In this document: piece after piece, positions 1-64,000 of the stretch
Position numbering within the stretch: position 1 is the stretch's first letter
Layout: every line of letters starts with the position of its first letter
NCBI RefSeq assembly: GCF_005491705.1
Contig: NZ_CP028092.1
Coordinates: forward strand, 1,054,001 to 1,118,000
Reading direction: 5' to 3'
DNA: 64,000 nucleotides
DNA from: Pontibacter sp. SGAir0037
GTDB taxonomy: Bacteria; Bacteroidota; Bacteroidia; Cytophagales; Hymenobacteraceae
The notes under the pieces: generated by a model
The model's input: only the letters and a program-made list of their open reading frames with translations
What the model was told of the DNA's origin: nothing
The model's database searches: none
Made by a program: the position numbers and the translations under genes

Positions 1-467
1 CCGTCTTTGTCTTTGCTTAAAGCCAACCGGTGAAACAGCATGCTTTTCATCTGGCGTTTCAACTCCCGCACGCTCCAGTTTTCTTTTTCGCATTGCTTTG
101 TATAGAAACTGATTTCCAGCTGGTTGTCGGCTTTTAATAATTCAACATAGTGGCTCCAGCTTAATTGTCCAGACAGTGTCTGGACTTTTGGAAACCTGAT
201 ATATAACTGTCGAATTTGGAACAAATTGGATTGACTGAAGCCCTTGCCAAACGACAACGTCAGGTCCTTCGACAGGCGATCTAACAGTTCGGTGCCATAT
301 TCGGCTTTAAGTTTTCCGCCCTGCTCAAACTCTACTATGTGTTTGCCAATTAGCCAATAGGTTTGCACCAGAATGGTATTGATGGCACGCCCTGCCTGTT
401 CACGTCCGCTTTTTAGCAAATGCCCAATTTGCCCAACCAGTTCATTATATGGCACCAACTCTTTCAT
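1..467 (-). CDS. DUF1016 (YhcG-type) PDDEXK nuclease family protein, 3' part missing
   Basis: The reading frame runs from ATG at 465-467 to the window edge, giving 155 N-terminal residues. The segment LSWSHYVELLK followed by ENWSVRELKRQM and RLALSKDKD is the hallmark of the DUF1016 N-terminal domain. In that family a PDDEXK nuclease-like domain follows, which would lie outside the window. The gene starts 44 bases after the hsdM stop, on the same strand. DUF1016 genes are often inserted in type I restriction loci between hsdM and hsdS, so hsdS and hsdR probably lie beyond the left edge. Family assignment is firm from the visible motifs. A role in defence or in regulating restriction is inferred from context only. 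Confidence 0.85.
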   Translation of the reverse strand, partial: MKELVPYNELVGQIGHLLKSGREQAGRAINTILVQTYWLIGKHIVEFEQGGKLKAEYGTELLDRLSKDLTLSFGKGFSQSNLFQIRQLYIRFPKVQTLSGQLSWSHYVELLKADNQLEISFYTKQCEKENWSVRELKRQMKSMLFHRLALSKDKD

Positions 468-511
468 ATAGTTTCTTCGCCAGGTTTTAAGCACTCTTCT
501 TTTAAATCGGT

Positions 512-2128
512 TTACAACCCAAACCCAATCCCCTCCAAATTCTCCCGAATCCGCTTCTCCAGCAGGGCACTTTCCTCAAACTGGGCGGCCAGTTCGGTGG
601 TCAGCAGCTTCATCTTCTCTTCAAACGGAACGCCGTCGTCCTCCTCAGCTTCGGAGCCCACGTAGCGGCCCGGCGAGAGCACGTAATTGTTGGCGGCCAC
701 TTCGGCTAAAGTAGCGGCCTTGCAGAAGCCTCCGGTGTCGGAGTAGCTACCGCCGATGTTGCGCCAGGTATGGTAGGTGTCGGCAATACGGGCCACGTCG
801 GCATCTTCGAACACGCGCAGGCGGCGGCTGGCCATGGTACCCAATTTGCGGGCATCTATAAAGAGAATCTCGTTTTTGCGCTCGCGGTGCTCGCCGTCGC
901 GGCCGTCGCGGTTCTTGCTCAATATAAAGATACAGGCCGGTATGCCGGTGGTCAGGAACAGCTTGTCGGGCATCTGCACAATGCAGTCTACCATGCCTTG
1001 CTGTATCATGTGCTCGCGCACGTTCTTTTCACCGGCGCTTCCGGTGGTCATGGCGCCGTTGGCCATCACCACGCCCGCCGTGCCGCGCTCCGAGAGGTGG
1101 TGCCACAGCGTCTGAAACCACATGTAATTGGCGTTACCGGGGGTGGTAAAGGTATCTTTGGCCCCGAAGAGGCGCGGGTCGTTATCGGGCAGCAGCTCAG
1201 GGTGCCAGTTACTGATGTTGAACGGCGGGTTCATGAGGGCGTAGTCGGCCTTCAGGTCGGGGAAGCGGTCCTGCAGCAGCGAGTCGCCCAGCTTCACGTC
1301 GAAGGAGAGGTTGCGCAGCAGCAGGTTCATTTTGCAGAGGCGCAGCGTGCCTTCGTAGCGCTCCTGCCCGTAAATGGAAATGTCGTTTTTGTCGCCGCCG
1401 TGCGCCTGCAGAAACTTGAGGCTCTGCACAAACATACCACCCGAGCCGCAGGCCAGGTCCATGATGCGGCCCTTGAGTGGCTCCAGCATTTCCACGAGCA
1501 AACGCACCACAGAGCCCGGCGTAAAGAACTGCCCCGCACCGGAGCCTTCGGCCATGGCAAACTTGCCGATGTAGTACTCATACACGCGGCCGTAGATGTC
1601 GGATTCGGGGTTGTTGATCTCGGAAAACTTCTCTTTGGAGAACAGGTTGATGAGCCCGGCCACCTGCGTAGGGGAGAGCTGGCTCTTCACGAAGATCGGC
1701 TCCAGCACGCCTTTGTAGTCGGGGTTGCGCTTGCTTAGAATCTCGTCGATCAGCACAAAAGCCTGGTCCACCTTCACCTTGATGTCGTCCTGCTCGGCAT
1801 TCTCGCGCAGGTAAGCCCAGGTAGCTTCGCGGGGCAGGCGATACACGTTCTTTACCTGGTACTCCAGCTCGTCTTCCAGTACCTCCGTTTGGTCCTGTGC
1901 TTCCAGGCTATAGTAGTCGCTCTGCGGGTCGAAAAAGGAAAGCTGCAGCTCCTGCTTGCGCACTTCGTAGCGCTCTGCCAGATGCTTTAAGAACAGCAGT
2001 GAGAGCACGTAATCTTTGTATTGGTTCTCGGCAACAGCGCCACGCAGTTCGTTAGCGGCATTCCAAAGTTCGTTTTCAAAATCAATGTCCGCTTTTGCAG
2101 CGGCAGTAGGGGTATTCTTCTTGGCCAT
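512..2128 (-). CDS. hsdM: Type I restriction-modification system DNA methyltransferase subunit
   Basis: This 538-residue protein is the M subunit of a type I restriction-modification enzyme, which methylates adenine in the site recognised by HsdS. The N-terminal helical HsdM domain covers about residues 17-150. Next come GQFFTPGSVV near 199, the S-adenosylmethionine motif DLACGSGG at 224-231, and the catalytic NPPF at 300-303, all as expected for an N6-adenine methyltransferase of full length. The ATG at 2126-2128 gives the normal N-terminus. Base composition differs from the neighbours: 39 of 60 bases at 1441-1500 are G or C, against 26 of 60 in the DUF1016 gene at 301-360. Together with its accessory function this suggests the gene arrived by transfer. 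HsdS and HsdR are not in the window. Confidence 0.95.
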   Translation of the reverse strand: MAKKNTPTAAAKADIDFENELWNAANELRGAVAENQYKDYVLSLLFLKHLAERYEVRKQELQLSFFDPQSDYYSLEAQDQTEVLEDELEYQVKNVYRLPREATWAYLRENAEQDDIKVKVDQAFVLIDEILSKRNPDYKGVLEPIFVKSQLSPTQVAGLINLFSKEKFSEINNPESDIYGRVYEYYIGKFAMAEGSGAGQFFTPGSVVRLLVEMLEPLKGRIMDLACGSGGMFVQSLKFLQAHGGDKNDISIYGQERYEGTLRLCKMNLLLRNLSFDVKLGDSLLQDRFPDLKADYALMNPPFNISNWHPELLPDNDPRLFGAKDTFTTPGNANYMWFQTLWHHLSERGTAGVVMANGAMTTGSAGEKNVREHMIQQGMVDCIVQMPDKLFLTTGIPACIFILSKNRDGRDGEHRERKNEILFIDARKLGTMASRRLRVFEDADVARIADTYHTWRNIGGSYSDTGGFCKAATLAEVAANNYVLSPGRYVGSEAEEDDGVPFEEKMKLLTTELAAQFEESALLEKRIRENLEGIGFGL

Positions 2129-2333
2129 GTAAGGGTGTCATAACAGAAGGTAAGGTAATAAATTTTAGGTGAACTGACGAAATAGATATAGGAAAATTTT
2201 AATGATTAGTTGGCATTGGTCTGGTGTAGGGATACCAGGGCATAGGTGAGTAAAGAGGCTGTTTCGTTTCTGCTGGGGCTAGGGGGCCTTTGCAATAGAT
2301 CAGCGATATTGTTTTATAGATAGGCCTATGTTG

Positions 2334-2353
2334 GGACAGGTCGCGACCTGTCC
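2334..2353. repeat. Perfect 20-bp palindrome between hsdM and mnmE
   Basis: The sequence GGACAGGTCGCGACCTGTCC is its own reverse complement over all 20 bases. It lies in the 264-base gap between hsdM and mnmE, 40 bases past the mnmE stop. No T-run follows on either strand, so it is not a typical intrinsic terminator. It has the look of a REP-like dispersed palindrome. Nothing else recognisable was seen in 2129-2392. Confidence 0.7.
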
Positions 2354-2392
2354 GTACAAGGGGCATCAAATTTTTGTTAATGAAAGTTTAAT

Positions 2393-3772
2393 CTATTTTC
2401 CGATGCAGAATTTAGTGAAAATATTATCCAGCAGGTCATCTGTTGTTATCTCACCGGTTATCTCGCCTAAAGCGTAGAGGGCGCGGCGAATGTCGGCAGC
2501 AACCAGGTCGTTGCTGATGCCGAGGGCCAGTCCGTTCAGTACATCATCCAGCGCGGCATATGTTTTATGCAGGCTGTCGACGTGGCGGAGATTGGTAACG
2601 ATGGTTTGGTTCCGGGTATTAAGTTTACCGAAGTTCACCTTCTCGATCAGGGCCTGCTTCAGTTCCTCCAGGTTAGCGCCTTCTGCTGCCGATATGGGCA
2701 CCAGGCCTGCTATGCTTTCGAAGCGCTGTAGTTTTTCCGGAGTCGCCTGGTCTATCTTGTTTGCAACAGCAATCAGGGGCAGTTTTTTCGGGTTCAGCCT
2801 GTCCAGTTCGGCCTGTACTTCGGCGGCTGTTACTTCTGTTATATCAAACAGGTAAATGATTAGCGACGACTGGCTCAGCTTCTGCATGGTGCGCTCCACA
2901 CCAATGGCTTCTACTTTGTCGGTGGTTTCGCGCAGACCGGCCGTGTCGATAAAACGGAAGGTAATGCCTTCGATGTTGATCTCGTCTTCGATAAAATCAC
3001 GGGTGGTGCCGGGCACATCCGATACAATGGCTTTTTCCTCGTTCAGCAGCTTGTTCAGTAGGGTAGATTTGCCCGCATTGGGCTTACCCACAATCACCGT
3101 AGGCACCCCGTTCTTGATCACGTTGCCCAGTTCAAACGACTTCAGCAGGTCGCGGATAATGCGCTGGATGTTATTAATGAGTGCCCGTAGTTGTTCACGA
3201 TCAGCAAACTCTACGTCTTCTTCGGCAAAGTCAAGCTCCAGTTCTATCATGGAGGCAAAATGCACCAGCTCTCCACGCAGTCGCTTTATTTCCTGCGAAA
3301 AGCCGCCACGCATCTGTTTCATGGCCACTTCATGCGACAAGGCTGAGTCAGAAGCAATCAGGTCGGCTACCGCTTCGGCCTGGGCCAGGTCAAACTGCCC
3401 GTTCAGGAAGGCACGTTTGGTAAACTCCCCGGCATTGGCTAAACGGGCACCTTTTTTCAGCAGTAACTGTATAATCTGCTGCACAATAAAATCGGAGCCG
3501 TGGCACGAAATCTCCACCACGTTTTCTTTGGTATAGGAGTGAGGGGCTACGAATAACGAAACCAGTACCTCATCCAGTACCTTTTCACCGTCGCGGATGG
3601 TGCCGAAGTGGAGGGTATGGCTGGCCTGCTGTAGCAGGTCTTTGCCTCTGAAAACGCTGTCTGTGATTGAAATAGCCTCGGGACCTGACAGCCGGATTAC
3701 GGCAATGGCACCAACTCCCGGCGCAGTGGCTACGGCTACTATGGTGTCGGTAGAATGTAAATTATGTAACAA
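2393..3772 (-). CDS. mnmE: tRNA uridine-5-carboxymethylaminomethyl(34) synthesis GTPase MnmE
   Basis: MnmE works with MnmG to modify the wobble uridine of several tRNAs. The protein shows the N-terminal formyl-folate-binding domain (DTIVAVATAPGVGAIAVIRL), a central helical domain, an inserted Ras-like G domain with P-loop GKPNAGKST near residue 230, DVPGTTRD, DTAGL and NKID, and the universally conserved C-terminal CIGK. There is no ATG at the N-terminus. The frame opens with TTG at 3797-3799, but a TAnnTTTG-like promoter element on the minus strand (3797-3804) overlaps that codon. The TTG at 3770-3772, which gives a protein starting close to the conserved DTIVAVAT segment, is preferred. Function is certain; the exact start is not. 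Confidence 0.93.
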   Translation of the reverse strand: MLHNLHSTDTIVAVATAPGVGAIAVIRLSGPEAISITDSVFRGKDLLQQASHTLHFGTIRDGEKVLDEVLVSLFVAPHSYTKENVVEISCHGSDFIVQQIIQLLLKKGARLANAGEFTKRAFLNGQFDLAQAEAVADLIASDSALSHEVAMKQMRGGFSQEIKRLRGELVHFASMIELELDFAEEDVEFADREQLRALINNIQRIIRDLLKSFELGNVIKNGVPTVIVGKPNAGKSTLLNKLLNEEKAIVSDVPGTTRDFIEDEINIEGITFRFIDTAGLRETTDKVEAIGVERTMQKLSQSSLIIYLFDITEVTAAEVQAELDRLNPKKLPLIAVANKIDQATPEKLQRFESIAGLVPISAAEGANLEELKQALIEKVNFGKLNTRNQTIVTNLRHVDSLHKTYAALDDVLNGLALGISNDLVAADIRRALYALGEITGEITTDDLLDNIFTKFCIGK

Positions 3773-3796
3773 GGTTGTATGGCTTAGCTTAAATTG

Positions 3797-3804
3797 CAAA
3801 GGTA
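3797..3804 (-). promoter_or_regulatory. Possible mnmE promoter -7 element
   Basis: The complement reads TACCTTTG, a perfect match to the Bacteroidota -7 consensus TAnnTTTG, 24 bases upstream of the preferred mnmE start. A clear -33 TTTG at standard spacing was not found, so support is partial. Confidence 0.4.
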
Positions 3805-3868
3805 AGGTTTTTTAAGCGATCGCTTTCAGGCAATTCTCCCGCCCATGCTCTTGTATAACCAGGTGAGG

Positions 3869-4414
3869 CTAGTGCTTCTTTTCGTATTCCTGCCACGACA
3901 TCTTTTTGTGGTTGTCTTCCCCAAAAAAGCTCAGGATTTTAGAAATGGTTGCAGCATTCATGTAACCCGGAACGGGGGAGAGCATTTCCATTTTCTCGTT
4001 TAGGTATACAGTAGACGGAAAACTCATCTGGCCCTGCAGCAAGGCTACTGCCAGTTCGTGGGCTTTATATTCCGGGTTATACTTATAGGTATGGCCGTTT
4101 AAAGTAACAGGTGCTTTACTTTCGGCATTAAACTTTACAGCGTAATAGTGTTTGTTGATGTAGGCCGCCACAGCCGGATCTGTGAAAGTAGACTTATCCA
4201 TTTTCTTGCACCAGCCGCACCAGTCTGTGTATACATCAATAAAAACCTTTTTAGGCTGACCTTTCATTTTGGCTGCTGCCTCTTCTATGGTGAGCCATTT
4301 GATAGTTTCTGCTCCTTTTTTCGCTGCCTTTGAAGTTGGTACTGCAGGTGCTGTTGTAAATCCGGTTATACTGCCTAAAAGCAAGAGCAGTGGTAGAAAG
4401 AAAAGTTTGTTCAT
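3869..4414 (-). CDS. Exported thioredoxin-fold protein with CGWC active site
   Basis: The 181-residue protein begins with a cleavable-looking signal peptide (MNKLFFLPLLLLLGSITGF), so it should act in the periplasm. The thioredoxin-like domain carries the redox motif WCGWCKKMD with the two cysteines at about residues 66 and 69, preceded by the strand KVFIDVYTD. This arrangement fits the thioredoxin_7/DUF255-like group of Bacteroidota, which probably reduce or form disulfides in exported proteins. A cis-proline equivalent is visible in SFPSTVYL. It lies on the same strand between mnmE and the metal-transport permease, about 80 bases downstream of the latter, and need not belong to either unit. 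The substrate is unknown. Confidence 0.85.
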   Translation of the reverse strand: MNKLFFLPLLLLLGSITGFTTAPAVPTSKAAKKGAETIKWLTIEEAAAKMKGQPKKVFIDVYTDWCGWCKKMDKSTFTDPAVAAYINKHYYAVKFNAESKAPVTLNGHTYKYNPEYKAHELAVALLQGQMSFPSTVYLNEKMEMLSPVPGYMNAATISKILSFFGEDNHKKMSWQEYEKKH

Positions 4415-4495
4415 GTTTCTGATGCTGTTAAATACTGAGTTGTGCCTGGTTTTCTCTGAATTGATAACACCAGGTATAACGTATAAAATTCCTAT

Positions 4496-5389
4496 TTATG
4501 CGATAACGGGGGCATCGGGTTGGGTTATCCTTTTTCTGTTTTTAAACCACAAGCCGCGGGCAGGCGAGAAAAGGAGGGCGAGCAGGAATTCTACACCTGT
4601 TACAGTAGCAATAGCACCTGCAATAGAGCCATCGAGCCACACCGCCAAGTAATAGCCGCCAGCCGATGCCAGAATGCCTATGAGTACAGAAAGCAGCAGC
4701 ATGGTTTTAAAATGATCAGTAAGCAGGTAAGCCGTGGCCGGTGGCCCCACTAAAAAGGCTACTACTAATATAGCACCCACCGATTCGAAAGAGGCCACCG
4801 TAGTAAGCGAGACGGCCGTCATGAGCAGGTAATACCAGAGGGTGGTAGAGATGCCAATGGCAGCAGCATAGGCAGGATCGAAAGTAGTTAAAAACAATTC
4901 CTTATAACTTAACATAATAAAAGCAATAATGGCAATAGTAACAGCTCCTAAAGTCCAGATGGTGCGGGGGCCGAAGTTATAGCCACTTTCGGTTATCCAG
5001 AGGTCGAGTGGGATATAGGCTATTTCGCCGTACAGAACGCAATCCTGGTCCAGGTCTACCTGACCGGCAAAAACGGAGATCAGGATAATGCCGATGGCAA
5101 ACAGCCAGGTAAACGTAACGCCAATGGAAGCATCGGCCTGTACGCGGGCAAAGCGGTGAAAGAACTCAATAAGGAAGGTCGTAAGTACGCCAAGAAGTCC
5201 TGCCCCGATCAGCATAGGTATAGAATCGCGTGAACCGGTAACCAGAAAGGCGATGACGATACCCGGAAGGACGGCATGCGAAATGGCATCACCCACCATG
5301 GCCATGCGCCGAAGTATAAGGTAGCACCCCAGCAGGCTACAGCAGGTAGCAACAAGGGAGCCTGTTAATATGATCCAGAATGCGTTCAC
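4496..5389 (-). CDS. Metal ABC transporter permease (YtgD/TroD-like)
   Basis: This 297-residue membrane protein belongs to the ABC-3 permease family that carries zinc, manganese or iron (ZnuB, MntB, TroC/D). Eight or nine hydrophobic helices can be traced, with the family segments RRMAMVGDAISHAVLPGI near the N-terminus and SFESVGAILVVAFLVGPPATAYLL in the C-terminal half. It is the last gene of a minus-strand operon (regulator, binding protein, ATPase, permease-DtxR fusion, this permease). It is separated from the preceding permease by 222 bases that contain a TAATTCC repeat array. Unlike that permease it has no C-terminal regulatory domain. The metal cannot be read from the sequence; manganese or iron is most likely given the DtxR-type regulators. 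Confidence 0.93.
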   Translation of the reverse strand: MNAFWIILTGSLVATCCSLLGCYLILRRMAMVGDAISHAVLPGIVIAFLVTGSRDSIPMLIGAGLLGVLTTFLIEFFHRFARVQADASIGVTFTWLFAIGIILISVFAGQVDLDQDCVLYGEIAYIPLDLWITESGYNFGPRTIWTLGAVTIAIIAFIMLSYKELFLTTFDPAYAAAIGISTTLWYYLLMTAVSLTTVASFESVGAILVVAFLVGPPATAYLLTDHFKTMLLLSVLIGILASAGGYYLAVWLDGSIAGAIATVTGVEFLLALLFSPARGLWFKNRKRITQPDAPVIA

Positions 5390-5543
5390 TGTTTTTTATT
5401 TATAAATGATGAAATATAAATTATAAATGGAGTAGGGGGAGATGAAGGAGTTCTGACGAGTAAAAGACCTTATGGCAGAGGTAAAGATCAGATTTTTTTT
5501 TGCAACGATGCAACCTCCTGTACCTTCATTCGCCGTACCACCC

Positions 5544-5612
5544 TAATTCCTAATTCCTAATTCCTAATTCCTAATTCCTAATTCCTAATTCCTAATTCCT
5601 AATTCCTAATTT
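5544..5612. repeat. TAATTCC heptanucleotide tandem array, nine perfect copies plus part
   Basis: Nine uninterrupted copies of TAATTCC occupy 5544-5606, followed by a partial tenth that runs into the stop codon of the permease-DtxR gene. On the coding strand the unit is GGAATTA. The array fills part of the gap between the two permease genes of the metal-transport operon. Perfect short tandem arrays of this kind tend to change length by slippage. Confidence 0.97.
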
Positions 5613-6895
5613 CATGGAATCCTGTTGCTGTGCGGGTCCAGGGAAGGGTAGTTGAGTTCTTCCAGGAGCCGCTGTTCCAGTTCGGGAGTGATAATATGCT
5701 CTATGGTTTCGGCATCTTCGTGTACGTGATCGGACGCAAGCTGCAGGTACTGGGTCAGGTACAGCTCCCACAGGCGGTGCAATCGGACCACGCGCCTGCC
5801 CCTGATCTGGCCTTCGGATGTAAGGGTCCAGCCTTGAGGCGTTTTCTGCACATAGCCCTGGTGCCGTAGTTTCTGCAAACCTGCTATGGCTTCGCTCTTG
5901 GGTATATTGCGCCGTTGCAGAAGTTCTTCCAGGCTTCGCGAGTTAAAGTAGTCTTCTTTTTGTTCTCCTACCTGGTAAAGGAGCTTGAGCAGGTTCTCTT
6001 CCAGTATAAGCGCACGGTTTCTTTGCTTCCGGATAATGCGTGCCACCCAACCCCGTTTTGGTGCAAAGGCAAAGGAAAGAATGGCAATCATCGAAACGAT
6101 CAGCACGATCCAGGGGCCGGTGGGCATGGCAGGTGCTGTATAGGACACGAAGGCACCGGCTAAACCGGAAAAAGCGCCTAAAATAGCAGCCAGGAAAAGC
6201 ATCAGCTTCAGGTTGTCTGTCCAGAAGCGGGCAGCTGCGGCCGGTGTAATGAGCATAGCAGCCATCAACACCACGCCAACGGCCTGTATACCTACCACTA
6301 CTGCAAAAACAGTAAGCGTGGTTAAGAGCAGCTCCAGTCCCCGCACCGGAAACCCGATGGTGCGGGCATAGGCTTCATCAAAACAAAGCAAGGTAAATTC
6401 TTTATAGAACAGCATGGTGGCCAGCAGCAGCAGAACGGCCACGGCGCTGAACACTATTAGGTCATCTCCCACCAGAGAGGCTGCTTTGCCAAACAAAAAG
6501 CTGTCGAGCCCGCTTTGTGCCGCGTTGCCCGAATGTTGAATGGAAGTAAGCAGAAGAATGCCTATCCCAAAGAAGACTGAAAGTACCAACCCAATAGCTG
6601 TATCTTCTTTGATGCGGGAGCGGGTGGTAATAAAATCTATGATCACCAGTGAAAGCCAGCCTGTGACAAAAGCGCCCAATAGCAGAACAAGCGGGTTCTT
6701 GGTGCCGGAAAGTATAAACGCCAGGCACACTCCGGGCAGCACAGCATGTGCCACAGCATCGCCTACCAGCGCCCGCTTCCGGAGCAGGGTAAAGCAGCCT
6801 ACCACCGCTGAACTTCCGGCCAGCAACACCGATCCGATTGTTACAAACCGTATATTGGCATCTGCAAAGGAAAAAAATTCTATAAACTCTTTCAT
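5612..6895 (-). CDS. Metal ABC transporter permease fused to a DtxR-like repressor domain (YtgCR-like)
   Basis: The 427-residue product has two parts. Residues about 1-290 form an ABC-3 family permease (RKRALVGDAVAHAVLPGV, AVGVVLMAAMLITPAAAARF). Residues about 295-427 form a DtxR-type regulator: a winged helix-turn-helix (SRSLEELLQRRNIPKSEAIAGLQKLRHQGYV) and a dimerisation/metal-binding segment (RLHRLWELYL, DHVHEDAETIEH, LDPHSNRIP) that parallels the stand-alone regulator upstream. The ATG at 6893-6895 is preferred over an upstream in-frame start because MKEFIEFF leads straight into the first helix. The same permease-repressor fusion and gene order are known from chlamydial YtgABCD, where the repressor half is released by cleavage. 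Whether cleavage happens here is unknown. Confidence 0.92.
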   Translation of the reverse strand: MKEFIEFFSFADANIRFVTIGSVLLAGSSAVVGCFTLLRKRALVGDAVAHAVLPGVCLAFILSGTKNPLVLLLGAFVTGWLSLVIIDFITTRSRIKEDTAIGLVLSVFFGIGILLLTSIQHSGNAAQSGLDSFLFGKAASLVGDDLIVFSAVAVLLLLATMLFYKEFTLLCFDEAYARTIGFPVRGLELLLTTLTVFAVVVGIQAVGVVLMAAMLITPAAAARFWTDNLKLMLFLAAILGAFSGLAGAFVSYTAPAMPTGPWIVLIVSMIAILSFAFAPKRGWVARIIRKQRNRALILEENLLKLLYQVGEQKEDYFNSRSLEELLQRRNIPKSEAIAGLQKLRHQGYVQKTPQGWTLTSEGQIRGRRVVRLHRLWELYLTQYLQLASDHVHEDAETIEHIITPELEQRLLEELNYPSLDPHSNRIP

Positions 6896-6912
6896 AACTA
6901 TTATTATAGATC

Positions 6913-7112
6913 CAAGACACAAGACACAGGATACAAGACTTAATGAAACATTATATCATTTAAAGAGAGTAAAGGTCTAAGACAGCAGATGTATATGAAT
7001 TATTAATTTCTACTTCATTTTTAAATAATTATACACAGCCTTGTTTTGACATTCGTCTGTCAAATTTTCCTTACATAAAGTTTTATGTCTTGTGTCTGAA
7101 ATCCTGTGTCTT
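6913..7112. repeat. Inverted pair of degenerate 7-base tandem repeats (AAGACAC words)
   Basis: Arm one (6913-6939) reads as copies of AAGACAC with drift. Arm two (7087-7112) is its near reverse complement with one heptamer slipped; AAGACACAGGAT is shared exactly in inverted orientation. The pair brackets the gap between the ATPase stop and the permease-DtxR start. Between the arms is about 150 bases of A+T-rich DNA without a gene. Confidence 0.7.
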
Positions 7113-7116
7113 CTTT

Positions 7117-7908
7117 TTATTTCTTCTCCCTCGATGGAAACTCTTGCTTTCTTAGCAGATCGCCTACTTTGGAGAGCACCGTTAATTTTCCGCCATACGT
7201 ATGCTCCAGCAGCTCCTGGGTCAGTACCTGTTCGGTAGGGCCGGAGGCTACCAGCCGCATGTTCAGCAACAGTATCCAGTCGAAGTAGGTTGTGGCAGAC
7301 TGCAGGTCGTGGTGCACTACGACAACGGTTTTGCCCTGTGCCCGCATCTCGCGGAGCAGCTCTATAATGGCTGTTTCGGTGGCTATATCCACTCCGGCAA
7401 AAGGCTCGTCCATAAAGTAAATATCGGCGTTCTGGGCCAGTGCCCTTGCCAGGAATACCCGCTGCTGTTGCCCCCCCGACAACTGGGAGATCTGGCGTTT
7501 GGCGTAAGCCTGCATGCCTACTTTTTCAAGTGCATGCATGGCGGCATCTTTATCTGCTTTGCGCGGCCGGTTGAACAGCCCCAGTTTCCCGTAGCGCCCC
7601 ATCAGTACTACATCGAACACCGAGGCAGGAAAGTCCCAGTCCACAGACTCGCGTTGCGGTACATAGCTGATGCGTTTGCGCACGTTCTTGATCGGCTCAT
7701 GAAAGATCCTGATATAGCCGCTGCTGGTCGGGAGCAGGTCCATCATGGCCTTTATTAAAGTAGACTTGCCAGCCCCATTCGGACCGATAACACCAACCAG
7801 GGCACCTGCCGGAATGGTAAGGTCAATTCCCCAGAGCACCGGCTTTCGGTCGTAACTTACCGTTAAGTCGTGCACTTCTACTACCGGATTTTCTACTTGA
7901 AGTATCAT
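7117..7908 (-). CDS. Metal ABC transporter ATP-binding protein (YtgB/ZnuC/MntA-like)
   Basis: This 263-residue cytoplasmic ATPase powers the adjacent metal permeases. All nucleotide-binding motifs are present: Walker A GPNGAGKST at 42-50, Q-loop in YVPQRESVDWDFP, signature LSGGQQQR at 143-150, Walker B IYFMDEP near 163-169 and the switch histidine in VVVHHDL. Length and motif wording fit the zinc/manganese/iron family. It begins 12 bases after the stop of the binding-protein gene and is clearly cotranscribed with it. The following permease gene is separated by 221 bases that hold the paired AAGACAC repeats, so the operon may be interrupted or processed there. Confidence 0.95.
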   Translation of the reverse strand: MILQVENPVVEVHDLTVSYDRKPVLWGIDLTIPAGALVGVIGPNGAGKSTLIKAMMDLLPTSSGYIRIFHEPIKNVRKRISYVPQRESVDWDFPASVFDVVLMGRYGKLGLFNRPRKADKDAAMHALEKVGMQAYAKRQISQLSGGQQQRVFLARALAQNADIYFMDEPFAGVDIATETAIIELLREMRAQGKTVVVVHHDLQSATTYFDWILLLNMRLVASGPTEQVLTQELLEHTYGGKLTVLSKVGDLLRKQEFPSREKK

Positions 7909-7920
7909 AGTGTAATTGTC

Positions 7921-8853
7921 TCATTTTAATGCTGCTACTATGTGGCGGGTGTTGTAACGAACCATGCCTGCATAAGTACCTTCCGGTGTTCCTTCCGCTC
8001 CCAGGGCATCGGAGTAAAGTGTGCCGCCAATGCGTAGCTGATGCCCTCGCTGGCGACTGCCTGCTATAACGGCTTCGATGGCTCTGGGCGAAACAGAAGA
8101 TTCCACAAAGACAGCCTTTATCTTCTTTTCAACTATAAAGTTTACCAGCGACGAGACATCCTGCAGCCCGAACTCCGAAACGGTGGAAATGCCCTGCAGC
8201 CCGCGCACCTCAATGTTGTATCTGTCGCCGAAATAACCGAAGGCATCGTGCGCCGTGATCAGGATACGCTGCTGTTCCGGAATAGAGGCGATTGCCTGCT
8301 GTACTTCTGCATCCAGGCCATTGAGCAGGAGCAGGTAATCGTCTGTGTTCTGCTGGTATAGTTTAGCATGCTGCGGATCTTTTTTCTGCAGCTCCTGGCT
8401 TACATGTCGGACAACCTGTTTCCAGAGCGACACATCGAACCAGACGTGCGGGTCGTGGCTGTCCTGGAACTGCGGCGACTTTCGCAGCTCGGTTTCATGA
8501 ATACCATCGGTGGCCGCTACAACGGTTTTAAAGCGGTTCAGCTTCTGCAGCACTTCTCCCATTTTACCTTCCAGGTGCAGCCCGTTATAAATAATGATGT
8601 CAGCTGCTGTTAAGCGGTTCAGATCGCCCTGCGTGGCTTTGTAAAGGTGTGGGTCTACGCCACTCCCCATAATGGCTCTTACATCGGCTACATCGCCCAC
8701 AATGTTCTGAACAGCATCCTGGAGTATACCTGTTGTGGTAACCACCTGCATGCGCTGCCCCTGTGGTAGCTGGCCTTTTGTATCTACCTGTTTGCAGCCG
8801 GCATACAGGATGCACAGCAGGAACAGCAGTAGGGTAGAGTAGAGCAGTTTCAT
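7921..8853 (-). CDS. Metal ABC transporter substrate-binding lipoprotein (TroA/ZnuA/YtgA-like)
   Basis: This is the extracytoplasmic metal-binding component. The ATG at 8851-8853 gives a 310-residue protein with a lipoprotein signal ending in LYAGC. Conserved cluster A-I residues are visible: the first His in GVDPHLYKATQGD, the second in SHDPHVWFD, the acidic ligand in VFVESSVSPRAIEAV and the last Asp in LYSDALG. A longer version starting at 8907 would overlap the regulator gene and spoil the signal peptide. It lies between the DtxR-type regulator and the ATPase with gaps of about 10 bases. There is no long His-rich loop of the kind that marks many zinc-specific ZnuA proteins, so manganese or iron is favoured. 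Confidence 0.93.
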   Translation of the reverse strand: MKLLYSTLLLFLLCILYAGCKQVDTKGQLPQGQRMQVVTTTGILQDAVQNIVGDVADVRAIMGSGVDPHLYKATQGDLNRLTAADIIIYNGLHLEGKMGEVLQKLNRFKTVVAATDGIHETELRKSPQFQDSHDPHVWFDVSLWKQVVRHVSQELQKKDPQHAKLYQQNTDDYLLLLNGLDAEVQQAIASIPEQQRILITAHDAFGYFGDRYNIEVRGLQGISTVSEFGLQDVSSLVNFIVEKKIKAVFVESSVSPRAIEAVIAGSRQRGHQLRIGGTLYSDALGAEGTPEGTYAGMVRYNTRHIVAALK

Positions 8854-8863
8854 AGGAGAAGTA

Positions 8864-9520
8864 TCAGGCAGAAAGGAATATGTTTTTGGAAATTTCACTT
8901 GATACAACCAAGTTCTTTTTGTTTTCTATATTGATTTCCAAAGAATTGTCGTATTGTATTTTGTCTATTACTTTAATCTTTGCTCCCAGAAATATCCCCA
9001 TTTTATCCAGGTATTGCAGGAAAAGCGGCTGCGAGTCATTTACGCCTACTACAATACCCGCGTCGCTTACGTCCATCTCACACAGGAGCTTCTGCTGTTT
9101 CAGGTTCATTTCGCCCGATTCTGAAGGAATCGGGTCGCCGTGCGGGTCGAACTTTGGGTAGCCCAGAAATTCGTCCAGGCGCTTGATCAGCAGGTCTGAG
9201 TTGATATGTTCCAGTTCTTCAGCCACCTCGTGCACCTCGTCCCAGTTAAACTTCAGCTTTTCCACCAGGAAAACCTCCCATAGCCGATGCTTCCGGATGA
9301 TCTGCAAGGCCACCCGTTCGCCCTCCTCTGTCAGCGATACGCCTTTGTACTTCACATAATGCACCAGGCTCTTTGCACTCAGCTTGCGCAGCATATCTGT
9401 GACAGAGGCTGCCTTGGTTTCAAGCGCTTCGGCAATGGCATTGGTGTTCACCTCCTGCGTTCCGCTGGCAGAAAGCTTATAAATGGCTTTTATATAGTTC
9501 TCTTCTGTAAAACTGTGCAC
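8864..9520 (-). CDS. mntR: DtxR/MntR family metal-dependent transcriptional regulator
   Basis: The 218-residue protein has the complete DtxR layout. A winged helix-turn-helix fills residues 1-65 (FTEENYIKAIYKLS, TNAIAEALETKAASVTDMLRKL). The metal-binding/dimerisation domain at 66-140 includes RKHRLWEVFLVEKL, DEVHEVAEELEH and FDPHGDPIP. An SH3-like FeoA domain follows at about 148-218. It is the first gene of the metal-uptake operon and stops 10 bases before the binding lipoprotein, so it probably autoregulates the operon in response to manganese or iron. A second, partial DtxR unit is fused to a permease in the same operon. The symbol follows the usual name for this subgroup; metal specificity has not been shown. 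Confidence 0.92.
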   Translation of the reverse strand: MHSFTEENYIKAIYKLSASGTQEVNTNAIAEALETKAASVTDMLRKLSAKSLVHYVKYKGVSLTEEGERVALQIIRKHRLWEVFLVEKLKFNWDEVHEVAEELEHINSDLLIKRLDEFLGYPKFDPHGDPIPSESGEMNLKQQKLLCEMDVSDAGIVVGVNDSQPLFLQYLDKMGIFLGAKIKVIDKIQYDNSLEINIENKKNLVVSSEISKNIFLSA

Positions 9521-9530
9521 CTTATTTAAA

Positions 9531-9687
9531 TTTGAAAATTTGGAAATTTGAAGATTTGGAAATCAAGAGTAAATATGCATTACCTCGTATGTACGGACTT
9601 ATTTATAGTTTGAAAAGGAATGCTAATACTAACTGATCTTAACGTATGACATACTCAGCATCTTCAAATCTTCAAATCTCCAAATCA
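9531..9687. repeat. Inverted pair of degenerate 8-base tandem repeats (TTTGAAGA words)
   Basis: Arm one (9531-9564) is a run of drifting octamers such as TTGGAAAT and TTGAAGAT. Arm two (9661-9687) is the opposite-strand version (CTTCAAAT repeated). About 26 bases pair with four mismatches across a 97-base spacer. The element lies between fabH and the start of the metal-uptake operon, in the place where that operon's promoter must be. The same word recurs at 30.7-30.9 kb. Confidence 0.75.
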
Positions 9688-9693
9688 TTAAAA

Positions 9694-10692
9694 CTACCAC
9701 CTGATTAAAGCGGAAGCCCAGGTAAAACCGCTGCCAAAGGCTGCCAGGCAAACAAGGTCGCCGCTTTTAATACGGCCTTCTTCTACAGCTTCGCTCAAGG
9801 CAATGGGAACAGAGGCAGCCGTGGTGTTTCCGTATTTCTGAATATTGCTCATAACCTTTTCTTCCGGCAGGCCCATCTTTTGCTGGATAAAGCTTGTGAT
9901 CCGAAGGTTAGCCTGATGCGGCACAAGCATATCAATATCAGATGCTTTATAGCCATTCTTTTGAAGTGCTTCTTCAATCACTTCAGGAAAGCGGGTAACC
10001 GCATGTTTGAACACCAGGTTGCCGTTCATGTAAGGATAAATGGTGCCTTCATCGATCATGGCATGCGTAAGGCGCTCTTTCTTGTTGCTGTCCGGAGCCA
10101 GTACTGCCAACTCTTCGGCATGTTCCCCATCCGCATGAAGGTGAGTAGAAAGAATGCCTTGTTCGTTGCTGTCAGCTGGCGTAAGCACCACAGCACCGGC
10201 ACCGTCGCCAAAAATAACCGATACGGCACGGCCCCGGGTAGAAAAGTCAAGCCCGCTGGAGTGTATTTCGGAGCCCACAACCAGCACATTGTTGTACATG
10301 CCTGTTTTGATAAACTGATCGCCTACCGAAAGCGCGTAGATAAAGCCGGAGCATTGGTTCCGGATATCCAGTGCAGGAATCTCCTTTAAGCCCAGTTCGC
10401 GCTGCAAGAGCACGCCAGAGCCCGGGAAAATGTAGTCAGGGCTAAGTGTGGCAAAAACGATCAGATCAAGGTCAGAAGCCTCCAGGTTCGCTGCTGCTAA
10501 TGCTTTGCGTGCCGCCTTGGCACCCATATTGGCTGTTGTGTCAACGCCTTCTTCAAAATAATGTCTTTCTTTGATGCCTGTTCTTTCCTGGATCCATTCA
10601 TCGGTGGTATCCATTATTTTCTCCAGGTCTTTATTGGTAACTACTTGCTCAGGTACATAATGTCCTACACCTGCTATTTTCGAATTGCGCAT
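9694..10692 (-). CDS. fabH: 3-oxoacyl-[acyl-carrier-protein] synthase III
   Basis: KAS III starts type II fatty acid synthesis by condensing an acyl-CoA with malonyl-ACP. The 332-residue protein has the full catalytic triad: Cys114 in DIRNQCSGFIYAL, His259 in VPHQANLRI and Asn289 in KYGNTTAASVP, plus the GFGSGF-like C-terminal loop (AAFGSGFTWASAL). The N-terminal CoA-binding segment TTDEWIQERTGIKERHY is typical. The ATG at 10690-10692 fits the family start. A minus-strand TATATTTG element at 10712-10719 lies 20 bases upstream and probably is its promoter. It is monocistronic in appearance: the gene downstream is the metal regulator, and plsX/rpmF, common partners elsewhere, are not adjacent. 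FabH paralogues with other chain preferences exist in this phylum, so the primer is not assigned. Confidence 0.95.
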   Translation of the reverse strand: MRNSKIAGVGHYVPEQVVTNKDLEKIMDTTDEWIQERTGIKERHYFEEGVDTTANMGAKAARKALAAANLEASDLDLIVFATLSPDYIFPGSGVLLQRELGLKEIPALDIRNQCSGFIYALSVGDQFIKTGMYNNVLVVGSEIHSSGLDFSTRGRAVSVIFGDGAGAVVLTPADSNEQGILSTHLHADGEHAEELAVLAPDSNKKERLTHAMIDEGTIYPYMNGNLVFKHAVTRFPEVIEEALQKNGYKASDIDMLVPHQANLRITSFIQQKMGLPEEKVMSNIQKYGNTTAASVPIALSEAVEEGRIKSGDLVCLAAFGSGFTWASALIRW

Positions 10693-10711
10693 AAGTTGTT
10701 GAGTTATGGTC

Positions 10712-10719
10712 CAAATATA
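10712..10719 (-). promoter_or_regulatory. Probable fabH promoter -7 element
   Basis: The complement TATATTTG matches the Bacteroidota consensus TAnnTTTG, 20 bases upstream of the fabH ATG. No convincing -33 TTTG is present. Confidence 0.45.
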
Positions 10720-10766
10720 CTCTTATTTAATGAATTTAGATTTGTCTAAAAATATTTTTATGAATT

Positions 10767-11894
10767 TTATTTAAGTAAAGGTGCTATGGCTTTCAGCAGC
10801 TTTTCTTCTTCCTGCTGCCAGAAAACCTCTTCGGGTATGCCATTTTTATAAAAGCTGCTTTGCATCAGTTGCAGCAGCAGACCTTCTGCTTCCGCAGCCC
10901 TGAAATCTATTGCCAACCCCGCGTTATAACGTTCTACTAAAGCTTGCCAGTAAGGGTTGGCTTGTATAAGAAAGGGAAGTGCATGTGCAGCGTATTCATA
11001 GATTTTGGTGGGGATGCAGCGAAAGGTGCTCTCGTTGGGCCTGTAAGGCAGAAGCCCCAGGTCGGCCATGCGAATCTGCTCGATGATCTGCGAATGCGGC
11101 ACCAGTCTGTTGCCGCCAATCAACGTGATGTAAGGCTTGTTCTGTATGGCAAGCTGTAGTTTGTGGTAGGTTTCCTGCCGGGCACAGTAACCTATTATGG
11201 TAAGGTGTATATTCCGTTTCGTTTGCCAGAGCATATCGGCCAGTGCGACAGCTTCAAAAATGCCATACACTTCTGAGATAGTGCCGGTATAGAGAAGCTT
11301 TAGTGTGTCCTGGGGGAGTAGCACCGGTGTAGCAGGAGTGTGGTAGCCTTTGTCGGGCTGGTATTTGTTTTCGAGTACTGTAAAGCGGTTACTTAAAAAA
11401 GGAAGTTCCTGCACATAGCTTCTTTCTGCCACCAGAAAATGAGAAACGGCCGGTGCTGTTAATTGCTCTGCCTGCTCTACCCCGAAGGCCAGCAACTGCT
11501 TTATGCTACCGCTGTAGATGTGCTGGGTACGAAGATTCAGGGCATAGTTTTCCCGGATGTCATACACCATGCGGCAATTATGAAATTTGCAATAGGTGTA
11601 GCTAACCAACAGTAATTCATGGGTGCTAACTATGATAAGTTGAGGCTTTACTTGAAGTAAGAATCTGAAGAATTTTATTTGTGCGGCGGCTCTTCCCAAA
11701 CTTAGTCTTTTAAATGAGAAGATGGGATGTAAAAAAATGCCCGGTGGCAATTGCTCTGGAGCCGGTGCCTGATAGGCTGCAATATGTACGTTTGCACCTT
11801 CCAGTTTGTTAAGCGATAAAGCCAGTTTCTCATAAAGCCGTGTGTCGTTCACGGGCTTTAGTAAAGATGTAATAACTATTCTCTTTTCAGACAT
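10767..11894 (-). CDS. Glycosyltransferase, GT-B fold (family 4-like)
   Basis: The 375-residue protein has the two-domain GT-B pattern. The N-terminal half (VITSLLKPVNDTRLYEKLALSL) is the acceptor domain. The C-terminal half shows KLLYTGTISEVYGIFEAVALA, HLTIIGYC and the nucleotide-sugar-binding region near RMADLGLLPYRPNESTFRCIPTKIYEYAAHALPFL, where the Glu of the EX7E-like motif would lie. It probably transfers a sugar to a cell-surface glycan or lipid in the cytoplasm. No polysaccharide cluster surrounds it: fabH lies downstream on the same strand and dapD diverges upstream. Donor and acceptor cannot be inferred from the sequence. Confidence 0.8.
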   Translation of the reverse strand: MSEKRIVITSLLKPVNDTRLYEKLALSLNKLEGANVHIAAYQAPAPEQLPPGIFLHPIFSFKRLSLGRAAAQIKFFRFLLQVKPQLIIVSTHELLLVSYTYCKFHNCRMVYDIRENYALNLRTQHIYSGSIKQLLAFGVEQAEQLTAPAVSHFLVAERSYVQELPFLSNRFTVLENKYQPDKGYHTPATPVLLPQDTLKLLYTGTISEVYGIFEAVALADMLWQTKRNIHLTIIGYCARQETYHKLQLAIQNKPYITLIGGNRLVPHSQIIEQIRMADLGLLPYRPNESTFRCIPTKIYEYAAHALPFLIQANPYWQALVERYNAGLAIDFRAAEAEGLLLQLMQSSFYKNGIPEEVFWQQEEEKLLKAIAPLLK

Positions 11895-11907
11895 CGGCTA
11901 AATTTAA

Positions 11908-11915
11908 TACTTTTG
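11908..11915 (+). promoter_or_regulatory. Probable dapD promoter -7 element
   Basis: TACTTTTG matches TAnnTTTG and lies 29 bases upstream of the dapD ATG in the 50-base divergent gap with the glycosyltransferase gene. A -33 element is not obvious. Confidence 0.45.
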
Positions 11916-11944
11916 TGCATTAATTATAACGAACAGACATTTAC

Positions 11945-12757
11945 ATGGCGCTTCAACAAATAATAGAAGAGGCCTGGGAAAACCGGGCATTACTACAAGA
12001 GCAGTCTACTATAGAGGCTATCCGTGCCGTTATAGAAGAACTGGATAAAGGCCGTTTACGCGTGGCTGAACCTGCAGGCGACGACTGGCAGGTAAACGAG
12101 TGGGTAAAGAAAGCGGTGTTGCTTTACTTCCCTATCCAGACCATGCAAACCATAGAGGTAGGTCCTTTTGAGTTTCATGATAAGATGGCGCTTAAAACAA
12201 ACTATGCGCAACTTGGTGTGCGTGTAGTACCTCACGCTGTTGCCCGTTATGGTGCTTTCCTGGCAAAAGGTGTTATCATGATGCCTTCTTATGTAAACAT
12301 TGGTGCTTACGTGGACGAAGGCACAATGGTGGATACATGGGCTACGGTAGGTAGCTGTGCTCAGATTGGTAAAAATGTACACCTGAGCGGTGGTGTTGGC
12401 ATTGGTGGTGTATTGGAGCCGGTACAAGCTGCGCCGGTTATAGTTGGCGACAATGCCTTTATCGGATCCAGAAGTATACTGGTGGAAGGGTGCCGCATTG
12501 GAAATGAGGCTGTGATTGGTGCCGGCGTAACAATTACAGGAAGCTCTAAGATTATTGATGTAACCGGCGATGAGCCGAAAGAATACAGAGGTTATGTGCC
12601 TCCCCGCTCTGTGGTTATTCCTGGTTCTTATACCAAGAAGTTTCCTGCTGGTGATTTCCAGGTACCTTGTGCCCTTATTATTGGACAACGCAAAGCCAGC
12701 ACAGACCTGAAAACATCTTTGAACGACGTTCTGCGCGACCATGCAGTAGCAGTTTAA
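11945..12757 (+). CDS. dapD: 2,3,4,5-tetrahydropyridine-2,6-dicarboxylate N-succinyltransferase
   Basis: DapD catalyses the succinyl-CoA-dependent step of the lysine/diaminopimelate pathway and so supplies both protein and peptidoglycan synthesis. The 270-residue length is normal. A short N-terminal helical domain is followed by a left-handed parallel beta-helix of hexapeptide repeats from about residue 105 (GVIMMPSYVNIGAYVDEGTM, VDTWATVGSCAQIG, GGVGIGGVLEPVQAAPVIVG, GSRSILVEGCRIG), and the C-terminal coenzyme-binding region contains VVIPGSYTKKF. The gene is transcribed alone and converges on the 3-hydroxyacyl-CoA dehydrogenase gene across a repeat hairpin. Identification is secure. Confidence 0.96.
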   Translation: MALQQIIEEAWENRALLQEQSTIEAIRAVIEELDKGRLRVAEPAGDDWQVNEWVKKAVLLYFPIQTMQTIEVGPFEFHDKMALKTNYAQLGVRVVPHAVARYGAFLAKGVIMMPSYVNIGAYVDEGTMVDTWATVGSCAQIGKNVHLSGGVGIGGVLEPVQAAPVIVGDNAFIGSRSILVEGCRIGNEAVIGAGVTITGSSKIIDVTGDEPKEYRGYVPPRSVVIPGSYTKKFPAGDFQVPCALIIGQRKASTDLKTSLNDVLRDHAVAV

Positions 12758-12760
12758 AGG

Positions 12761-12840
12761 AGTTATAGAGTTAGAAAGTTAGAGAGTTAAACTTGATGAA
12801 AAACAAACTCTAACTTTCTAACTTTTCAACTTTCAACTCT
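12761..12840. repeat. Inverted pair of degenerate 8-base tandem repeats (AAGTTAGA words)
   Basis: Arm one (12761-12792) repeats GTTAGAAA-like octamers. Arm two (12806-12840) repeats ACTTTCTA-like octamers. AGTTAGAAAGTTAGAG is matched exactly in inverted orientation, so a strong hairpin with a short loop is possible. It fills the space between the convergent dapD and 3-hydroxyacyl-CoA dehydrogenase genes and may act as a terminator in both directions. Confidence 0.75.
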
Positions 12841-12847
12841 TCCCTCT

Positions 12848-13741
12848 TTAGCTCTTTTTAAACCTGTCGGCTACCACAAGGTCTTTGGTGCCGTGTGTCC
12901 AGGAGTAGAAACCCTGGCCGGATTTAACACCTTTGTGGCCTGCCTGTACCATGTTTACCAGCAGTGGACAGGGGGCATACTTCGGATTGCCGAAACCATC
13001 GTGCAACACATGCAGAATAGACAGGCAAACATCCAGGCCGATAAAATCGGCTAACTGCAAAGGCCCCATCGGGTGAGCCATCCCCAGCTTCATAATAGTG
13101 TCTATCTCTTCAACTCCTGCCACACCTTCATAAAGGCTGTAGATAGCCTCGTTGATCATTGGCATCAGGATACGATTGGCAACAAAGCCAGGGTAATCGT
13201 TACACTCGGTTGGAGTTTTACCTAACTGCTTAGATATTTCCATAATTTCAGTTGTAACAGCATCAGAAGTGGAGTAGCCCCTGATAATCTCAACCAGCTT
13301 CATAACCGGCACCGGGTTCATAAAGTGCATGCCGATTACTTTGTCAGGCCGGTCGGTTACAGATGCTATTCTGGTAATGGAAATGGAAGAAGTGTTGGAA
13401 GCTAGTATCGCCTCCGGCTTTGTAAAAGCAGCCAGGTCTTTAAAAATCTTAAGTTTCATGTCTACATTCTCCGTAGCGGCTTCTACTACCAGATCAGCAT
13501 CTCTTACACCTTCCTCCAGCGAAGTATAGGTTTTGATATGGGCAAGGGTCTGCTCTTTTTGTTCTTCTGTCAGGTTTCCCTTTGCAATAATTCGATCAAG
13601 GTTTTTTGTAATGGTGGCCACTCCTTTTTGTAGAGCCTCCTCAGAAACATCGACCAGTGCCACAGGGAATCCGTTTTGCGCAAAAACATGTGCAATGCCA
13701 TTTCCCATTGTGCCTGAGCCAATTACAGCTATGTTCTTCAT
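12848..13741 (-). CDS. 3-hydroxyacyl-CoA (3-hydroxybutyryl-CoA) dehydrogenase
   Basis: The 297-residue enzyme interconverts 3-hydroxyacyl-CoA and 3-oxoacyl-CoA with NAD(H). The Rossmann fingerprint GSGTMGNGIAHVFAQNG occupies residues 8-24. The catalytic His lies in VIGMHFMNPVPVMKLVEI, preceded by ASNTSSISIT, and the C-terminal dimerisation domain has YPGFVANRILMPMINEA and GVKSGQGFYSW. Length and motifs fit the short, single-function clostridial Hbd/PaaH type rather than FadB. No thiolase or crotonase gene is adjacent, so it may serve fatty acid or amino acid breakdown, or butyrate/PHB metabolism; the choice is open. Confidence 0.93.
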   Translation of the reverse strand: MKNIAVIGSGTMGNGIAHVFAQNGFPVALVDVSEEALQKGVATITKNLDRIIAKGNLTEEQKEQTLAHIKTYTSLEEGVRDADLVVEAATENVDMKLKIFKDLAAFTKPEAILASNTSSISITRIASVTDRPDKVIGMHFMNPVPVMKLVEIIRGYSTSDAVTTEIMEISKQLGKTPTECNDYPGFVANRILMPMINEAIYSLYEGVAGVEEIDTIMKLGMAHPMGPLQLADFIGLDVCLSILHVLHDGFGNPKYAPCPLLVNMVQAGHKGVKSGQGFYSWTHGTKDLVVADRFKKS

Positions 13742-14177
13742 AGTGGATTAAGCGTAAATTTTTTGTTCAAGTATTACAAAGCTATAAGAATTTAGGGGTA
13801 ATCACGGCTAACATAAATCTTAAGTTTAAAAAGTACAATATTGTGCTGGTGATAAGTTTTTATTGAATGGCTGTATTAAAAGCTTTTAATGCTTTTGCAG
13901 CAGGTAAAATTATGCAGCACCAGAATATGGTCCGCAACAGAAATGATGCTGTAAATCAGGTAGGTGTACCCTTATGCAGGATACTGGTCAGATTTGCCTA
14001 AGAAGTAACAATTGATTAATATATTTAAAAAAATGCTTTTTAGTAAATCTTTTATCAAAGCCTTTCGTAAAAACAAACCAAAATAATACAACTACATGAG
14101 TGTTCTGACCCTTTCAGAAATATGACTGATAGTTTACATGATTGTAGTTACATGTAAAACAAAACATAAAAATAACT
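13742..14177. other. 436-base region with no confident gene
   Basis: The region is A+T-rich and lies upstream of the first lmo0937 gene. A 44-codon open frame (13867-14001, starting MAVLKAFNAFAAG) is present, but it has no recognisable motif or ribosome-binding site. No terminator, tRNA or repeat was recognised. Confidence 0.5.
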
Positions 14178-14330
14178 ATGGGAAATTTATTGTATATAAT
14201 AGCAGTAGTACTTGTCATTTTTTGGCTTATCGGTTTCTTAGGATTTCCTAGTGCTGTAGGCGGTATTATTCACGTGCTACTAGTATTAGCCGTAATAGCA
14301 GTTCTGTTACGCCTGATACGTGGGGTTTAA
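14178..14330 (+). CDS. lmo0937 family small membrane protein, copy 1
   Basis: A 50-residue protein, almost all membrane: MGNLLYIIAVVLVIFWLIGF, a short turn with FPSAVGG, a second helix, and a positively charged end (LRLIRGV). This is the layout and wording of the lmo0937 family of stress-associated small membrane proteins, whose biochemical role is unknown. A near-identical second copy follows 64 bases downstream, so the pair arose by tandem duplication. The start is fixed by the conserved MGNLLY sequence shared by both copies. The hairpin terminator after copy 2 suggests that the two are cotranscribed. Confidence 0.88.
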   Translation: MGNLLYIIAVVLVIFWLIGFLGFPSAVGGIIHVLLVLAVIAVLLRLIRGV

Positions 14331-14394
14331 CCATTTGAGTTAAACATCGTTAAGAGTATTAAATATTTATGTTTAAAGATAATCAAATAAAACT

Positions 14395-14544
14395 ATGGGA
14401 AATTTATTGTATATAATAGCTGTGGTGCTAGTCATATTTTGGCTGATCGGATTCATCGGTTTTCCTGATGCCGTAGGTGGATTGATTCACATCCTTCTAG
14501 TTATTGCCGTAATCGTGGTGCTGTTACGCCTGATACGGGGCTAA
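14395..14544 (+). CDS. lmo0937 family small membrane protein, copy 2
   Basis: This 49-residue protein differs from the upstream copy at only a few positions (for example GFPDAVGGLIHI for GFPSAVGGIIHV), with two membrane helices and an Arg-containing tail LRLIRG. Protein conservation with diverged third codon positions points to both copies being maintained. A strong hairpin terminator follows within 20 bases. Orientation in the membrane and function are unknown. Confidence 0.88.
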   Translation: MGNLLYIIAVVLVIFWLIGFIGFPDAVGGLIHILLVIAVIVVLLRLIRG

Positions 14545-14562
14545 CACTGGTACATACACATA

Positions 14563-14600
14563 AAAAGGGCTGCTATACGAGGTATAGCAGCCCTTTTCTT
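14563..14600 (+). terminator. Strong intrinsic terminator after the lmo0937 pair
   Basis: Arms 14563-14578 and 14582-14597 pair over 16 bp with a three-base loop. The stem centre is GGGCTGCTATAC and a T-rich tail follows. The A-rich 5' side also lets it serve the convergent barrel-protein gene on the minus strand, which ends at 14616. Confidence 0.9.
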
Positions 14601-14615
14601 TTTACATATTTTTGT

Positions 14616-15380
14616 TTACTCAACTCCCCGGCCCAGAGGAATATTAAAGCCAAACCTGATAACCGGATTTGAATAAGGCGTGTAGGGGCTGTTGCTCAGG
14701 TTATACAGAAAATAAAGGTCTGCTGATGCACCACGACCGCCCAGGCGCTGCCTGTAGCCTAAGCCAAGCAGAGGAGTGTCTTCTGTACGTCTGGACGAAA
14801 GTATATTGCCAAAACTATCCTGCTCTTTTAGTTGCAGGCTAAGGATCTCGTACTCGCCATGTGCCAGAATGCGGCCCCCTAAAAAGCTTTCTTCGAGGTT
14901 AAGAAACTCCTGCTGCACAAAAAACTTAACGCCATAGTTCTGCATACTTACTCTGCCTGCTGGCCTGCCTGTATAGTAGTCTTCCAGCCTGATGCTCTGG
15001 TATTGGTAAACCAAACCACCTCCAAACCAGAACTTATCAGTAGCCATATATCCCAGAATAGGCGAGAGCGAAATATTGGTATAGTAGCCAAATTGCAAGC
15101 CAAATCCGCCACCAGTATAAAGCCTGTCCATCAGGGTAGGCCTTTCTTCAGCACCGGCAGTCTGCTCCACTGGAGCCGCCACAGGCGGAGGCGTCTGTAC
15201 AGGTGGTATCGGGCGGGTCTGTTGTGGTGTCCGCTCTACCGGAACAGGAGTAGGGCCCGTTGGAAGCTCAGTTTTTCTGCGTACAGTATCCGGCTGCGTT
15301 TGCGCCTGTGCGGTAAAGCCAAGTGCTAAAAACAAAAGCAAAGCCGCTAACCTGCCTGTTGTGCAAAAATATTGTTGCAT
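14616..15380 (-). CDS. Outer-membrane beta-barrel-like protein with proline-rich N-terminal linker
   Basis: The 254-residue protein starts with a signal peptide (MQQYFCTTGRLAALLLFLAL, cleavage near AQAQ). About residues 35-75 are rich in Pro and Thr (PTGPTPVPVERTPQQTRPIP). The remainder alternates aromatic and glycine residues in strand-like segments (GGFGLQFGYYTNISLSPILG, FWFGGGLVYQYQ, FNIPLGRG at the end) as in small outer-membrane barrels. No named family is recognised. The proline-rich part probably spans or contacts the cell wall. It is a single gene between a terminator and the ABC-F gene on the same strand, 35 bases downstream of the latter. Confidence 0.75.
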   Translation of the reverse strand: MQQYFCTTGRLAALLLFLALGFTAQAQTQPDTVRRKTELPTGPTPVPVERTPQQTRPIPPVQTPPPVAAPVEQTAGAEERPTLMDRLYTGGGFGLQFGYYTNISLSPILGYMATDKFWFGGGLVYQYQSIRLEDYYTGRPAGRVSMQNYGVKFFVQQEFLNLEESFLGGRILAHGEYEILSLQLKEQDSFGNILSSRRTEDTPLLGLGYRQRLGGRGASADLYFLYNLSNSPYTPYSNPVIRFGFNIPLGRGVE

Positions 15381-15415
15381 GTTTACGTTTCTATGTTGGT
15401 TATACCCCTGTAACG

Positions 15416-17374
<1,959 letters not shown>

Positions 17375-17848
17375 ATGGCATCTGGAAAAGTATCATACCA
17401 AATGATTTCTTTAAAATATGGAATCTATGTAGGTATCGCTCACATCCTCTTCTTTTTACTGATGGGGGTGCTGGGACTGCATGATTATGTTGAGTTTTCG
17501 TTTATAAGCGCCCTGTTTGTAATTGTAGGTATATGCCTGGCCATTGCCAGCTATAAACGTGTAAGGGGCGGCATGCTGAACTATCTGCACGGGTTGGCAA
17601 TAGGGGCAACGGTAGGAGTAGTTTCTTCTACATTATTAGCACTATTTATGGTAATTTATATCACTGCCTTCGATGCAAGTTACCTGAACAACCTGCAGGC
17701 AAGCGCTTTGTTCCCTCAAAGTCTGTCGCTGCTGTCTTTGTTTGTGCTCACCATTATTTATGGCTTAATTCCTGGCTTCCTGATCGGGTTTATTGCCATG
17801 CAATGGTATAAACGCCCGGATCATACGATGTCGGAGCGTGTACGATAA
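17375..17848 (+). CDS. DUF4199 domain membrane protein, copy 1
   Basis: The 157-residue protein has four hydrophobic helices with the spacing of the DUF4199 family, which is common in Bacteroidota. Family hallmarks are LKYGIYVGIAHILFFLLM near the N-terminus, IASYKRVRGGMLNYLHGLAIGATVGVVSS in the middle and PGFLIGFIAMQWYKR at the end. Function is not known for the family. It is followed after 37 bases by a paralogue with the same layout (MQWYKR versus MQWFKK at the C-terminus), so the two form a duplicated pair and probably an operon that ends in the terminator at 18361-18400. Confidence 0.85.
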   Translation: MASGKVSYQMISLKYGIYVGIAHILFFLLMGVLGLHDYVEFSFISALFVIVGICLAIASYKRVRGGMLNYLHGLAIGATVGVVSSTLLALFMVIYITAFDASYLNNLQASALFPQSLSLLSLFVLTIIYGLIPGFLIGFIAMQWYKRPDHTMSERVR

Positions 17849-17885
17849 AATATCCAGCTAATCAAGAAAACACACACCCTGAACT

Positions 17886-18344
17886 ATGGAGAAAATCGGA
17901 TTAAAGTACGGCCTGCTGGTTGCAGTAGCCCTTATTGTATATTTTTTGCTGATGCGCCTCATTGGAGTAGAAGATACTATAGAGCTCCGCTTCCTGAATG
18001 CCGTTATTATGGCTATAGGTGTAGTAATGGCTATCAAAGCCTATAAAACAGTTCGTAATGGTGACATTCAGTATTTTAAAGGAATAGGCACTGGGGTTTT
18101 AACGGCTGTTGTTGCTACGGTTATTTTTGCAGTTTTCATGCTGATTTACATTAAAGCCTTCGACGACAGGTTATTAGAAGTTCTAACAGCAGAAAGCTTG
18201 TTTGGAGAAAGAATGACCATAACCCCTGGCGTAGTGGTATTTATTGTGCTGATGCTGGAGGGCGTGATTTCCGGATTCTTTATATCCTTTATAGCCATGC
18301 AATGGTTCAAAAAGCCGCAGCACAAAGTTCCCAACAGCCCCTGA
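17886..18344 (+). CDS. DUF4199 domain membrane protein, copy 2
   Basis: This is a 152-residue paralogue of the preceding protein, with the same four-helix plan: LKYGLLVAVALIVYFLLMRL, IKAYKTVRNGDIQYFKGIGT, GVLTAVVATVIFAVFMLIYI, SGFFISFIAMQWFKK. The two proteins share position-by-position landmarks such as EFSF/ELRF after helix 1 and DASYL/DDRLL after helix 3. They are clearly diverged, so the duplication is old. They may form a heteromeric membrane complex, but nothing in the sequence proves this. Confidence 0.85.
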   Translation: MEKIGLKYGLLVAVALIVYFLLMRLIGVEDTIELRFLNAVIMAIGVVMAIKAYKTVRNGDIQYFKGIGTGVLTAVVATVIFAVFMLIYIKAFDDRLLEVLTAESLFGERMTITPGVVVFIVLMLEGVISGFFISFIAMQWFKKPQHKVPNSP

Positions 18345-18360
18345 TGCTTAGCAGCAGGAG

Positions 18361-18400
18361 CACAAAAAAGGGAGGCAGTTTACTGCCTCCCTTTTTTGTG
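18361..18400 (+). terminator. Intrinsic terminator after the DUF4199 pair
   Basis: A 19-bp perfect stem (18361-18379 with 18382-18400) has GGGAGGCAGT at its core, an A-run on the left and a T-run on the right. It can therefore terminate both the DUF4199 operon and the convergent small gene at 18413. Confidence 0.9.
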
Positions 18401-18412
18401 CCTGGTATAGAG

Positions 18413-18643
18413 CTATTTCACCAGGTTGTCCGGCCTTTGAATAATCTGTACAACTACTTCATGTAAATCTCCTTCTTTGTCTTCCAGCTTATAAACTACA
18501 CTAGGATTATCTGCGGCATGGTCAGAAGTAATGTTAATTACTTTTTTTCCGCCTAATCTTTCTTCAAGCATGGGCGATAAATCTCTGAATGCTTTTGCAA
18601 AATCTACTTCTATGTCGCTGGGGTTATAATACTTTGTTCTCAT
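18413..18643 (-). CDS. Small cytoplasmic hypothetical protein, 76 residues
   Basis: No family is recognised. The sequence (MRTKYYNPSDIEVDFAKAF at the start, VIQRPDNLVK-like end) is soluble and balanced in charge, with one predicted helix (FAKAFRDLSPMLEERLG) followed by strands (KKVINITSD, SVVYKLED, LHEVVVQIIQ), an alpha-plus-beta pattern consistent with a small folded domain. It ends 13 bases from a bidirectional terminator, which supports it being a real gene. The opposite strand has no competing frame of similar quality. Confidence 0.65.
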   Translation of the reverse strand: MRTKYYNPSDIEVDFAKAFRDLSPMLEERLGGKKVINITSDHAADNPSVVYKLEDKEGDLHEVVVQIIQRPDNLVK

Positions 18644-18770
18644 ATGGGTAAAATTTTACAGCTTGCTATAAAGGCGCTTATAGAGCTGTGCTAAAAAAAA
18701 TGCTATTTCATAATTCTAGTTTTAGTATACCTAATGCAGCACGTATTGTTACAGAATAAAATATAATAAA

Positions 18771-18863
18771 ATGATATGTTTTGCATTTACTTTATATTGT
18801 ATAATTTCATCCCTGATTTTAACCAGTGCTGCTTGTCAGAAAAAAGATGTGAGGAGAGGCTAA
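18771..18863 (+). CDS. Possible 30-residue lipoprotein microprotein
   Basis: A short frame encodes a hydrophobic helix followed by LTSAAC, a good lipoprotein processing site, and only seven more residues (QKKDVRRG including the modified Cys context). The mature product would be a tiny lipid-anchored basic peptide of about nine residues, reminiscent of entericidin-type lysis-like lipoproteins. No Shine-Dalgarno is visible, and the frame may be chance. It lies alone in the 303-base gap between two hypothetical genes. Confidence 0.35.
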   Translation: MICFAFTLYCIISSLILTSAACQKKDVRRG

Positions 18864-18946
18864 ACTCCTGCAAAAGATTTACGTTAATGTAAATAGTACA
18901 ATAAACGCATCATTAACTGGGAGGAGCGGGGTTAAGGCTGAATCGT

Positions 18947-19354
18947 ATGAATAAAAAATTACTTCTGATACTATCATTTTTTGCTTTTTCAACTATAGCC
19001 GGTAAGGCGCAGGAGCTGCATGTTGTAGACGATAATCTGGATAAACTGGTACTGGCCTGCAGCATTGAAGGTCCTGCTATGGTAAGTCTGGATCTGAAGC
19101 ACCAGCTGGGCTTAAACCAGGAACAGTTCTCGAAAGTTGAAAAAATCGTGGCCGAAAAATTTGAGCAGCTAAAGGCTGCAGAATCTAAATTTGTTTTTGA
19201 GCCTGACTTGCTGCAGCACGAGAAGAGCGAAATCAACTACAAAACAGAGAAAGCACTGAATGCTATACTTACTGCGAAGCAAATGCATGCTTACCTGGAA
19301 CTGGCAGGTCGCCTGGATTCTAAGTTTCTGACAGATAAATCAGAGCAGGAGTAG
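18947..19354 (+). CDS. Exported hypothetical protein, 135 residues
   Basis: The protein has a signal peptide (MNKKLLLILSFFAFSTIAG, cleavage around KAQE) and a mature, mostly helical and charged domain (LGLNQEQFSKVEKIVAEKFEQLKAAESKF, LNAILTAKQMHAYLELAGRL). The Leu-Asn-Gln-Glu-Gln opening and the later LTAKQ resemble Spy/CpxP-like or DUF4890-type periplasmic helical proteins of Bacteroidota, in which two such helical hairpins repeat, but the match is by pattern only. A monocistronic unit converging on the lipoprotein gene at 19361, with only six bases between the stops. Confidence 0.7.
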   Translation: MNKKLLLILSFFAFSTIAGKAQELHVVDDNLDKLVLACSIEGPAMVSLDLKHQLGLNQEQFSKVEKIVAEKFEQLKAAESKFVFEPDLLQHEKSEINYKTEKALNAILTAKQMHAYLELAGRLDSKFLTDKSEQE

Positions 19355-19360
19355 CACAGC

Positions 19361-19753
19361 TCATGTATTAGCCAGTGGCCTGGTATAAGTAATCTCACTT
19401 ACTTTGTTAAGTGAGTTGAACCTTATTTCAGCTTTGTTAGCCGTTGATAGTTTATTGTTTTCCTGGCATTGGGAGCCGGCTTCCAGGTAGTAGTAAAACA
19501 TGCGCTGCCCGCGTGACATAAGTTGCTCGCCATCTGGCTTGCCAAGGATATCCCGTATTTCTTTCTCTTCTTTTCCGTATAGTTCTTTCCTGATGGCATC
19601 GAAATCACGCTGCATTTCAGCGCGCGTGCCATTGCAGGCATTCTTGTCGTTTATCCAGGTACTGCTGTCAAAGCCTTCTATACGTGCAGGCTCAGAGCAG
19701 GAACTGAACAATAATCCGCCAAGTAGCAGTAGGAGAAGATACGTTTTTTTCAT
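19361..19753 (-). CDS. Lipoprotein with BamE/SmpA-like pattern, 130 residues
   Basis: The N-terminus is a lipoprotein signal (MKKTYLLLLLLGGLLFSSCS), so the product is lipid-anchored, probably in the periplasm or outer membrane. The mature part contains two helices (EMQRDFDAIRKELYGKEEKEIRDILGKPDGEQ) ending in LGKPD, then strands with YYYLEAGSQCQ. That helix, LGxPD turn and beta strands follow the general plan of BamE/SmpA-like domains, where LGxP is the most conserved turn. Two Cys in the mature part could form a disulfide. Assignment to a BamE-type fold is inference. Confidence 0.65.
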   Translation of the reverse strand: MKKTYLLLLLLGGLLFSSCSEPARIEGFDSSTWINDKNACNGTRAEMQRDFDAIRKELYGKEEKEIRDILGKPDGEQLMSRGQRMFYYYLEAGSQCQENNKLSTANKAEIRFNSLNKVSEITYTRPLANT

Positions 19754-19996
19754 AACAGTTTTTATCCTGCGAAGGTAACATGCAGAAGGCTAACACAAAA
19801 AGCCTGCAGCTAAATTTTGCTCCCATCCAGGCAAAGTGCTTGAGCAGTAGCGTGTTTACCCTTATCTTTATATGGTCAATCTGCAAAAAAGGTAGGTAAA
19901 TATTGATTATTTTTATTAAAAACAGGCTTTATCGGAACGAATTAAGTTTAAATGCCTGTTCAACTTGTGAAGCACACCCAAAACTTAATACCAAAT

Positions 19997-20815
19997 ATGT
20001 TAAGAATTGCTCTAACTTCCTTTACACTCTGCCTGATCTCTTTTATGTCGCCTGGAGCTGTTACTGTTTCTGAAAGCCCTGTTGTGGCAGTAGAAAAGGT
20101 AGCTGAGTCTTCGGATCCGGCTGCGGCAACAGCACTGACTTACGAACAAAAGCTATTAGCCTTTGATGAACATATCGGAGCCTTATACGATGAGGCTGCC
20201 TTAAAAAAATATGGGCTTTCACAGGAAGTTTTTCGGAATGCGCTGGTTGGATTTCAGAATTTTAAACAAAAAGGCTTGTTAGGTGCTGATAAATCAATTC
20301 TTACTGTAATTGATTTTACAAAGTCCAGCCGTGTAAAAAGATTATGGGTAATTGATCTTTCTGCCCGTAAAGTACTGCACCATACCCTGGTGGCGCATGG
20401 CCGCAACTCAGGCGAAGATAAAGCGCTGAACTTCTCGAATGCTGCCAACTCCTACATGAGCAGTATGGGTTTTTACCTGACCGATAAAACTTATTATGGC
20501 AAGCATGGCTTATCGTTGAGGTTATCGGGAATGGATGCTGCCTTCAATTCTAATGCGATGAGCCGTGCTATTGTGATGCATGGCGCTGACTATGTGAGTG
20601 AGGCTTTTGTAAAGCAATATGGCCGCTTAGGGAGAAGTTTGGGCTGCCCGGCTATCCCGCAGGAACTGACAAAACAAATCGTTGAAACCGTTAAAGATAA
20701 AACCTGCCTGTATATTCATACAGCAGATAAAAAATATTCGTCAACTTACCTGGACCAGACGCTGGCAGTAGAATCGTTTGCGGCTGAAATGCCACTACTG
20801 GCGGTTACGAAATAG
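19997..20815 (+). CDS. Murein L,D-transpeptidase catalytic domain family protein
   Basis: The protein (272 residues from the ATG at 19997) has an N-terminal signal segment (MLRIALTSFTLCLISFMSPG). The C-terminal domain carries the catalytic Cys in GRSLGCPAIP and a conserved His in AIVMHGADYVSE, preceded by LWVIDLSARKVLHHTLVAHG. These are the landmarks of the L,D-transpeptidase-like group found as stand-alone exported proteins. Such enzymes cross-link or trim peptidoglycan or attach proteins to it. An in-frame ATG at 19952 would add 15 residues before the signal and is less likely. The gene is monocistronic and ends in a strong terminator. Confidence 0.85.
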   Translation: MLRIALTSFTLCLISFMSPGAVTVSESPVVAVEKVAESSDPAAATALTYEQKLLAFDEHIGALYDEAALKKYGLSQEVFRNALVGFQNFKQKGLLGADKSILTVIDFTKSSRVKRLWVIDLSARKVLHHTLVAHGRNSGEDKALNFSNAANSYMSSMGFYLTDKTYYGKHGLSLRLSGMDAAFNSNAMSRAIVMHGADYVSEAFVKQYGRLGRSLGCPAIPQELTKQIVETVKDKTCLYIHTADKKYSSTYLDQTLAVESFAAEMPLLAVTK

Positions 20816-20845
20816 GAAAGTATTTTTGTTAGCATTTGTATGCTG

Positions 20846-20882
20846 AAAGAGCCCGTACTGGTTTAAGTACGGGCTCTTTTTA
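20846..20882 (+). terminator. Intrinsic terminator after the L,D-transpeptidase gene
   Basis: Perfect 14-bp stem (AAAGAGCCCGTACT with its complement at 20866-20879), six-base loop, T-rich tail. It also faces the convergent small membrane protein gene. Confidence 0.92.
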
Positions 20883-20898
20883 TGTACAGAAGGCTTGC

Positions 20899-21096
20899 TT
20901 ATGCCTGGTCTTTCGTGTTTTTAACAAGGCCAATACCGGAAGAAAAGAAAATCAAGCCAACTATAAAGGGAACCAGTGCTGTAAATCTTCCTAATGCTAC
21001 CCCGTCGCCACCCATTACAAAAGCATAAGCCCCCCATATAATGCCGATTATTCCCAAGATAGTTAATACGGCACCAAATGTTCGTTTCATATTCAT
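20899..21096 (-). CDS. Small membrane protein, two helices, 65 residues
   Basis: The sequence shows two hydrophobic helices (FGAVLTILGIIGIIWGAYAF and FTALVPFIVGLIFFSSGIGL) joined by a short polar loop containing GGDGVALG, with a Lys-rich tail (VKNTKDQA). No family name is certain. The pattern is common among short Bacteroidota membrane proteins. It ends 20 bases from the terminator shared with the upstream convergent gene. The region 21097-21363 upstream holds no other visible gene. Confidence 0.7.
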   Translation of the reverse strand: MNMKRTFGAVLTILGIIGIIWGAYAFVMGGDGVALGRFTALVPFIVGLIFFSSGIGLVKNTKDQA

Positions 21097-21363
21097 AGTT
21101 TTCTGTTTTATAGTCTGACTACTTGCGTAGTAAATGCTCTTGTATTACGAAAATCCTATAATTGCGGATAACAATACGATAGATATTGCAGCATCTTTTT
21201 TAGCATTTGCTAGTAGGCGTTTCTAAAAGTATAGTCAGGCAAAAAGCGCTTTAGCACCTTGTAACCCCTCTCTTGATGCATCCGTTCATGCACTGAACAT
21301 AAGTGCCTTCTGCCGCCTGGCATGTGGGTGTGGAGGTAACATCAACTGACAAAATATTACTAT

Positions 21364-22173
21364 ATGAGAGGGATAATAAAATTCCTGGCTGCACTGCTTA
21401 TTGCGGCGGTTTCGCTGGTGAGCTATTGGTGCAACAGGCAGGAAAACGAATTTACAGGCGAAACGCAGCACGTCGACATGACCGTGGAGCAGGAAATAGC
21501 CCTTGGTTTACAGGCCGCCCCTGAAATGGCATCACAATACGGAGGCATGCATCCTGACCAGGAGGCAGCGGCAGAAGTAAAAGCAATAGGGCAGCGCCTG
21601 GTAAAAAGCACCAAAGCAAGCCAGACGCCCTACCAGTTCGACTTCCATTTACTGGCGGATGAATCTACTGTAAACGCTTTTGCCTTACCCGGCGGACAGA
21701 TCTTTATAACGGCAGGCCTGCTAAAGCGGCTTAATTCCGAGGCACAACTGGCAGGTGTGTTAGGCCACGAAATCGGGCATGTCGTGGCGAGGCATTCGGC
21801 AGAGCAACTGGCAAAGGCTAAACTGACGCAGGGATTAACCGGCGCTGCAGCCATTGCCACTTATGATCCGGATAACCCTTCTTCCAGGTCAGGCGCTATT
21901 GTGGCAGCTATGATCGGTCAACTGATGAACATGCGCTATGGCAGGCAGGATGAACTGGAGTCTGACCGCCTTGCTGTACAACTCACAGGGGCCTCCGGGT
22001 ACGATCCGCGTGCTATGGTAGAGGTGATGCGCATTCTGGAAGAAGCCAGCGGTGGCTCCAGAGGGCCGGAGTTTACGCAAACGCACCCTAACCCGGGCAA
22101 CAGAATTGCAGAGATCGAGCAAGCCATACAGCAGGAGTATCCCAATGGTTTGCCTGCCGGACTGATACAATAA
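21364..22173 (+). CDS. M48 family metalloprotease
   Basis: The 269-residue protein begins with a single membrane/signal segment (IIKFLAALLIAAVSLVSYWC) and continues into an M48 peptidase domain. The zinc motif HEIGH is at 135-139 (GVLGHEIGHVVARHSAEQ), and the third ligand is the Glu of DELESDRLAVQL. The TQTHPNPGNRI segment near the end is typical of BepA/LoiP-like periplasmic members. These proteases degrade misassembled outer-membrane or periplasmic proteins. A second M48 lipoprotein lies at 27834-28661 and shares FALPGG/FATPGG, HEI[GA]H and THPNP. The gene stands alone on the plus strand before the lipid kinase gene, with an 89-base gap. Confidence 0.92.
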   Translation: MRGIIKFLAALLIAAVSLVSYWCNRQENEFTGETQHVDMTVEQEIALGLQAAPEMASQYGGMHPDQEAAAEVKAIGQRLVKSTKASQTPYQFDFHLLADESTVNAFALPGGQIFITAGLLKRLNSEAQLAGVLGHEIGHVVARHSAEQLAKAKLTQGLTGAAAIATYDPDNPSSRSGAIVAAMIGQLMNMRYGRQDELESDRLAVQLTGASGYDPRAMVEVMRILEEASGGSRGPEFTQTHPNPGNRIAEIEQAIQQEYPNGLPAGLIQ

Positions 22174-22262
22174 GCAACCGTTTGTAATTAAACCTTTTCC
22201 CTTGGCTCACTTATTTCAGTAACAATCGTATCAAAACGAGTATGTAATTCAAAAATGCACCC

Positions 22263-23168
22263 ATGCAAGTAAATGAGAAGCACCGCAAGCTACTTTTTGT
22301 TCTTAATCCTATTTCAGGTGATATAGAAAAAGAAGACCTGGAAGAGGAGCTGAAGCTGGTATGCGAGGAGTGCCAGATGCTTTCCTCGATCTATAAAACA
22401 ACCGGCGAACAGGATAAAGAAAAGATACAGGAGCTGCTCCGTGCAGAGCAGTTCGATGCAGTATATGCTGTAGGAGGGGACGGCACTGTAAGCCTGGTTG
22501 CGTCTATATTGATAGGGAGCAAGGTGCCGCTGGGCATCATTCCCTTAGGGTCTGGCAACGGACTTTCAAAAGACCTGAACATACCACAGGATACAGAAGA
22601 AGCTCTAAGCCTGATCAGGCACCATGTGGTCCGCGAGATAGATACCATCGATCTGAACGGTTATCCTTCTATCCACTTGAGCGACCTGGGCTTTAACGCA
22701 CTGGTGGTGCAGCGCTTCAGCGAAGGTGATAAACGGGGACCGGGTGCCTATGCCTGGATTGCCCTGCAGGAGTTCATCAGCTATGAACCAAAAAATTACC
22801 GTATCGAAACCGACTGCGAAACTTTTGAAGGACCTGCCTTTATGGTAACCATTGCTAATGCCAATGCCTTTGGCAGCAACGCAAATATTAACCCGAACGG
22901 AATATTAAATGATGGGAAGTTTGAAATCTGCCTGATAGAACCCTTCCCTAAAGCAGCGGGTATTGGTATTATGTATAAACTTTATACTGAAAGCATAGAC
23001 GATTCTGTGTATACCAGGCGCTTCAGTTGCAGAAGCGCTACCATCCATAACCTGGAGCAGGAGGTGGTGCATATAGACGGTGAGCCGGTAGAACTGGGCA
23101 AGGAAATAAAGGTAACGATGCACTCCAGGAGCCTGAGCGTAATTCTGCCTGTGGGAGAGGTTCTCTGA
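22263..23168 (+). CDS. Diacylglycerol/sphingosine kinase family lipid kinase
   Basis: The 301-residue protein belongs to the DAGK catalytic family. The nucleotide-binding segment is AVYAVGGDGTVSLVASIL, the second conserved block is LGIIPLGSGNGLSKDLNIP, and a C-terminal lobe carries DGEPVELGKEIKV-like sequence, as in DgkB and YegS. It would phosphorylate a membrane lipid such as diacylglycerol at the inner face of the cytoplasmic membrane. The gene converges with a metallophosphoesterase gene with only two bases between their stop codons. The lipid substrate cannot be told from the sequence. Confidence 0.88.
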   Translation: MQVNEKHRKLLFVLNPISGDIEKEDLEEELKLVCEECQMLSSIYKTTGEQDKEKIQELLRAEQFDAVYAVGGDGTVSLVASILIGSKVPLGIIPLGSGNGLSKDLNIPQDTEEALSLIRHHVVREIDTIDLNGYPSIHLSDLGFNALVVQRFSEGDKRGPGAYAWIALQEFISYEPKNYRIETDCETFEGPAFMVTIANANAFGSNANINPNGILNDGKFEICLIEPFPKAAGIGIMYKLYTESIDDSVYTRRFSCRSATIHNLEQEVVHIDGEPVELGKEIKVTMHSRSLSVILPVGEVL

Positions 23169-23170
23169 TA

Positions 23171-24397
23171 TTAGACCTCCATTTTTTCCTGCTGTACCTG
23201 AATTGTGCTCTTCAACTCTTTTCTGAAGGCGATGTTTCCGCGTTTGTTGTTGTTTTCAGTATCTGCCACTCGGGTTTCCATCCAGATAGCACCGTTGTCG
23301 TAGTAGTTGATCACGAAAAAACCCAGTTGCTCTAAGGTGAAGGTGGCTCTGCCTCCTTTTTTTACAAAAGATGTTTTACTGCCAGAGCCGCTTACGATGT
23401 AATGGTTCTTCCTGATTTCGAAGTGCTGCAGGTTATGGTCGTGCCCGGCAACATAAATGATATTGCTATAACGATGAAAGATCTGCAGTAGCCTTTTGCG
23501 CATACGCTTGTATTTGCGGTGCGACATATCTTCGTAGGCACCAAATAGTTTGCGGTAAAACGGGTACAGCGACCCGAAAATAGGCAGAGGAATATAAAAC
23601 CGCTTGTGAGCTGCAGTAAGCGGAAATATGTGTTGTTTAATGGTGAATTTACCTCCATGCAGCGCATTGCTGTAAAGCGGGTGATGGGCTGCTACCAGTA
23701 TCCGCTGGTGCGTGTTCCGGCGGAGTATTTTGTTTAGTTCGAGGTAAAACTGCTCTATGTCGTCGTAGCTGCAGCCGTTTTTAGTACCCATTGGCTTTTC
23801 GCCCCGCTGTACCCACCACTGCGTGTTAATGATCAGCAGCAGCAGCCCATCGGCCAGCTGCACGGTGGAAGGGCCCGGACAGCCATTGGGAGGTAAGTAA
23901 CTGTTTTTGTCCTGCAAGGCTTCCACCACGTACTCCTGCTGGCGAAGCATCTGCTCATAACCACCCTTACGGCCTTTGTTCCAATCATGGTTCCCACTCA
24001 GGAAAACAGGCCGTATAGCACCGGATTTCACTACGTTCAGGATAGTATTCAGCCGTGCTGTTGCAGTTTCATAATGCATGCTTCCCTGCGGAGGTAGTCC
24101 CACAGGATAAATGTTATCACCTAAAAAAACAGCTGTGCCGGCAGTGGGGTTTTCCTGCTGCCAGTGCTCCAGCATCTGCATAACCGGGTCGGTCCCGTCG
24201 GTCGCCACTGCGCCAACATCACCCAGAAAAGCCACTGAATATACTTTTTGGGCATCAGCCGGCGGACAACCTTTTCGCCAGCCAACATCTGCCAGTTTAT
24301 AGTAAGGTTTGTTTCTGTACTTGCGCTCTTCCAGAAAACTGAACAGGAAGAAGGCCAGTGAGCATACAGAAATTATAACTATAAAGTAAAAAAGCAT
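23171..24397 (-). CDS. Membrane-anchored metallophosphoesterase
   Basis: The 408-residue protein has one N-terminal membrane helix (MLFYFIVIISVCSLAFFLF) and a calcineurin-like phosphoesterase domain with all five blocks: FLGDVG, FLGDNIYP, LSGNHDWNKG, AAHHPLYSN and VAGHDHNLQHFE. These provide the dinuclear metal site. Position 38-60 is basic and the domain probably faces the periplasm, although topology is not proven. The substrate is unknown; relatives hydrolyse nucleotides or phosphoproteins. It follows the LON-domain gene on the same strand after 27 bases and may be cotranscribed with it. Confidence 0.88.
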   Translation of the reverse strand: MLFYFIVIISVCSLAFFLFSFLEERKYRNKPYYKLADVGWRKGCPPADAQKVYSVAFLGDVGAVATDGTDPVMQMLEHWQQENPTAGTAVFLGDNIYPVGLPPQGSMHYETATARLNTILNVVKSGAIRPVFLSGNHDWNKGRKGGYEQMLRQQEYVVEALQDKNSYLPPNGCPGPSTVQLADGLLLLIINTQWWVQRGEKPMGTKNGCSYDDIEQFYLELNKILRRNTHQRILVAAHHPLYSNALHGGKFTIKQHIFPLTAAHKRFYIPLPIFGSLYPFYRKLFGAYEDMSHRKYKRMRKRLLQIFHRYSNIIYVAGHDHNLQHFEIRKNHYIVSGSGSKTSFVKKGGRATFTLEQLGFFVINYYDNGAIWMETRVADTENNNKRGNIAFRKELKSTIQVQQEKMEV

Positions 24398-24424
24398 AAG
24401 CCAGTGTTATTTGGGTGTAGTACC

Positions 24425-25060
24425 TTAAAAGTTTGGTGGTACGATGTTTTTAAAGTGTCCGTTTAGTTTTACCCTTTCCTTTAAGCGTTCTGTTTCCTGC
24501 ACCAAAGGCAGAATCTGCTGCAGATGCTGCAAAATAAGCGCCTGCCGCTCATATTCGCTTCTGATCTGCAGTAGAGCGTACTCCTGCTCCAGGTTAAAGC
24601 CCAGGTGATGGGCTATATCGTAGGTCTTAAAATTATCCTCCAGGTTAATATTCAGCTTACGGATATCCAGCAACTGGTACAGCTGTTGCATAAGCTCCTG
24701 TATCTGCTGCTTCATAACAATGTCTTCGTCATCGGCAGAAATAACGTCTTCCACATCGCCGCCAGGGTACAGACGCCCCGATGCACGTTTATCGAACTGC
24801 AGGATTTTAATTATACCAACTCCTTCCGTCCGTATATCCATTTCACCGTTCTCATACTTCTTATCAATGGATAGTATCTTTACTTCGGTACCGTATATAC
24901 CTACATTTTCCTGAATAAAAGTGGGTATACCAAAGGTTTTCTCCTGGACCATACACTCGTGCACCAGTTGCTTATAGCGGGTTTCAAATATGTGCAGGTT
25001 CAGTTTTTCGCGCGGAAAAACAACAATGTTTAAAGGAAAAAGGGCGAGATAGCGTGACAT
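24425..25060 (-). CDS. LON substrate-binding domain protein
   Basis: The 211-residue protein consists of the N-terminal domain of Lon alone, without ATPase or protease parts. Landmarks are LFPLNIVVFPREKLNLHIFETRYKQL at the start and FGIPTF, GTEVKILSIDKKYENGEMDIRTEGVGIIKI in the beta-rich half; a helical region ending in LKERV follows from about residue 125. Stand-alone copies of this domain are common in Bacteroidota and Proteobacteria. A role in binding unfolded proteins is assumed but not established. Its gene is divergent from mtgA and directly upstream of the metallophosphoesterase gene. Confidence 0.88.
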   Translation of the reverse strand: MSRYLALFPLNIVVFPREKLNLHIFETRYKQLVHECMVQEKTFGIPTFIQENVGIYGTEVKILSIDKKYENGEMDIRTEGVGIIKILQFDKRASGRLYPGGDVEDVISADDEDIVMKQQIQELMQQLYQLLDIRKLNINLEDNFKTYDIAHHLGFNLEQEYALLQIRSEYERQALILQHLQQILPLVQETERLKERVKLNGHFKNIVPPNF

Positions 25061-25218
25061 ACAGGTATAACAGGTACAAAGCCTGATTGTTAGCAGGTTT
25101 AAGATCTAAACATATATCTAACACCCTTACGCATGGCCTGCTGTCAGTGTTGGCGCAATGTGTCCGGGTTTATCCGATTTAATTCAACAAGTTCCTGAAT
25201 TACTTCATGCGCGAACGC

Positions 25219-25250
25219 TTGCGTTCCATGGTATATACTAACTACCTTTG
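25219..25250 (+). promoter_or_regulatory. Promoter of mtgA, canonical Bacteroidota type
   Basis: A -33 TTG (25219-25221) and a perfect -7 element TACCTTTG (25243-25250) are separated by 21 bases. The predicted transcript would start just upstream of the mtgA ATG at 25276, giving a very short leader. This is the best promoter in the window. Confidence 0.7.
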
Positions 25251-25275
25251 CGGCCTTTAGAACCGAATATTCTGC

Positions 25276-26016
25276 ATGAAAGCAAAGCGCTTAGGCTTAA
25301 GGCAATTCAAGCTCCTTTTCCTGAAATTAATACTGAGTCTGTTTCTGATGAGCATTGCCTGGGTGCTGCTTTACCGTTGGGTATCACCACCTGCTACCTT
25401 ACACATGATCCAGCGCCGTGCAGAGGGAGGGAAGGCCGGTAAAGAAGATCCTGAAATCAGGTACAGGTTTGTGCGCCTCGAAGAAATGTCTGAGCAGTTG
25501 CCTCTGGCCGTTGTGGCCTCGGAAGACCAGTTGTTTCTGCAGCACAACGGCTTTGATTTTGAAGCTATACAGGATGCTTTTAAGCGCAACAGGAAAGGGA
25601 AGCAGATAAGAGGGGGCAGTACCATCAGCCAGCAGGTTGCCAAAAACGTATTTCTATGGCATGGGCGTAGTTATCTCCGTAAAGGGGTGGAAGCTTACTT
25701 TACAGTGCTGATAGAGCTCCTGTGGAGCAAACAACGGATATTGGAAGTATACCTGAACATTGCAGAAATGGGCGATGGCGTATTCGGTGTAGAAGCTGCC
25801 TCACGAAAGTATTTCAGAAAACCGGCGAAGCAGGTAAGTCGTGAACAGGCGGCTTTATTAGCGGCCGTGTTACCTAACCCGATTATCTATTCGGCTCAAA
25901 GGCCCTCTGGGTATGTGCTTACCAAACGGGCACGTATTGTAAGAGCCATGCGCCGGCTTGGCGGTGTTAACTATATAAAAACCATACTTCCTGAGCCAGA
26001 TGAAAAAAAGAAATAA
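25276..26016 (+). CDS. mtgA: Monofunctional biosynthetic peptidoglycan transglycosylase
   Basis: The 246-residue enzyme polymerises lipid II into glycan strands. It has one N-terminal membrane anchor (about residues 12-35) and a GT51 domain with the catalytic Glu in SEDQLFLQHNGFD (83 onward), the second block GGSTISQQVAKNVFLW (113 onward), KQRILEVYLNIAEMG, FGVEAASRKYF and LAAVLPNP. No transpeptidase domain follows, so it is the monofunctional type. Its last 17 bases overlap the following lipoprotein gene in another frame, which suggests translational coupling. A good promoter lies at 25219-25250. Confidence 0.95.
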   Translation: MKAKRLGLRQFKLLFLKLILSLFLMSIAWVLLYRWVSPPATLHMIQRRAEGGKAGKEDPEIRYRFVRLEEMSEQLPLAVVASEDQLFLQHNGFDFEAIQDAFKRNRKGKQIRGGSTISQQVAKNVFLWHGRSYLRKGVEAYFTVLIELLWSKQRILEVYLNIAEMGDGVFGVEAASRKYFRKPAKQVSREQAALLAAVLPNPIIYSAQRPSGYVLTKRARIVRAMRRLGGVNYIKTILPEPDEKKK

Positions 26017-26473
26017 CCTGAGATTACTCGTAACAGCGGGCTTGCTGCTAAGCCTGGCAGCCTGTACACAGGTGCCGAAGCAGGAAAACCGGCTAGCAGA
26101 TCAGGAAGCCGGACTGCAAGAGGTAAAACAGGTGCTGGCTGAGCAGGCTTCTTGCTGGAGCCAGGGAGATCTGGAGTGCTACATGCAGGGCTACTGGCAT
26201 TCTGATTCGCTGGTATTTATAGGTAAAAGCGGGCTTACCTATGGCTGGCAGCAAACCCTGGATAACTATAAGCGCAGTTATCCTACCACAGATGCCATGG
26301 GTAAACTAAAGTTCGATATCCTGGAAACCAAACCCTTAGCTCCGGAAACTATGCTTGTAATCGGAAAGTGGACCCTACTACGGGAAGCAGCCGGTAATAT
26401 CGACGGACACTTTTCTGTTATTTTCAAACATTTTCCGGAAGGCTGGAAAATAATAGCAGACCACTCAAGCTAA
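26000..26473 (+). CDS. DUF4440/SnoaL-like lipoprotein
   Basis: The 157-residue product has a lipoprotein signal (LRLLVTAGLLLSLAACTQ). Its mature domain starts with a long helix (EAGLQEVKQVLAEQASCWSQGDLECYMQGYW) followed by strands containing FIGKSGLTYGWQQTLDNYKR and ends in WKIIADHSS. That pattern is the NTF2-like DUF4440 domain, whose members bind small ligands or are simply structural. It overlaps the end of mtgA by 17 bases and so is probably translated from the same message, placing it with cell-wall synthesis. Catalytic residues cannot be assigned. Confidence 0.8.
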   Translation: MKKRNNLRLLVTAGLLLSLAACTQVPKQENRLADQEAGLQEVKQVLAEQASCWSQGDLECYMQGYWHSDSLVFIGKSGLTYGWQQTLDNYKRSYPTTDAMGKLKFDILETKPLAPETMLVIGKWTLLREAAGNIDGHFSVIFKHFPEGWKIIADHSS

Positions 26474-26633
26474 GAACTTTGTTGAATTGGAAATGATGAC
26501 TGATTGAAGGAGACGCCGCCGCAAGGTATTAGCGTTTTTAACAAAGAACTTTTTGCCAAATGACAAAAGACCATAAAAGTTTACCTCTTAATGGCAACCC
26601 TTTTATCCTAAAGCCAGCATACGCTTCTAATTC

Positions 26634-27773
26634 CTAAACATCTCCCTGTTCGTCAATTTTTGCTTCTTGTTTGATGGCTGGTATGTGTTCGGTAAATATA
26701 AAGCCGTGCTTGGCGGCATGTTCAGCGGCCTCAGACGTTTCTTTAACAAGTACCATCTCTACTTCTCCTTCAGCTTTTAAAGCATCCGCAATAGCCACTA
26801 CTTTACGGGTGTGTTTCTCAATGTTTACATCTCGTATGTAAACAGCCAATATTCTTCCCGGGTGGTTTTGTACCACCTGCTGGTAAATTTCAGCATCTTT
26901 CTGACCACTGTCTCCAATCAGAATAAACTTAAGCATCGGATAAGTAATCAGCAGGTTTTCGATCTCCTTGTACTTGTGGCTCATGTGATCAGATGAAAGA
27001 AATTTACTTTCATCGATCCCAAAGTCGCGAAGCAGGAGAGGGCCTTGCGGAATATCGTTCAGCTCCAGGAAGTGGTAAAGCAGATCATATGTGTTCCAGG
27101 GACTACTGGAAACATAAAAGAAAGGATTATTAAGCTTTCCGTTTCTGCCTAACTGAAGGGAATGATAAAAAGAAGAAACCCCATAAAACGGAATCCGGGA
27201 GTGGGCATTGTTCAGTAATACGTTCCTGCCGGTTTGCAGCAGGTTGGTAGCGCCTGTCCGAACAATGGTATCGTCTATATCAGAGATAACGGCATATTCA
27301 GCATCAGGGGGTGGTACCAATACATGGGTTGTAGCAGTAACATCCTCTTCCATTTTAACAGGGGCATCCACTAGTTTAATTTCAATCGGGTGCCAGATAT
27401 CGTCCAGCACCAGGGGTGTTTTTGGCTGAAGGTTTAATACAAAATAACCTTCCACATCGGTTGTCACCGTATATTCCTGCCCCTGAAAATTTAGCTGAAC
27501 ACGAGCGTTCGGGATTTCTGCACTATTAAACCTCCTGTACATGTTCATCAGGTTTTCCCAGAGCGTATCGTCTGCTTCCGATACTGTAATTCCTTTGTCT
27601 ACCAGCACCCTTCCTTTTACATAAAGCCTGTCTACAGTACCATAACTACGGAACGGCATAATGTGCAGAGGCTTGATCATGTTAAGTTTTCGGCGAAGTT
27701 TAAAGGAGAGAGCGTCAAATTTTTCCTCTGTCTTTAAAACTGCTTTTATAGCCTTCTCTTTTGCTTTTTTCAT
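26634..27773 (-). CDS. App1-like phosphatase domain protein (DUF2183)
   Basis: The 379-residue protein has a basic N-terminal stretch, a beta-rich middle and a HAD-type phosphatase domain from about residue 155. The catalytic motif is SDIDDTIVRTG (DxDxT), followed by FYVSSSPWNTYDLLYHFL, LLRDFG, SSDHMSHK and LIGDSGQKDAEIY. This is the conserved catalytic domain of App1 phosphatidate phosphatases. Bacterial members may dephosphorylate phosphatidate or related lipids. The protein has no signal peptide and probably works at the inner membrane surface. It lies on the same strand just downstream of an M48 protease gene, 60 bases away. Confidence 0.88.
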   Translation of the reverse strand: MKKAKEKAIKAVLKTEEKFDALSFKLRRKLNMIKPLHIMPFRSYGTVDRLYVKGRVLVDKGITVSEADDTLWENLMNMYRRFNSAEIPNARVQLNFQGQEYTVTTDVEGYFVLNLQPKTPLVLDDIWHPIEIKLVDAPVKMEEDVTATTHVLVPPPDAEYAVISDIDDTIVRTGATNLLQTGRNVLLNNAHSRIPFYGVSSFYHSLQLGRNGKLNNPFFYVSSSPWNTYDLLYHFLELNDIPQGPLLLRDFGIDESKFLSSDHMSHKYKEIENLLITYPMLKFILIGDSGQKDAEIYQQVVQNHPGRILAVYIRDVNIEKHTRKVVAIADALKAEGEVEMVLVKETSEAAEHAAKHGFIFTEHIPAIKQEAKIDEQGDV

Positions 27774-27833
27774 AGGAGTGGGGGCGGTTGTCTGGTGATA
27801 TAGTTAAATACGGTTCTAGAACCAAGAATGATT

Positions 27834-28661
27834 TTACAGGCTCAGTGCCCGCTTCAGTTCGGTAAAATCGGTGTCCGGGGCTGAGGTAGTGGAACAGCCT
27901 CTCTGTTGTGCCTGTTGCTGTATATTCTGTACCCTGTTTTCGGGGTTCGGGTGCGTGCTCAGGAACTCAGGCGTATTGCCTCCCTGGTTTTCCTGGTTCA
28001 GCCGCACAAAGAAGCCTGCCGTGCCGTCGCAGGCGTAATGGTTCGTTCCTGCCAGGTATTGAACCGAAGTATTGTCTGCCTCGGTTTCTGCATCACGGCT
28101 AAAACGCAGGCCAGCCAGAGTTCCCGCTAATTGTCCGGCAATCTGCTTCAGTGTGCCCGAGTTGTTGCCCAGTACAACCGAAAGCAGTATTGCTATGCCA
28201 TAGTCTCTTTGCAGTTGCTGTACGCTATGCCGCCTATCGGCATGCGCTATTTCGTGTGCCAGCACGCCAGCTAAATGATCTTCATCATTCAAGTAACCGA
28301 TCAGGCCGGTATAAACATAAATATAGCCTCCTGGGGTGGCAAAAGCATTCAGGGTTTCCCTGTCGTTGATGATCTTCACGGTCCAGGCAAATTCGTTACG
28401 GTATTTTACCTGGCCGGAGTTAAGTACCCTGTTTACAATATTATCGAGGTGTGTGTAAGCTTTCTGCGTATTGGCATTGCGATCGAGTAACTGCCCGTTC
28501 GCACGGTAAGTAGAATCAACCTCATGTGCTACCTGTTGGCCAAGCCTCACATCATCTTCAATGGAAAAGATAACCCCTTCATTGTCTTTGCAGCTGCTGA
28601 GCAGGATTATAATCAGGAATAAGGGAAACAGTGATTTAGGTATTGTGTTAGCGTAATTCAT
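27834..28661 (-). CDS. M48 family metalloprotease lipoprotein
   Basis: The ATG at 28659-28661 gives a lipoprotein with the signal PLFLIIILLSSCKD. An in-frame ATG 42 bases upstream would put charged residues before the signal and is less likely. The catalytic motif is HEIAH (GVLAHEIAHADRRHSVQQ), with FATPGGYIYVYTGLI before it and the third ligand in DAETEADNTSVQYL. The end contains STHPNPENRV. It is a periplasmic or outer-membrane-anchored protease probably acting in envelope quality control, as BepA and LoiP do, and is the second such enzyme in the window. Confidence 0.92.
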   Translation of the reverse strand: MNYANTIPKSLFPLFLIIILLSSCKDNEGVIFSIEDDVRLGQQVAHEVDSTYRANGQLLDRNANTQKAYTHLDNIVNRVLNSGQVKYRNEFAWTVKIINDRETLNAFATPGGYIYVYTGLIGYLNDEDHLAGVLAHEIAHADRRHSVQQLQRDYGIAILLSVVLGNNSGTLKQIAGQLAGTLAGLRFSRDAETEADNTSVQYLAGTNHYACDGTAGFFVRLNQENQGGNTPEFLSTHPNPENRVQNIQQQAQQRGCSTTSAPDTDFTELKRALSL

Positions 28662-28800
28662 TTTTTTGAAGTTTCGTCTAGAACGATCAGGCAGCATTTT
28701 CATTTTATCTGTAATCTGCTATTCCCTGATTGTTTTTTGCGTATTACGAGCTTGTTGAGCAGAAAGATTATGAGGCTGCCAGATAAAATACAGCGCATAA

Positions 28801-28832
28801 AAAAACCCTTGAAATATATCAAGGGCTTCTTT
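28801..28832 (-). terminator. Hairpin between convergent-facing hypothetical genes
   Basis: Arms CCCTTGA (28806-28812) and TCAAGGG (28819-28825) are flanked by an A-run on the left, which reads as a T-run on the minus strand. It probably terminates the minus-strand gene at 28877-29293. Confidence 0.75.
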
Positions 28833-28876
28833 AAAGTGTAGTATATAGCTCTTTTACGGAGAAGCCAGGGAAGGGT

Positions 28877-29293
28877 TCAGTTTTGTTTTGTTTCCGAAAA
28901 AACCTGTTTGGCAAACATAAAAGAAACAGCAAAGGTTAACAATGCGATTACCAGCATGGCAGTCGTAACCAGGAAGGCCATGCCCGCTGTCTGAGTACTT
29001 TCCTGTTCCTGCGTTTGTTGTACCATTTCCAGCAGTCTTATAAAGTAAGTACCCGACCGCCAGCCAAGCAGAAGCGTTAATAAACCTGCCTCTGCCGTGC
29101 CCATTATAAATGCCCAGCGTTTACCTCTGTTAAGAAAGTGTCCTGCCGTTAAAGCCAGAAATCCACCTATACCACCGGTAATGAGAGCCGTCTTAGCCTG
29201 CTCGCCCGCAACGTCTATGGCTACCGCCCCACAGGCGATCATAAAGAATCCGAAAAAAAGGTACAGATACGAAATTTGCTTATGGATTGTCAT
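28877..29293 (-). CDS. Four-helix membrane protein of unknown function, 138 residues
   Basis: Four hydrophobic helices are visible: ISYLYLFFGFFMIACGAVAI, ALITGGIGGFLALTAGHFL, WAFIMGTAEAGLLTLLLGW and FLVTTAMLVIALLTFAVSFMF. The connecting segments are short and the ends are polar. No family is recognised; small Bacteroidota inner-membrane proteins of the TMEM14-like type share the glycine-rich helices (GGIGGFLALTAGHFL), but this is only a resemblance. A terminator lies 45 bases downstream. The gap between this gene and the topoisomerase gene (29294-29588) shows nothing recognisable. Confidence 0.7.
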   Translation of the reverse strand: MTIHKQISYLYLFFGFFMIACGAVAIDVAGEQAKTALITGGIGGFLALTAGHFLNRGKRWAFIMGTAEAGLLTLLLGWRSGTYFIRLLEMVQQTQEQESTQTAGMAFLVTTAMLVIALLTFAVSFMFAKQVFSETKQN

Positions 29294-29588
29294 AGGACGG
29301 TATATGATTTCTGAATTCAGCAGCGAAGATAGCAGGCAATGTCTAAGTTTGAAAAGAATAATTTTCAGAAGCTGAGTTCCTGCATCAGGTATAGCGATAG
29401 TAGTTATACTTTATACAAATAAACCAGGAGGTGCTATAGGGGCGGGTGCACATCAGTTTAAGGTGCCGTAAAAAATTTAATGGTTATCAAGAGTCTTACG
29501 GAAGCACATACAGCAGCACCTTTTAAAACATTTTGTTCGAAGCAACTGTAATGGGAAAGGATGCAGCAACTATAGCTGCAATAGCGTT

Positions 29589-30677
29589 ATGGCAACGAAG
29601 CAGAAGGAAAACTTACATGAACTATACGCCGACCCAAGCCGCTCTGCTGCCTGGGCAGGGCTACGATATACAGCAGACTCCAGACCAGGTATTACCAGGA
29701 AAAAAACCGGCAAAGGTTTTTATTACCTGAATCCGAAAGGAGAAAGGGTGGAAGATGAGAAAACACTGGAACGAATCAGGAAGATGGTTATTCCTCCTGC
29801 CTGGACAGATGTTTGGATCTCAACTCAACCCAAGGGGCACCTGCAGGCAACCGGGCGAGATGAAAAAGGCCGGAAACAATATATATACCATCCGGACTGG
29901 GCGAAGGTAAGAAGCCTGACAAAATTCGGTCGGATGATCGCCTTTGGGAAAGTGCTGCCGGAGCTTCGTGAACGTATGGCGAAAGATATCAGCTCCTCCA
30001 AATTAAACAAGCAGAAAGTAACAGCTCTTGTACTCACCATCATGGATAATGCCATGATCAGAATCGGAAATCGTACTTATGCCAAAGAAAATAAATCCTA
30101 TGGCCTTACAACCTTACGCGACCGGCATGTAAAGATTGAAGGAAGTAAGCTGAGGTTTATGTTTAAAGGCAAAAAAGGGGTTGAGCACGAAATAGACCTC
30201 AAAGACCGAAGGCTGGCCCGGCTGGTAAAGCAGTGCCGTGATATTCCGGGTTATGATCTGTTTCAGTACTACGACGAGGAAGGTAACAGGCAAACCCTGG
30301 ACTCAGGCGATGTGAACGATTACCTGCGCGAAGTGACAAAGGAAGATTTTTCGGCTAAAGACTTTCGCACTTGGGGAGGCACTGTGCGCATGGTGGAATG
30401 CCTGGAACATGTGGTAGACGAAACTCCTGACCTTGACAAGGAAAAATCTATAAAAGAGGCCGTAAAGCAGGTGGCTAAAGGTTTGGGAAATACACCAACG
30501 GTGTGCAGTAAATATTATATTCACCCGGAGGTGGTAAACCTGTTTCGGGAAGACAAGCTGTTACAGTATCTGAAACAGCATGATGCCACCAAACCAGCCA
30601 ATCCGCATCTTTCCGGCACAGAAGAACTGGTCATTAAAATGCTGGAACGTGTGGCAAAAGAGAAGAAAGCTGCCTAG
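29589..30677 (+). CDS. DNA topoisomerase IB (poxvirus/eukaryote-like)
   Basis: The 362-residue enzyme relaxes supercoils through a 3'-phosphotyrosyl link. The N-terminal DNA-binding domain has GLRYTADSRPGITRKKTGKG and PPAWTDVWI. The catalytic domain shows the Arg/Lys catalytic segments (IGNRTYAKENKSYGLTTLRDRHV, DFSAKDFRTWGGTV) and the tyrosine nucleophile in CSKYYIHPEVV. Bacterial IB enzymes of this size are monomeric and found patchily. The ATG at 29589 is the first in frame that gives the normal N-terminus. It converges with pgi over the paired octamer repeat. Confidence 0.92.
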   Translation: MATKQKENLHELYADPSRSAAWAGLRYTADSRPGITRKKTGKGFYYLNPKGERVEDEKTLERIRKMVIPPAWTDVWISTQPKGHLQATGRDEKGRKQYIYHPDWAKVRSLTKFGRMIAFGKVLPELRERMAKDISSSKLNKQKVTALVLTIMDNAMIRIGNRTYAKENKSYGLTTLRDRHVKIEGSKLRFMFKGKKGVEHEIDLKDRRLARLVKQCRDIPGYDLFQYYDEEGNRQTLDSGDVNDYLREVTKEDFSAKDFRTWGGTVRMVECLEHVVDETPDLDKEKSIKEAVKQVAKGLGNTPTVCSKYYIHPEVVNLFREDKLLQYLKQHDATKPANPHLSGTEELVIKMLERVAKEKKAA

Positions 30678-30696
30678 TGAGGTGAAAGTTGTAATA

Positions 30697-30865
30697 TGTG
30701 AGGATTTGAAGATTTGGAAATTTGAAGATGGTAGGTTAATAACCGGATAACATTTAAGAATCAGCAGAACTGCATGAAAGCCAATGCTCTGCTATTAGTA
30801 ATTGCTAAACATTTATGTATTACATCTTCAAGTTTCCAAATCCTCACATCTTCAAATTCCTACCT
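30697..30865. repeat. Inverted pair of degenerate 8-base tandem repeats (GAAGATTT words), copy 2 of this word
   Basis: Arm one (30697-30735) repeats GAAGATTT and GGAAATTT octamers. Arm two (30822-30865) repeats CATCTTCA and AATCCTCA on the other strand and reaches the end of pgi. TGTGAGGATTTG and TTGAAGATG match in inverted orientation with one octamer slip. The word is the same as at 9531-9687. The position is between convergent genes, so it may block read-through both ways. Confidence 0.75.
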
Positions 30866-32506
30866 GTTCTGTTTGTAGAAGGCTATCAGGCCATTAGTGG
30901 AGCTGTCGTGGTCAGCCTGGCTGTCGCCCAGCAGTTCTTTTTCGATGGTGCCGGCCAGTTGCTTACCAAGTTCAACACCCCATTGGTCGAAGCTGTACAC
31001 ATTCCAGATCACGCCCTGAACAAAAACCTTATGCTCATACATGGCAATCAGGCTGCCCAGCGCGAATGGCGTAACCTGTTTAAACATGATAGAAGTGGTG
31101 GGTTTGTTGCCTTCAAATACTTTATGCGGTACCAGTGCCTCAAGTTCTTCGGCAGGCATGTTCTTTTTACTCAGCTCCTGGCGCACTTCCTCTTCCGTTT
31201 TGCCTTTCATCAATGCCTCGGTCTGGGCAAAGAAGTTAGACAACAGCATCGGGTGGTGTTGACCGATCGGATTATGGCTTACGGCAGGTGCGATAAAATC
31301 GCATGGAATCAGGATAGTGCCCTGGTGAATCAGCTGGAAGAATGAGTGCTGGCTATTCGTGCCTGCTGCCCCCCAGATAACCGGCTGCGTTTCGTAATTC
31401 ACAAACTCACCGTTGCGGGCAGCCGTTTTACCATTACTTTCCATTTGCAACTGCTGCAGGTATTCTGGTAGCAGGCGCAGGTACTGGTCGTAAGGCAATA
31501 CCGCATGCGTTTGAGCGCCATAAAAGTTGGTGTACCAGATGCTCAGCAATGCCATCAGCACCGGGATATTCTGGCGCATCGGAGCTTCAGCTAAATGCTT
31601 GTCCATTGCTTCTGCACCGCGCAGCAGCTCTTCAAATCTATCGTAGCCTAAGGCACAGGCAATCGATAAACCAATGGCTGACCAGAGAGAGAAGCGGCCA
31701 CCAACCCAATCCCAGAAGCGGAAAGTGTTTTCCGGTGCGATACCGAATTTAGAAACTTCTTCTGTATTAGTTGAAAGCGCTACAAAGTGTTTTTTAACAT
31801 GTGCTTCATCTTTGGCAGCTTTCAGGAACCAATCCCTGGCTGTATAGGCATTCGAGATGGTTTCTTTGGTGGTAAAGGTTTTGGAAGCAATAATGAAAAG
31901 CGACGTTTCAGGGTCTAATTTTTTTAATACCTCTGCCGCATCCGTTCCGTCTACATTCGAAATAAAGTATACCTCTATCCCTGGCTTCTGGTATTTCTTT
32001 AGTGCCTCAAATACCATTTGCGGACCCAGGTGTGAGCCGCCAATGCCGATATTGATGATGCTTTCAATTTTTTTGCCTGTATAACCTGTCCATTCGCCGT
32101 TGTGGAGTTTATCGCAGAACATTTTCATCTGCTGCTGTACATCCCGTACTTCTGCTAAAACATCTTCTCCATCAACAACCAGTTGTTCGTCTGTAAAATT
32201 ACGCAAGGCAGTATGTAATACAGCACGTCCTTCTGTTGCATTTATTTTTTCTCCACGCATCATGCTCCTGATAGCTTTAGGCACATTGGTTTCTTCGGCC
32301 AGTGCTGCTAAAAGATCAAGTGTTTCTGATGTGATGCGGTTTTTGGAAAGATCGTACAAAGTATCATCCAGTGTAAACGATAAGCTATCGAACCGCTGAG
32401 GATCTTCTTTAAATAAATCACGCAAATGCAGCTGCTTGGTTTCTTCAAAATGCGCTTCCAGTTTTTTCCAGGCATCCGTAGAGAGAGGAGAGTTATTTTG
32501 TAGCAT
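30860..32506 (-). CDS. pgi: Glucose-6-phosphate isomerase
   Basis: Pgi interconverts glucose 6-phosphate and fructose 6-phosphate in glycolysis. The 548-residue protein is full length. Signature regions are [65 protein letters not shown], the catalytic Glu in GGRFSLWSA-following helix, and the C-terminal [43 protein letters not shown] with the catalytic Lys. The gene is monocistronic. Its 3' end overlaps the paired octamer repeat. It fits with the sugar-phosphate genes at 33-37 kb, though it is transcribed independently. Confidence 0.97.
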
Positions 32507-32714
32507 ATATTTCTTTAATATGAATCATAATGATCGCTCAAATAGACTTACAGGCCGCATTGTGCCTGCTAAATCGGGGTTAAGTTTATCAATTTTGGCT
32601 GTTTATACAAGCAATACCTTTACTAAAAGCATCGCTTAGATGCTATTTCCGTAAGTTCAGAATAGGAAAGGTGCTGCTAAATTAATTTAGCACTCCATGT
32701 AAATTTAAAAGTCT

Positions 32715-32897
32715 ATGACCACTACAAACCCACCGGAACCGGAAAACGAGAACCTTCCAAAGGAGGAAGATGAAAGAAAAGAAGCATCGCCTGCCAGCAA
32801 AGAAGAGACAACGGCACCCAGCGGAGAAACACCTGCTGTAAGGCCGGAGCAGGGGCCGGACGTGCCACCCGAAGAACGCACATTGGGCATTCCCTGA
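32715..32897 (+). CDS. Short acidic, proline-rich disordered protein, uncertain
   Basis: A 60-codon frame encodes a highly polar peptide with Glu, Pro, Thr and Ala making up most residues (MTTTNPPEPENENLPKEEDE at the start). There is no hydrophobic core, signal peptide or recognised motif, so it would be intrinsically disordered. Short disordered genes of this style occur in Hymenobacteraceae. A weak hairpin with a T-rich tail sits at 33049-33070 downstream. The opposite strand is open over nearly the same interval, so the coding direction is not certain. Confidence 0.45.
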   Translation: MTTTNPPEPENENLPKEEDERKEASPASKEETTAPSGETPAVRPEQGPDVPPEERTLGIP

Positions 32898-33343
32898 TCA
32901 GCTCATGCACCGCCACAGGCAGTCGGGTTCTTAAGAACAGCAAAATTTTATGTCGGGGTTGTAATTCAAATCATCTGGTTCAACCAAATTTCCTAATGAG
33001 GTGCTTTTTCTGAATTTTTTCCCCTGTTTTCCTGATTTTTGCTTCTGCCCAGGCCGATCTTGCCTGGCTTTTATTGCATAAGTAGGCATAAAACTATGGG
33101 AGATTAGAAAGTTTAATTATATTGGCAGGAGCGTTCATGAAAAAGAAGTCGGCTTATCAAAGCATAAGTATAGGAGCAGGGGGAGAGAATTTCATGTTTC
33201 TGTTTTAACTGGCAACGGTTACGTTCATATAACGTAAGGCATGCAGTTGTTCTTTCTGCCATGCTGCAAGGTTAACCTGTTGTCTTTTGTTTCAGCTTAC
33301 CAGGAGTGCATAATCGGAATCAAACTATAAATTATCAACTATA
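32898..33343. other. 446-base region without a gene
   Basis: It lies upstream of the sugar-phosphate cluster. A short hairpin CCAGGC/GCCTGG (33049-33067) followed by TTTT may be a terminator for the small gene upstream. No TAnnTTTG element or structured RNA was recognised before the HAD gene at 33344. Confidence 0.5.
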
Positions 33344-34087
33344 ATGAGCAACCTGAATAATCTCATCCTTGAGAAAAACATTAAGGCCCTTATCTTCGAC
33401 ATGGATGGTGTAATTACCAGAACTTCAGCGCTGCATGCCGAAGCCTGGAAAAAGATGTGTGATGCTTTTCTTAGACAACGTGGTGAGCAGGATGGGACAC
33501 AATACGAACCATTCGATTATATAGAAGATTATCGCAAATATGTGGATGGTGTGCCAAGACAGGAAGCCGTTCGCGCTTTTTTTGAATCAAGAGGTATAGA
33601 GTTGCCAACCGGTACCAAACACGATACTACCGAAGAAAATACCATAGAAAGTCTGGGCGACCTGAAAAACTTTTATTTCCAGGAACTGCTGAAACAGAAT
33701 GGCGTGGTGGTGTTTGACGACGCCATTAACTGGGCAAAAGAGCAAAAAGAAAAAGGCATGCACACGGCCATTGTTTCTGCCAGTAAAAACTGCCCGGAAA
33801 TTTTAAAACGCTCCGGCCTGGAGAGGTTATTCGAGGTACGTGTAGACGGGCTGGTGTCGAATGAGCTAAAACTGAAAGGCAAACCAGAACCGGACATCTT
33901 TATAGAAGCAGCCAAACGCCTGAATGTCAAACCGGAAGAAACCGCCATTTTCGAAGATGCCTGGGCTGGAATAGCTGCTGCAAAAGCCGGCGGTTTTGCC
34001 TTGGTAGTAGGCGTTGACCGTGGCTCTAACAGTGAACTGCTCGAGCAGCATGGGGCCGACCTGGTGATAAACAATTTCCCAAATTAA
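33344..34087 (+). CDS. HAD family hydrolase, beta-phosphoglucomutase-like
   Basis: The 247-residue protein is a HAD superfamily member of the beta-phosphoglucomutase group. Motif I is LIFDMDGVITRT (the second Asp being the general acid), the cap domain contains DYRKYVDGVPRQEAVRAFFESRGI, motif II is IVSASKN, and motifs III/IV are KGKPEPDIFIEAA and FEDAWAGIAAAKAGGF. The DGVPR cap motif is typical of the subgroup linked to glycoside hydrolase 65 or trehalose metabolism, which isomerises glucose-1-phosphate or dephosphorylates sugar phosphates. The trehalose-phosphatase gene starts 180 bases downstream, so a role in trehalose or glucose-phosphate turnover is likely. Mutase and phosphatase activity cannot be separated by sequence alone. 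Confidence 0.9.
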   Translation: MSNLNNLILEKNIKALIFDMDGVITRTSALHAEAWKKMCDAFLRQRGEQDGTQYEPFDYIEDYRKYVDGVPRQEAVRAFFESRGIELPTGTKHDTTEENTIESLGDLKNFYFQELLKQNGVVVFDDAINWAKEQKEKGMHTAIVSASKNCPEILKRSGLERLFEVRVDGLVSNELKLKGKPEPDIFIEAAKRLNVKPEETAIFEDAWAGIAAAKAGGFALVVGVDRGSNSELLEQHGADLVINNFPN

Positions 34088-34108
34088 TCGGGCTAAACAG
34101 ATTAACAG

Positions 34109-34128
34109 GAACGGGACTTTAGTCCCGT
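34109..34128. terminator. Short hairpin after the HAD gene
   Basis: Arms AACGGGACT and AGTCCCGTT form a 9-bp stem with a two-base loop. No T-run follows, so it may attenuate rather than terminate. Confidence 0.45.
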
Positions 34129-34267
34129 TCTATGTTTATGGCAAGTATGTGCCGCAACCTCATCTTTTGCATAATTCACCTCAGTAAATTATAAGCGTAT
34201 AGTGACGGGGGCAGCTTTGTGCTTTCATTTTTTTTATTCAGACTTTTCTAATTCTATTTTATAACCT

Positions 34268-35101
34268 ATGAAAGAAACAGATAACACAGCCATTGTGAAA
34301 CGAGATGCAAGTGAATTGCCTTCGGCTTTTAAAAAGCGGGACGAAATCCTGCAAAAGCTGCAGGGAAAGCAATTAGCTGTTTTCTTAGATTATGATGGCT
34401 GTTTAAGTCCTATCGTAAATGATCCGGATAAAGCGGTTCTTTCTGCCGAAATGAAGGAGGTGCTACAGAACCTGGCTGCTGTTTGTAAAGTTGCCGTGGT
34501 AAGCGGCCGTGATCGGCAGAACGTGCAGAACCTGGTACAACTGGAGAATTTATACTATGCGGGTTCGCATGGTTTCGATATAACAGGCCCGGCAGGTATG
34601 CAGGCAGAACCCGGAGGTGCCAGTGAGGCGCTGATTGCGCTTGACAAAGCACAAGTGGAGTTAAACGAACTGCTGCAGCACGTGCAGGGGGCGCAGGTAG
34701 AACGCAAACGCTATGCTATTGCGGTTCACTATAGAAATGTGGCAGAAGAACAGGTGGAGCAGGTAAAGCGGGTGGTAGATAAAGTGCTTCACGGGCACGA
34801 TGCTCTTAAAAAAGGCTTAGGGAAAAAGGTAATAGAACTGAAGCCTAACCTGAACTGGCACAAAGGAAAAGCTGTGTTGTGGCTGATGAACGAGTTAGGG
34901 CTGCAAGTGCAACAGGTGGTTCCGCTTTATATCGGGGATGATATTACAGATGAAGATGCCTTTGCCACACTGCAGGGAGTGGGCATTGGGGTGCTGGTAG
35001 GTGAGCACGATGAGCAGACAGCTGCCGATTATAGCCTGGAGAGTGTAGACGAGGTCAGGGAATTTTTAAGTAATCTTACGCACATTATTCAACACAACTA
35101 G
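34268..35101 (+). CDS. otsB: Trehalose-6-phosphate phosphatase
   Basis: The 277-residue HAD enzyme removes phosphate from trehalose 6-phosphate. Motif I is FLDYDGCLSPIV. The substrate-binding blocks are AVVSGRDRQNVQNLV and YYAGSHGFDITGP. Later blocks are KRYAIAVHYRNV, VIELKPNLNWHKGKAVLWL and YIGDDITDEDAFATL. The fit with OtsB is strong over the whole length. No trehalose-6-phosphate synthase (OtsA) gene occurs in the window, and the neighbour downstream is a PfkB kinase. The gene may supply trehalose for osmoprotection together with a distant otsA, or act on another disaccharide phosphate. Confidence 0.92.
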   Translation: MKETDNTAIVKRDASELPSAFKKRDEILQKLQGKQLAVFLDYDGCLSPIVNDPDKAVLSAEMKEVLQNLAAVCKVAVVSGRDRQNVQNLVQLENLYYAGSHGFDITGPAGMQAEPGGASEALIALDKAQVELNELLQHVQGAQVERKRYAIAVHYRNVAEEQVEQVKRVVDKVLHGHDALKKGLGKKVIELKPNLNWHKGKAVLWLMNELGLQVQQVVPLYIGDDITDEDAFATLQGVGIGVLVGEHDEQTAADYSLESVDEVREFLSNLTHIIQHN

Positions 35102-35142
35102 TACTTACAAAAAACATCTATCAAAAAACGACTTACTTTCAG

Positions 35143-36078
35143 ATGCAAAAGATAGTAACCATTACGCTTAATCCGGCTTTAGATAAAAGCACGCACGTAC
35201 AACGGGTACAGCATGAAAAGAAATTACGGTGTGATGAGCCTCGATACGAACCAGGCGGAGGTGGTATAAATGTTTCCAGAGCCATTAAGAAACTTGGCGG
35301 AGAATCCTGTGCCTGGTTTTTATCAGGCGGTCCTTCCGGTAAACGGTTGCAGGAGCTTTTGGCAGCAGAAGACGTAAACTTCTGGGCTGCAGAGGCAAAA
35401 AACTGGACGCGGGAAAACCTGATGGTGTTTGAAGACGCGACTGGCGAACAGTTCAGATTTGGAATGCCGGGGCCTGAAACCTATGAACCGGAATGGAAGC
35501 AGTTCCTGGATAAACTGGAAAATGCAACCGAGCTTCCTGAATATGTGGTAGCCAGTGGCAGTTTACCTCCGGGCGTACCCGAAGATTTTTACCTGCAGCT
35601 GGCTGTTATTGCGCATAACAAAGGCTTTAAACTGATAGTAGATACCTCAGGCCCGGCGCTTATGAAAGCAGCAGGAGAGGGCTTATACCTGATTAAGCCG
35701 AACCTGGGGGAACTGGCAGAACTGGCCGGCAAAGAACATATTACGGCTATGGAGCAGGAAGAGATTGCCATGCAGGTGCTCAACGAAGGAAAGTGTGAGG
35801 TGCTGGTCGTATCGCTGGGGCCGCGTGGTGCGATGATGGCTACCAAAGAGGGCATTCATTACGTGGCCTCGCCTACGGTAAAGCAGCAAAGTGCCGTTGG
35901 TGCGGGAGACAGTATGGTGGGTGGTATGGTGCTGAGCCTGCTACAGGGCCGCAGTATGCTGGATGTGGTGCGTTACGGTGTAGCGGCTGGTACAGCCTGC
36001 ACCATGACTCCGGGTTCTGAACTATGTCGAAAAGAAGACACTGAAAATATTTTCCAGTGGCTGCAGGAGCATAGCTGA
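35143..36078 (+). CDS. pfkB: PfkB family 1-/6-phosphofructokinase-type hexose kinase
   Basis: The 311-residue ribokinase-fold enzyme shows TITLNPALDKST at the start, GGGGINVSRAIKKLGG for sugar binding, ASGSLPPGVPEDFY, LIKPNLGELAEL, VVSLGPRGAMM and the ATP/anion-hole motif SAVGAGDSMVGGMV with the catalytic Asp. It matches the LacC/FruK/PfkB subgroup that phosphorylates fructose 6-phosphate, fructose 1-phosphate or tagatose 6-phosphate. The convergent neighbour is class II fructose-bisphosphate aldolase, which would use the product of 6-phosphofructokinase. The gene begins 41 bases after otsB and probably shares its transcript. The symbol reflects family, not a proven substrate. Confidence 0.88.
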   Translation: MQKIVTITLNPALDKSTHVQRVQHEKKLRCDEPRYEPGGGGINVSRAIKKLGGESCAWFLSGGPSGKRLQELLAAEDVNFWAAEAKNWTRENLMVFEDATGEQFRFGMPGPETYEPEWKQFLDKLENATELPEYVVASGSLPPGVPEDFYLQLAVIAHNKGFKLIVDTSGPALMKAAGEGLYLIKPNLGELAELAGKEHITAMEQEEIAMQVLNEGKCEVLVVSLGPRGAMMATKEGIHYVASPTVKQQSAVGAGDSMVGGMVLSLLQGRSMLDVVRYGVAAGTACTMTPGSELCRKEDTENIFQWLQEHS

Positions 36079-36092
36079 TACAGGAAATACAT

Positions 36093-36126
36093 AAAAAAAG
36101 GTGGAGCTTCAACTCCACCTTTTTTT
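36093..36126. terminator. Bidirectional terminator between pfkB and fbaA
   Basis: AAGGTGGAG and CTCCACCTT form the stem with A-run and T-run on opposite sides, so it can terminate both convergent genes. Confidence 0.92.
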
Positions 36127-36144
36127 ATGAGGAACACTTAAAAA

Positions 36145-37236
36145 TTAAGCGTTTCTGTTAATGGCATTCAGATCTGCGAAAGCTTCTTTTAAGCGAGCAA
36201 TAAATGTTTCCTCGCCTTTACGAAGCCATACACGCGGATCATAGAATTTTTTATTTGGCTCATCTGCGCCTTTCGGGTTACCTAACTGGCCTTGCAGGTA
36301 ATCTTTGTTAGCTTCATAGTAGTTCTTGATACCTTCCCAGAAAGCCCACTGCATATCGGTATCGATGTTCATCTTAATGGCACCGTACTCGATCGCTTCT
36401 GTGATTTTAGCTTTCTCAGAACCAGACCCACCGTGGAATACGAAGTTTACCGGGTTATGACCTGTTCCGAATTTTTCTTTGATGAATTCCTGTGAGTTTT
36501 TCAGGATTTCCGGACGCAGCTCTACGTTACCTGGCTTGTAAACACCGTGTACATTACCGAAAGCAGCAGCGATGGTAAAGTGGTGGCTTATTTTATTCAG
36601 CTCTTCATAAGCATAAGCCACTTCTTCTGGTTGCGTATACAGGCGTGCACTGTCTACATCAGAGTTGTCTACTCCGTCTTCCTCACCACCAGTTACACCC
36701 AACTCAATTTCTACGGTCATGCCCATTTTGTCCATACGCTTCAGGTAGCTGGCGCAGGTTTCTACGTTTTCATGAATTTCTTCTTCTGAAAGATCCAGCA
36801 TATGGGAGCTGAACAGGGGCTTACCATGTTCTTTGAAGTACTTTTCACCAGCATCAAGCAAGCCGTCGATCCAGGGGAGCAGTTTTTTTGCCGCGTGGTC
36901 GGTATGTAATACAACAGGAACACCGTAAGCTTCAGCCATTAAATGCACATGATGAGCACCTGCAATAGCACCGGCGATGGCAGATTTCTGAAGTTCGTTT
37001 GCCAGACCTTTGCCTGCGTTAAACTGCGCACCACTGTGCGAAAACTGAATAATAACTGGTGAGTTAACCGCTTTAGCTGTCTCTAAAACAGCATTGATCG
37101 AGTTTGTGCCGATTACGTTAACTGCCGGTAAAGCAAAGTTATTTTCGTTGGCATATTTGAAGAGTTCTGTTACTTCATCCCCGAATAACACACCAGGTCT
37201 GAATCTTGGTTTAGAATCGCTCACGATTTTTATCAA
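36145..37236 (-). CDS. fbaA: Class II fructose-bisphosphate aldolase
   Basis: This 363-residue zinc enzyme splits fructose 1,6-bisphosphate to dihydroxyacetone phosphate and glyceraldehyde 3-phosphate. Zinc and catalytic residues are visible in VVLHTDHAAKKLLPWIDGLL, EIELGVTGGEEDGVDN, AAAFGNVHGVYKPGNVEL and FVFHGGSGSEKAKI, followed by GAIKMNIDTDMQWAFW. The length and the sequence around GVTGGEEDG mark the FbaA (class IIA) type. The gene is monocistronic and opposes pfkB across a shared terminator; with pgi and pfkB it completes a glycolytic set in this part of the window. Confidence 0.97.
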   Translation of the reverse strand: MIKIVSDSKPRFRPGVLFGDEVTELFKYANENNFALPAVNVIGTNSINAVLETAKAVNSPVIIQFSHSGAQFNAGKGLANELQKSAIAGAIAGAHHVHLMAEAYGVPVVLHTDHAAKKLLPWIDGLLDAGEKYFKEHGKPLFSSHMLDLSEEEIHENVETCASYLKRMDKMGMTVEIELGVTGGEEDGVDNSDVDSARLYTQPEEVAYAYEELNKISHHFTIAAAFGNVHGVYKPGNVELRPEILKNSQEFIKEKFGTGHNPVNFVFHGGSGSEKAKITEAIEYGAIKMNIDTDMQWAFWEGIKNYYEANKDYLQGQLGNPKGADEPNKKFYDPRVWLRKGEETFIARLKEAFADLNAINRNA

Positions 37237-37474
37237 TTTTAAAATGTGAAATGCTTGAAAATTTGCTCAATACTAAACTGAATTATTATGAATTCAAAAG
37301 TATGGACCTAAAATTACTAGTATATCTCTAAAGAAGCATGTTTTTACAAGTGAAATGTTGAAGTTAAGCGTTATACTGTTCGTAATTCCTCTAAATTTTC
37401 GTCTTTTATTCCTTTTCCTTCTACAACACTTTATCCTTTAAACTACGTTCATACCAGCTGAAGCTTTATGCGGT

Positions 37475-37933
37475 ATGGAAACAAAGCAAAACCTTAAACA
37501 GTCTTTTCAGGCTGCTTTATTAATTGGTATAGGCATTATGGCCGCTGTCGATGAGATTATCTTTCATCAGGTATTGGGCTGGCATCATTTCTACGATAAA
37601 GCAACCCCGGAAATTGGGTTATTAACAGATGGCATTTTACATGCGGCAGAACTGGTGGCTATAGTGGCAGGCTTTTTTATGTTGTCGGATGTAAGGCGAA
37701 GGCAGGCATTGGTGCCTTTGCGGGCATGGGCAGGCTTTTTTGTAGGTGCAGGTGGTTTCCAGTTATTCGATGGCCTAATCGATCATAAGGTCCTGAGACT
37801 TCACCAGATCCGCTACCAGGTAGACATCCTGCCTTACGACATTGCCTGGAATGTTTCGGCCCTCGTACTGCTGATAATCGGCGGCTTGTTGTGGAGCCGT
37901 TCCAGAAGTGCTGTTCATCCCGTGGCGGACTAA
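37475..37933 (+). CDS. DUF2243 membrane protein
   Basis: The 152-residue protein has four membrane helices. DUF2243 hallmarks are GIGIMAAVDEIIFHQVLGWHHFYD near the N-terminus, TDGILHAAELVAIVAGFFML, RAWAGFFVGAGGFQLFDGLIDHKVLRLHQIRY and YDIAWNVSALVLLIIGG. The conserved His residues (FHQ.LGWHH, LIDHKVLRLHQIR) suggest metal or haem binding, but the family has no established function. It is 20 bases upstream of a CtaG-like gene, a pairing seen in many bacteria, so it may assist copper handling or oxidase assembly. Confidence 0.92.
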   Translation: METKQNLKQSFQAALLIGIGIMAAVDEIIFHQVLGWHHFYDKATPEIGLLTDGILHAAELVAIVAGFFMLSDVRRRQALVPLRAWAGFFVGAGGFQLFDGLIDHKVLRLHQIRYQVDILPYDIAWNVSALVLLIIGGLLWSRSRSAVHPVAD

Positions 37934-37953
37934 AAATACTGAAGATCATTGCT

Positions 37954-38739
37954 ATGCACCAGCATTACACCCAATCCGGCAGCCTTTCGTGGTTACTCCC
38001 GCTTTTGCTGGGAGGGCTGTTGCTGGCGCTGTACTGCTGGGGCCTGAGCAGGCAATATAATCTCGGTAAAGGCTGGAATATCCGGCGAACCGTTTATTTT
38101 ACCATTGGTTGCCTGTTAATGGTGTTTGCCTTACTGCCTCCTGTCATGCAATGGGCGCATCAGGATTTTAGAGTGCATATGGTGCAGCACCTTTTGCTGG
38201 GCATGCTGGCACCACTGGGGCTGGTATTAGGAGCGCCTGTTAGCCTGGCGTTAAGAACTGTTCCGGCCAGTGCGGCACGTACACTTGCTTATATTTTAGG
38301 CAGTAAGTTGTTTCACCTGGCAGGCCATCCGGTTACAACATTGTTCCTGAATATAGGCGGGATGTACGTCCTTTACCTGACGCCGCTTTATAAGGCAACC
38401 CTGACAAACCCTGTGCTGCACTACCTGGTGCACCTGCACTTTCTGGCAGCAGGCTACCTCTTTACCTGGTCGGTTGCCGGACCTGATCCGGCGCCAAGGC
38501 GGCCAGGACTACAGGTAAGGCTGGTGGTATTATTTACAGGCATTGCAGCGCATGCTTTCCTGAGCAAATTTATGTACGCTTATTTGTACCCGCTCTACAC
38601 GCCACACAGTGCAGCGCAAATCCGAAGTGGTGCTAAAATAATGTACTATGGGGGCGACCTGGCAGAGCTGTTGCTGGCGGTAGCGCTTTTTGCCACCTGG
38701 TACCGCAGGCAGTCTGTGCCAAGGCAAATCCTGAGTTAG
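37954..38739 (+). CDS. CtaG (caa3-type) cytochrome c oxidase assembly protein
   Basis: The ATG at 37954-37956 gives a 261-residue, seven-helix membrane protein. CtaG_2 (caa3_CtaG) features are HMVQHLLLGMLAPLGLVLGAPVSLALR, LFHLAGHPVTTLFLNIGGMYVLYLTP, LVHLHFLAAGYLFTWSVAGPDPAPRR and YYGGDLAELLLAVALFATWYRR. Paired histidines in several helices could bind copper for the Cu-B site of the oxidase. A longer frame from 37891 overlaps the DUF2243 stop and is disfavoured. Oxidase structural genes are not adjacent. The naming as an assembly factor rests on family membership. Confidence 0.9.
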   Translation: MHQHYTQSGSLSWLLPLLLGGLLLALYCWGLSRQYNLGKGWNIRRTVYFTIGCLLMVFALLPPVMQWAHQDFRVHMVQHLLLGMLAPLGLVLGAPVSLALRTVPASAARTLAYILGSKLFHLAGHPVTTLFLNIGGMYVLYLTPLYKATLTNPVLHYLVHLHFLAAGYLFTWSVAGPDPAPRRPGLQVRLVVLFTGIAAHAFLSKFMYAYLYPLYTPHSAAQIRSGAKIMYYGGDLAELLLAVALFATWYRRQSVPRQILS

Positions 38740-38782
38740 AATACTACTAGCCCCTCATCTCCACCAGGAAGGCTACTATAGC

Positions 38783-40192
38783 TCAATCGAACACAATTAC
38801 CTTGTCTTTATTTTTGCCGCGCATATGCCCGCGGATAATCTGCTGTATGTCTTTGTTGTCGTTATACCTGGTAATAGCACCTTTAAAGTCTTCCAGTGCA
38901 GCCGCAGAGAAATACTCATCCACAAAACCAAAGCCAAGGTAGGTGCCGTTTTCAATCACGACCACCGATTTTTCGCCGGGTTCACGGCCTTTACCGATAA
39001 TCACAAAGCTGTTGTGTTCAAAGGTGAAAGATTCTATGGCCGCATCCACGCGCGCGTTGTATACTTCCGGACTTTCCTGGCCTATACAGGCACCGTTGCA
39101 TTGGTGTACCTGGTAATCGAAACAGGCGCCATTGGTTTTGTAAAGATTGCAGAGTTTCTGGCAAAGGTTGTACTTAGACACCTTGTGAAACAGAAAGCCT
39201 TTTGCTTTAAACTGGTTTGATAAAGCAATGATAGGCGTCATGCTCACATTATCAGCCTTGTTAATGCTGCCATAGGTCAGGCGCTTATACCCGTTGCTGT
39301 CTTCGTACATAAAAATGCCGGTGTTAAACACGCTGCGCCGCTGCTGGCGGTTATAATGCGGCTTCATGCGCTTTATTTCAGCCGACTCGAACAATAAAGC
39401 TACCAGTTCGTTGCCCATCAGTTCATAGGTTATATCAGCAATCTGATTTTTAAACTCAATAGACTTCCGGCTCTTGTAGTCGATGTTGAAGTGCTGAATA
39501 ATTCTTTTTCGAATGTTGATGCTCTTTCCCACATAAATTACCTCGCCTTTATCGTTGTGGAAATAATAAACACCGGGCACAAGCGGCAAAGCATCAATTT
39601 GTTCTTTAGAAATAGCAGGCGGCAGAAGAGAAGTTTTGATTTCCTGCTTCAGCTGTTCCGAAGGCTCTGCCATATGCTGCGCACCATCAATAACAGGCCT
39701 GTTAATCTTGATAAGTTTATCAAAGAGCTTTGCAGTGGCCTCAGCGTCGCCAATAGCCCGGTGCCGCTGCTGCAGATCAATGTCAATGCTTTTGCAAAGT
39801 TTGCCCAGGCTATAGGATGGAAGTCCGGGAATGAGGGAACGGCTTAAGCGAACGGTGCAAAGCGTCTTTCGCTGAAATGTAAAGCCCAGGTCGGCAAATT
39901 CTTTTTTCAGGAAAGAGTAGTCGAAGCGAACATTATGCGCTACAAATACTTTACCCTCTGTGAATTCCACTATCTCTTTGGCCACTTCGTAAAACTTAGG
40001 CGCGTCCTGCACCATTTCATCTGAAATGCCGGTAAGCTGGGTAATAAAGTATGGGATCGGCCGCTGCGGGTTGATCAGTGTAGCGTATTTATCAACTATC
40101 TGATGGCCATCATGAATGAAAATGGCTATCTCTGTTATCTTGTCCTGCGCAGGCTGGCTGCCTGTGGTTTCAATATCGATGATGGCGTACAA
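38783..40192 (-). CDS. DnaQ-like 3'-5' exonuclease fused to a GIY-YIG (UvrC-type) nuclease domain
   Basis: Residues about 1-170 form a DEDDh exonuclease: YAIIDIETTGS (Asp/Glu), VFVAHNVRFDYSFLKKEF and HRAIGDAEATAKLFDKL. Residues about 205-290 form a GIY-YIG domain: LPLVPGVYYFHNDKGEVIYVGKSINIRKRIIQHF, with a variant GVY...YVG. A cysteine-rich UvrC-like segment follows (LCQKLCNLYKTNGACF, CNGACIG). The 469-residue protein is the fused form found in many bacteria and resembles E. coli Cho plus an epsilon-like exonuclease. It would nick and trim damaged or branched DNA. It is a single gene; the neighbour is an AI-2E family protein on the same strand. Confidence 0.9.
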   Translation of the reverse strand: MYAIIDIETTGSQPAQDKITEIAIFIHDGHQIVDKYATLINPQRPIPYFITQLTGISDEMVQDAPKFYEVAKEIVEFTEGKVFVAHNVRFDYSFLKKEFADLGFTFQRKTLCTVRLSRSLIPGLPSYSLGKLCKSIDIDLQQRHRAIGDAEATAKLFDKLIKINRPVIDGAQHMAEPSEQLKQEIKTSLLPPAISKEQIDALPLVPGVYYFHNDKGEVIYVGKSINIRKRIIQHFNIDYKSRKSIEFKNQIADITYELMGNELVALLFESAEIKRMKPHYNRQQRRSVFNTGIFMYEDSNGYKRLTYGSINKADNVSMTPIIALSNQFKAKGFLFHKVSKYNLCQKLCNLYKTNGACFDYQVHQCNGACIGQESPEVYNARVDAAIESFTFEHNSFVIIGKGREPGEKSVVVIENGTYLGFGFVDEYFSAAALEDFKGAITRYNDNKDIQQIIRGHMRGKNKDKVIVFD

Positions 40193-40324
40193 GCTGCTAT
40201 TAATTAATAGGCTAAAAACAATTGTTCGTCAGCTGAGGCAGCTGCTATGGTTTAAACCAATATTTTTAGTAATACGTTTCAAAAAAGCTTTGTTTCGCCA
40301 AGGTTTGCAAACAAGTTTAGCAAA

Positions 40325-41458
40325 CTATAGTTTTTCCTCGCCTTCCTTTTTGGCTTTTTTCCTGATTTTGTCGAACATCCGGTTGAAGCGGGCCGGTTTT
40401 TTAGGTTTAACATCGTCGATATCAGCCAGTAGAAACCCGAACGGACGAAGCGGTTCATACGCATCGAAAATCACTTTCAGCGTAGCAATCATCGGAATAG
40501 AGATAATCATACCTGCTGCTCCCCATATCTCGCCCCCGATAAGTAATGCGATAATGGCTGCGAACGGATTTATACTTACCTTGGAGCCAACCACAAACGG
40601 CGTAATGAAATTACCCTCCAGGAACTGCACAAACGAAAAAACGCCGATTACCAGCAGAGCATCTATCAGGTTACCGGTGGTGGCCAGGGTAAAAAGAGCC
40701 GGTAACATAGCACCAATCAGGATACCTATATAAGGTATAATGGTTAGTATGGAGGCAAACACTCCAAAGAAGATGGCATACTTTACATTGAGCAGCAGCA
40801 AGCCGGCAGAGTTAAGCAACGATACAATCACGATTACGATCATCAGCCCGGTAATGTAGCTCTGCACCACATGTTGTATATCGCTCAAGGTATGGTTTAA
40901 GCTGCTTCTGCGGTCTTTCGGCACAAACTGAAACAGGAACATCTGCAGGTGATTCCGGTAATAAAGAAAGCAGAATATATAGATCGGGATAATGGTTACA
41001 GTGGTAAGGGCACCTGTAGTGGTAGAGATGGTGCTGCCTACCAGGCTGGTGCCTACCTCCCGTAAGTTGCCGATGCTGCTTCGGATCAGATCGCTTTTGT
41101 TGGATGGCGGAATGTCGAACTTCTGGTACAGGAACTCCTGCACGCGCATCAGCAGCATATCAAAGTTATTGCCAATGGTTTCGAGTTCGGAGGTCAGGCT
41201 AACCAGCTGCGAAGACAGGAACCAGACCACCAGCCCCAGCACCACAATAACGACAATCAGGCTGCAGAGAATAGCCAGTGCTCTTGGTACACGCCACTTC
41301 TCCAGGTCGCGGGTCATGGGCAGCAGCAGCAGCGCAAAAAGCATGGCAAAAGCCAGCGGCATAAAAATTGCCTTGAAGGTTTGCAGTATATAGATGAGCA
41401 GGATCAGTCCCAGCAATATGATCACATATTTAAAGTAACCGGGTAATTTTATTTCCAT
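40325..41458 (-). CDS. AI-2E family transporter
   Basis: The 377-residue membrane protein has the AI-2E (PerM/TqsA) pattern: paired N-terminal helices (YVIILLGLILLIYILQTF, AIFMPLAFAMLFALLLLPM), a soluble amphipathic segment of about residues 85-140, and the C-terminal helical core with IPYIGILIGAMLPALF, VGVFSFVQFLEGNFITPFVVGSKVSINP and WGAAGMIISIPMIA. It ends in a strongly basic cytoplasmic tail (KPKKPARFNRMFDKIRKKAK). Members export diverse solutes, including sodium or the quorum signal AI-2; nothing here specifies which. The gene is monocistronic and its start is the only ATG that gives the first helix intact. Confidence 0.9.
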   Translation of the reverse strand: MEIKLPGYFKYVIILLGLILLIYILQTFKAIFMPLAFAMLFALLLLPMTRDLEKWRVPRALAILCSLIVVIVVLGLVVWFLSSQLVSLTSELETIGNNFDMLLMRVQEFLYQKFDIPPSNKSDLIRSSIGNLREVGTSLVGSTISTTTGALTTVTIIPIYIFCFLYYRNHLQMFLFQFVPKDRRSSLNHTLSDIQHVVQSYITGLMIVIVIVSLLNSAGLLLLNVKYAIFFGVFASILTIIPYIGILIGAMLPALFTLATTGNLIDALLVIGVFSFVQFLEGNFITPFVVGSKVSINPFAAIIALLIGGEIWGAAGMIISIPMIATLKVIFDAYEPLRPFGFLLADIDDVKPKKPARFNRMFDKIRKKAKKEGEEKL

Positions 41459-41628
41459 GTAGTTTAGAAGTTTTCTTTGCTGATAGTTTTAGCAAAAAAT
41501 AGTAGTGCCAAAGTAAGCAATAGTTGTTTTAATAATATAGTTGATTTAATATATTTTTATGCTAAAAATATTAGTTTCTGTAATTCCGAATATATCTTTT
41601 CCTGTTGAACCGACTCCTTAAAATAATG

Positions 41629-41644
41629 GTTATACTAGTATAAC
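41629..41644. promoter_or_regulatory. Perfect 16-bp palindrome upstream of the parE promoter
   Basis: GTTATACTAGTATAAC is a perfect inverted repeat ending 14 bases upstream of the TATCTTTG element, where a -33 contact would be expected. It could be an operator. The half-site TTATACTA is also the outer part of the palindrome at 63242-63270. Confidence 0.4.
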
Positions 41645-41658
41645 AACTCAAAATTGCT

Positions 41659-41666
41659 TATCTTTG
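41659..41666 (+). promoter_or_regulatory. Probable parE promoter -7 element
   Basis: TATCTTTG matches TAnnTTTG, 139 bases upstream of the parE ATG. The leader would be unusually long. No TTTG -33 is present at normal spacing; the palindrome occupies that place. Confidence 0.45.
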
Positions 41667-41805
41667 ATTTTGGATAACTAAAATTATTAGCAATTTATCA
41701 GAGGTACGTAAAGCTGTGAGTATGGATAAGATCTTGCAGCCGGTTTCTTTTAATTTTATATATTTCCGATCGATTCTACGGTAACACATACAATACGCTT
41801 ACATA

Positions 41806-43668
41806 ATGGCAGAGTTAGAGCATAATTACAACGAAGACAGTATCCGTTCGCTGGAGCCGCGCGAGCACATCAGGCTGCGCCCCGGTATGTACATCGGCAA
41901 GCTGGGAGATGGTTCTTCGGCCGATGACGGTATTTACATTTTGGTGAAAGAGGTAATCGACAACTCCATCGACGAGCACGTGATGGGATTCGGTAAAACC
42001 ATTGACATTAAGATATCAGACCATAAGGTACAGGTGCGCGACTATGGCCGTGGCATTCCACTGGGCAAGGTAATCGACTGCGTGAGCAAAATCAATACTG
42101 GTGGTAAGTACGACAGCAAAGCCTTTCAGAAATCAGTAGGTCTGAATGGTGTGGGTACCAAGGCTGTGAATGCTCTGTCGAGCCATTTCCGCATACAGTC
42201 GGTGCGCGACGGCCAAATGAAGGCAGCCGAGTTTGAGCGTGGCGTATTGGTGCAGGACCTGGAATTGCAGGAAACAAGCCAACGTAACGGTACGCTGACA
42301 ATCTTTACGCCGGACGATACCATTTTCAAGAATTTCCAGTTTAACCTGGAGTACCTGGAGAACCAGATATGGAACTATGTATACCTGAACGCTGGCCTTA
42401 CCATTAACTTTAATGGTAAGAAGTACTACTCAGAGAATGGGCTGCTGGACCTGCTGCGTAACAAGGCCGATGAAGAAAGCATGCGCTACCCGATCATCCA
42501 CCTGAGGGGGCAGGATATTGAACTGGCGCTAACGCATGGCAACGACTATGGCGAAGAGTACTATTCTTTTGTAAACGGGCAGTATACCACTATGGGTGGT
42601 ACCCACCTGGCTGCTTTTAGAGAAGCGGTGGTGAAAACCGTGCGTGAGCATTATAAAAAAGATTACGACGCAGCTGATATACGTGCCTCTATTATAGGTG
42701 CGGTTTCGCTGCGTGTGCAGGAGCCTGTATTTGAGTCGCAGACCAAAACTAAGTTGGGTTCTATTGATATGGGACCTGACGGACCGGCTGTACGTGCCTA
42801 TATCAACGACTTTGTAAAAGAGCACCTCGACAACTACCTGCACAAGAACCCAGCTACGGCCGAGGCGCTGAAGAAGCGTATTGAGCAGAGCGAGCGGGAG
42901 CGTAAGGATATGGCCGGCGTGAAAAAGCTGGCGAACCAGCGGGCCAAAAAAGCTAATCTGCACAACCGAAAGCTGCGTGACTGCCGCCTGCACTTTAACG
43001 AGGATAAGCATGAGAACTCTTTGCTTTCCACGCTCTTTATCACAGAGGGTGACTCTGCCAGTGGTTCTATTACCAAATCACGCAATGTAGATACAGAAGC
43101 AGTATTCAGCTTGCGCGGTAAGCCGCTGAACTGTTTTGGCCTGAAGAAGAAGGTAGTGTACGAAAATGAGGAATTTAACCTGCTGCAGCACGCCCTGAAC
43201 ATTGAAGAAGGCCTTGAAGGCCTGCGCTACAACCGCGTAGTGATTGCAACCGATGCCGACGTGGACGGAATGCACATCCGCCTGCTGTTGCTGACGTTCT
43301 TCCTGCAATTCTTCCCGGACCTGGTGCGCAACGGCCACGTGTACATTCTGGAGACACCGCTTTTCCGTGTGCGCAACAAGAAGGAAACCATCTATTGCTA
43401 CAACGAAACGGAAAAGCAGGAGGCCATCAACAAGCTGGGCAAGAAGCCGGAGATTACCCGGTTTAAAGGTCTGGGCGAAATTTCGCCGGACGAGTTCGGC
43501 AAGTTTATAGGCGATAACATTAAACTGAAGCCGGTTATCCTGCACAAGGATACCACGATACAGAAGATTTTGAGCTACTACATGGGCAAAAATACACCGG
43601 AGCGCCAGCAGTTCATTATAGAGAATTTGAAGATTGAAAAAGACATAGTAGAGGAAGTATATGCATAA
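41806..43668 (+). CDS. parE: DNA topoisomerase IV subunit B
   Basis: The 620-residue protein is the ATPase subunit of a type IIA topoisomerase. The GHKL ATPase domain shows [12 protein letters not shown], the Mg-binding Asn in EVIDNSIDE (49-57), DYGRGIP and [27 protein letters not shown]. The transducer and TOPRIM domain follow, with [21 protein letters not shown] and [13 protein letters not shown]. The shorter length without a long TOPRIM insert, plus the overlap with a parC-type gene, favours ParE over GyrB. Its last codons overlap the parC start by eight bases, so the two are translationally coupled. It decatenates replicated chromosomes. Confidence 0.92.
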
Positions 43669-46411
43669 CGACGATTTAAACGAAGAATTGCACCATCACG
43701 AAGCAGAAGAGCAGGACGTCCATTTTACTGATGGCGAAGAAGAAGTTATACATAACGTCACGCCTGTTTCCGGTCTTTACGAAAACTGGTTCCTCGACTA
43801 TGCTTCCTATGTAATTCTGGAGCGTGCGGTGCCGGCTATCGAAGATGGTCTGAAGCCGGTGCAGCGCCGTATCCTGCACGCCATGAAAGAGATGGACGAT
43901 GGTCGCTTTAACAAAGTGGCCAACGTTATTGGGCAAACGATGCAGTACCACCCTCACGGCGATGCTTCCATTGGCGATGCCATGGTGAACCTGGGGCAGA
44001 AGGAACTGCTGATCGAAACGCAGGGTAACTGGGGCGATGTGCGCACAGGCGACAGCGCTGCGGCACCTCGTTATATTGAGGCCCGCCTTTCCAAGTTTGC
44101 TTTGGACGTGGTATTTAACCCGCAGACAACACAATGGCAGCTGAGCTACGACGGCCGTAAAAACGAGCCTGTAACCTTGCCTGTAAAGTTCCCGCTGCTG
44201 CTGGCGCAGGGAGTGGAAGGTATAGCCGTGGGCTTGTCTACGAAGATTATGCCGCACAACTTCCGGGAGCTGATCAAAGGTTCTATAGATGTGCTGAAAG
44301 GCCGTAAGACAGAGCTGCTGCCTGACTTCCCGACTGGTGGTCTGGTGGACGTGACGAACTATAATTCTGGTATGCGCGGCGGCAGAATCCGTGTGCGTGC
44401 TACTATCGAGAAGGTAGATAAAACCTTGTTGATCATCCGGGATGTGCCTTACGGAACCACCACCACAGGCGTGATGGAATCTATCGTGAAAGCGAGCGAA
44501 AACAACAAGATCAAGATTAAGAAGGTGGTGGATAATACAGCGGCTAATGTAGAAATACACGTGCAGCTGCCTCCGGGGGTGTCGCCGGACCTGACCATGG
44601 ATGCGCTGTATGCCTTCACCGACTGCGAGGTTTCTATTTCTCCGAATACCTGTGTCATCATCGACGAAAAACCGCACTTCCTGAGTGTGGACGAGTTGCT
44701 GCGCATATCAACTTTCAAAACGGTAGACCTGCTGAAGCGGGAGCTGGAGATTCGCAAAGGGGAGCTGGAGGACAAGTGGCATCATTCCTCGCTGGAGAAG
44801 ATCTTTATCGAGAACCGCATCTACCGCGACATAGAAGAATGTGAAACCTGGGAAGCGGTTTTAAATGCTATCGACACAGGTCTGGATCCATTTAAGCCTT
44901 TGCTGCGCCGCGAGGTAACAGAAGAAGACATTATTCGCCTGACTGAGATCAGGATCAAGCGTATCTCCAAGTACGACTCCTTTAAAGCCGATGAATATAT
45001 TAAGAAGCTGGAAGAGGAGATGGCCGAAGTGGACGATAACTTAGCAAACCTGATCCGCTATGCGATTTCCTACTTTGAAGGTTTGATGAAGAAGTATGGC
45101 CAGGGACGTGAGCGCAAAACCCAGATCAAAACTTTTGATGTAATTACTGCGCAGAAGGTGGCCATTGCTAACCAGAAGCTGTACATGAACGCCAAGGATG
45201 GTTTTATCGGAACCAGCCTGCGCAAAGACGAGTTTGTGTGTGACTGCTCCGATATGGACGACATTATTGTTTTCAGAAAAGATGGAAAGTTCACTGTTAC
45301 AAAAGTGGCCGACAAAACCTTTGTGGGGAAAGATATTATCATGGCTGCCGTTTACAACAAGAACGACGAGCACATGGTGTATAACATGGTTTATGTGGAT
45401 GGTAAATCAGGTGTTTCATTTGCGAAGCGTTTCTCAGTGAAATCCATTACACGGGATAAAGAGTACGATTTAACAAAAGGAGAGAAGGGATCTAAAGTAC
45501 ATTATTTCACTGCTAATCCCAACTCTGAGTCTGAAGTAGTAACTGTTACCCTGGCGCCGAATGCCTCTGCCCGTAACAAAGTCTTTGATTTCGACTTTGC
45601 CGAGCTGATGATCAAAGGCAAAGGCTCCAACGGAAACATAGTAACCAAATACCCAATTAAAAAAGTGGTGCAGAAGAGCCTGGGAGAGTCTACTTTAGGC
45701 GGTCGTGAGATATTCTACGATGAGGTGATTGGCCGCTTGAATACCGAAGGCCGGGGTCGCTACCTGGGTTCGTTCAACACCGACGATACGATTCTGGTAA
45801 TTTACGAAGACGGCACCTACGAACAGACCACCTTTGATCTGGCGAACCACTATACAGTTGAGAAGATAAAGGTATTGCAGAAGTTCGATCCGGAGCTGGT
45901 GGTATCGGCTATCTATTATGAGGGGGAGAACAAGCAGTACTACGTGAAGCGCTTTAAAATTGAAACAACTACCATTGCCAAACGCTTCCCATTCATCTCG
46001 GAGAGCAAGGGGTCCCGTTTAGAGGCTGTTTCCACGCATCCGGTTCCGCTGGCAGATATTAAGTTCAAGCGCGACAGGAAGAGCGATAAAGAGGCGGAGA
46101 AGCTTTTACTAAGTGAGTTTATCGATGTGAAAGGCTGGAAAGCTATGGGTAATAAATTGACTTACTATAAAATAGTAGAGGTTGATATGCCTAAGCAGGA
46201 AGAGGTACTTCACGAAGAAAAAGCCAAATCTAAAAAACCGGCTGTTCGCAAAGAACCCATTACGGTACCCTCTGAGTTAAAGGAGCTTGCAGATGAAGCT
46301 GCAAAAGCAAGCGGGGCACAACCTGAGTTCGAAGAAGCCGTAGAAGACATAGAAGATGTAAATAATCCAAAAAATCTGTTGAAGAAAAAGAAGCAGTTAA
46401 ACTTATTCTAA
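43661..46411 (+). CDS. parC: DNA topoisomerase IV subunit A
   Basis: The 916-residue subunit carries the cleavage domain and C-terminal DNA-wrapping blades. The N-terminal 35 residues are an acidic, His-containing extension. The winged-helix domain contains [33 protein letters not shown] and the active-site Tyr138 in [11 protein letters not shown]. At the quinolone-contact positions equal to E. coli ParC Ser80 and Glu84 there is Ala102 and Asp106. The blade region runs from about residue 520 ([13 protein letters not shown]). The C-terminus is a long charged tail (KKPAVRKEP to [11 protein letters not shown]) not needed for the core. It overlaps parE by eight bases and ends the operon. Confidence 0.92.
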
Positions 46412-46484
46412 AATAGTTATATTCTTAAAATAAATTTTGGAAAAGTCTTTTAGGTTATTTACATTGTTATACCCGTAATTATCT

Positions 46485-47264
46485 ATGAGAAGGCTTTACA
46501 CTATTTTATTTATAATGCTATGGATTGGAATGATGCCGTCGGCTGCTTTTGCCGATGGCTCATCCGGTCATGAAGCCCTTTTGAAGCAGGCAGAGACCCT
46601 GTTGGTTAATTATAAGGAAAGTGAGGCACTTTCGCTTTATGAGCAGGTGCTGAAAATGGAGCCCGACAACTACGTGGCTTTGTGCAAAGCCAGCATCTTA
46701 CATGTACGGATAGGAGACAGGTTTAGCGACGATACCCGGAAGATGGAATATTTTTCGAAGGCGAAAAGCTATGCGGAGCAAGCTTATGAATTACACCCTT
46801 TCGATGCAGAAGCTAACTTTGCCATGGCAAACTCACTGGCTTACATCGCCAAAGTAGCAGGACCTAAACAACGATTGTCCTTAACCAACCAGATTAAGTC
46901 TTTTGCTGATGCTGCTGTAGTGAGTAATCACGGGCATGCGGCTGCGTGGCATTTGCTTGGTCGATGGCATTACAAAATGGCAAATCTGAATTTTGCAGAA
47001 GAAGCGGCGGCTAAACTATTTTTTGGCGGTGTTTGTGGCGACGCCAGCAATATACGGGCAGTGGAGTCGATGAAACTTGCGATACAGTATAATCCGGCAA
47101 ACATCCAGTACTACTTCGATTTGGCTACTATATATAAGGATCTGAAAAAGAAGCAGGATTGTATCAGTACACTGGAGCAGGCGCTTACCCTTGAGTTGGA
47201 AACGAAAGAGGAGTTAGAGCTAAGCAGGCGCTGTAAATTAATGCTGCAGGAGCAACTAAAGTAG
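46485..47264 (+). CDS. Exported TPR-like protein resembling RMDN family
   Basis: The 259-residue protein has a signal peptide (MRRLYTILFIMLWIGMMPSA, cleavage near AFADG) and then TPR-like helices: LVNYKESEALSLYEQVLKMEPDN, KAKSYAEQAYELHPFDAEANF and KQDCISTLEQALTLE. The middle block HAAAWHLLGRWHYKMANLNFAEEAAAKLFFGG followed by NIRAVESMKLAIQYNPANIQYYFDLATIYKDL resembles the core of the RMDN (regulator of microtubule dynamics) family, which also has bacterial members. Function in bacteria is unknown; it probably scaffolds proteins in the periplasm. It follows parC by 73 bases and may be its own unit. Terminator at 47291. Confidence 0.78.
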   Translation: MRRLYTILFIMLWIGMMPSAAFADGSSGHEALLKQAETLLVNYKESEALSLYEQVLKMEPDNYVALCKASILHVRIGDRFSDDTRKMEYFSKAKSYAEQAYELHPFDAEANFAMANSLAYIAKVAGPKQRLSLTNQIKSFADAAVVSNHGHAAAWHLLGRWHYKMANLNFAEEAAAKLFFGGVCGDASNIRAVESMKLAIQYNPANIQYYFDLATIYKDLKKKQDCISTLEQALTLELETKEELELSRRCKLMLQEQLK

Positions 47265-47290
47265 GTTGCCTAAAGTAAAAAAAAATTGAG

Positions 47291-47325
47291 AGCCTGCTCC
47301 CCGACGGAAGCGGGCTTTTTTGTTA
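47291..47325 (+). terminator. Intrinsic terminator after the exported TPR gene
   Basis: AGCCTGCT pairs with AGCGGGCT (one G-U) and is followed by a TTTTTT run. Confidence 0.85.
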
Positions 47326-47421
47326 ATATTTCGGGCCCGCTATTTTAAAAAAGCGGTAATTATGTAAAGAATAGCTAATTTAGCGCCTGTAAGCGAGGTA
47401 TAGGCCGGAAATGAGAGACCA

Positions 47422-48498
47422 ATGATGAGGCGATTTTTCTTTTTGCTGCTCCTGACTGGTTCCGTTGCGTTTACGGGTTGCCGTATGGAGGAGAACAATC
47501 GGGAGCAACTGGTAAACCTGGAAAAAGTACAGGATAACCCACAGGTGCAACTTACAAACCTGAACCAGGCTATCGAACGGTCGAAGCGCGACGGGAGCTT
47601 ATACGTGCGGCGAGCCATTGTATACCTGAGAAGCGGAGATGCTGCCAGTGCGCTGGAAGATGTGAATGAAGGGCTGAGACTCGCTAAAAATGACCCGACA
47701 GGTTTATTTGTGAAGGCTCAGGTGCTGCGCATCATGGATAAACACCAGGAGGCCTTGCGGCTGGCAAAGCAGGCGGAGCGCAACTCTTACCAGAATCCTG
47801 CGCTGTATATTCTTTTAAGCGACCTGTACCTGCACGAAGGCGACCTGGTACACGCCGAAGAATATATAAACCGGGCAATGGAGCAGTCGGCCGATGATGA
47901 GTACGCTTTATACTATAAAGGTAGAATTGCGGTGGCCAAAGGAGACAGCACTGCAGCGCTTGCACATTACAAATCAGCTTTAAAACAGGCTCCGGTATTT
48001 CTGGAACCTAAAAGGGAACTGGCAGGGCTATACATGGGGCGAAAGGAATATGCCGATGCCCGCCCGTATCTGCTCAATACCTTGGCAGCACGTCCGGAGG
48101 ATGCTTATTTATGGTACCTGCGGGGAAGGCTTTACCAGGCAGAGCAGAAGCAGGATAGTGCCTTCTGGAGTTTTCGGCAGGCACTGGCTAAAAGCGATAC
48201 CATTGCAGATGCACATTTTCAGCTGGGGCTGGCACTACATGGCCGCGGCGAAAACGATTCTGCCATTGTGCATCTGGAAAAAATAGGCAGAACGCATGGC
48301 CGGCTTCCCAAGTATATGTCTACGCTGGGCAGCAGTTATGAGCGGACAGGCCAGTACCAGAAGTCGTTGCAACAATACAGGCGCTTACTGGCAGCAGAGC
48401 CAACGTATACGTATGTATACCAAACCATTGAACGTTTAAAGTATAAAATAGAAAGGCCTCGTACCGATAGCACTGCTGTGTACAGAGGCATAAACTAA
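47422..48498 (+). CDS. TPR repeat lipoprotein
   Basis: The 358-residue protein has a lipoprotein signal (FFFLLLLTGSVAFTGCRM). The mature part is a chain of about eight TPR units, recognisable by repeated motifs such as ALEDVNEGLRLAKNDPTGLFVKAQVL, ALRLAKQAERNSYQNPALYILLSDLYL, AEEYINRAMEQSADDEYALYYKG and ALAHYKSALKQAPVFLEPKRELAGLYM. TPR arrays bind partner proteins or peptides; as a lipoprotein it would face the periplasm or sit in the outer membrane. An alternative start one codon later (second ATG) is equally possible. The gene precedes thrS by 22 bases and could be cotranscribed with it. Confidence 0.85.
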   Translation: MMRRFFFLLLLTGSVAFTGCRMEENNREQLVNLEKVQDNPQVQLTNLNQAIERSKRDGSLYVRRAIVYLRSGDAASALEDVNEGLRLAKNDPTGLFVKAQVLRIMDKHQEALRLAKQAERNSYQNPALYILLSDLYLHEGDLVHAEEYINRAMEQSADDEYALYYKGRIAVAKGDSTAALAHYKSALKQAPVFLEPKRELAGLYMGRKEYADARPYLLNTLAARPEDAYLWYLRGRLYQAEQKQDSAFWSFRQALAKSDTIADAHFQLGLALHGRGENDSAIVHLEKIGRTHGRLPKYMSTLGSSYERTGQYQKSLQQYRRLLAAEPTYTYVYQTIERLKYKIERPRTDSTAVYRGIN

Positions 48499-48520
48499 AA
48501 TAGTCAGATAAAACTATAGC

Positions 48521-50458
48521 ATGATTAATATCACACTACCAGATGGCTCTGTTCGCCAGTATCCGAAGGGTGTAACCAGCCTGGAGATCGCGTCGAGCAT
48601 AAGTGAGGGCCTGGCCCGAAACGTGTTAGCTGCCAAAGTAAACGATACCGTATGGGACATTTCCCGTCCGATTGAGGAAGATGCGAGGGTGCAGTTGCTT
48701 ACCTGGAACGATGATTTAGGAAAGAATGCGTTCTGGCATTCTTCTGCACACTTACTGGCTGAAGCTCTGGAAGCACTCTATCCGGGCGTTAAATTCGGTA
48801 TCGGTCCTCCTGTGGAGAATGGATTTTACTACGATGTGGATTTAGGTGACCAGACGTTTTCTCAGGATGATTTTGCCAGGGTGGAGCAGAAAATGCTGGA
48901 ACTGGCACGCAACAAAAGTGAATTTACCCGAAGAGAAGTGTCTAAGGCTGAAGCCATAGATTATTTCACTAAAAAGGGAGATGAATATAAACTGGATCTG
49001 ATTAAAGATCTGGAAGACGGCACTATTACCTTCTATGAGCAGGGTAACTTTGTAGACCTTTGCCGCGGGCCCCATTTGCCTAATACAGGCTTTATAAAGG
49101 CTGCCAAACTGATGAACGTGGCCGGTGCCTACTGGCGTGGCGATGAAAGCAGAAAGCAGCTTACCCGTATTTACGGCATTACCTTCCCGAAGCAAAAAGA
49201 GCTGACAGAGTACCTGGAGCGATTGGAAGAGGCCAAGAAAAGAGATCACCGTAAACTGGGCAGAGAGCTGGAATTGTTTGCTTTTTCAGAGAAAGTAGGT
49301 CTGGGTTTACCGCTCTGGTTGCCAAAAGGCACTTTGCTGCGAGAGCGATTAGAGCAGTTCCTGCGTAAGGCGCAAACAAAAGCAGGCTATCAGCCGGTGG
49401 TTACGCCTCACATTGGCAGCAAAGAGCTATATGTTACCTCCGGCCACTATGCCAAGTATGGCGCAGATTCGTTCCAGCCGATCAAAACGCCAAACGAAGG
49501 GGAGGAGTTCTTCCTGAAGCCGATGAACTGTCCGCACCACTGCGAGATTTATAAAACACGCCCGCGCTCCTATAAAGAGCTGCCGGTGCGACTGGCTGAG
49601 TTTGGCACCGTATACCGTTACGAGCAAAGCGGCGAGTTGCATGGTTTAACACGTGTTCGTGGCTTTACCCAGGACGATGCACACATCTTCTGTCGGCCGG
49701 ACCAGGTAAAGGAAGAGTTTACGAAAGTAATTGACCTGGTGCTGTATGTGTTCAAGGCACTGGGCTTCGAAGATTATACTGCGCAGATTTCGTTGCGGGA
49801 CCCGGAGAAGAAGGAAAAGTACATTGGTGGCGATGAAGCCTGGGATAAAGCAGAGCAAGCCATTATCGAAGCTGCCACCGAGAAAGGACTTCGTACTGTA
49901 ACAGAATTGGGTGAGGCTGCGTTTTACGGACCTAAGCTCGACTTTATGGTGAAGGATGCGCTGGGCCGCAGATGGCAGCTGGGAACTATTCAGGTTGATT
50001 ATCAGTTACCTGAACGCTTCCAGCTGGAATACACAACGGCAGATAACAGCAAAGCCCGCCCTGTTATGATCCACCGGGCCCCGTTTGGCTCCCTGGAGCG
50101 GTTCGTGGCGGTACTGATAGAGCACTGTGGCGGTAACTTCCCACTGTGGCTGAGTCCGGAGCAGTTTGCTATTCTGCCGATTTCTGAAAAGTACCAGGAG
50201 TTTGCACAGCAGGTTCAGGCCAGGCTGGAGGAAGAAGACATCCGTGGCTTTGTAGACAACCGCGATGAGAAGATCGGGCGTAAAATCCGTGATGCAGAGG
50301 TGCGTAAAGTGCCTTACATGCTCATTGTAGGTGAGAAGGAGCAGGAAAACAACGCGGTTTCTGTGCGAAGGCACGGGGAAGGCGACCTGGGCTCTATGCC
50401 AGTTGAAGAGTTTATCGGCATGTTTAAGGGCAAAATTGCCGAGATGATCAACAATTAA
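48521..50458 (+). CDS. thrS: Threonine-tRNA ligase
   Basis: The 645-residue class II synthetase is complete. An N-terminal TGS domain ([21 protein letters not shown]) precedes the editing domain with [12 protein letters not shown] and the CRGPHLP block. The catalytic core shows the zinc ligand Cys in [15 protein letters not shown], motif 2 in [36 protein letters not shown] and motif 3 in [24 protein letters not shown]-terminal anticodon domain ends the protein. It heads the conserved thrS-infC-rpmI-rplT order. Confidence 0.97.
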
Positions 50459-50522
50459 GATAAATATTTTTTTCTTGATAGATTATTTGCGATATTCGCA
50501 GCCTGAATGTAAAAATTAATTT

Positions 50523-50539
50523 AAGGAGGTAAAACTATA
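50523..50539 (+). promoter_or_regulatory. Perfect Shine-Dalgarno and AUA start codon of infC
   Basis: AAGGAGGT (50523-50530) is complementary to the 16S anti-SD core, and ATA (50537-50539) follows with seven bases between AGGAGG and the codon. The infC frame is closed by TAA at 50522-50524, and no ATG, GTG or TTG occurs before 50579. This places initiation at AUA, in keeping with the use of non-canonical start codons for IF3 autoregulation. Confidence 0.75.
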
Positions 50540-51103
50540 GCTGCACCTAGTAACAAGCGCTTCACCCCACGCGGAAAGGTGGAAGAGCCGTACAGAGTAA
50601 ATGATAAAATAACTGCCAGAGAAGTAAGGGTAGTTGGCGAAAACGTAGAACAGGGCGTTTATCCGCTGAGAGTTGCTCAGCAAATGGCAAACGAGCAAAA
50701 CCTGGACCTAGTAGAGATTTCACCTACTGCGAATCCTCCTGTATGCCGTATTATCGACTACTCGAAATTCAAGTACGAGCAGAAGAAAAAGACGCGGGAG
50801 ATGAAGGCGAAAGCTCAGAAGGTGGTGATCAAGGAGATCCGTTTCGGCCCTAATACCGATGACCACGACTTTGAGTTTAAACTGAAGCATGCGAAATCTT
50901 TCCTGGAAAGCGGGTTTAAGATTAAATCGTATGTACATTTCGTGGGCAGAACCATCGTGTTTAAGGAAAGAGGAGAAATCCTGTTGCTTAAATTCGCTCA
51001 GGCCCTGGAAGATGTCGCTAAAGTAGAGCAGCTGCCTAAACTGGAAGGAAAGAGAATGTTTCTTATTCTTTCTCCTAAGGTAACAACTCCAGCTAAAAAG
51101 TAA
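50537..51103 (+). CDS. infC: Translation initiation factor IF-3 with AUA start
   Basis: IF-3 binds the 30S subunit and checks initiator tRNA and start-codon pairing. Read from ATA, the product is 188 residues. The N-terminal domain has [21 protein letters not shown] and [29 protein letters not shown]. The linker is Lys-rich, and the C-terminal domain has [29 protein letters not shown]. Starting at the GTG at 50579 would remove the 14 residues before the conserved domain and lie 42 bases from the ribosome-binding site, so AUA is preferred. E. coli infC uses AUU for the same self-discrimination. It lies 78 bases after thrS and 23 before rpmI. Confidence 0.93.
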
Positions 51104-51126
51104 TTTGTTTTATTAATTATATACAC

Positions 51127-51321
51127 ATGCCAAAAGTTAAAACTAAATCTGGAGCAAAGAAGCGTTTTTCTTTGACTGGTACTGGCAAAATTAAGCGTAA
51201 ACACGCTTTCAAAAGCCACATCCTGACCAAGAAAACGACAAAGCAGAAGCGTAATTTGACTCACACTGGCCTTGTTAGCTCAGCTGATATGGACAGAGTG
51301 AAACTGATGCTTCAAATCTAA
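51127..51321 (+). CDS. rpmI: 50S ribosomal protein L35
   Basis: The 64-residue basic protein has the L35 signature [20 protein letters not shown] followed by [22 protein letters not shown]. Its length and position between infC and rplT are standard. It is part of the large ribosomal subunit, near the exit region. Confidence 0.97.
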
Positions 51322-51416
51322 TTCCGGAGAATTAGAAAGGTTAATCAATTAGTACGAACCAAGTGTCTGGTTTAAGGAAGATCGGAAAGATCACCAGCCG
51401 CTAAAACTTTAAAAAA

Positions 51417-51761
51417 ATGCCTAGATCGGTAAATGTCGTTGCAGCACGACACAGAAGAAAAAAAATGATGAAAATGGCCAAAGGTTACTTTGGCCGTCGC
51501 AAGAACGTATGGACCGTTGCGAAAAACGCAGTTGAAAAAGGTTTAACGTATGCTTACCGCGACAGAAAAGCTAAGAAAAGAGATTTCCGCGCACTTTGGA
51601 TTCAGCGTATCAATGCAGGTGCTCGTGAGCATGGCATGTCTTATTCTCAGCTAATGGGTGCCCTTAAAAAGGCTAACATCGACCTGAACCGCAAAGTGCT
51701 TGCTGACCTGGCGATGAATCACCCGGAAGCTTTCACAAGCATCATCAATAAAGTAAAGTAA
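51417..51761 (+). CDS. rplT: 50S ribosomal protein L20
   Basis: The 114-residue protein starts [28 protein letters not shown], the long basic N-terminal helix that is buried in 23S rRNA, and continues [33 protein letters not shown]20 is needed early in 50S assembly and represses its own operon in several bacteria. The 95-base gap to rpmI is larger than usual and could hold a regulatory structure; a clear L20-type mimic was not identified. A strong terminator follows. Confidence 0.97.
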
Positions 51762-51782
51762 TTTACTAGATAATATCTCCGG

Positions 51783-51812
51783 AAAGGCTTAGCTACTGCT
51801 AAGCCTTTTTTG
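51783..51812 (+). terminator. Intrinsic terminator of the thrS-infC-rpmI-rplT operon
   Basis: AAAGGCTTAGC and GCTAAGCCTTT form an 11-bp stem around a four-base loop, followed by TTTTTGTTTT. Confidence 0.92.
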
Positions 51813-51896
51813 TTTTATAGTTGCCACGGCTTCCTAAAACCAAATTCACTTTTTAAAGTATACCTGCCTCAGCTGGATGGCTATAAAATTTATCAG

Positions 51897-51904
51897 TATA
51901 TTTG
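51897..51904 (+). promoter_or_regulatory. Probable promoter -7 element for the HMG-CoA lyase gene
   Basis: TATATTTG matches TAnnTTTG, 40 bases upstream of the ATG. No exact -33 TTTG. Confidence 0.45.
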
Positions 51905-51944
51905 GTAACAAGGCCATGGTATAGCACAGATCTGAACATTCTTT

Positions 51945-52790
51945 ATGAAAATAATCGAGTGCCCGCGCGATGCGATGCAGGGGCTGAAGCAGTTCATTCC
52001 TACACAAACCAAAATCGCTTATTTAAACCAGCTCTTACAAGTTGGCTTCGATACCATTGACTGCGGTAGTTTTGTTTCTGCTAAGGCTATACCACAAATG
52101 CAGGACACGGCAGAGGTGCTGGCCGGCCTGGATATGATAAGCACCTCCTCAAAACTTTTAGCCATTGTTGCCAATGTAAGGGGGGCAGAGGAAGCCGTAA
52201 GCCATGAGCAAATTACGTACCTGGGTTTCCCGTTATCTGTTTCCGAAACCTTTCAGCAAAGGAATACCAACAAAAGCATTGCCGAAGCGATAAAGGAACT
52301 GGACCGCATACAGGAGCTATGCCAGCAGCATTCAAAAATACTGGTTACCTACATTTCGATGGGGTTTGGCAACTCATACAACGATCCCTGGAATGCGGAA
52401 ACAGTGGTAAAGTTTGCGGAGACATTGCACCAGTCAGGCGTAAAAATCATTTCCTTATCTGACACAATAGGTGTATCGAATCCCGAAACTATCACATACC
52501 TCTTTAAGCACCTGATTCCAGCCTTTCCCGACATAGAGTTCGGAGCACATTTACATACAACTCCCGGTTCCTGGCTGGAAAAAGCTGAGGCAGCTTACGA
52601 GGCAGGTTGTCAGCGTTTTGATGGGGCAATACGCGGATTTGGAGGTTGCCCGATGGCAAATGATGAGCTGATCGGAAACATGGCTACAGAAAATTTGATA
52701 AATTACTTCCGTAATATCGGTTTAAATTTAAATATTGATCAGGAAGCGTTTGATAAAGCCATGGCTCAGGCAGGCGCTGTATTTTCATAA
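51945..52790 (+). CDS. Hydroxymethylglutaryl-CoA lyase
   Basis: The 281-residue DRE-TIM (HMGL-like) enzyme cleaves HMG-CoA to acetyl-CoA and acetoacetate in leucine breakdown. It shows the opening CPRDAMQGLKQFIPTQTKI (the Arg-Asp pair that binds metal and substrate), the DCGSFVSAKAIPQM block, DTIGVSNPETI, the metal-binding GAHLHTT and the catalytic Cys loop in FGGCPMANDELIGN. These agree with HMG-CoA lyase better than with isopropylmalate or citramalate synthases, which are longer. The CCG-domain protein gene begins two bases after its stop, so they form an operon. Confidence 0.88.
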   Translation: MKIIECPRDAMQGLKQFIPTQTKIAYLNQLLQVGFDTIDCGSFVSAKAIPQMQDTAEVLAGLDMISTSSKLLAIVANVRGAEEAVSHEQITYLGFPLSVSETFQQRNTNKSIAEAIKELDRIQELCQQHSKILVTYISMGFGNSYNDPWNAETVVKFAETLHQSGVKIISLSDTIGVSNPETITYLFKHLIPAFPDIEFGAHLHTTPGSWLEKAEAAYEAGCQRFDGAIRGFGGCPMANDELIGNMATENLINYFRNIGLNLNIDQEAFDKAMAQAGAVFS

Positions 52791-52792
52791 CT

Positions 52793-53533
52793 ATGGCAAA
52801 AAGAATTGTTGTTGATATATTTATTCCCTGCTTCGTAGACCAGTGCTTTCCGGATACGGCCATGAACATGGTAAAGGTGCTGGAAAGGCTAGGCTGTGAG
52901 GTGAACTATAATCCTAACCAGACCTGTTGCGGACAGCCTGCCTTTAATGCGGGCTTCTTTGATGAGGCAAGAGAAGTAGCCAATAAATTTCTGGATGATT
53001 TTTCAAATGATAGCTCCCACTACATTGTAGCTCCTTCGGCATCTTGCGTAGGTATGGTACGGAATGCTTACCAGGATATTTTTGTAAAATCGTCGAACCT
53101 GGTGAAGTACCGCACTATGCAAAAGAAGGTATATGAGCTGACAGAATTCCTGACCGACGTTATCGGCATTGTGAGCGTTCCTGGTGCAGCTTTATTTGGG
53201 AAGGCTACTTACCACGATTCCTGTAGTGCCTTAAGAGAGTGTGGCATAAAAGCCGGTCCAAGAGCATTGCTGCAGGGAGTAGAAGGGCTGGAACTAATGG
53301 AAATGGAAGATAACGAAACCTGCTGCGGCTTTGGCGGTACGTTTGCGGTAAAGTTTGAAGCCATTTCTTCAGCTATGGCCGAACAGAAAGTAGAGAATGC
53401 TTTAGCAACCGGGGCCGACTATATTGTTTCTACTGACTCTAGTTGTTTAATGCACATCGACGCATATATTAAGAAGCAGAATAAGCCTATCAGGACTATG
53501 CATATTGTCGATGTATTGGCTAGCGGCTGGTAA
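52793..53533 (+). CDS. LutA/YkgE-like (Fe-S)-binding CCG-domain protein
   Basis: The 246-residue protein has two CCG domains. The first is DIFIPCFVDQCFPDTAMNMV followed by NQTCCGQPAFNAGF, and the second is YHDSCSALRECGIKAGPR followed by NETCCGFGGTFAVKF. These cysteine sets bind an iron-sulfur cluster as in heterodisulfide reductase B. The layout is that of LutA, one of three subunits of lactate oxidase LutABC. LutB and LutC are not adjacent. Two bases separate it from the HMG-CoA lyase gene, so here it may serve a different dehydrogenase or an electron-transfer step in leucine catabolism, which is inference. Confidence 0.9.
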   Translation: MAKRIVVDIFIPCFVDQCFPDTAMNMVKVLERLGCEVNYNPNQTCCGQPAFNAGFFDEAREVANKFLDDFSNDSSHYIVAPSASCVGMVRNAYQDIFVKSSNLVKYRTMQKKVYELTEFLTDVIGIVSVPGAALFGKATYHDSCSALRECGIKAGPRALLQGVEGLELMEMEDNETCCGFGGTFAVKFEAISSAMAEQKVENALATGADYIVSTDSSCLMHIDAYIKKQNKPIRTMHIVDVLASGW

Positions 53534-53546
53534 AGCTGTTTTGTGG

Positions 53547-53588
53547 TAAATGAAATGGCATTCCTTACCAGGAATGCCATTTCATTTA
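53547..53588 (+). terminator. Long perfect hairpin after the CCG-protein gene
   Basis: An 18-bp perfect stem (53547-53564 with 53571-53588; core GGCATTCC) closes a six-base loop. The arms are A-rich on the left and T-rich on the right, fitting a terminator on either strand. Confidence 0.85.
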
Positions 53589-54022
53589 CATAATAGAGGC
53601 TTTGGCTATAAGACAGTAAACAGTATAAGCAGGTAGTGGTTGGAATAATGTATAATTGTACTTCTTTTTTTGAAAAAAACGTACCTGTCTTCATACATAT
53701 TATCAGATCCACAATTTGTATTAATCTTTCCTAAACGTTGCCAGCAACTTTGTTTTAAAGAGAAATGTAGCTATATAAGCTTATAAATCAATGTAATGCC
53801 TTGCAAGAACGCCTTAAGCATATAATTTCTTTTGTTCTGGCTTTCAAAACACGTGTAAAGCTTAAAAAGGGCAAAAGCGGCAAAATAGATATCCGGCAGT
53901 AACTACACGGTATTTTCTTCTATAAATACAATTACTTTTATCGCAAGTTTCAGTATACAACAGCGAGGGCATTGTTGGACTTTTGTGAGATAGAAAGGAG
54001 CCTCTGATAACGCTGCAAAACT
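53589..54022. other. 434-base region without a gene
   Basis: A+T-rich and unstructured. An antisense frame that reaches in from the CCG gene carries no motif. GAAAGGAG (53994-54001) lies 20 bases or so before the next ATG and is too distant to be a typical ribosome-binding site. Confidence 0.45.
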
Positions 54023-54865
54023 ATGAATAAAAATATACTTCTTTTACTAAGCTTCCTGCTTTTCATACCTGTTGCTTACGCGCAGGATGACCCGCAAATT
54101 ATAGAATCAACTAATACTGATCAGAATATAACCGGTGATAAACCACAGAAATTCGGAATAGCTTTTCAACTTAACAGCTTGAACTACGACGATATTAAAG
54201 TAGGTTGGTTTAATTCACATAATGGGTCTCTCGATGATCATACGTTAGAGCAAAATTCTCTTTCAGCCGGAGTGATAGGCTATTATAATGTATCTGATGA
54301 AACGTCGCTCCGCTTAAGATTGGGAGCCACCCGGATATCGCTGAAGGAGTATTATGATTTTACGGATGACCAAGGCATAAACAGCGATTTTGCTGCTACA
54401 GGTATTCAGACACGCGTTTGCATTGCTCCCGGAGTAGCCTGGAAGTTTACACAGAATAAGCTGCAGTTTTATGCTGGCTTTGAGTTTCCTGTAACCCTTC
54501 ATGGAGAATTTGCTTTAACAGAGAGCAGAATTCAGTATGAAACCGGCCAAAGTGCTATGGTGGCGCATACTATATTACGCACTGTATTGCCATCTGGCTT
54601 TTCGGCCGGCGTCGGGGCATTAGGAGGATTTAACTATTTTTTGAATAAAACTTTTTCGGTTGGTGCTGAGTTTTCTTCCGCTTTACTTTATGCAAAACTT
54701 TCAGGAGAGACAACGGCTACTCTATCTACCATCAAACCTGAAAATACAAGTCCGGTAATCATCAATACACAAGATGGAAACAAGGGTGTTACTTTTAACG
54801 ACAGCCGGTTTTCAATTGGAATTGCTTTCTGGTTTAGCAGCAACAAACCCGTGGAGCAGGAGTAG
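54023..54865 (+). CDS. Exported beta-barrel-like hypothetical protein, 280 residues
   Basis: The product has a clean signal peptide (MNKNILLLLSFLLFIPVAYA before QDDP). The mature chain alternates strand-like segments with polar turns (FGIAFQLNSLNYDDIKVGWF, LRLRLGATRISLKEYYDF, LQFYAGFEFPVTLHGEF, FSAGVGALGGFNYF, RFSIGIAFWFSS at the end), as in outer-membrane barrels of 8-12 strands. No family name is secure. It stands alone, 172 bases before the GT39-type gene. Confidence 0.72.
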   Translation: MNKNILLLLSFLLFIPVAYAQDDPQIIESTNTDQNITGDKPQKFGIAFQLNSLNYDDIKVGWFNSHNGSLDDHTLEQNSLSAGVIGYYNVSDETSLRLRLGATRISLKEYYDFTDDQGINSDFAATGIQTRVCIAPGVAWKFTQNKLQFYAGFEFPVTLHGEFALTESRIQYETGQSAMVAHTILRTVLPSGFSAGVGALGGFNYFLNKTFSVGAEFSSALLYAKLSGETTATLSTIKPENTSPVIINTQDGNKGVTFNDSRFSIGIAFWFSSNKPVEQE

Positions 54866-55037
54866 GGACTCTTATTAGGTGCAATGCAGCTGGGCTTTTA
54901 GCAGGCAGAATGTTCTTAAGTCAATTACTTTTATACGTGTTAAAACTATATAGTCCTTGTATATAAAATCTGATTGATTGCGCCCGGTTGTGGCAAATGT
55001 TAGATAATGTTCAATTATCTTTACATGTTGTGCAAAC

Positions 55038-56771
55038 ATGAATCAGATGCTTCGATACCTGGATAAAGTAAGTAAAAAGCCTGCTCGCTCTGTTATTATA
55101 ACTTTTCTGCTTATATGGATGGCCGTTAATATCATCCAGGCCTCTTTTATGGAGCTTCATCCGGATGAAGCGTACTATTGGATTTATTCCAGGTTTCTGG
55201 ATTGGGGATACTTTGATCATCCGCCAATGGTGGCGCTAAGTATTTGGTTAGGCGATAGCATATTTCCCAATAAACTGGGTTTAAGGTTAATTACAATACT
55301 TACCACAACAGCCTCCGTTTATCTGTTATGGCTGCTGGTAAGCAGGTATGCGCAAAATGCAGTGCTTTTTATCCTGCTGTTCTGCTCTTTTCTGCTGTTT
55401 CATGTGTATGGCTTTATCACCACACCGGATTCGCCACTGCTCCTGTTTAGTATCTTGTTTTTTTACCTCTATGCACGTTATGCGCGGCAGGATTCTATTA
55501 AATTAGCCTTGTGCCTTTCGGTTGTTATCGCTTTGCTGCTTTACAGCAAATACCATGGCATTTTGCTTCTGCTTTTTACTATACTATCTAACAGCAAACT
55601 CCTGAAGCGACCTTCATTCTGGCTTATCGTAGTTGTATCTGTGTTGCTGTACATCCCGCACATCTGGTGGCAGGTTAGCCACGATTATCCTTCGGTGCAG
55701 TACCACCTCTTCGACAGATCGGCTAGACCATACCGGATCAATTTTACACTAGATTTTATTGTAGGGCAGATACTTATTGCAGGTCCGCTGGTAGGTTGGT
55801 TTTTATACTGGGCTGCTGCTAAAACAAAGGCTGATGACTATTTGCTAAAGGCATTGAAGTTCAATTTCGCAGGCATATTTATCTTCTTCTTGTTAAGTAC
55901 CCTTAAAGGCTCTATCGAAGCGCACTGGACGTTATTAGCCTTTCCCCCGGTGTTTGTGCTTGCTTACGTATATTTGAGTAGCAGAACTGTCCCAGGCTGG
56001 TTCCTGAAACTGGCCATAGCCAATATCCTGTTAATTGTAATTGCCCGGGTAGTGCTTCTAGTGCCAATTCCGTTTTTGAAAGACTTAAAGCCCCTGAGAG
56101 GGTATTTCGGGACAGAGGAATGGGCAAAGCAGGTGCACCGGCAGGCCGGGAACCACTACGTGGTTTTTAACCAGGGCTTTCAGGAACCCTCCAACTATAA
56201 CTTTTATAACAGAACCGTTAAAAGTCTGGGCTATACATCGCGCTATTACAGGAGAAACCAATTTGATTACTGGCCTGTAGAAGACAGCCTGAGAAATAAA
56301 GATGTGTATTTTGTGATGCCACATTCTCATGGAGCTGATGTTGCTCAGGATAGTTTTCCGACAGCAAAAGGCACCCATTATGGCCGTTTGCTGCAAAATG
56401 TCAGGTTGTACCAGAAAGTAGCTGTAGGAGTGGAACCCGTGGCTGCTGCCTGGAACCCGGCAGAGGAAAGAATTCTTACCTTGAGCATAAAAAATCCATA
56501 CCAGGAGGCAATAAACTTTAGCAACCAGGCTTCCGGTACATGGAAGTGTTACCTGGAGTATGGTTTTATGTTGAAAGGTGAAATTGTTGAAATAAATCTT
56601 TTAGAAAATGCCCTGGAAGGAGTGATAGTAGCTCCTCAGCAATCAGGACTGGTAAATGTGCGTGTAAAAGCTCCGGCTGAGCCAGGGGAGTATAAGCTGT
56701 TCTTTTCTATCAGAACGGACCCCTTTGCGGGCAACAGAAATAGCAAAATGATTAAAGTTAATGTTCAATAA
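55038..56771 (+). CDS. GT39-type (ArnT/PMT-like) membrane glycosyltransferase
   Basis: The 577-residue protein has about twelve hydrophobic helices and the PMT_2 N-terminal signature MELHPDEAYYWIYSRFLDWGYFDHPPMVAL, in which the Asp-Glu pair and the later His-Pro-Pro contact the lipid-linked sugar and metal. From about residue 370 a periplasmic region follows (YVVFNQGFQEPSNYNFY), ending in a beta-rich domain (EYKLFFSIRTDPF). It would transfer a sugar from an undecaprenyl or similar carrier to lipid, glycan or protein outside the inner membrane. The next gene starts essentially at its stop, so they are coupled; donor and acceptor are unknown. Confidence 0.88.
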   Translation: MNQMLRYLDKVSKKPARSVIITFLLIWMAVNIIQASFMELHPDEAYYWIYSRFLDWGYFDHPPMVALSIWLGDSIFPNKLGLRLITILTTTASVYLLWLLVSRYAQNAVLFILLFCSFLLFHVYGFITTPDSPLLLFSILFFYLYARYARQDSIKLALCLSVVIALLLYSKYHGILLLLFTILSNSKLLKRPSFWLIVVVSVLLYIPHIWWQVSHDYPSVQYHLFDRSARPYRINFTLDFIVGQILIAGPLVGWFLYWAAAKTKADDYLLKALKFNFAGIFIFFLLSTLKGSIEAHWTLLAFPPVFVLAYVYLSSRTVPGWFLKLAIANILLIVIARVVLLVPIPFLKDLKPLRGYFGTEEWAKQVHRQAGNHYVVFNQGFQEPSNYNFYNRTVKSLGYTSRYYRRNQFDYWPVEDSLRNKDVYFVMPHSHGADVAQDSFPTAKGTHYGRLLQNVRLYQKVAVGVEPVAAAWNPAEERILTLSIKNPYQEAINFSNQASGTWKCYLEYGFMLKGEIVEINLLENALEGVIVAPQQSGLVNVRVKAPAEPGEYKLFFSIRTDPFAGNRNSKMIKVNVQ

Positions 56772-57783
56772 AATGCGTTCCTTCCTTTTAGTTCTCTTCC
56801 TGATTGTGTCTTGTGCTATTACTGTTTCCGCACAACATTTTGAGTGGAATGCCAACCTGCATACCTTTGCTGATAACAGGGAGTATGCCAAGTCCGGCAG
56901 ATTTTCTCAAACTATTTTTGGGGCAAGATTCTCACCAGAAGTAGGTCTTCAGTTAAACAATGCGCACAGCATAAGAGCCGGTTTTAATGCCCTGTATGAA
57001 TTCGGCGGACATCGATTTCTTTCTGAAATTGATCCGGTGCTTTATTACCAGTATAAAGAGCACAACTTTGACTTTTATATGGGTGTATTCCCCCGTTTCG
57101 GGCTGTTAACTGATTACCCACGGGCAATTCTAAACGATACCTTACGCTATTTTAGGCCTAACACAGAAGGAATGCTGCTGAAGTATGAAAACGATCGCTT
57201 CAGGCAGACCATGTGGATTGACTGGACAAGCCGCCAGACAGACCTGGACAGGGAGACATTTTTATTTGGTTTCTCCGGACACTATAAAGCAGGTGCATTT
57301 TTCCTGAGCCATCATGCCATGATGTTTCATAATGCCGGTCCCGGAATCCCCATTCCGGGAGATAATGTGCAGGATAATGGCGCTTTATCTGTGAAGGCGG
57401 GTTTCGACTGGAGCAACCATACGATGTTTGACTCTTTAACTGTAAACGTTGGCGGCCTGATGTCTTTTGAAAGAACAAGAAACGTGACGGGATGGGTAGT
57501 GCCTAAAGGAATGCTGATTGAGTTCCATGCAGAACGCTTTCGAATCGGAATTACAAACTCGCTTTATATAGGAGAGGGGCACAACATCATGTATGGTGAC
57601 AGATTTTATACAGCTAAAACCTACAACAGAACAGACCTTAGCTGGACTCCCATTTCTTTCAGAAATATAGAAGGAAGATTTACATTATCGCTTCATATGC
57701 TGGAGGGGGTAGTGGATAACCAGCAGGCTTTCAATTTAAGGTATAACATAGGCGGTAAAAAGCCGATAAGGAACCTGAACTGA
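56761..57783 (+). CDS. Outer-membrane beta-barrel-like protein, 340 residues
   Basis: The N-terminus is a signal peptide (MRSFLLVLFLIVSCAITVSA before QHFEW). The remainder is a chain of strands rich in Phe, Tyr, Arg and Gly (FSPEVGLQLNNAHSIRAGFNALYEF, FDFYMGVFPRFGLLTDYP, GFSGHYKAGAFFLSHHAMMF, FRIGITNSLYIG) ending near FNLRYNIGG, which fits a medium outer-membrane barrel. No family is recognised. The first ATG (56761) overlaps the GT39-type stop by 11 bases; the in-frame ATG at 56773 starts right after it, and either gives the same mature protein. Coupling suggests that the barrel works on or displays what the glycosyltransferase makes. Confidence 0.78.
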   Translation: MFNKMRSFLLVLFLIVSCAITVSAQHFEWNANLHTFADNREYAKSGRFSQTIFGARFSPEVGLQLNNAHSIRAGFNALYEFGGHRFLSEIDPVLYYQYKEHNFDFYMGVFPRFGLLTDYPRAILNDTLRYFRPNTEGMLLKYENDRFRQTMWIDWTSRQTDLDRETFLFGFSGHYKAGAFFLSHHAMMFHNAGPGIPIPGDNVQDNGALSVKAGFDWSNHTMFDSLTVNVGGLMSFERTRNVTGWVVPKGMLIEFHAERFRIGITNSLYIGEGHNIMYGDRFYTAKTYNRTDLSWTPISFRNIEGRFTLSLHMLEGVVDNQQAFNLRYNIGGKKPIRNLN

Positions 57784-57995
57784 CTAATTGCTACCTTGCC
57801 ATAGCTCTATTGGAAATTTTATAGCTACAGTTTGTCAGGCAGAACCAACATCACCATTTCTTTTGCGCAATGGTAAAATTTATAGCACCTTTTTAAGGTT
57901 GTGTCCGTATAACTCTGATTAAAGTTTAGTAGCAAATCTTAAACGCTTCTTATACTATAGGTACAAATATCCCTCGCACTTTATCAACTAAACCT

Positions 57996-58421
57996 ATGCT
58001 CTATACCGAGACTGATCATTTTACCATTCGTTACAGTGCGCCCTTAAGTATGGTTGAAATTGTTTGGCATGATTCAGTTGCTTCTGATCAGCTACAGGAG
58101 GGATTAAATGCAGTTTTAGAGGCTATACAGCATAAGAGCGCTCAGTTCTTTTTAGCAGACGCTCTGAAGCTTAATTTTCTGAAGCACGAAGACCAGGCCT
58201 GGATTAAAAATTATTTTCTTCCTGAACTGCACCGGCTGGACGTAACAAGGTTTGCAAGGATTACGGAGCCTAATGTTTTAAGCCTGGCTCTGGTAGAAAA
58301 TATCATTGACTATGTGCATCTGGAAAGGCATTTCAATTTTGAGATGCAGAGTTTTCATGAAAGAGATACTGCCCTGGAATGGTTATTCAGCGTTGTTCCG
58401 GTAGAAACAAAAGCCCTATAG
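57996..58421 (+). CDS. STAS/SpoIIAA-like protein, 141 residues
   Basis: A soluble alpha/beta protein without signal peptide. The opening FTIRYSAPLSMVEIVWHDSVASDQLQEGLNAVLEAIQHKSAQFFLADALKLN, the later WIKNYFLPEL and VTRFARITEPN resemble the short STAS-like (SpoIIAA-like, 'DUF' type) proteins common in Cytophagales. These often stand alone and have no assigned role; they may bind nucleotides or partner switches. It converges with the Opp-like permease operon at a distance of about 340 bases. Confidence 0.7.
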   Translation: MLYTETDHFTIRYSAPLSMVEIVWHDSVASDQLQEGLNAVLEAIQHKSAQFFLADALKLNFLKHEDQAWIKNYFLPELHRLDVTRFARITEPNVLSLALVENIIDYVHLERHFNFEMQSFHERDTALEWLFSVVPVETKAL

Positions 58422-58764
58422 GGGAACTACAGGGCTTATTGTTAATCTAAACACAAACAACCAATTAGATAGTAAGTCACACTATCTCCAATCATCGTGC
58501 GGGCCTAAGGCACGATTTTATTATAAGCACATCCGCATTATAAGGCATGCTTCAGAAGCCTTACCAGCTGATTTTCTTTTAATTGGATACAATAGTAGGA
58601 AATGTTCCTGGTAAAGCACAGGAAGATATTGTATTGAAAGTAACATGCCATATGATGCTGATTCCTGTAACTTAAGTAACCTTTTTCAGCTCAATACTCC
58701 CAATTGATGCTTTTAACGCCAAAATATAAATTTTTAAAAATAAGATATAGGCAAAAAGTAACAT
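58422..58764. other. 343-base convergent gap with hairpins
   Basis: Between the STAS-like gene and the end of the permease operon. Two structures are visible: an AGCCCT/AGGGCT stem at 58412-58438, a likely terminator for the STAS-like gene, and ATCGTGC/GCACGAT at 58494-58518 followed by TTTTATT, on the plus strand. The rest is A+T-rich. Importantly, no ATPase genes of the transporter lie here. Confidence 0.55.
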
Positions 58765-59856
58765 CTAGCCTTTCGTGTACCTGCCGTTTATTTCAAGCAG
58801 GTAGTTGCTGCAGGTATGAAGAGCAAGAACTGTAATAGTCAGAAACATTCCCGGAAAAAATACCAACCACCAGGCTGCAGTGTTGGAGCGAATGCCTGTA
58901 ATTATCCTGCCCCAGCTAGCTATATTTGCAGGCATGCCGATACCTAAAAACGATAAGGTTGACTCTAGAGCCATTAAACCTGCCGTACCAAAGATAAATG
59001 CCACTACAACTGGTGCCAGTATATTGGGTAGAGCGTGTTTCATAATCAATCTTCTATCGCTGACACCCAAACTGTGAGCGGCTTCAAAGAATGGTAAGTG
59101 TCGTACCCGTAGCATTTCGGCCCGGGCCAGTCTGGCTGTACTGGTCCAGCTGGTAAGTATAAGCAGAACAGACAGGTAAAAAAGAGAAGGAGGTAGAAAA
59201 GAGGCTACCAAGATGATAAGTATAAACCTGGGAACACTGGAGAAGAGCTCAATCAGGTGTAGTATAGCTTTATCTAAGGGAAAGTAAACCTTATGCTTTA
59301 AAAAGGGGGCCTGATTGAGTAATGGCAATAGTAATTTCCAGAGTAAAACGGTAAGAACCAAAAGGCATACGATGCAGCTAAGTGCTTTTTTTAGCGTTAA
59401 TGCCGCGCCAAGATTGACAGGAAGATACAGACAGAAATATAGCCAGCAGCATAGCCACAAAATGCAGATAAGCATTTTGCTTCTACTTAAGCGAGCACGA
59501 TTATCGCCGTAGTAACCGGCATAGGCTCCTAGCAGCAAACCCAAAAGCGAAGTAATAACCATTACAGGAATGCTGATCAGGAAAGCGGACCTCGCACCAA
59601 AAAGCAAGTTTACCAACACATCGCGCCCAATACCGTCAGTACCCAGCCAATGAACAGCTGTATCCGTTCCCCCGTTTTCCCGGCTGAAAGGAGAAGTAAA
59701 AAGATGTTCTAAGTCTAATTCGTTAGGTTGATAGGGAAGCGGGAGCCAGGGAAGCAGCAGTGTGACAATAAATACTATAGCAAGGTAAAGCACGCAAACT
59801 CTGAAGATGGCCTTATGCTTGAATAAATGGGCTATGTTACTGAAAACTGTTCTCAT
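58765..59856 (-). CDS. Peptide/nickel-type ABC transporter permease (DppC/OppC-like)
   Basis: The 363-residue membrane protein is longer than the usual ~300 of OppC because of an insert of about 60-70 residues after the second helix (YGDNRARLSRSKMLICILWLCC to LLNQAPFLKHKVYF), itself containing extra helices. The family EAA loop is FFEAAHSLGVSDRRLIMKHALPNILAPVVV, followed by ALESTLSFLGIGMPANIASWGRII. The N-terminus has LGTDGIGRDVLVNLLFGARSAFLISI, as in OppC/DppC. Its start overlaps the preceding permease gene by four bases (ATGA). It is the last gene of the operon; no OppD/OppF ATPase follows. Confidence 0.9.
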   Translation of the reverse strand: MRTVFSNIAHLFKHKAIFRVCVLYLAIVFIVTLLLPWLPLPYQPNELDLEHLFTSPFSRENGGTDTAVHWLGTDGIGRDVLVNLLFGARSAFLISIPVMVITSLLGLLLGAYAGYYGDNRARLSRSKMLICILWLCCWLYFCLYLPVNLGAALTLKKALSCIVCLLVLTVLLWKLLLPLLNQAPFLKHKVYFPLDKAILHLIELFSSVPRFILIILVASFLPPSLFYLSVLLILTSWTSTARLARAEMLRVRHLPFFEAAHSLGVSDRRLIMKHALPNILAPVVVAFIFGTAGLMALESTLSFLGIGMPANIASWGRIITGIRSNTAAWWLVFFPGMFLTITVLALHTCSNYLLEINGRYTKG

Positions 59857-61244
59857 GAATTTTGAAAACGAATACGGGGATCAGCCAAAGTATAAAATAT
59901 ATCGGCAACAAAGTGAGCTACAACTTTAAGGACTGCCACCGCTAAAATAATGGCTACTATAACGGCATGATCTCTGGCTAAAACCGATTTTACCAGCAGT
60001 GTACCGATGCCTGGTATGGCAAAAATTGTTTCAATGATAACAGCTCCTGCAAACAAAGCCGGTATAAAATCGGCCAATAAGGTTATGATAGGTAATAAGG
60101 CGTTCCGCAGTATGTGTTGCCTGATTACCTGACGCTTATCAAGGCCTTTGGCTCGGGCAGTTCTGGCATAATCACTCTGTGCACTATCGGCCAAAGCCCT
60201 GTAAAACTGGTTAACCAGGTAAGGTAAATTTGCTAATACCAAGCAGCAGACAGGAAGCACCATGTAAGGCATCTGATACAGGAGGTTTGCTATACCCATT
60301 TCTGTTTCAGAACCCGAATAATAGCCTAAACCATAAACCGGGAATACCTGAAGAAAGGATGGACTGGCAAACAGGACCAGCAGTACCAGCGCCAGCACAA
60401 AAGTAGGTATACTGTTTATAAGAATCAAAACCGTAGATAAATAGCGGTGAAGTGTTCCCCGCTCTTGCCGCAACATTAGTATGCTTAGCTTCAGTGCTGC
60501 AAAAGCTGCTATAACCATACTGAGCAGCACAATAAAAAAAGTATTGCTTGTATAGTTACTTAAGACTTCGAGCACAGGTCGCCCATCCCGTTCAGATACA
60601 CCAAAATCCCCCTTTAAAAGTTGCTTAAACCAGTTATGGTACTGGTTGCCGGTTCCATGCCAGGTAATGTGGGGTAACAGGTAGGCTAATTCAGCCTGAT
60701 TTAACATAAGTAAATGCAGGCTGGACCGGAGTTCTTTTACAGCAGTTAAAGTGCATGGAGAAGAGGCCTTTATCTCTACATTCTTAAGTGCAGGGGTGAT
60801 GTTAGCTGACTTAACCTGCGTGTATAGCATCTCAAGATCAGGCTGGACCAATCTTCTTTCTTCTGGTGTCAGGCTTTTGTTGAGCATCTGGAGCTTCTGG
60901 TAGTAAGTTGCTACAGAAGGCCAATGCCCATAGTGCCAGGCAATTTTTTTTACCAGTTCCCTTTCTGCTTCAGGGTAAACCAAATGCAAGGTGTCCGGCT
61001 CTACCACTGATCTAACACTGAAATAGAAAAGAGGTTTGTCTTGTCCGGTTCTGGAAAGATATTGTCGGTAAGCTTTCAATCTGGCTTGCGTGGAGGAGGT
61101 GCCATATAAGCCTCCTTCTTCCTGCAAAATATACTCGGAGGCTGAATCTCCTGGTAAAAGCCTGCTAACAAAAAATACGCATGATGCCATTACCAGAAGT
61201 GCAGGTACAGACAGGAACAGCCTTTTGAGCAGGTATGGCAACAT
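59853..61244 (-). CDS. Peptide/nickel-type ABC transporter permease (DppB/OppB-like) with a large extracytoplasmic insert
   Basis: This 463-residue protein has the expected N-terminal helix (LLKRLFLSVPALLVMASCVFFV) and then about 170 residues of mostly soluble, helical sequence (to about 205) before the motif GDFGVSERDGRPVLEVLSNYTSNTFFIVLLSM that normally follows the first helix by some 70 residues. The EAA loop is DYARTARAKGLDKRQVIRQHILRNALLPIITLL. A typical OppB has 305-340 residues, so roughly 130 extra residues sit on the periplasmic side. It overlaps the OppC-like gene by four bases and follows the binding-protein gene by eight. The insert may dock the substrate-binding lipoprotein. Confidence 0.9.
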   Translation of the reverse strand: MLPYLLKRLFLSVPALLVMASCVFFVSRLLPGDSASEYILQEEGGLYGTSSTQARLKAYRQYLSRTGQDKPLFYFSVRSVVEPDTLHLVYPEAERELVKKIAWHYGHWPSVATYYQKLQMLNKSLTPEERRLVQPDLEMLYTQVKSANITPALKNVEIKASSPCTLTAVKELRSSLHLLMLNQAELAYLLPHITWHGTGNQYHNWFKQLLKGDFGVSERDGRPVLEVLSNYTSNTFFIVLLSMVIAAFAALKLSILMLRQERGTLHRYLSTVLILINSIPTFVLALVLLVLFASPSFLQVFPVYGLGYYSGSETEMGIANLLYQMPYMVLPVCCLVLANLPYLVNQFYRALADSAQSDYARTARAKGLDKRQVIRQHILRNALLPIITLLADFIPALFAGAVIIETIFAIPGIGTLLVKSVLARDHAVIVAIILAVAVLKVVAHFVADIFYTLADPRIRFQNS

Positions 61245-61252
61245 TATTGTTA

Positions 61253-62971
61253 CTATTTTAAAATAAAGGCACCAACATCATAATTAGGTTTAAGTCCAGA
61301 AACTTTGGTATTGCCAAACCTTTTATGAATAGCTAATTTATCTTTTTGATAGTAGAGCGGAAGAAAAGCAGCTTCGTCATGAATGATCTCCTGCAAGCGT
61401 TTTAGCTGCTTACTCTTGTTTTCTGTGTCTTCGGTAGCAAGTATCGCATCTAACAGGTAATCACTTTCAGGAGTGCCAAAACCAGTATAATTAGCACCTC
61501 CCACTTCTGCATAGGAGGTATGCAGAAGTGGCTTAAAATTAAAGACAAAGGGATTTCCGTGCAAAGAGCGGAAAAACAGATCAAACTCATGCGATTTAAT
61601 TTTCTTGCTGACCATGCTGCTTTCCAAGGCCATTAAAGAAACCGGAATCCCTACCTGTGAGGCCGCTTGTTGAAAAATAAGGGCGGTGTTTTCAAATACT
61701 GTATTACCCGCTCTATAAATTATTTCGATGGTAAGCTGCTGCTTTTGCCCGTTAATATTCTGATACCAGCCTTGGCTTTCTTTTATCCATCCAGCCGCTT
61801 TCAGCAGATCAATGGCATGTTCTTTATCGAACGTATAGGGTTTTATTCCGGTGTGGTAAAACTCTTTGGCAGAAGGAGGAACAGGCCCTATTGTTTTGGT
61901 AGCATAGTTTTGATGCGTCACCTTTATAAAATTATCTACATCCATCAACCAGGCAATGGCCTGCCTGGTTCTTTTGTCAGAGAATTTAGATAATCTGCTG
62001 TTAAGTCCTGCATACACAAATTCGTAGGCATCTGGTGAATACAGGTTATAGTTCTGAGAAAAGTTTTGATCCTGCTTCAATTGATCGAATTCAGTGGCGG
62101 CAATATCACTTAGTACATCCAGTTGCTCATTTTTGAGAGCGAGTAAGGCGGTTGTATTTTCAGGAATAATTTGAAAATTAATTCTGGAGGGGTTAGCGGT
62201 AAGATAGGTGGAGGCTGAACCTGTGTTTTTCCCCCACCAATTATCTTTTCGTTTCAGAGTGATGTATTGGCCTGAACTCCAGGAATCGAGTTCATAACCG
62301 CCGCTACCTTTTAAAAGCTCTTTGTTTCGGGCGAAATCAGAGCCATTGAATCGTGTAGCAAATTCATTAAATTCAGTATTCTGCTCAAGTTGGGCCTTTC
62401 CAGAAACCAGATCGGCTATACTTACCTGTTGCATAAGCCCGTTCGGATCGAATACTTTGGCTGGTAATATAAAAAAGTCACCAGCCACTAATTCCATTTC
62501 AGGGCTAAAGCCCTCGCAAACAAAAGTAAATTTTCTTTCATTGGCAGGGTCTGCAATAAAATCAGTTATAAATTCCAACTGAGGTTTTAGCCTTCCATTA
62601 TTCAGGAGCGGCGCTTTAATTAATTTCAAAGTGAAAGCAACATCGCTTGCCAGAACAGGACTCCCATCGCTCCATTCCGCTTCCTCCCGAATTGTAAACG
62701 TGATATACGTCAGGCTGCCCCGACGTTCGATCACCGGATAAGACTCAGCTAAAACCGGCTTTAATTCATTATCTTCCAGATCAGCACCTAATAAGCTCTG
62801 ATACAGTAACTTAATGAGTTGTTCAGCTTGTATATTAGTATAGCTGACTGGGTTTAAATTTTCTGGGTCTGCAGAAATATGCACCCTTACTTCTTCTGGC
62901 TGGTTTTGATATTGGCCACAAGAGCTGAAAATTATAATGAATGAAAAAAAAAGTAAAATCTTATTCCACAT
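61253..62971 (-). CDS. Peptide-type ABC transporter substrate-binding lipoprotein (OppA/DppA family 5)
   Basis: Starting from the ATG at 62969-62971, the 572-residue protein has a lipoprotein signal (LLFFSFIIIFSSCGQ). Family-5 features follow: ISADPENLNPVSYTN, EEAEWSDGSPVLASDVAFTLKLI (the conserved W-DG-P block), SGQYITLKRKDNWWG, RQAIAWLMDVDNFIK, and AIDLLKAAGWIKESQGW. Such proteins capture oligopeptides, dipeptides or nickel. The longer frame uses TTG at 63001 and lengthens the region before the signal, so it is not preferred. It follows the 57-residue microprotein gene by 74 bases and the permease genes follow immediately. Ligand unknown. Confidence 0.9.
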   Translation of the reverse strand: MWNKILLFFSFIIIFSSCGQYQNQPEEVRVHISADPENLNPVSYTNIQAEQLIKLLYQSLLGADLEDNELKPVLAESYPVIERRGSLTYITFTIREEAEWSDGSPVLASDVAFTLKLIKAPLLNNGRLKPQLEFITDFIADPANERKFTFVCEGFSPEMELVAGDFFILPAKVFDPNGLMQQVSIADLVSGKAQLEQNTEFNEFATRFNGSDFARNKELLKGSGGYELDSWSSGQYITLKRKDNWWGKNTGSASTYLTANPSRINFQIIPENTTALLALKNEQLDVLSDIAATEFDQLKQDQNFSQNYNLYSPDAYEFVYAGLNSRLSKFSDKRTRQAIAWLMDVDNFIKVTHQNYATKTIGPVPPSAKEFYHTGIKPYTFDKEHAIDLLKAAGWIKESQGWYQNINGQKQQLTIEIIYRAGNTVFENTALIFQQAASQVGIPVSLMALESSMVSKKIKSHEFDLFFRSLHGNPFVFNFKPLLHTSYAEVGGANYTGFGTPESDYLLDAILATEDTENKSKQLKRLQEIIHDEAAFLPLYYQKDKLAIHKRFGNTKVSGLKPNYDVGAFILK

Positions 62972-63045
62972 ATTGCTCCAATATGATAATGATAGGAGCA
63001 ATATAGGGAAAAGGCATTACAGAGAAAATTATATTTGAATACTTC

Positions 63046-63219
63046 TTAGTCGTTATCGGCCCAAGTTGTTGATCCTCCAAAAGTTGAGATAGTGCTACTC
63101 TGAGAAGATGTGGTTGTTGTACTAGATTTAGTAGTTTCTACAGTTTTGTCTTTTGCATCTCCATTTCCTGATAGAAGAATAGCTAGGTTAAGTAGAACGG
63201 TTGTAACAATTGCTCCCAT
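63046..63219 (-). CDS. 57-residue Ser/Thr-rich microprotein heading the Opp-like operon
   Basis: No known family was recognised. ATG at 63217-63219 and TAA at 63046-63048 enclose a hydrophobic N-terminal segment (GAIVTTVLLNLAILLS, residues 2-17), a short charged stretch (GDAKDK), a region of residues 26-47 that is nearly all Ser and Thr, and a C-terminus FGGSTTWADND. The N-terminus could be a signal or a membrane anchor. The gene is the first of the minus-strand operon that continues into the binding lipoprotein and two permeases. Just upstream is a perfect 13-bp inverted repeat. It could be a secreted signalling peptide, a small transporter subunit or a precursor for a modified peptide. No modifying enzyme is visible. 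Confidence 0.6.
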   Translation of the reverse strand: MGAIVTTVLLNLAILLSGNGDAKDKTVETTKSSTTTTSSQSSTISTFGGSTTWADND

Positions 63220-63241
63220 GATAGTTGTTGTTTCTGTTATT

Positions 63242-63270
63242 GATTATACTACAAATATTGTAGTATAATC
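63242..63270. promoter_or_regulatory. Perfect 13-bp inverted repeat, operator candidate
   Basis: GATTATACTACAA and its exact complement flank a three-base centre. It lies 23 bases upstream of the microprotein ATG and 212 bases upstream of the divergent gene. No T-run adjoins on either strand, so a terminator is unlikely. On the minus strand its centre contains AATATTTG, one mismatch from the TAnnTTTG element, so a bound protein would cover the promoter. Confidence 0.65.
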
Positions 63271-63482
63271 AGCTCAAAAAAAGGAAGGTTTGATTTATAA
63301 AGTAACTATGATTTTATTTTAGATAAATATTCTTATTTTATAAATAATGATACAGTATCTTTTATTTATAAGGCGAAAAAATAGTATTGATAGTATTTAT
63401 TGTTCTATTTGTTAAATATTATTTTGATATTTATTGAAGAAAGTAACATTTAGGATAATAATATTAAAAATTAAATATTTAA

Positions 63483-64000
63483 ATGGAGGAACTAATAAAG
63501 ATTTCTAAAATAGTAAAGAATAGTCATAATCTTAAAACTGTGCTTCCAGTTAATTATAAATCTCGCAGTTTAGAAGCTGAATTTCTCATCAAGCTTGAAA
63601 ATGGTGAATTTGTAAGTGATTATGAAGCAGCACAATACTTTTATAGGTCTGATAATAATGATGTTAAGTATAAAATGCTTAAGCACAGGTTGAAGAAAAA
63701 ACTTTATAACAAGTTATTTTTTGTAGATTTTAGTAAAGTTAAGTCAAAACCGTTTTATGAAAAAGAGCATGAGTGCATATCTCTGTTATTACAGGCAAGA
63801 GTACTATTAAGACAGAATGAAAATGAATTATCTTCTATTATTGCAAAAAAAGCATATAATATAGCTGTCGAATATGATTTTACTAGTTTTAAAGCTGAAG
63901 CACTGGAATTAATTTTAACATGGTTAACTGAAAAGGGAGATTTAAAAAAATTTAAAATAACAGATAAAGAGTTAAGAAACGTTTATCAATTAATTAGTCT
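63483..64000 (+). CDS. Unrecognised, probably helical (TPR-like) cytosolic protein, 3' part missing
   Basis: The frame runs from the ATG at 63483 to the window edge, 172 codons with no stop. The sequence has no signal peptide or membrane segment. The N-terminal part (EFLIKLENGEFVSDYEAAQYF, then KYKMLKHRLKKKLYNKLFFV) is basic. From about residue 95 paired amphipathic helices appear (CISLLLQARVLLRQNENELSSIIAKKAYNIAVEYDF, FKAEALELILTWLTEKGDL) with TPR-like spacing. The DNA is strikingly A+T-rich: 20 G or C of 60 bases at 63541-63600. It is divergent from the microprotein and Opp-like operon and is a plausible regulator, but no DNA-binding motif was confirmed. Confidence 0.6.
   Translation, partial: MEELIKISKIVKNSHNLKTVLPVNYKSRSLEAEFLIKLENGEFVSDYEAAQYFYRSDNNDVKYKMLKHRLKKKLYNKLFFVDFSKVKSKPFYEKEHECISLLLQARVLLRQNENELSSIIAKKAYNIAVEYDFTSFKAEALELILTWLTEKGDLKKFKITDKELRNVYQLIS

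Follow-up and report, generated by a model that had tools for sequence, protein, structure and literature searches.

Organization of the locus

The window analyzed here is a 64,000-nucleotide stretch of the Pontibacter sp. SGAir0037 chromosome, and the features under study lie toward its end (Table 1). A short gene for a candidate peptide precursor (MICRO) heads an operon with genes for a binding lipoprotein (SBP) and two permeases (PermB and PermC), and faces a divergently transcribed gene for a protein that we call HEL.

Table 1. Genes and DNA elements of the MICRO-HEL locus, in window coordinates
Feature	Position	Strand	Remarks
MICRO, 57-aa peptide precursor	63046..63219	-	First gene of the operon
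SBP, family-5 peptide-type binding lipoprotein	61253..62971	-	Pfam SBP_bac_5, E 4e-57; lipobox FSSC
PermB, Opp/Nik-type permease, 463 aa	59853..61244	-	BPD_transp_1, E 3e-31
PermC, Opp/Nik-type permease, 363 aa	58765..59856	-	BPD_transp_1, E 2e-21
HEL, 5' part, divergent TPR-like protein (predicted)	63483..64000	+	Frame cut by the window end
Inverted repeat, perfect, 14-bp arms, 3-bp loop	63241..63271		Peculiar to this species
Promoter element AGTTACTT-N13-TTCCTTT	63280..63307	-	Lies ~60-88 bp before the start of MICRO

The initial annotation had read the operon as encoding a peptide-type binding lipoprotein and two permeases, and the SBP_bac_5 match together with the two BPD_transp_1 matches bears this out. 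The closest NCBIfam models of PermB and PermC are Opp4B and Opp4C, respectively, each below its cut-off, and SBP likely starts at the ATG at 62971, which is favored over a TTG at 63001. The locus thus contributes a family-5 binding protein and two permeases as parts of an Opp/Dpp-type importer, and the MICRO-SBP-PermB-PermC operon contains no ATPase gene. Away from the operon, the genome was found to encode a single OppDF-type ATPase, a fused protein of 604 aa (L187:9084-10898) with no permease genes beside it, and this ATPase may be the partner of SBP-PermB-PermC. The genome also encodes a second family-5 binding protein. At L271 (4723-4971) and at the matching place in L272, PermC is followed by a frame of 83-89 aa that shares an IGDYFVGI segment, has no Pfam family and is equipped with a promoter element of its own in a TTCCTGT form.

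MICRO is a conserved precursor-like gene

MICRO consists of an uncharged hydrophobic N-terminus (MGAIVTTVLLNLAILL), a Ser/Thr-rich linker and the C-terminal sequence FGGSTTWADND. A counterpart of 46-67 aa fills the gap between the SBP gene and HEL in all 37 Pontibacter loci, with a nearly uncharged hydrophobic start, a variable linker that is often rich in Ser, Thr and Lys, and GGxxxW near the C-terminus in 37/37. FGGSTTWADND and HGTGGWGDGYLAA are examples of putative C-terminal peptides from Pontibacter or Hymenobacter. Close pairs gave dN/dS values of 0.04-0.40, indicating from sequence comparison that MICRO is under purifying selection. When 41 genomes were searched with a MICRO profile, each gave a single strongly significant place, which was the HEL locus wherever coordinates were compared. 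Four of these genomes (G228-G231), having been left out of profile building, serve as a more independent check. We also looked for loss of MICRO in close relatives with intact Opp genes and found none (0/36). The earlier description of this 57-residue frame as a gene in its own right was therefore upheld.

The association with HEL was examined by means of a strict automatic filter for small frames, which detected one within 900 bp upstream of 59 of the 78 first-copy HEL genes of Pontibacter and its named relatives. When the remaining 19 were read by eye, 18 were seen to have such a frame, bringing the total to 77/78. The same filter detected none upstream of 30 tandem HEL copies and two upstream of 342 other genes, neither with a Trp tail; SBP was handled apart from the other genes in this control because it shares this upstream region. 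As the filter was shaped on Pontibacter sequences, a search for the promoter element by DNA pattern alone (see below) is the more independent check. The expectation that HEL homologues would be accompanied by small frames was thus borne out at the first-copy loci and failed in some distant HEL clades that show no precursor nearby. Taken together, conservation, dN/dS and the upstream-frame controls rule out a chance frame.

Many Pontibacter have further HEL copies in tandem downstream of the first (L036, L046, L052, L057, L064 and others), which brings the total to as many as four. These additional copies have no precursor of their own and form a separate clade in the tree.

The importer genes stay with the precursor

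Within the HEL/MICRO neighborhood, SBP is present at 77/80 loci and PermB plus PermC at 76/80. Genes for an MFS protein, an amidohydrolase and a nucleosidase are also common neighbors, almost only within Pontibacter. SBP and the permeases persist where these neighbors do not, and general synteny was accordingly rejected as the cause of the Opp linkage, which proved lasting. Two outgroup HEL loci (L070 and L156) keep the precursor and have no Opp genes, and the permeases are absent from L143 as well. Of two HEL copies in one Hymenobacter, L153 is accompanied by a precursor, and the second, L147, has neither precursor nor Opp genes.

The positive charges of a classical Sec signal are missing from the precursor N-terminus in nearly all Pontibacter. 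An uncharged segment of this kind could be a stable anchor, so that MICRO might be an unsecreted small membrane protein whose cytosolic tail holds HEL, with tail repeats (see below) acting as multivalent docking sites; the HEL-precursor pairs without Opp genes in some outgroups would suit such a role. However, two Hymenobacter precursors start with a Lys and continue with a hydrophobic segment that closes with ASA, resembling a Sec signal with its cleavage site, and anchoring would leave the Opp linkage in 76-77/80 loci unexplained. We consider it quite unlikely that the protein stays in the membrane, and MICRO is treated below as a candidate exported precursor.

Precursors of relatives carry repeated and clade-specific tails

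Precursors of the MICRO build facing HEL were found in Adhaeribacter, Rufibacter, Sabulibacter, Botryobacter, Hymenobacter, Rhodocytophaga and Imperialibacter. In many Hymenobacter the C-terminal unit is repeated, with 2-11 copies per precursor, such as seven HGTGGWGDGYLA units, three GGSSGWSDGN units or up to eleven HGTSGWGDGY-like units. Repeat copies within one such gene differ by 97 silent and 17 amino-acid codon differences, and those of another by 120 and 12. That the copies differ mostly at silent sites suggests that several near-identical peptides are kept by selection, and the tandem-repeat precursors give a strong prediction of a functional peptide. In Adhaeribacter soli, three precursor genes stand in tandem and share one tail. 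In distant clades the hydrophobic start is kept and the tails differ, as in those of DRxED type, and the tail type tracks the HEL tree (2 changes vs 8.3 when shuffled).

Short Gly/Trp-rich tails, repeated cores and a hydrophobic leader also occur in some RiPPs. On this likeness, MICRO could be an antimicrobial or modified peptide of the bacteriocin or RiPP kind, which HEL would regulate or confer immunity to and for which Opp would provide uptake or resistance. One RiPP precursor model matched, very weakly and below its threshold (E 0.096). By contrast, no modification enzyme or dedicated exporter gene was recognized at the listed loci, and a receptor-like partner whose phylogeny goes with the tail type better fits sensing. 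An antimicrobial function is accordingly held to be very improbable, and the tails are regarded here as putative signal peptides.

A HEL profile matched 37 of the 93 genera sampled in the order (E ≤ 0.001, some of them weakly) and 16 of the 155 sampled in the phylum at E ≤ 1e-10. One clade (L071, L075, L078, L214, L216, L218, L220 and L222-L224) has no recognizable precursor near HEL and a KKRVKKVELFDE-type N-terminus; its members may be receptors that lack a cognate signal. In a distant member of the phylum, three DRxED-tailed precursor genes lie beside one HEL (L191, minus-strand starts at 1841, 2912 and 3496). One genome (G133) has eight HEL matches, and Trp-tailed precursors with differing tails occur at three of the loci examined from this genome (L208-L213).

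HEL is a predicted TPR-like solenoid

The complete HEL protein is 496 aa in length (L002:4984-6474). AlphaFold2 models it as an all-helical solenoid (pLDDT 90.4, pTM 0.86), for which Foldseek returned TPR proteins, MalT domain III among them and none at E < 0.001. When the Foldseek matches were re-ranked by VIA-align, the top place was taken by a Rap protein with peptide (4gyo; Z 16.1, 291 aligned, rmsd 4.7) and ranks 1-4 were all Rap receptors, including phage and plasmid Rap, with RapI, NprR, AimR and RapH lower. However, the proteasome protein Rpn6, LGN and other TPR proteins are tied with Rap at Z 15-16, so the fold is no proof of peptide binding and we claim no RRNPP membership from it. 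We predict with confidence that HEL is a soluble TPR-like solenoid. Among its conserved residues are N302, W303 and N309.

HEL matched no Pfam or NCBIfam family with E values up to 1, these two collections revealed no homology to a known RRNPP subfamily, and 75 HEL relatives gave weak TPR and scattered Pfam matches only. In the model, the first 80 residues fold into three main helices, of which the third is conserved and basic. This domain (model pLDDT 74.5) had no Foldseek match, and the ComR DNA-binding domain reached a Z of 2.5 only. The suggestion that the divergent protein combines TPR with HTH thus survives for the solenoid, and the N-terminal domain showed no clear HTH match. HEL is RRNPP-like in its predicted build and, judged by sequence, not an RRNPP member.

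A promoter element, not the palindrome, is conserved

The initial annotation had placed a perfect 13-bp inverted repeat at the MICRO promoter and considered it an operator. The repeat is real, with the longer extent given in Table 1; it folds far better than shuffled sequences (z -5.7), and its core is unique to this site in the genome. However, it is missing at the corresponding position in all 36 other Pontibacter loci, so the palindrome is not a general operator and was rejected as such. What is conserved is AGTTACTT-N13-TTCCTTT-N~22-TTTG. The first two blocks were detected in 34 of the 37 Pontibacter loci and keep a fixed 21-bp register in all 34, followed ~22-23 bp past TTCCTTT by a -7-like TTTG, which at this locus falls within the palindrome. 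Variants of the element are recognizable in other genera.

A search of 50 Pontibacter genomes with the strict element gave 36 matches vs 0 for a reversed control, and most of them are MICRO promoters. The remaining sites precede genes for M57 and S8 peptidase lipoproteins, an RHS-repeat protein and a lipoprotein whose SprT-like match is below threshold, and sites with one mismatch include M36, S8-PKD and M23 genes. Searched as bare DNA, the Hymenobacter form of the element gave 16 sites in 200 genomes, 16/16 of them before a precursor gene. The putative regulon was sampled by such pattern searches, and the presence of one element before both the MICRO operon and genes for secreted peptidases points to feedback of the circuit on its own operon together with exoprotease control. 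A factor other than HEL may act at the element, which may also be a sigma-factor promoter.

A proposed peptide circuit

We propose a loop that draws on the precursor gene and the constraint acting on it, the repeated units, the parallel between tail type and HEL phylogeny, the Opp linkage, the predicted TPR-like fold and the common element, all of them read from sequence. MICRO would be an exported propeptide whose hydrophobic N-terminal segment directs exit from the cytosol. Extracytoplasmic proteases would then free a C-terminal Gly/Trp peptide with a core of about GG[ST]xxW plus a few residues, and the multi-copy precursors of many Hymenobacter would each deliver several copies. The SBP-PermB-PermC transporter would return the peptide to the cell, where binding by HEL would change gene expression, feeding back on the MICRO operon and controlling exoproteases; HEL may do so at the promoter element. 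Several points speak against this circuit: a secreted peptide would have to pass the outer membrane of a Gram-negative cell before uptake, some outgroup HEL loci keep a precursor and have no Opp genes, the operon has no ATPase gene, and most precursors have no positively charged N-terminus. We nevertheless regard export, cleavage, Opp import and HEL sensing of a MICRO-derived peptide as somewhat better than an even bet.

Given the peptidase genes under the common element, a reading in terms of proteolysis and peptide supply is allowed as well. MICRO could be a reporter substrate for proteolysis or nutrient sensing, an imported fragment of which would signal that exoproteases are working and peptides are available and would tune proteases and peptide uptake. 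The element before M57, S8, M36 and M23 secreted peptidase genes and the peptide-type importer within the MICRO operon both fit this, to which we give a small though real chance. However, species- and clade-specific conserved tails and multi-copy precursors better fit an identity-bearing signal, and a mere reporter need not diversify along with its receptor. The two readings overlap, use the same parts and are not exclusive.

With cell-to-cell signaling as the preferred reading, the arrangement in Bacteroidota suggests an undescribed bacterial signaling system. In its full form, the proposal is of a peptide pheromone system widespread in these Gram-negative bacteria. Its precursors would be polyprotein-like, its importer dedicated and its TPR receptor the representative of a separate family, and it would control exoproteases and have diversified into clade-specific pherotypes. 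We put the chances for and against it at about equal. If true, Bacteroidota gain a genetically encoded, species-specific signal, the question arises how the peptide crosses the outer membrane twice, and ready pairs of pherotype and receptor are available for testing.

Comparison with known systems

As in MalT domain III and other TPR regulators, HEL is a predicted TPR solenoid; unlike MalT, it has no MalT-type ATPase or LuxR-type HTH, and a peptide precursor gene faces it. ComX of Bacillus derives from a short precursor with a conserved Trp near its C-terminus, two traits shared by MICRO. By contrast with ComX/ComQ, neither a ComQ-like prenyl transferase nor a histidine kinase was seen at the locus, where genes for a TPR-like protein and an Opp importer take their place.

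RRNPP(A) receptors have an N-terminal HTH in all but Rap, and the regulons of NprR and PlcR include secreted proteases. Cytosolic TPR-receptor peptide signaling has so far been described for Gram-positive Bacillota and their phages, and RRNPP_detector, the broadest survey that we found, covers Firmicutes and viruses only (PMC10075063). The open-access literature searched yielded no report of a system such as the present one and no joint mention of RRNPPA and Bacteroidota. Besides its Bacteroidota host, the MICRO-HEL arrangement differs from RRNPP(A) in that receptor and precursor have no detectable sequence relation to it, HEL has 496 aa and a three-helix N-terminus not recognized as HTH, the gene order is divergent, the importer genes lie inside the precursor operon, and the precursor has an uncharged N-terminus in most species and up to 11 peptide copies. 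Multi-copy peptides are themselves reported to be common in AimR, NprR, Rap and PlcR propeptides (PMC9765709), and precursors of RRNPP-type peptides are matured by extracellular proteases (PMC11343458). What the arrangement has in common with the RRNPP(A) systems of Bacillota (especially Rap-Phr, NprR-NprX, PlcR-PapR and AimR-AimP) is a small precursor gene adjoining that of a soluble TPR-type protein, a conserved and sometimes repeated putative C-terminal peptide, oligopeptide permease genes and a putative regulon that, like those of NprR and PlcR, includes secreted proteases.
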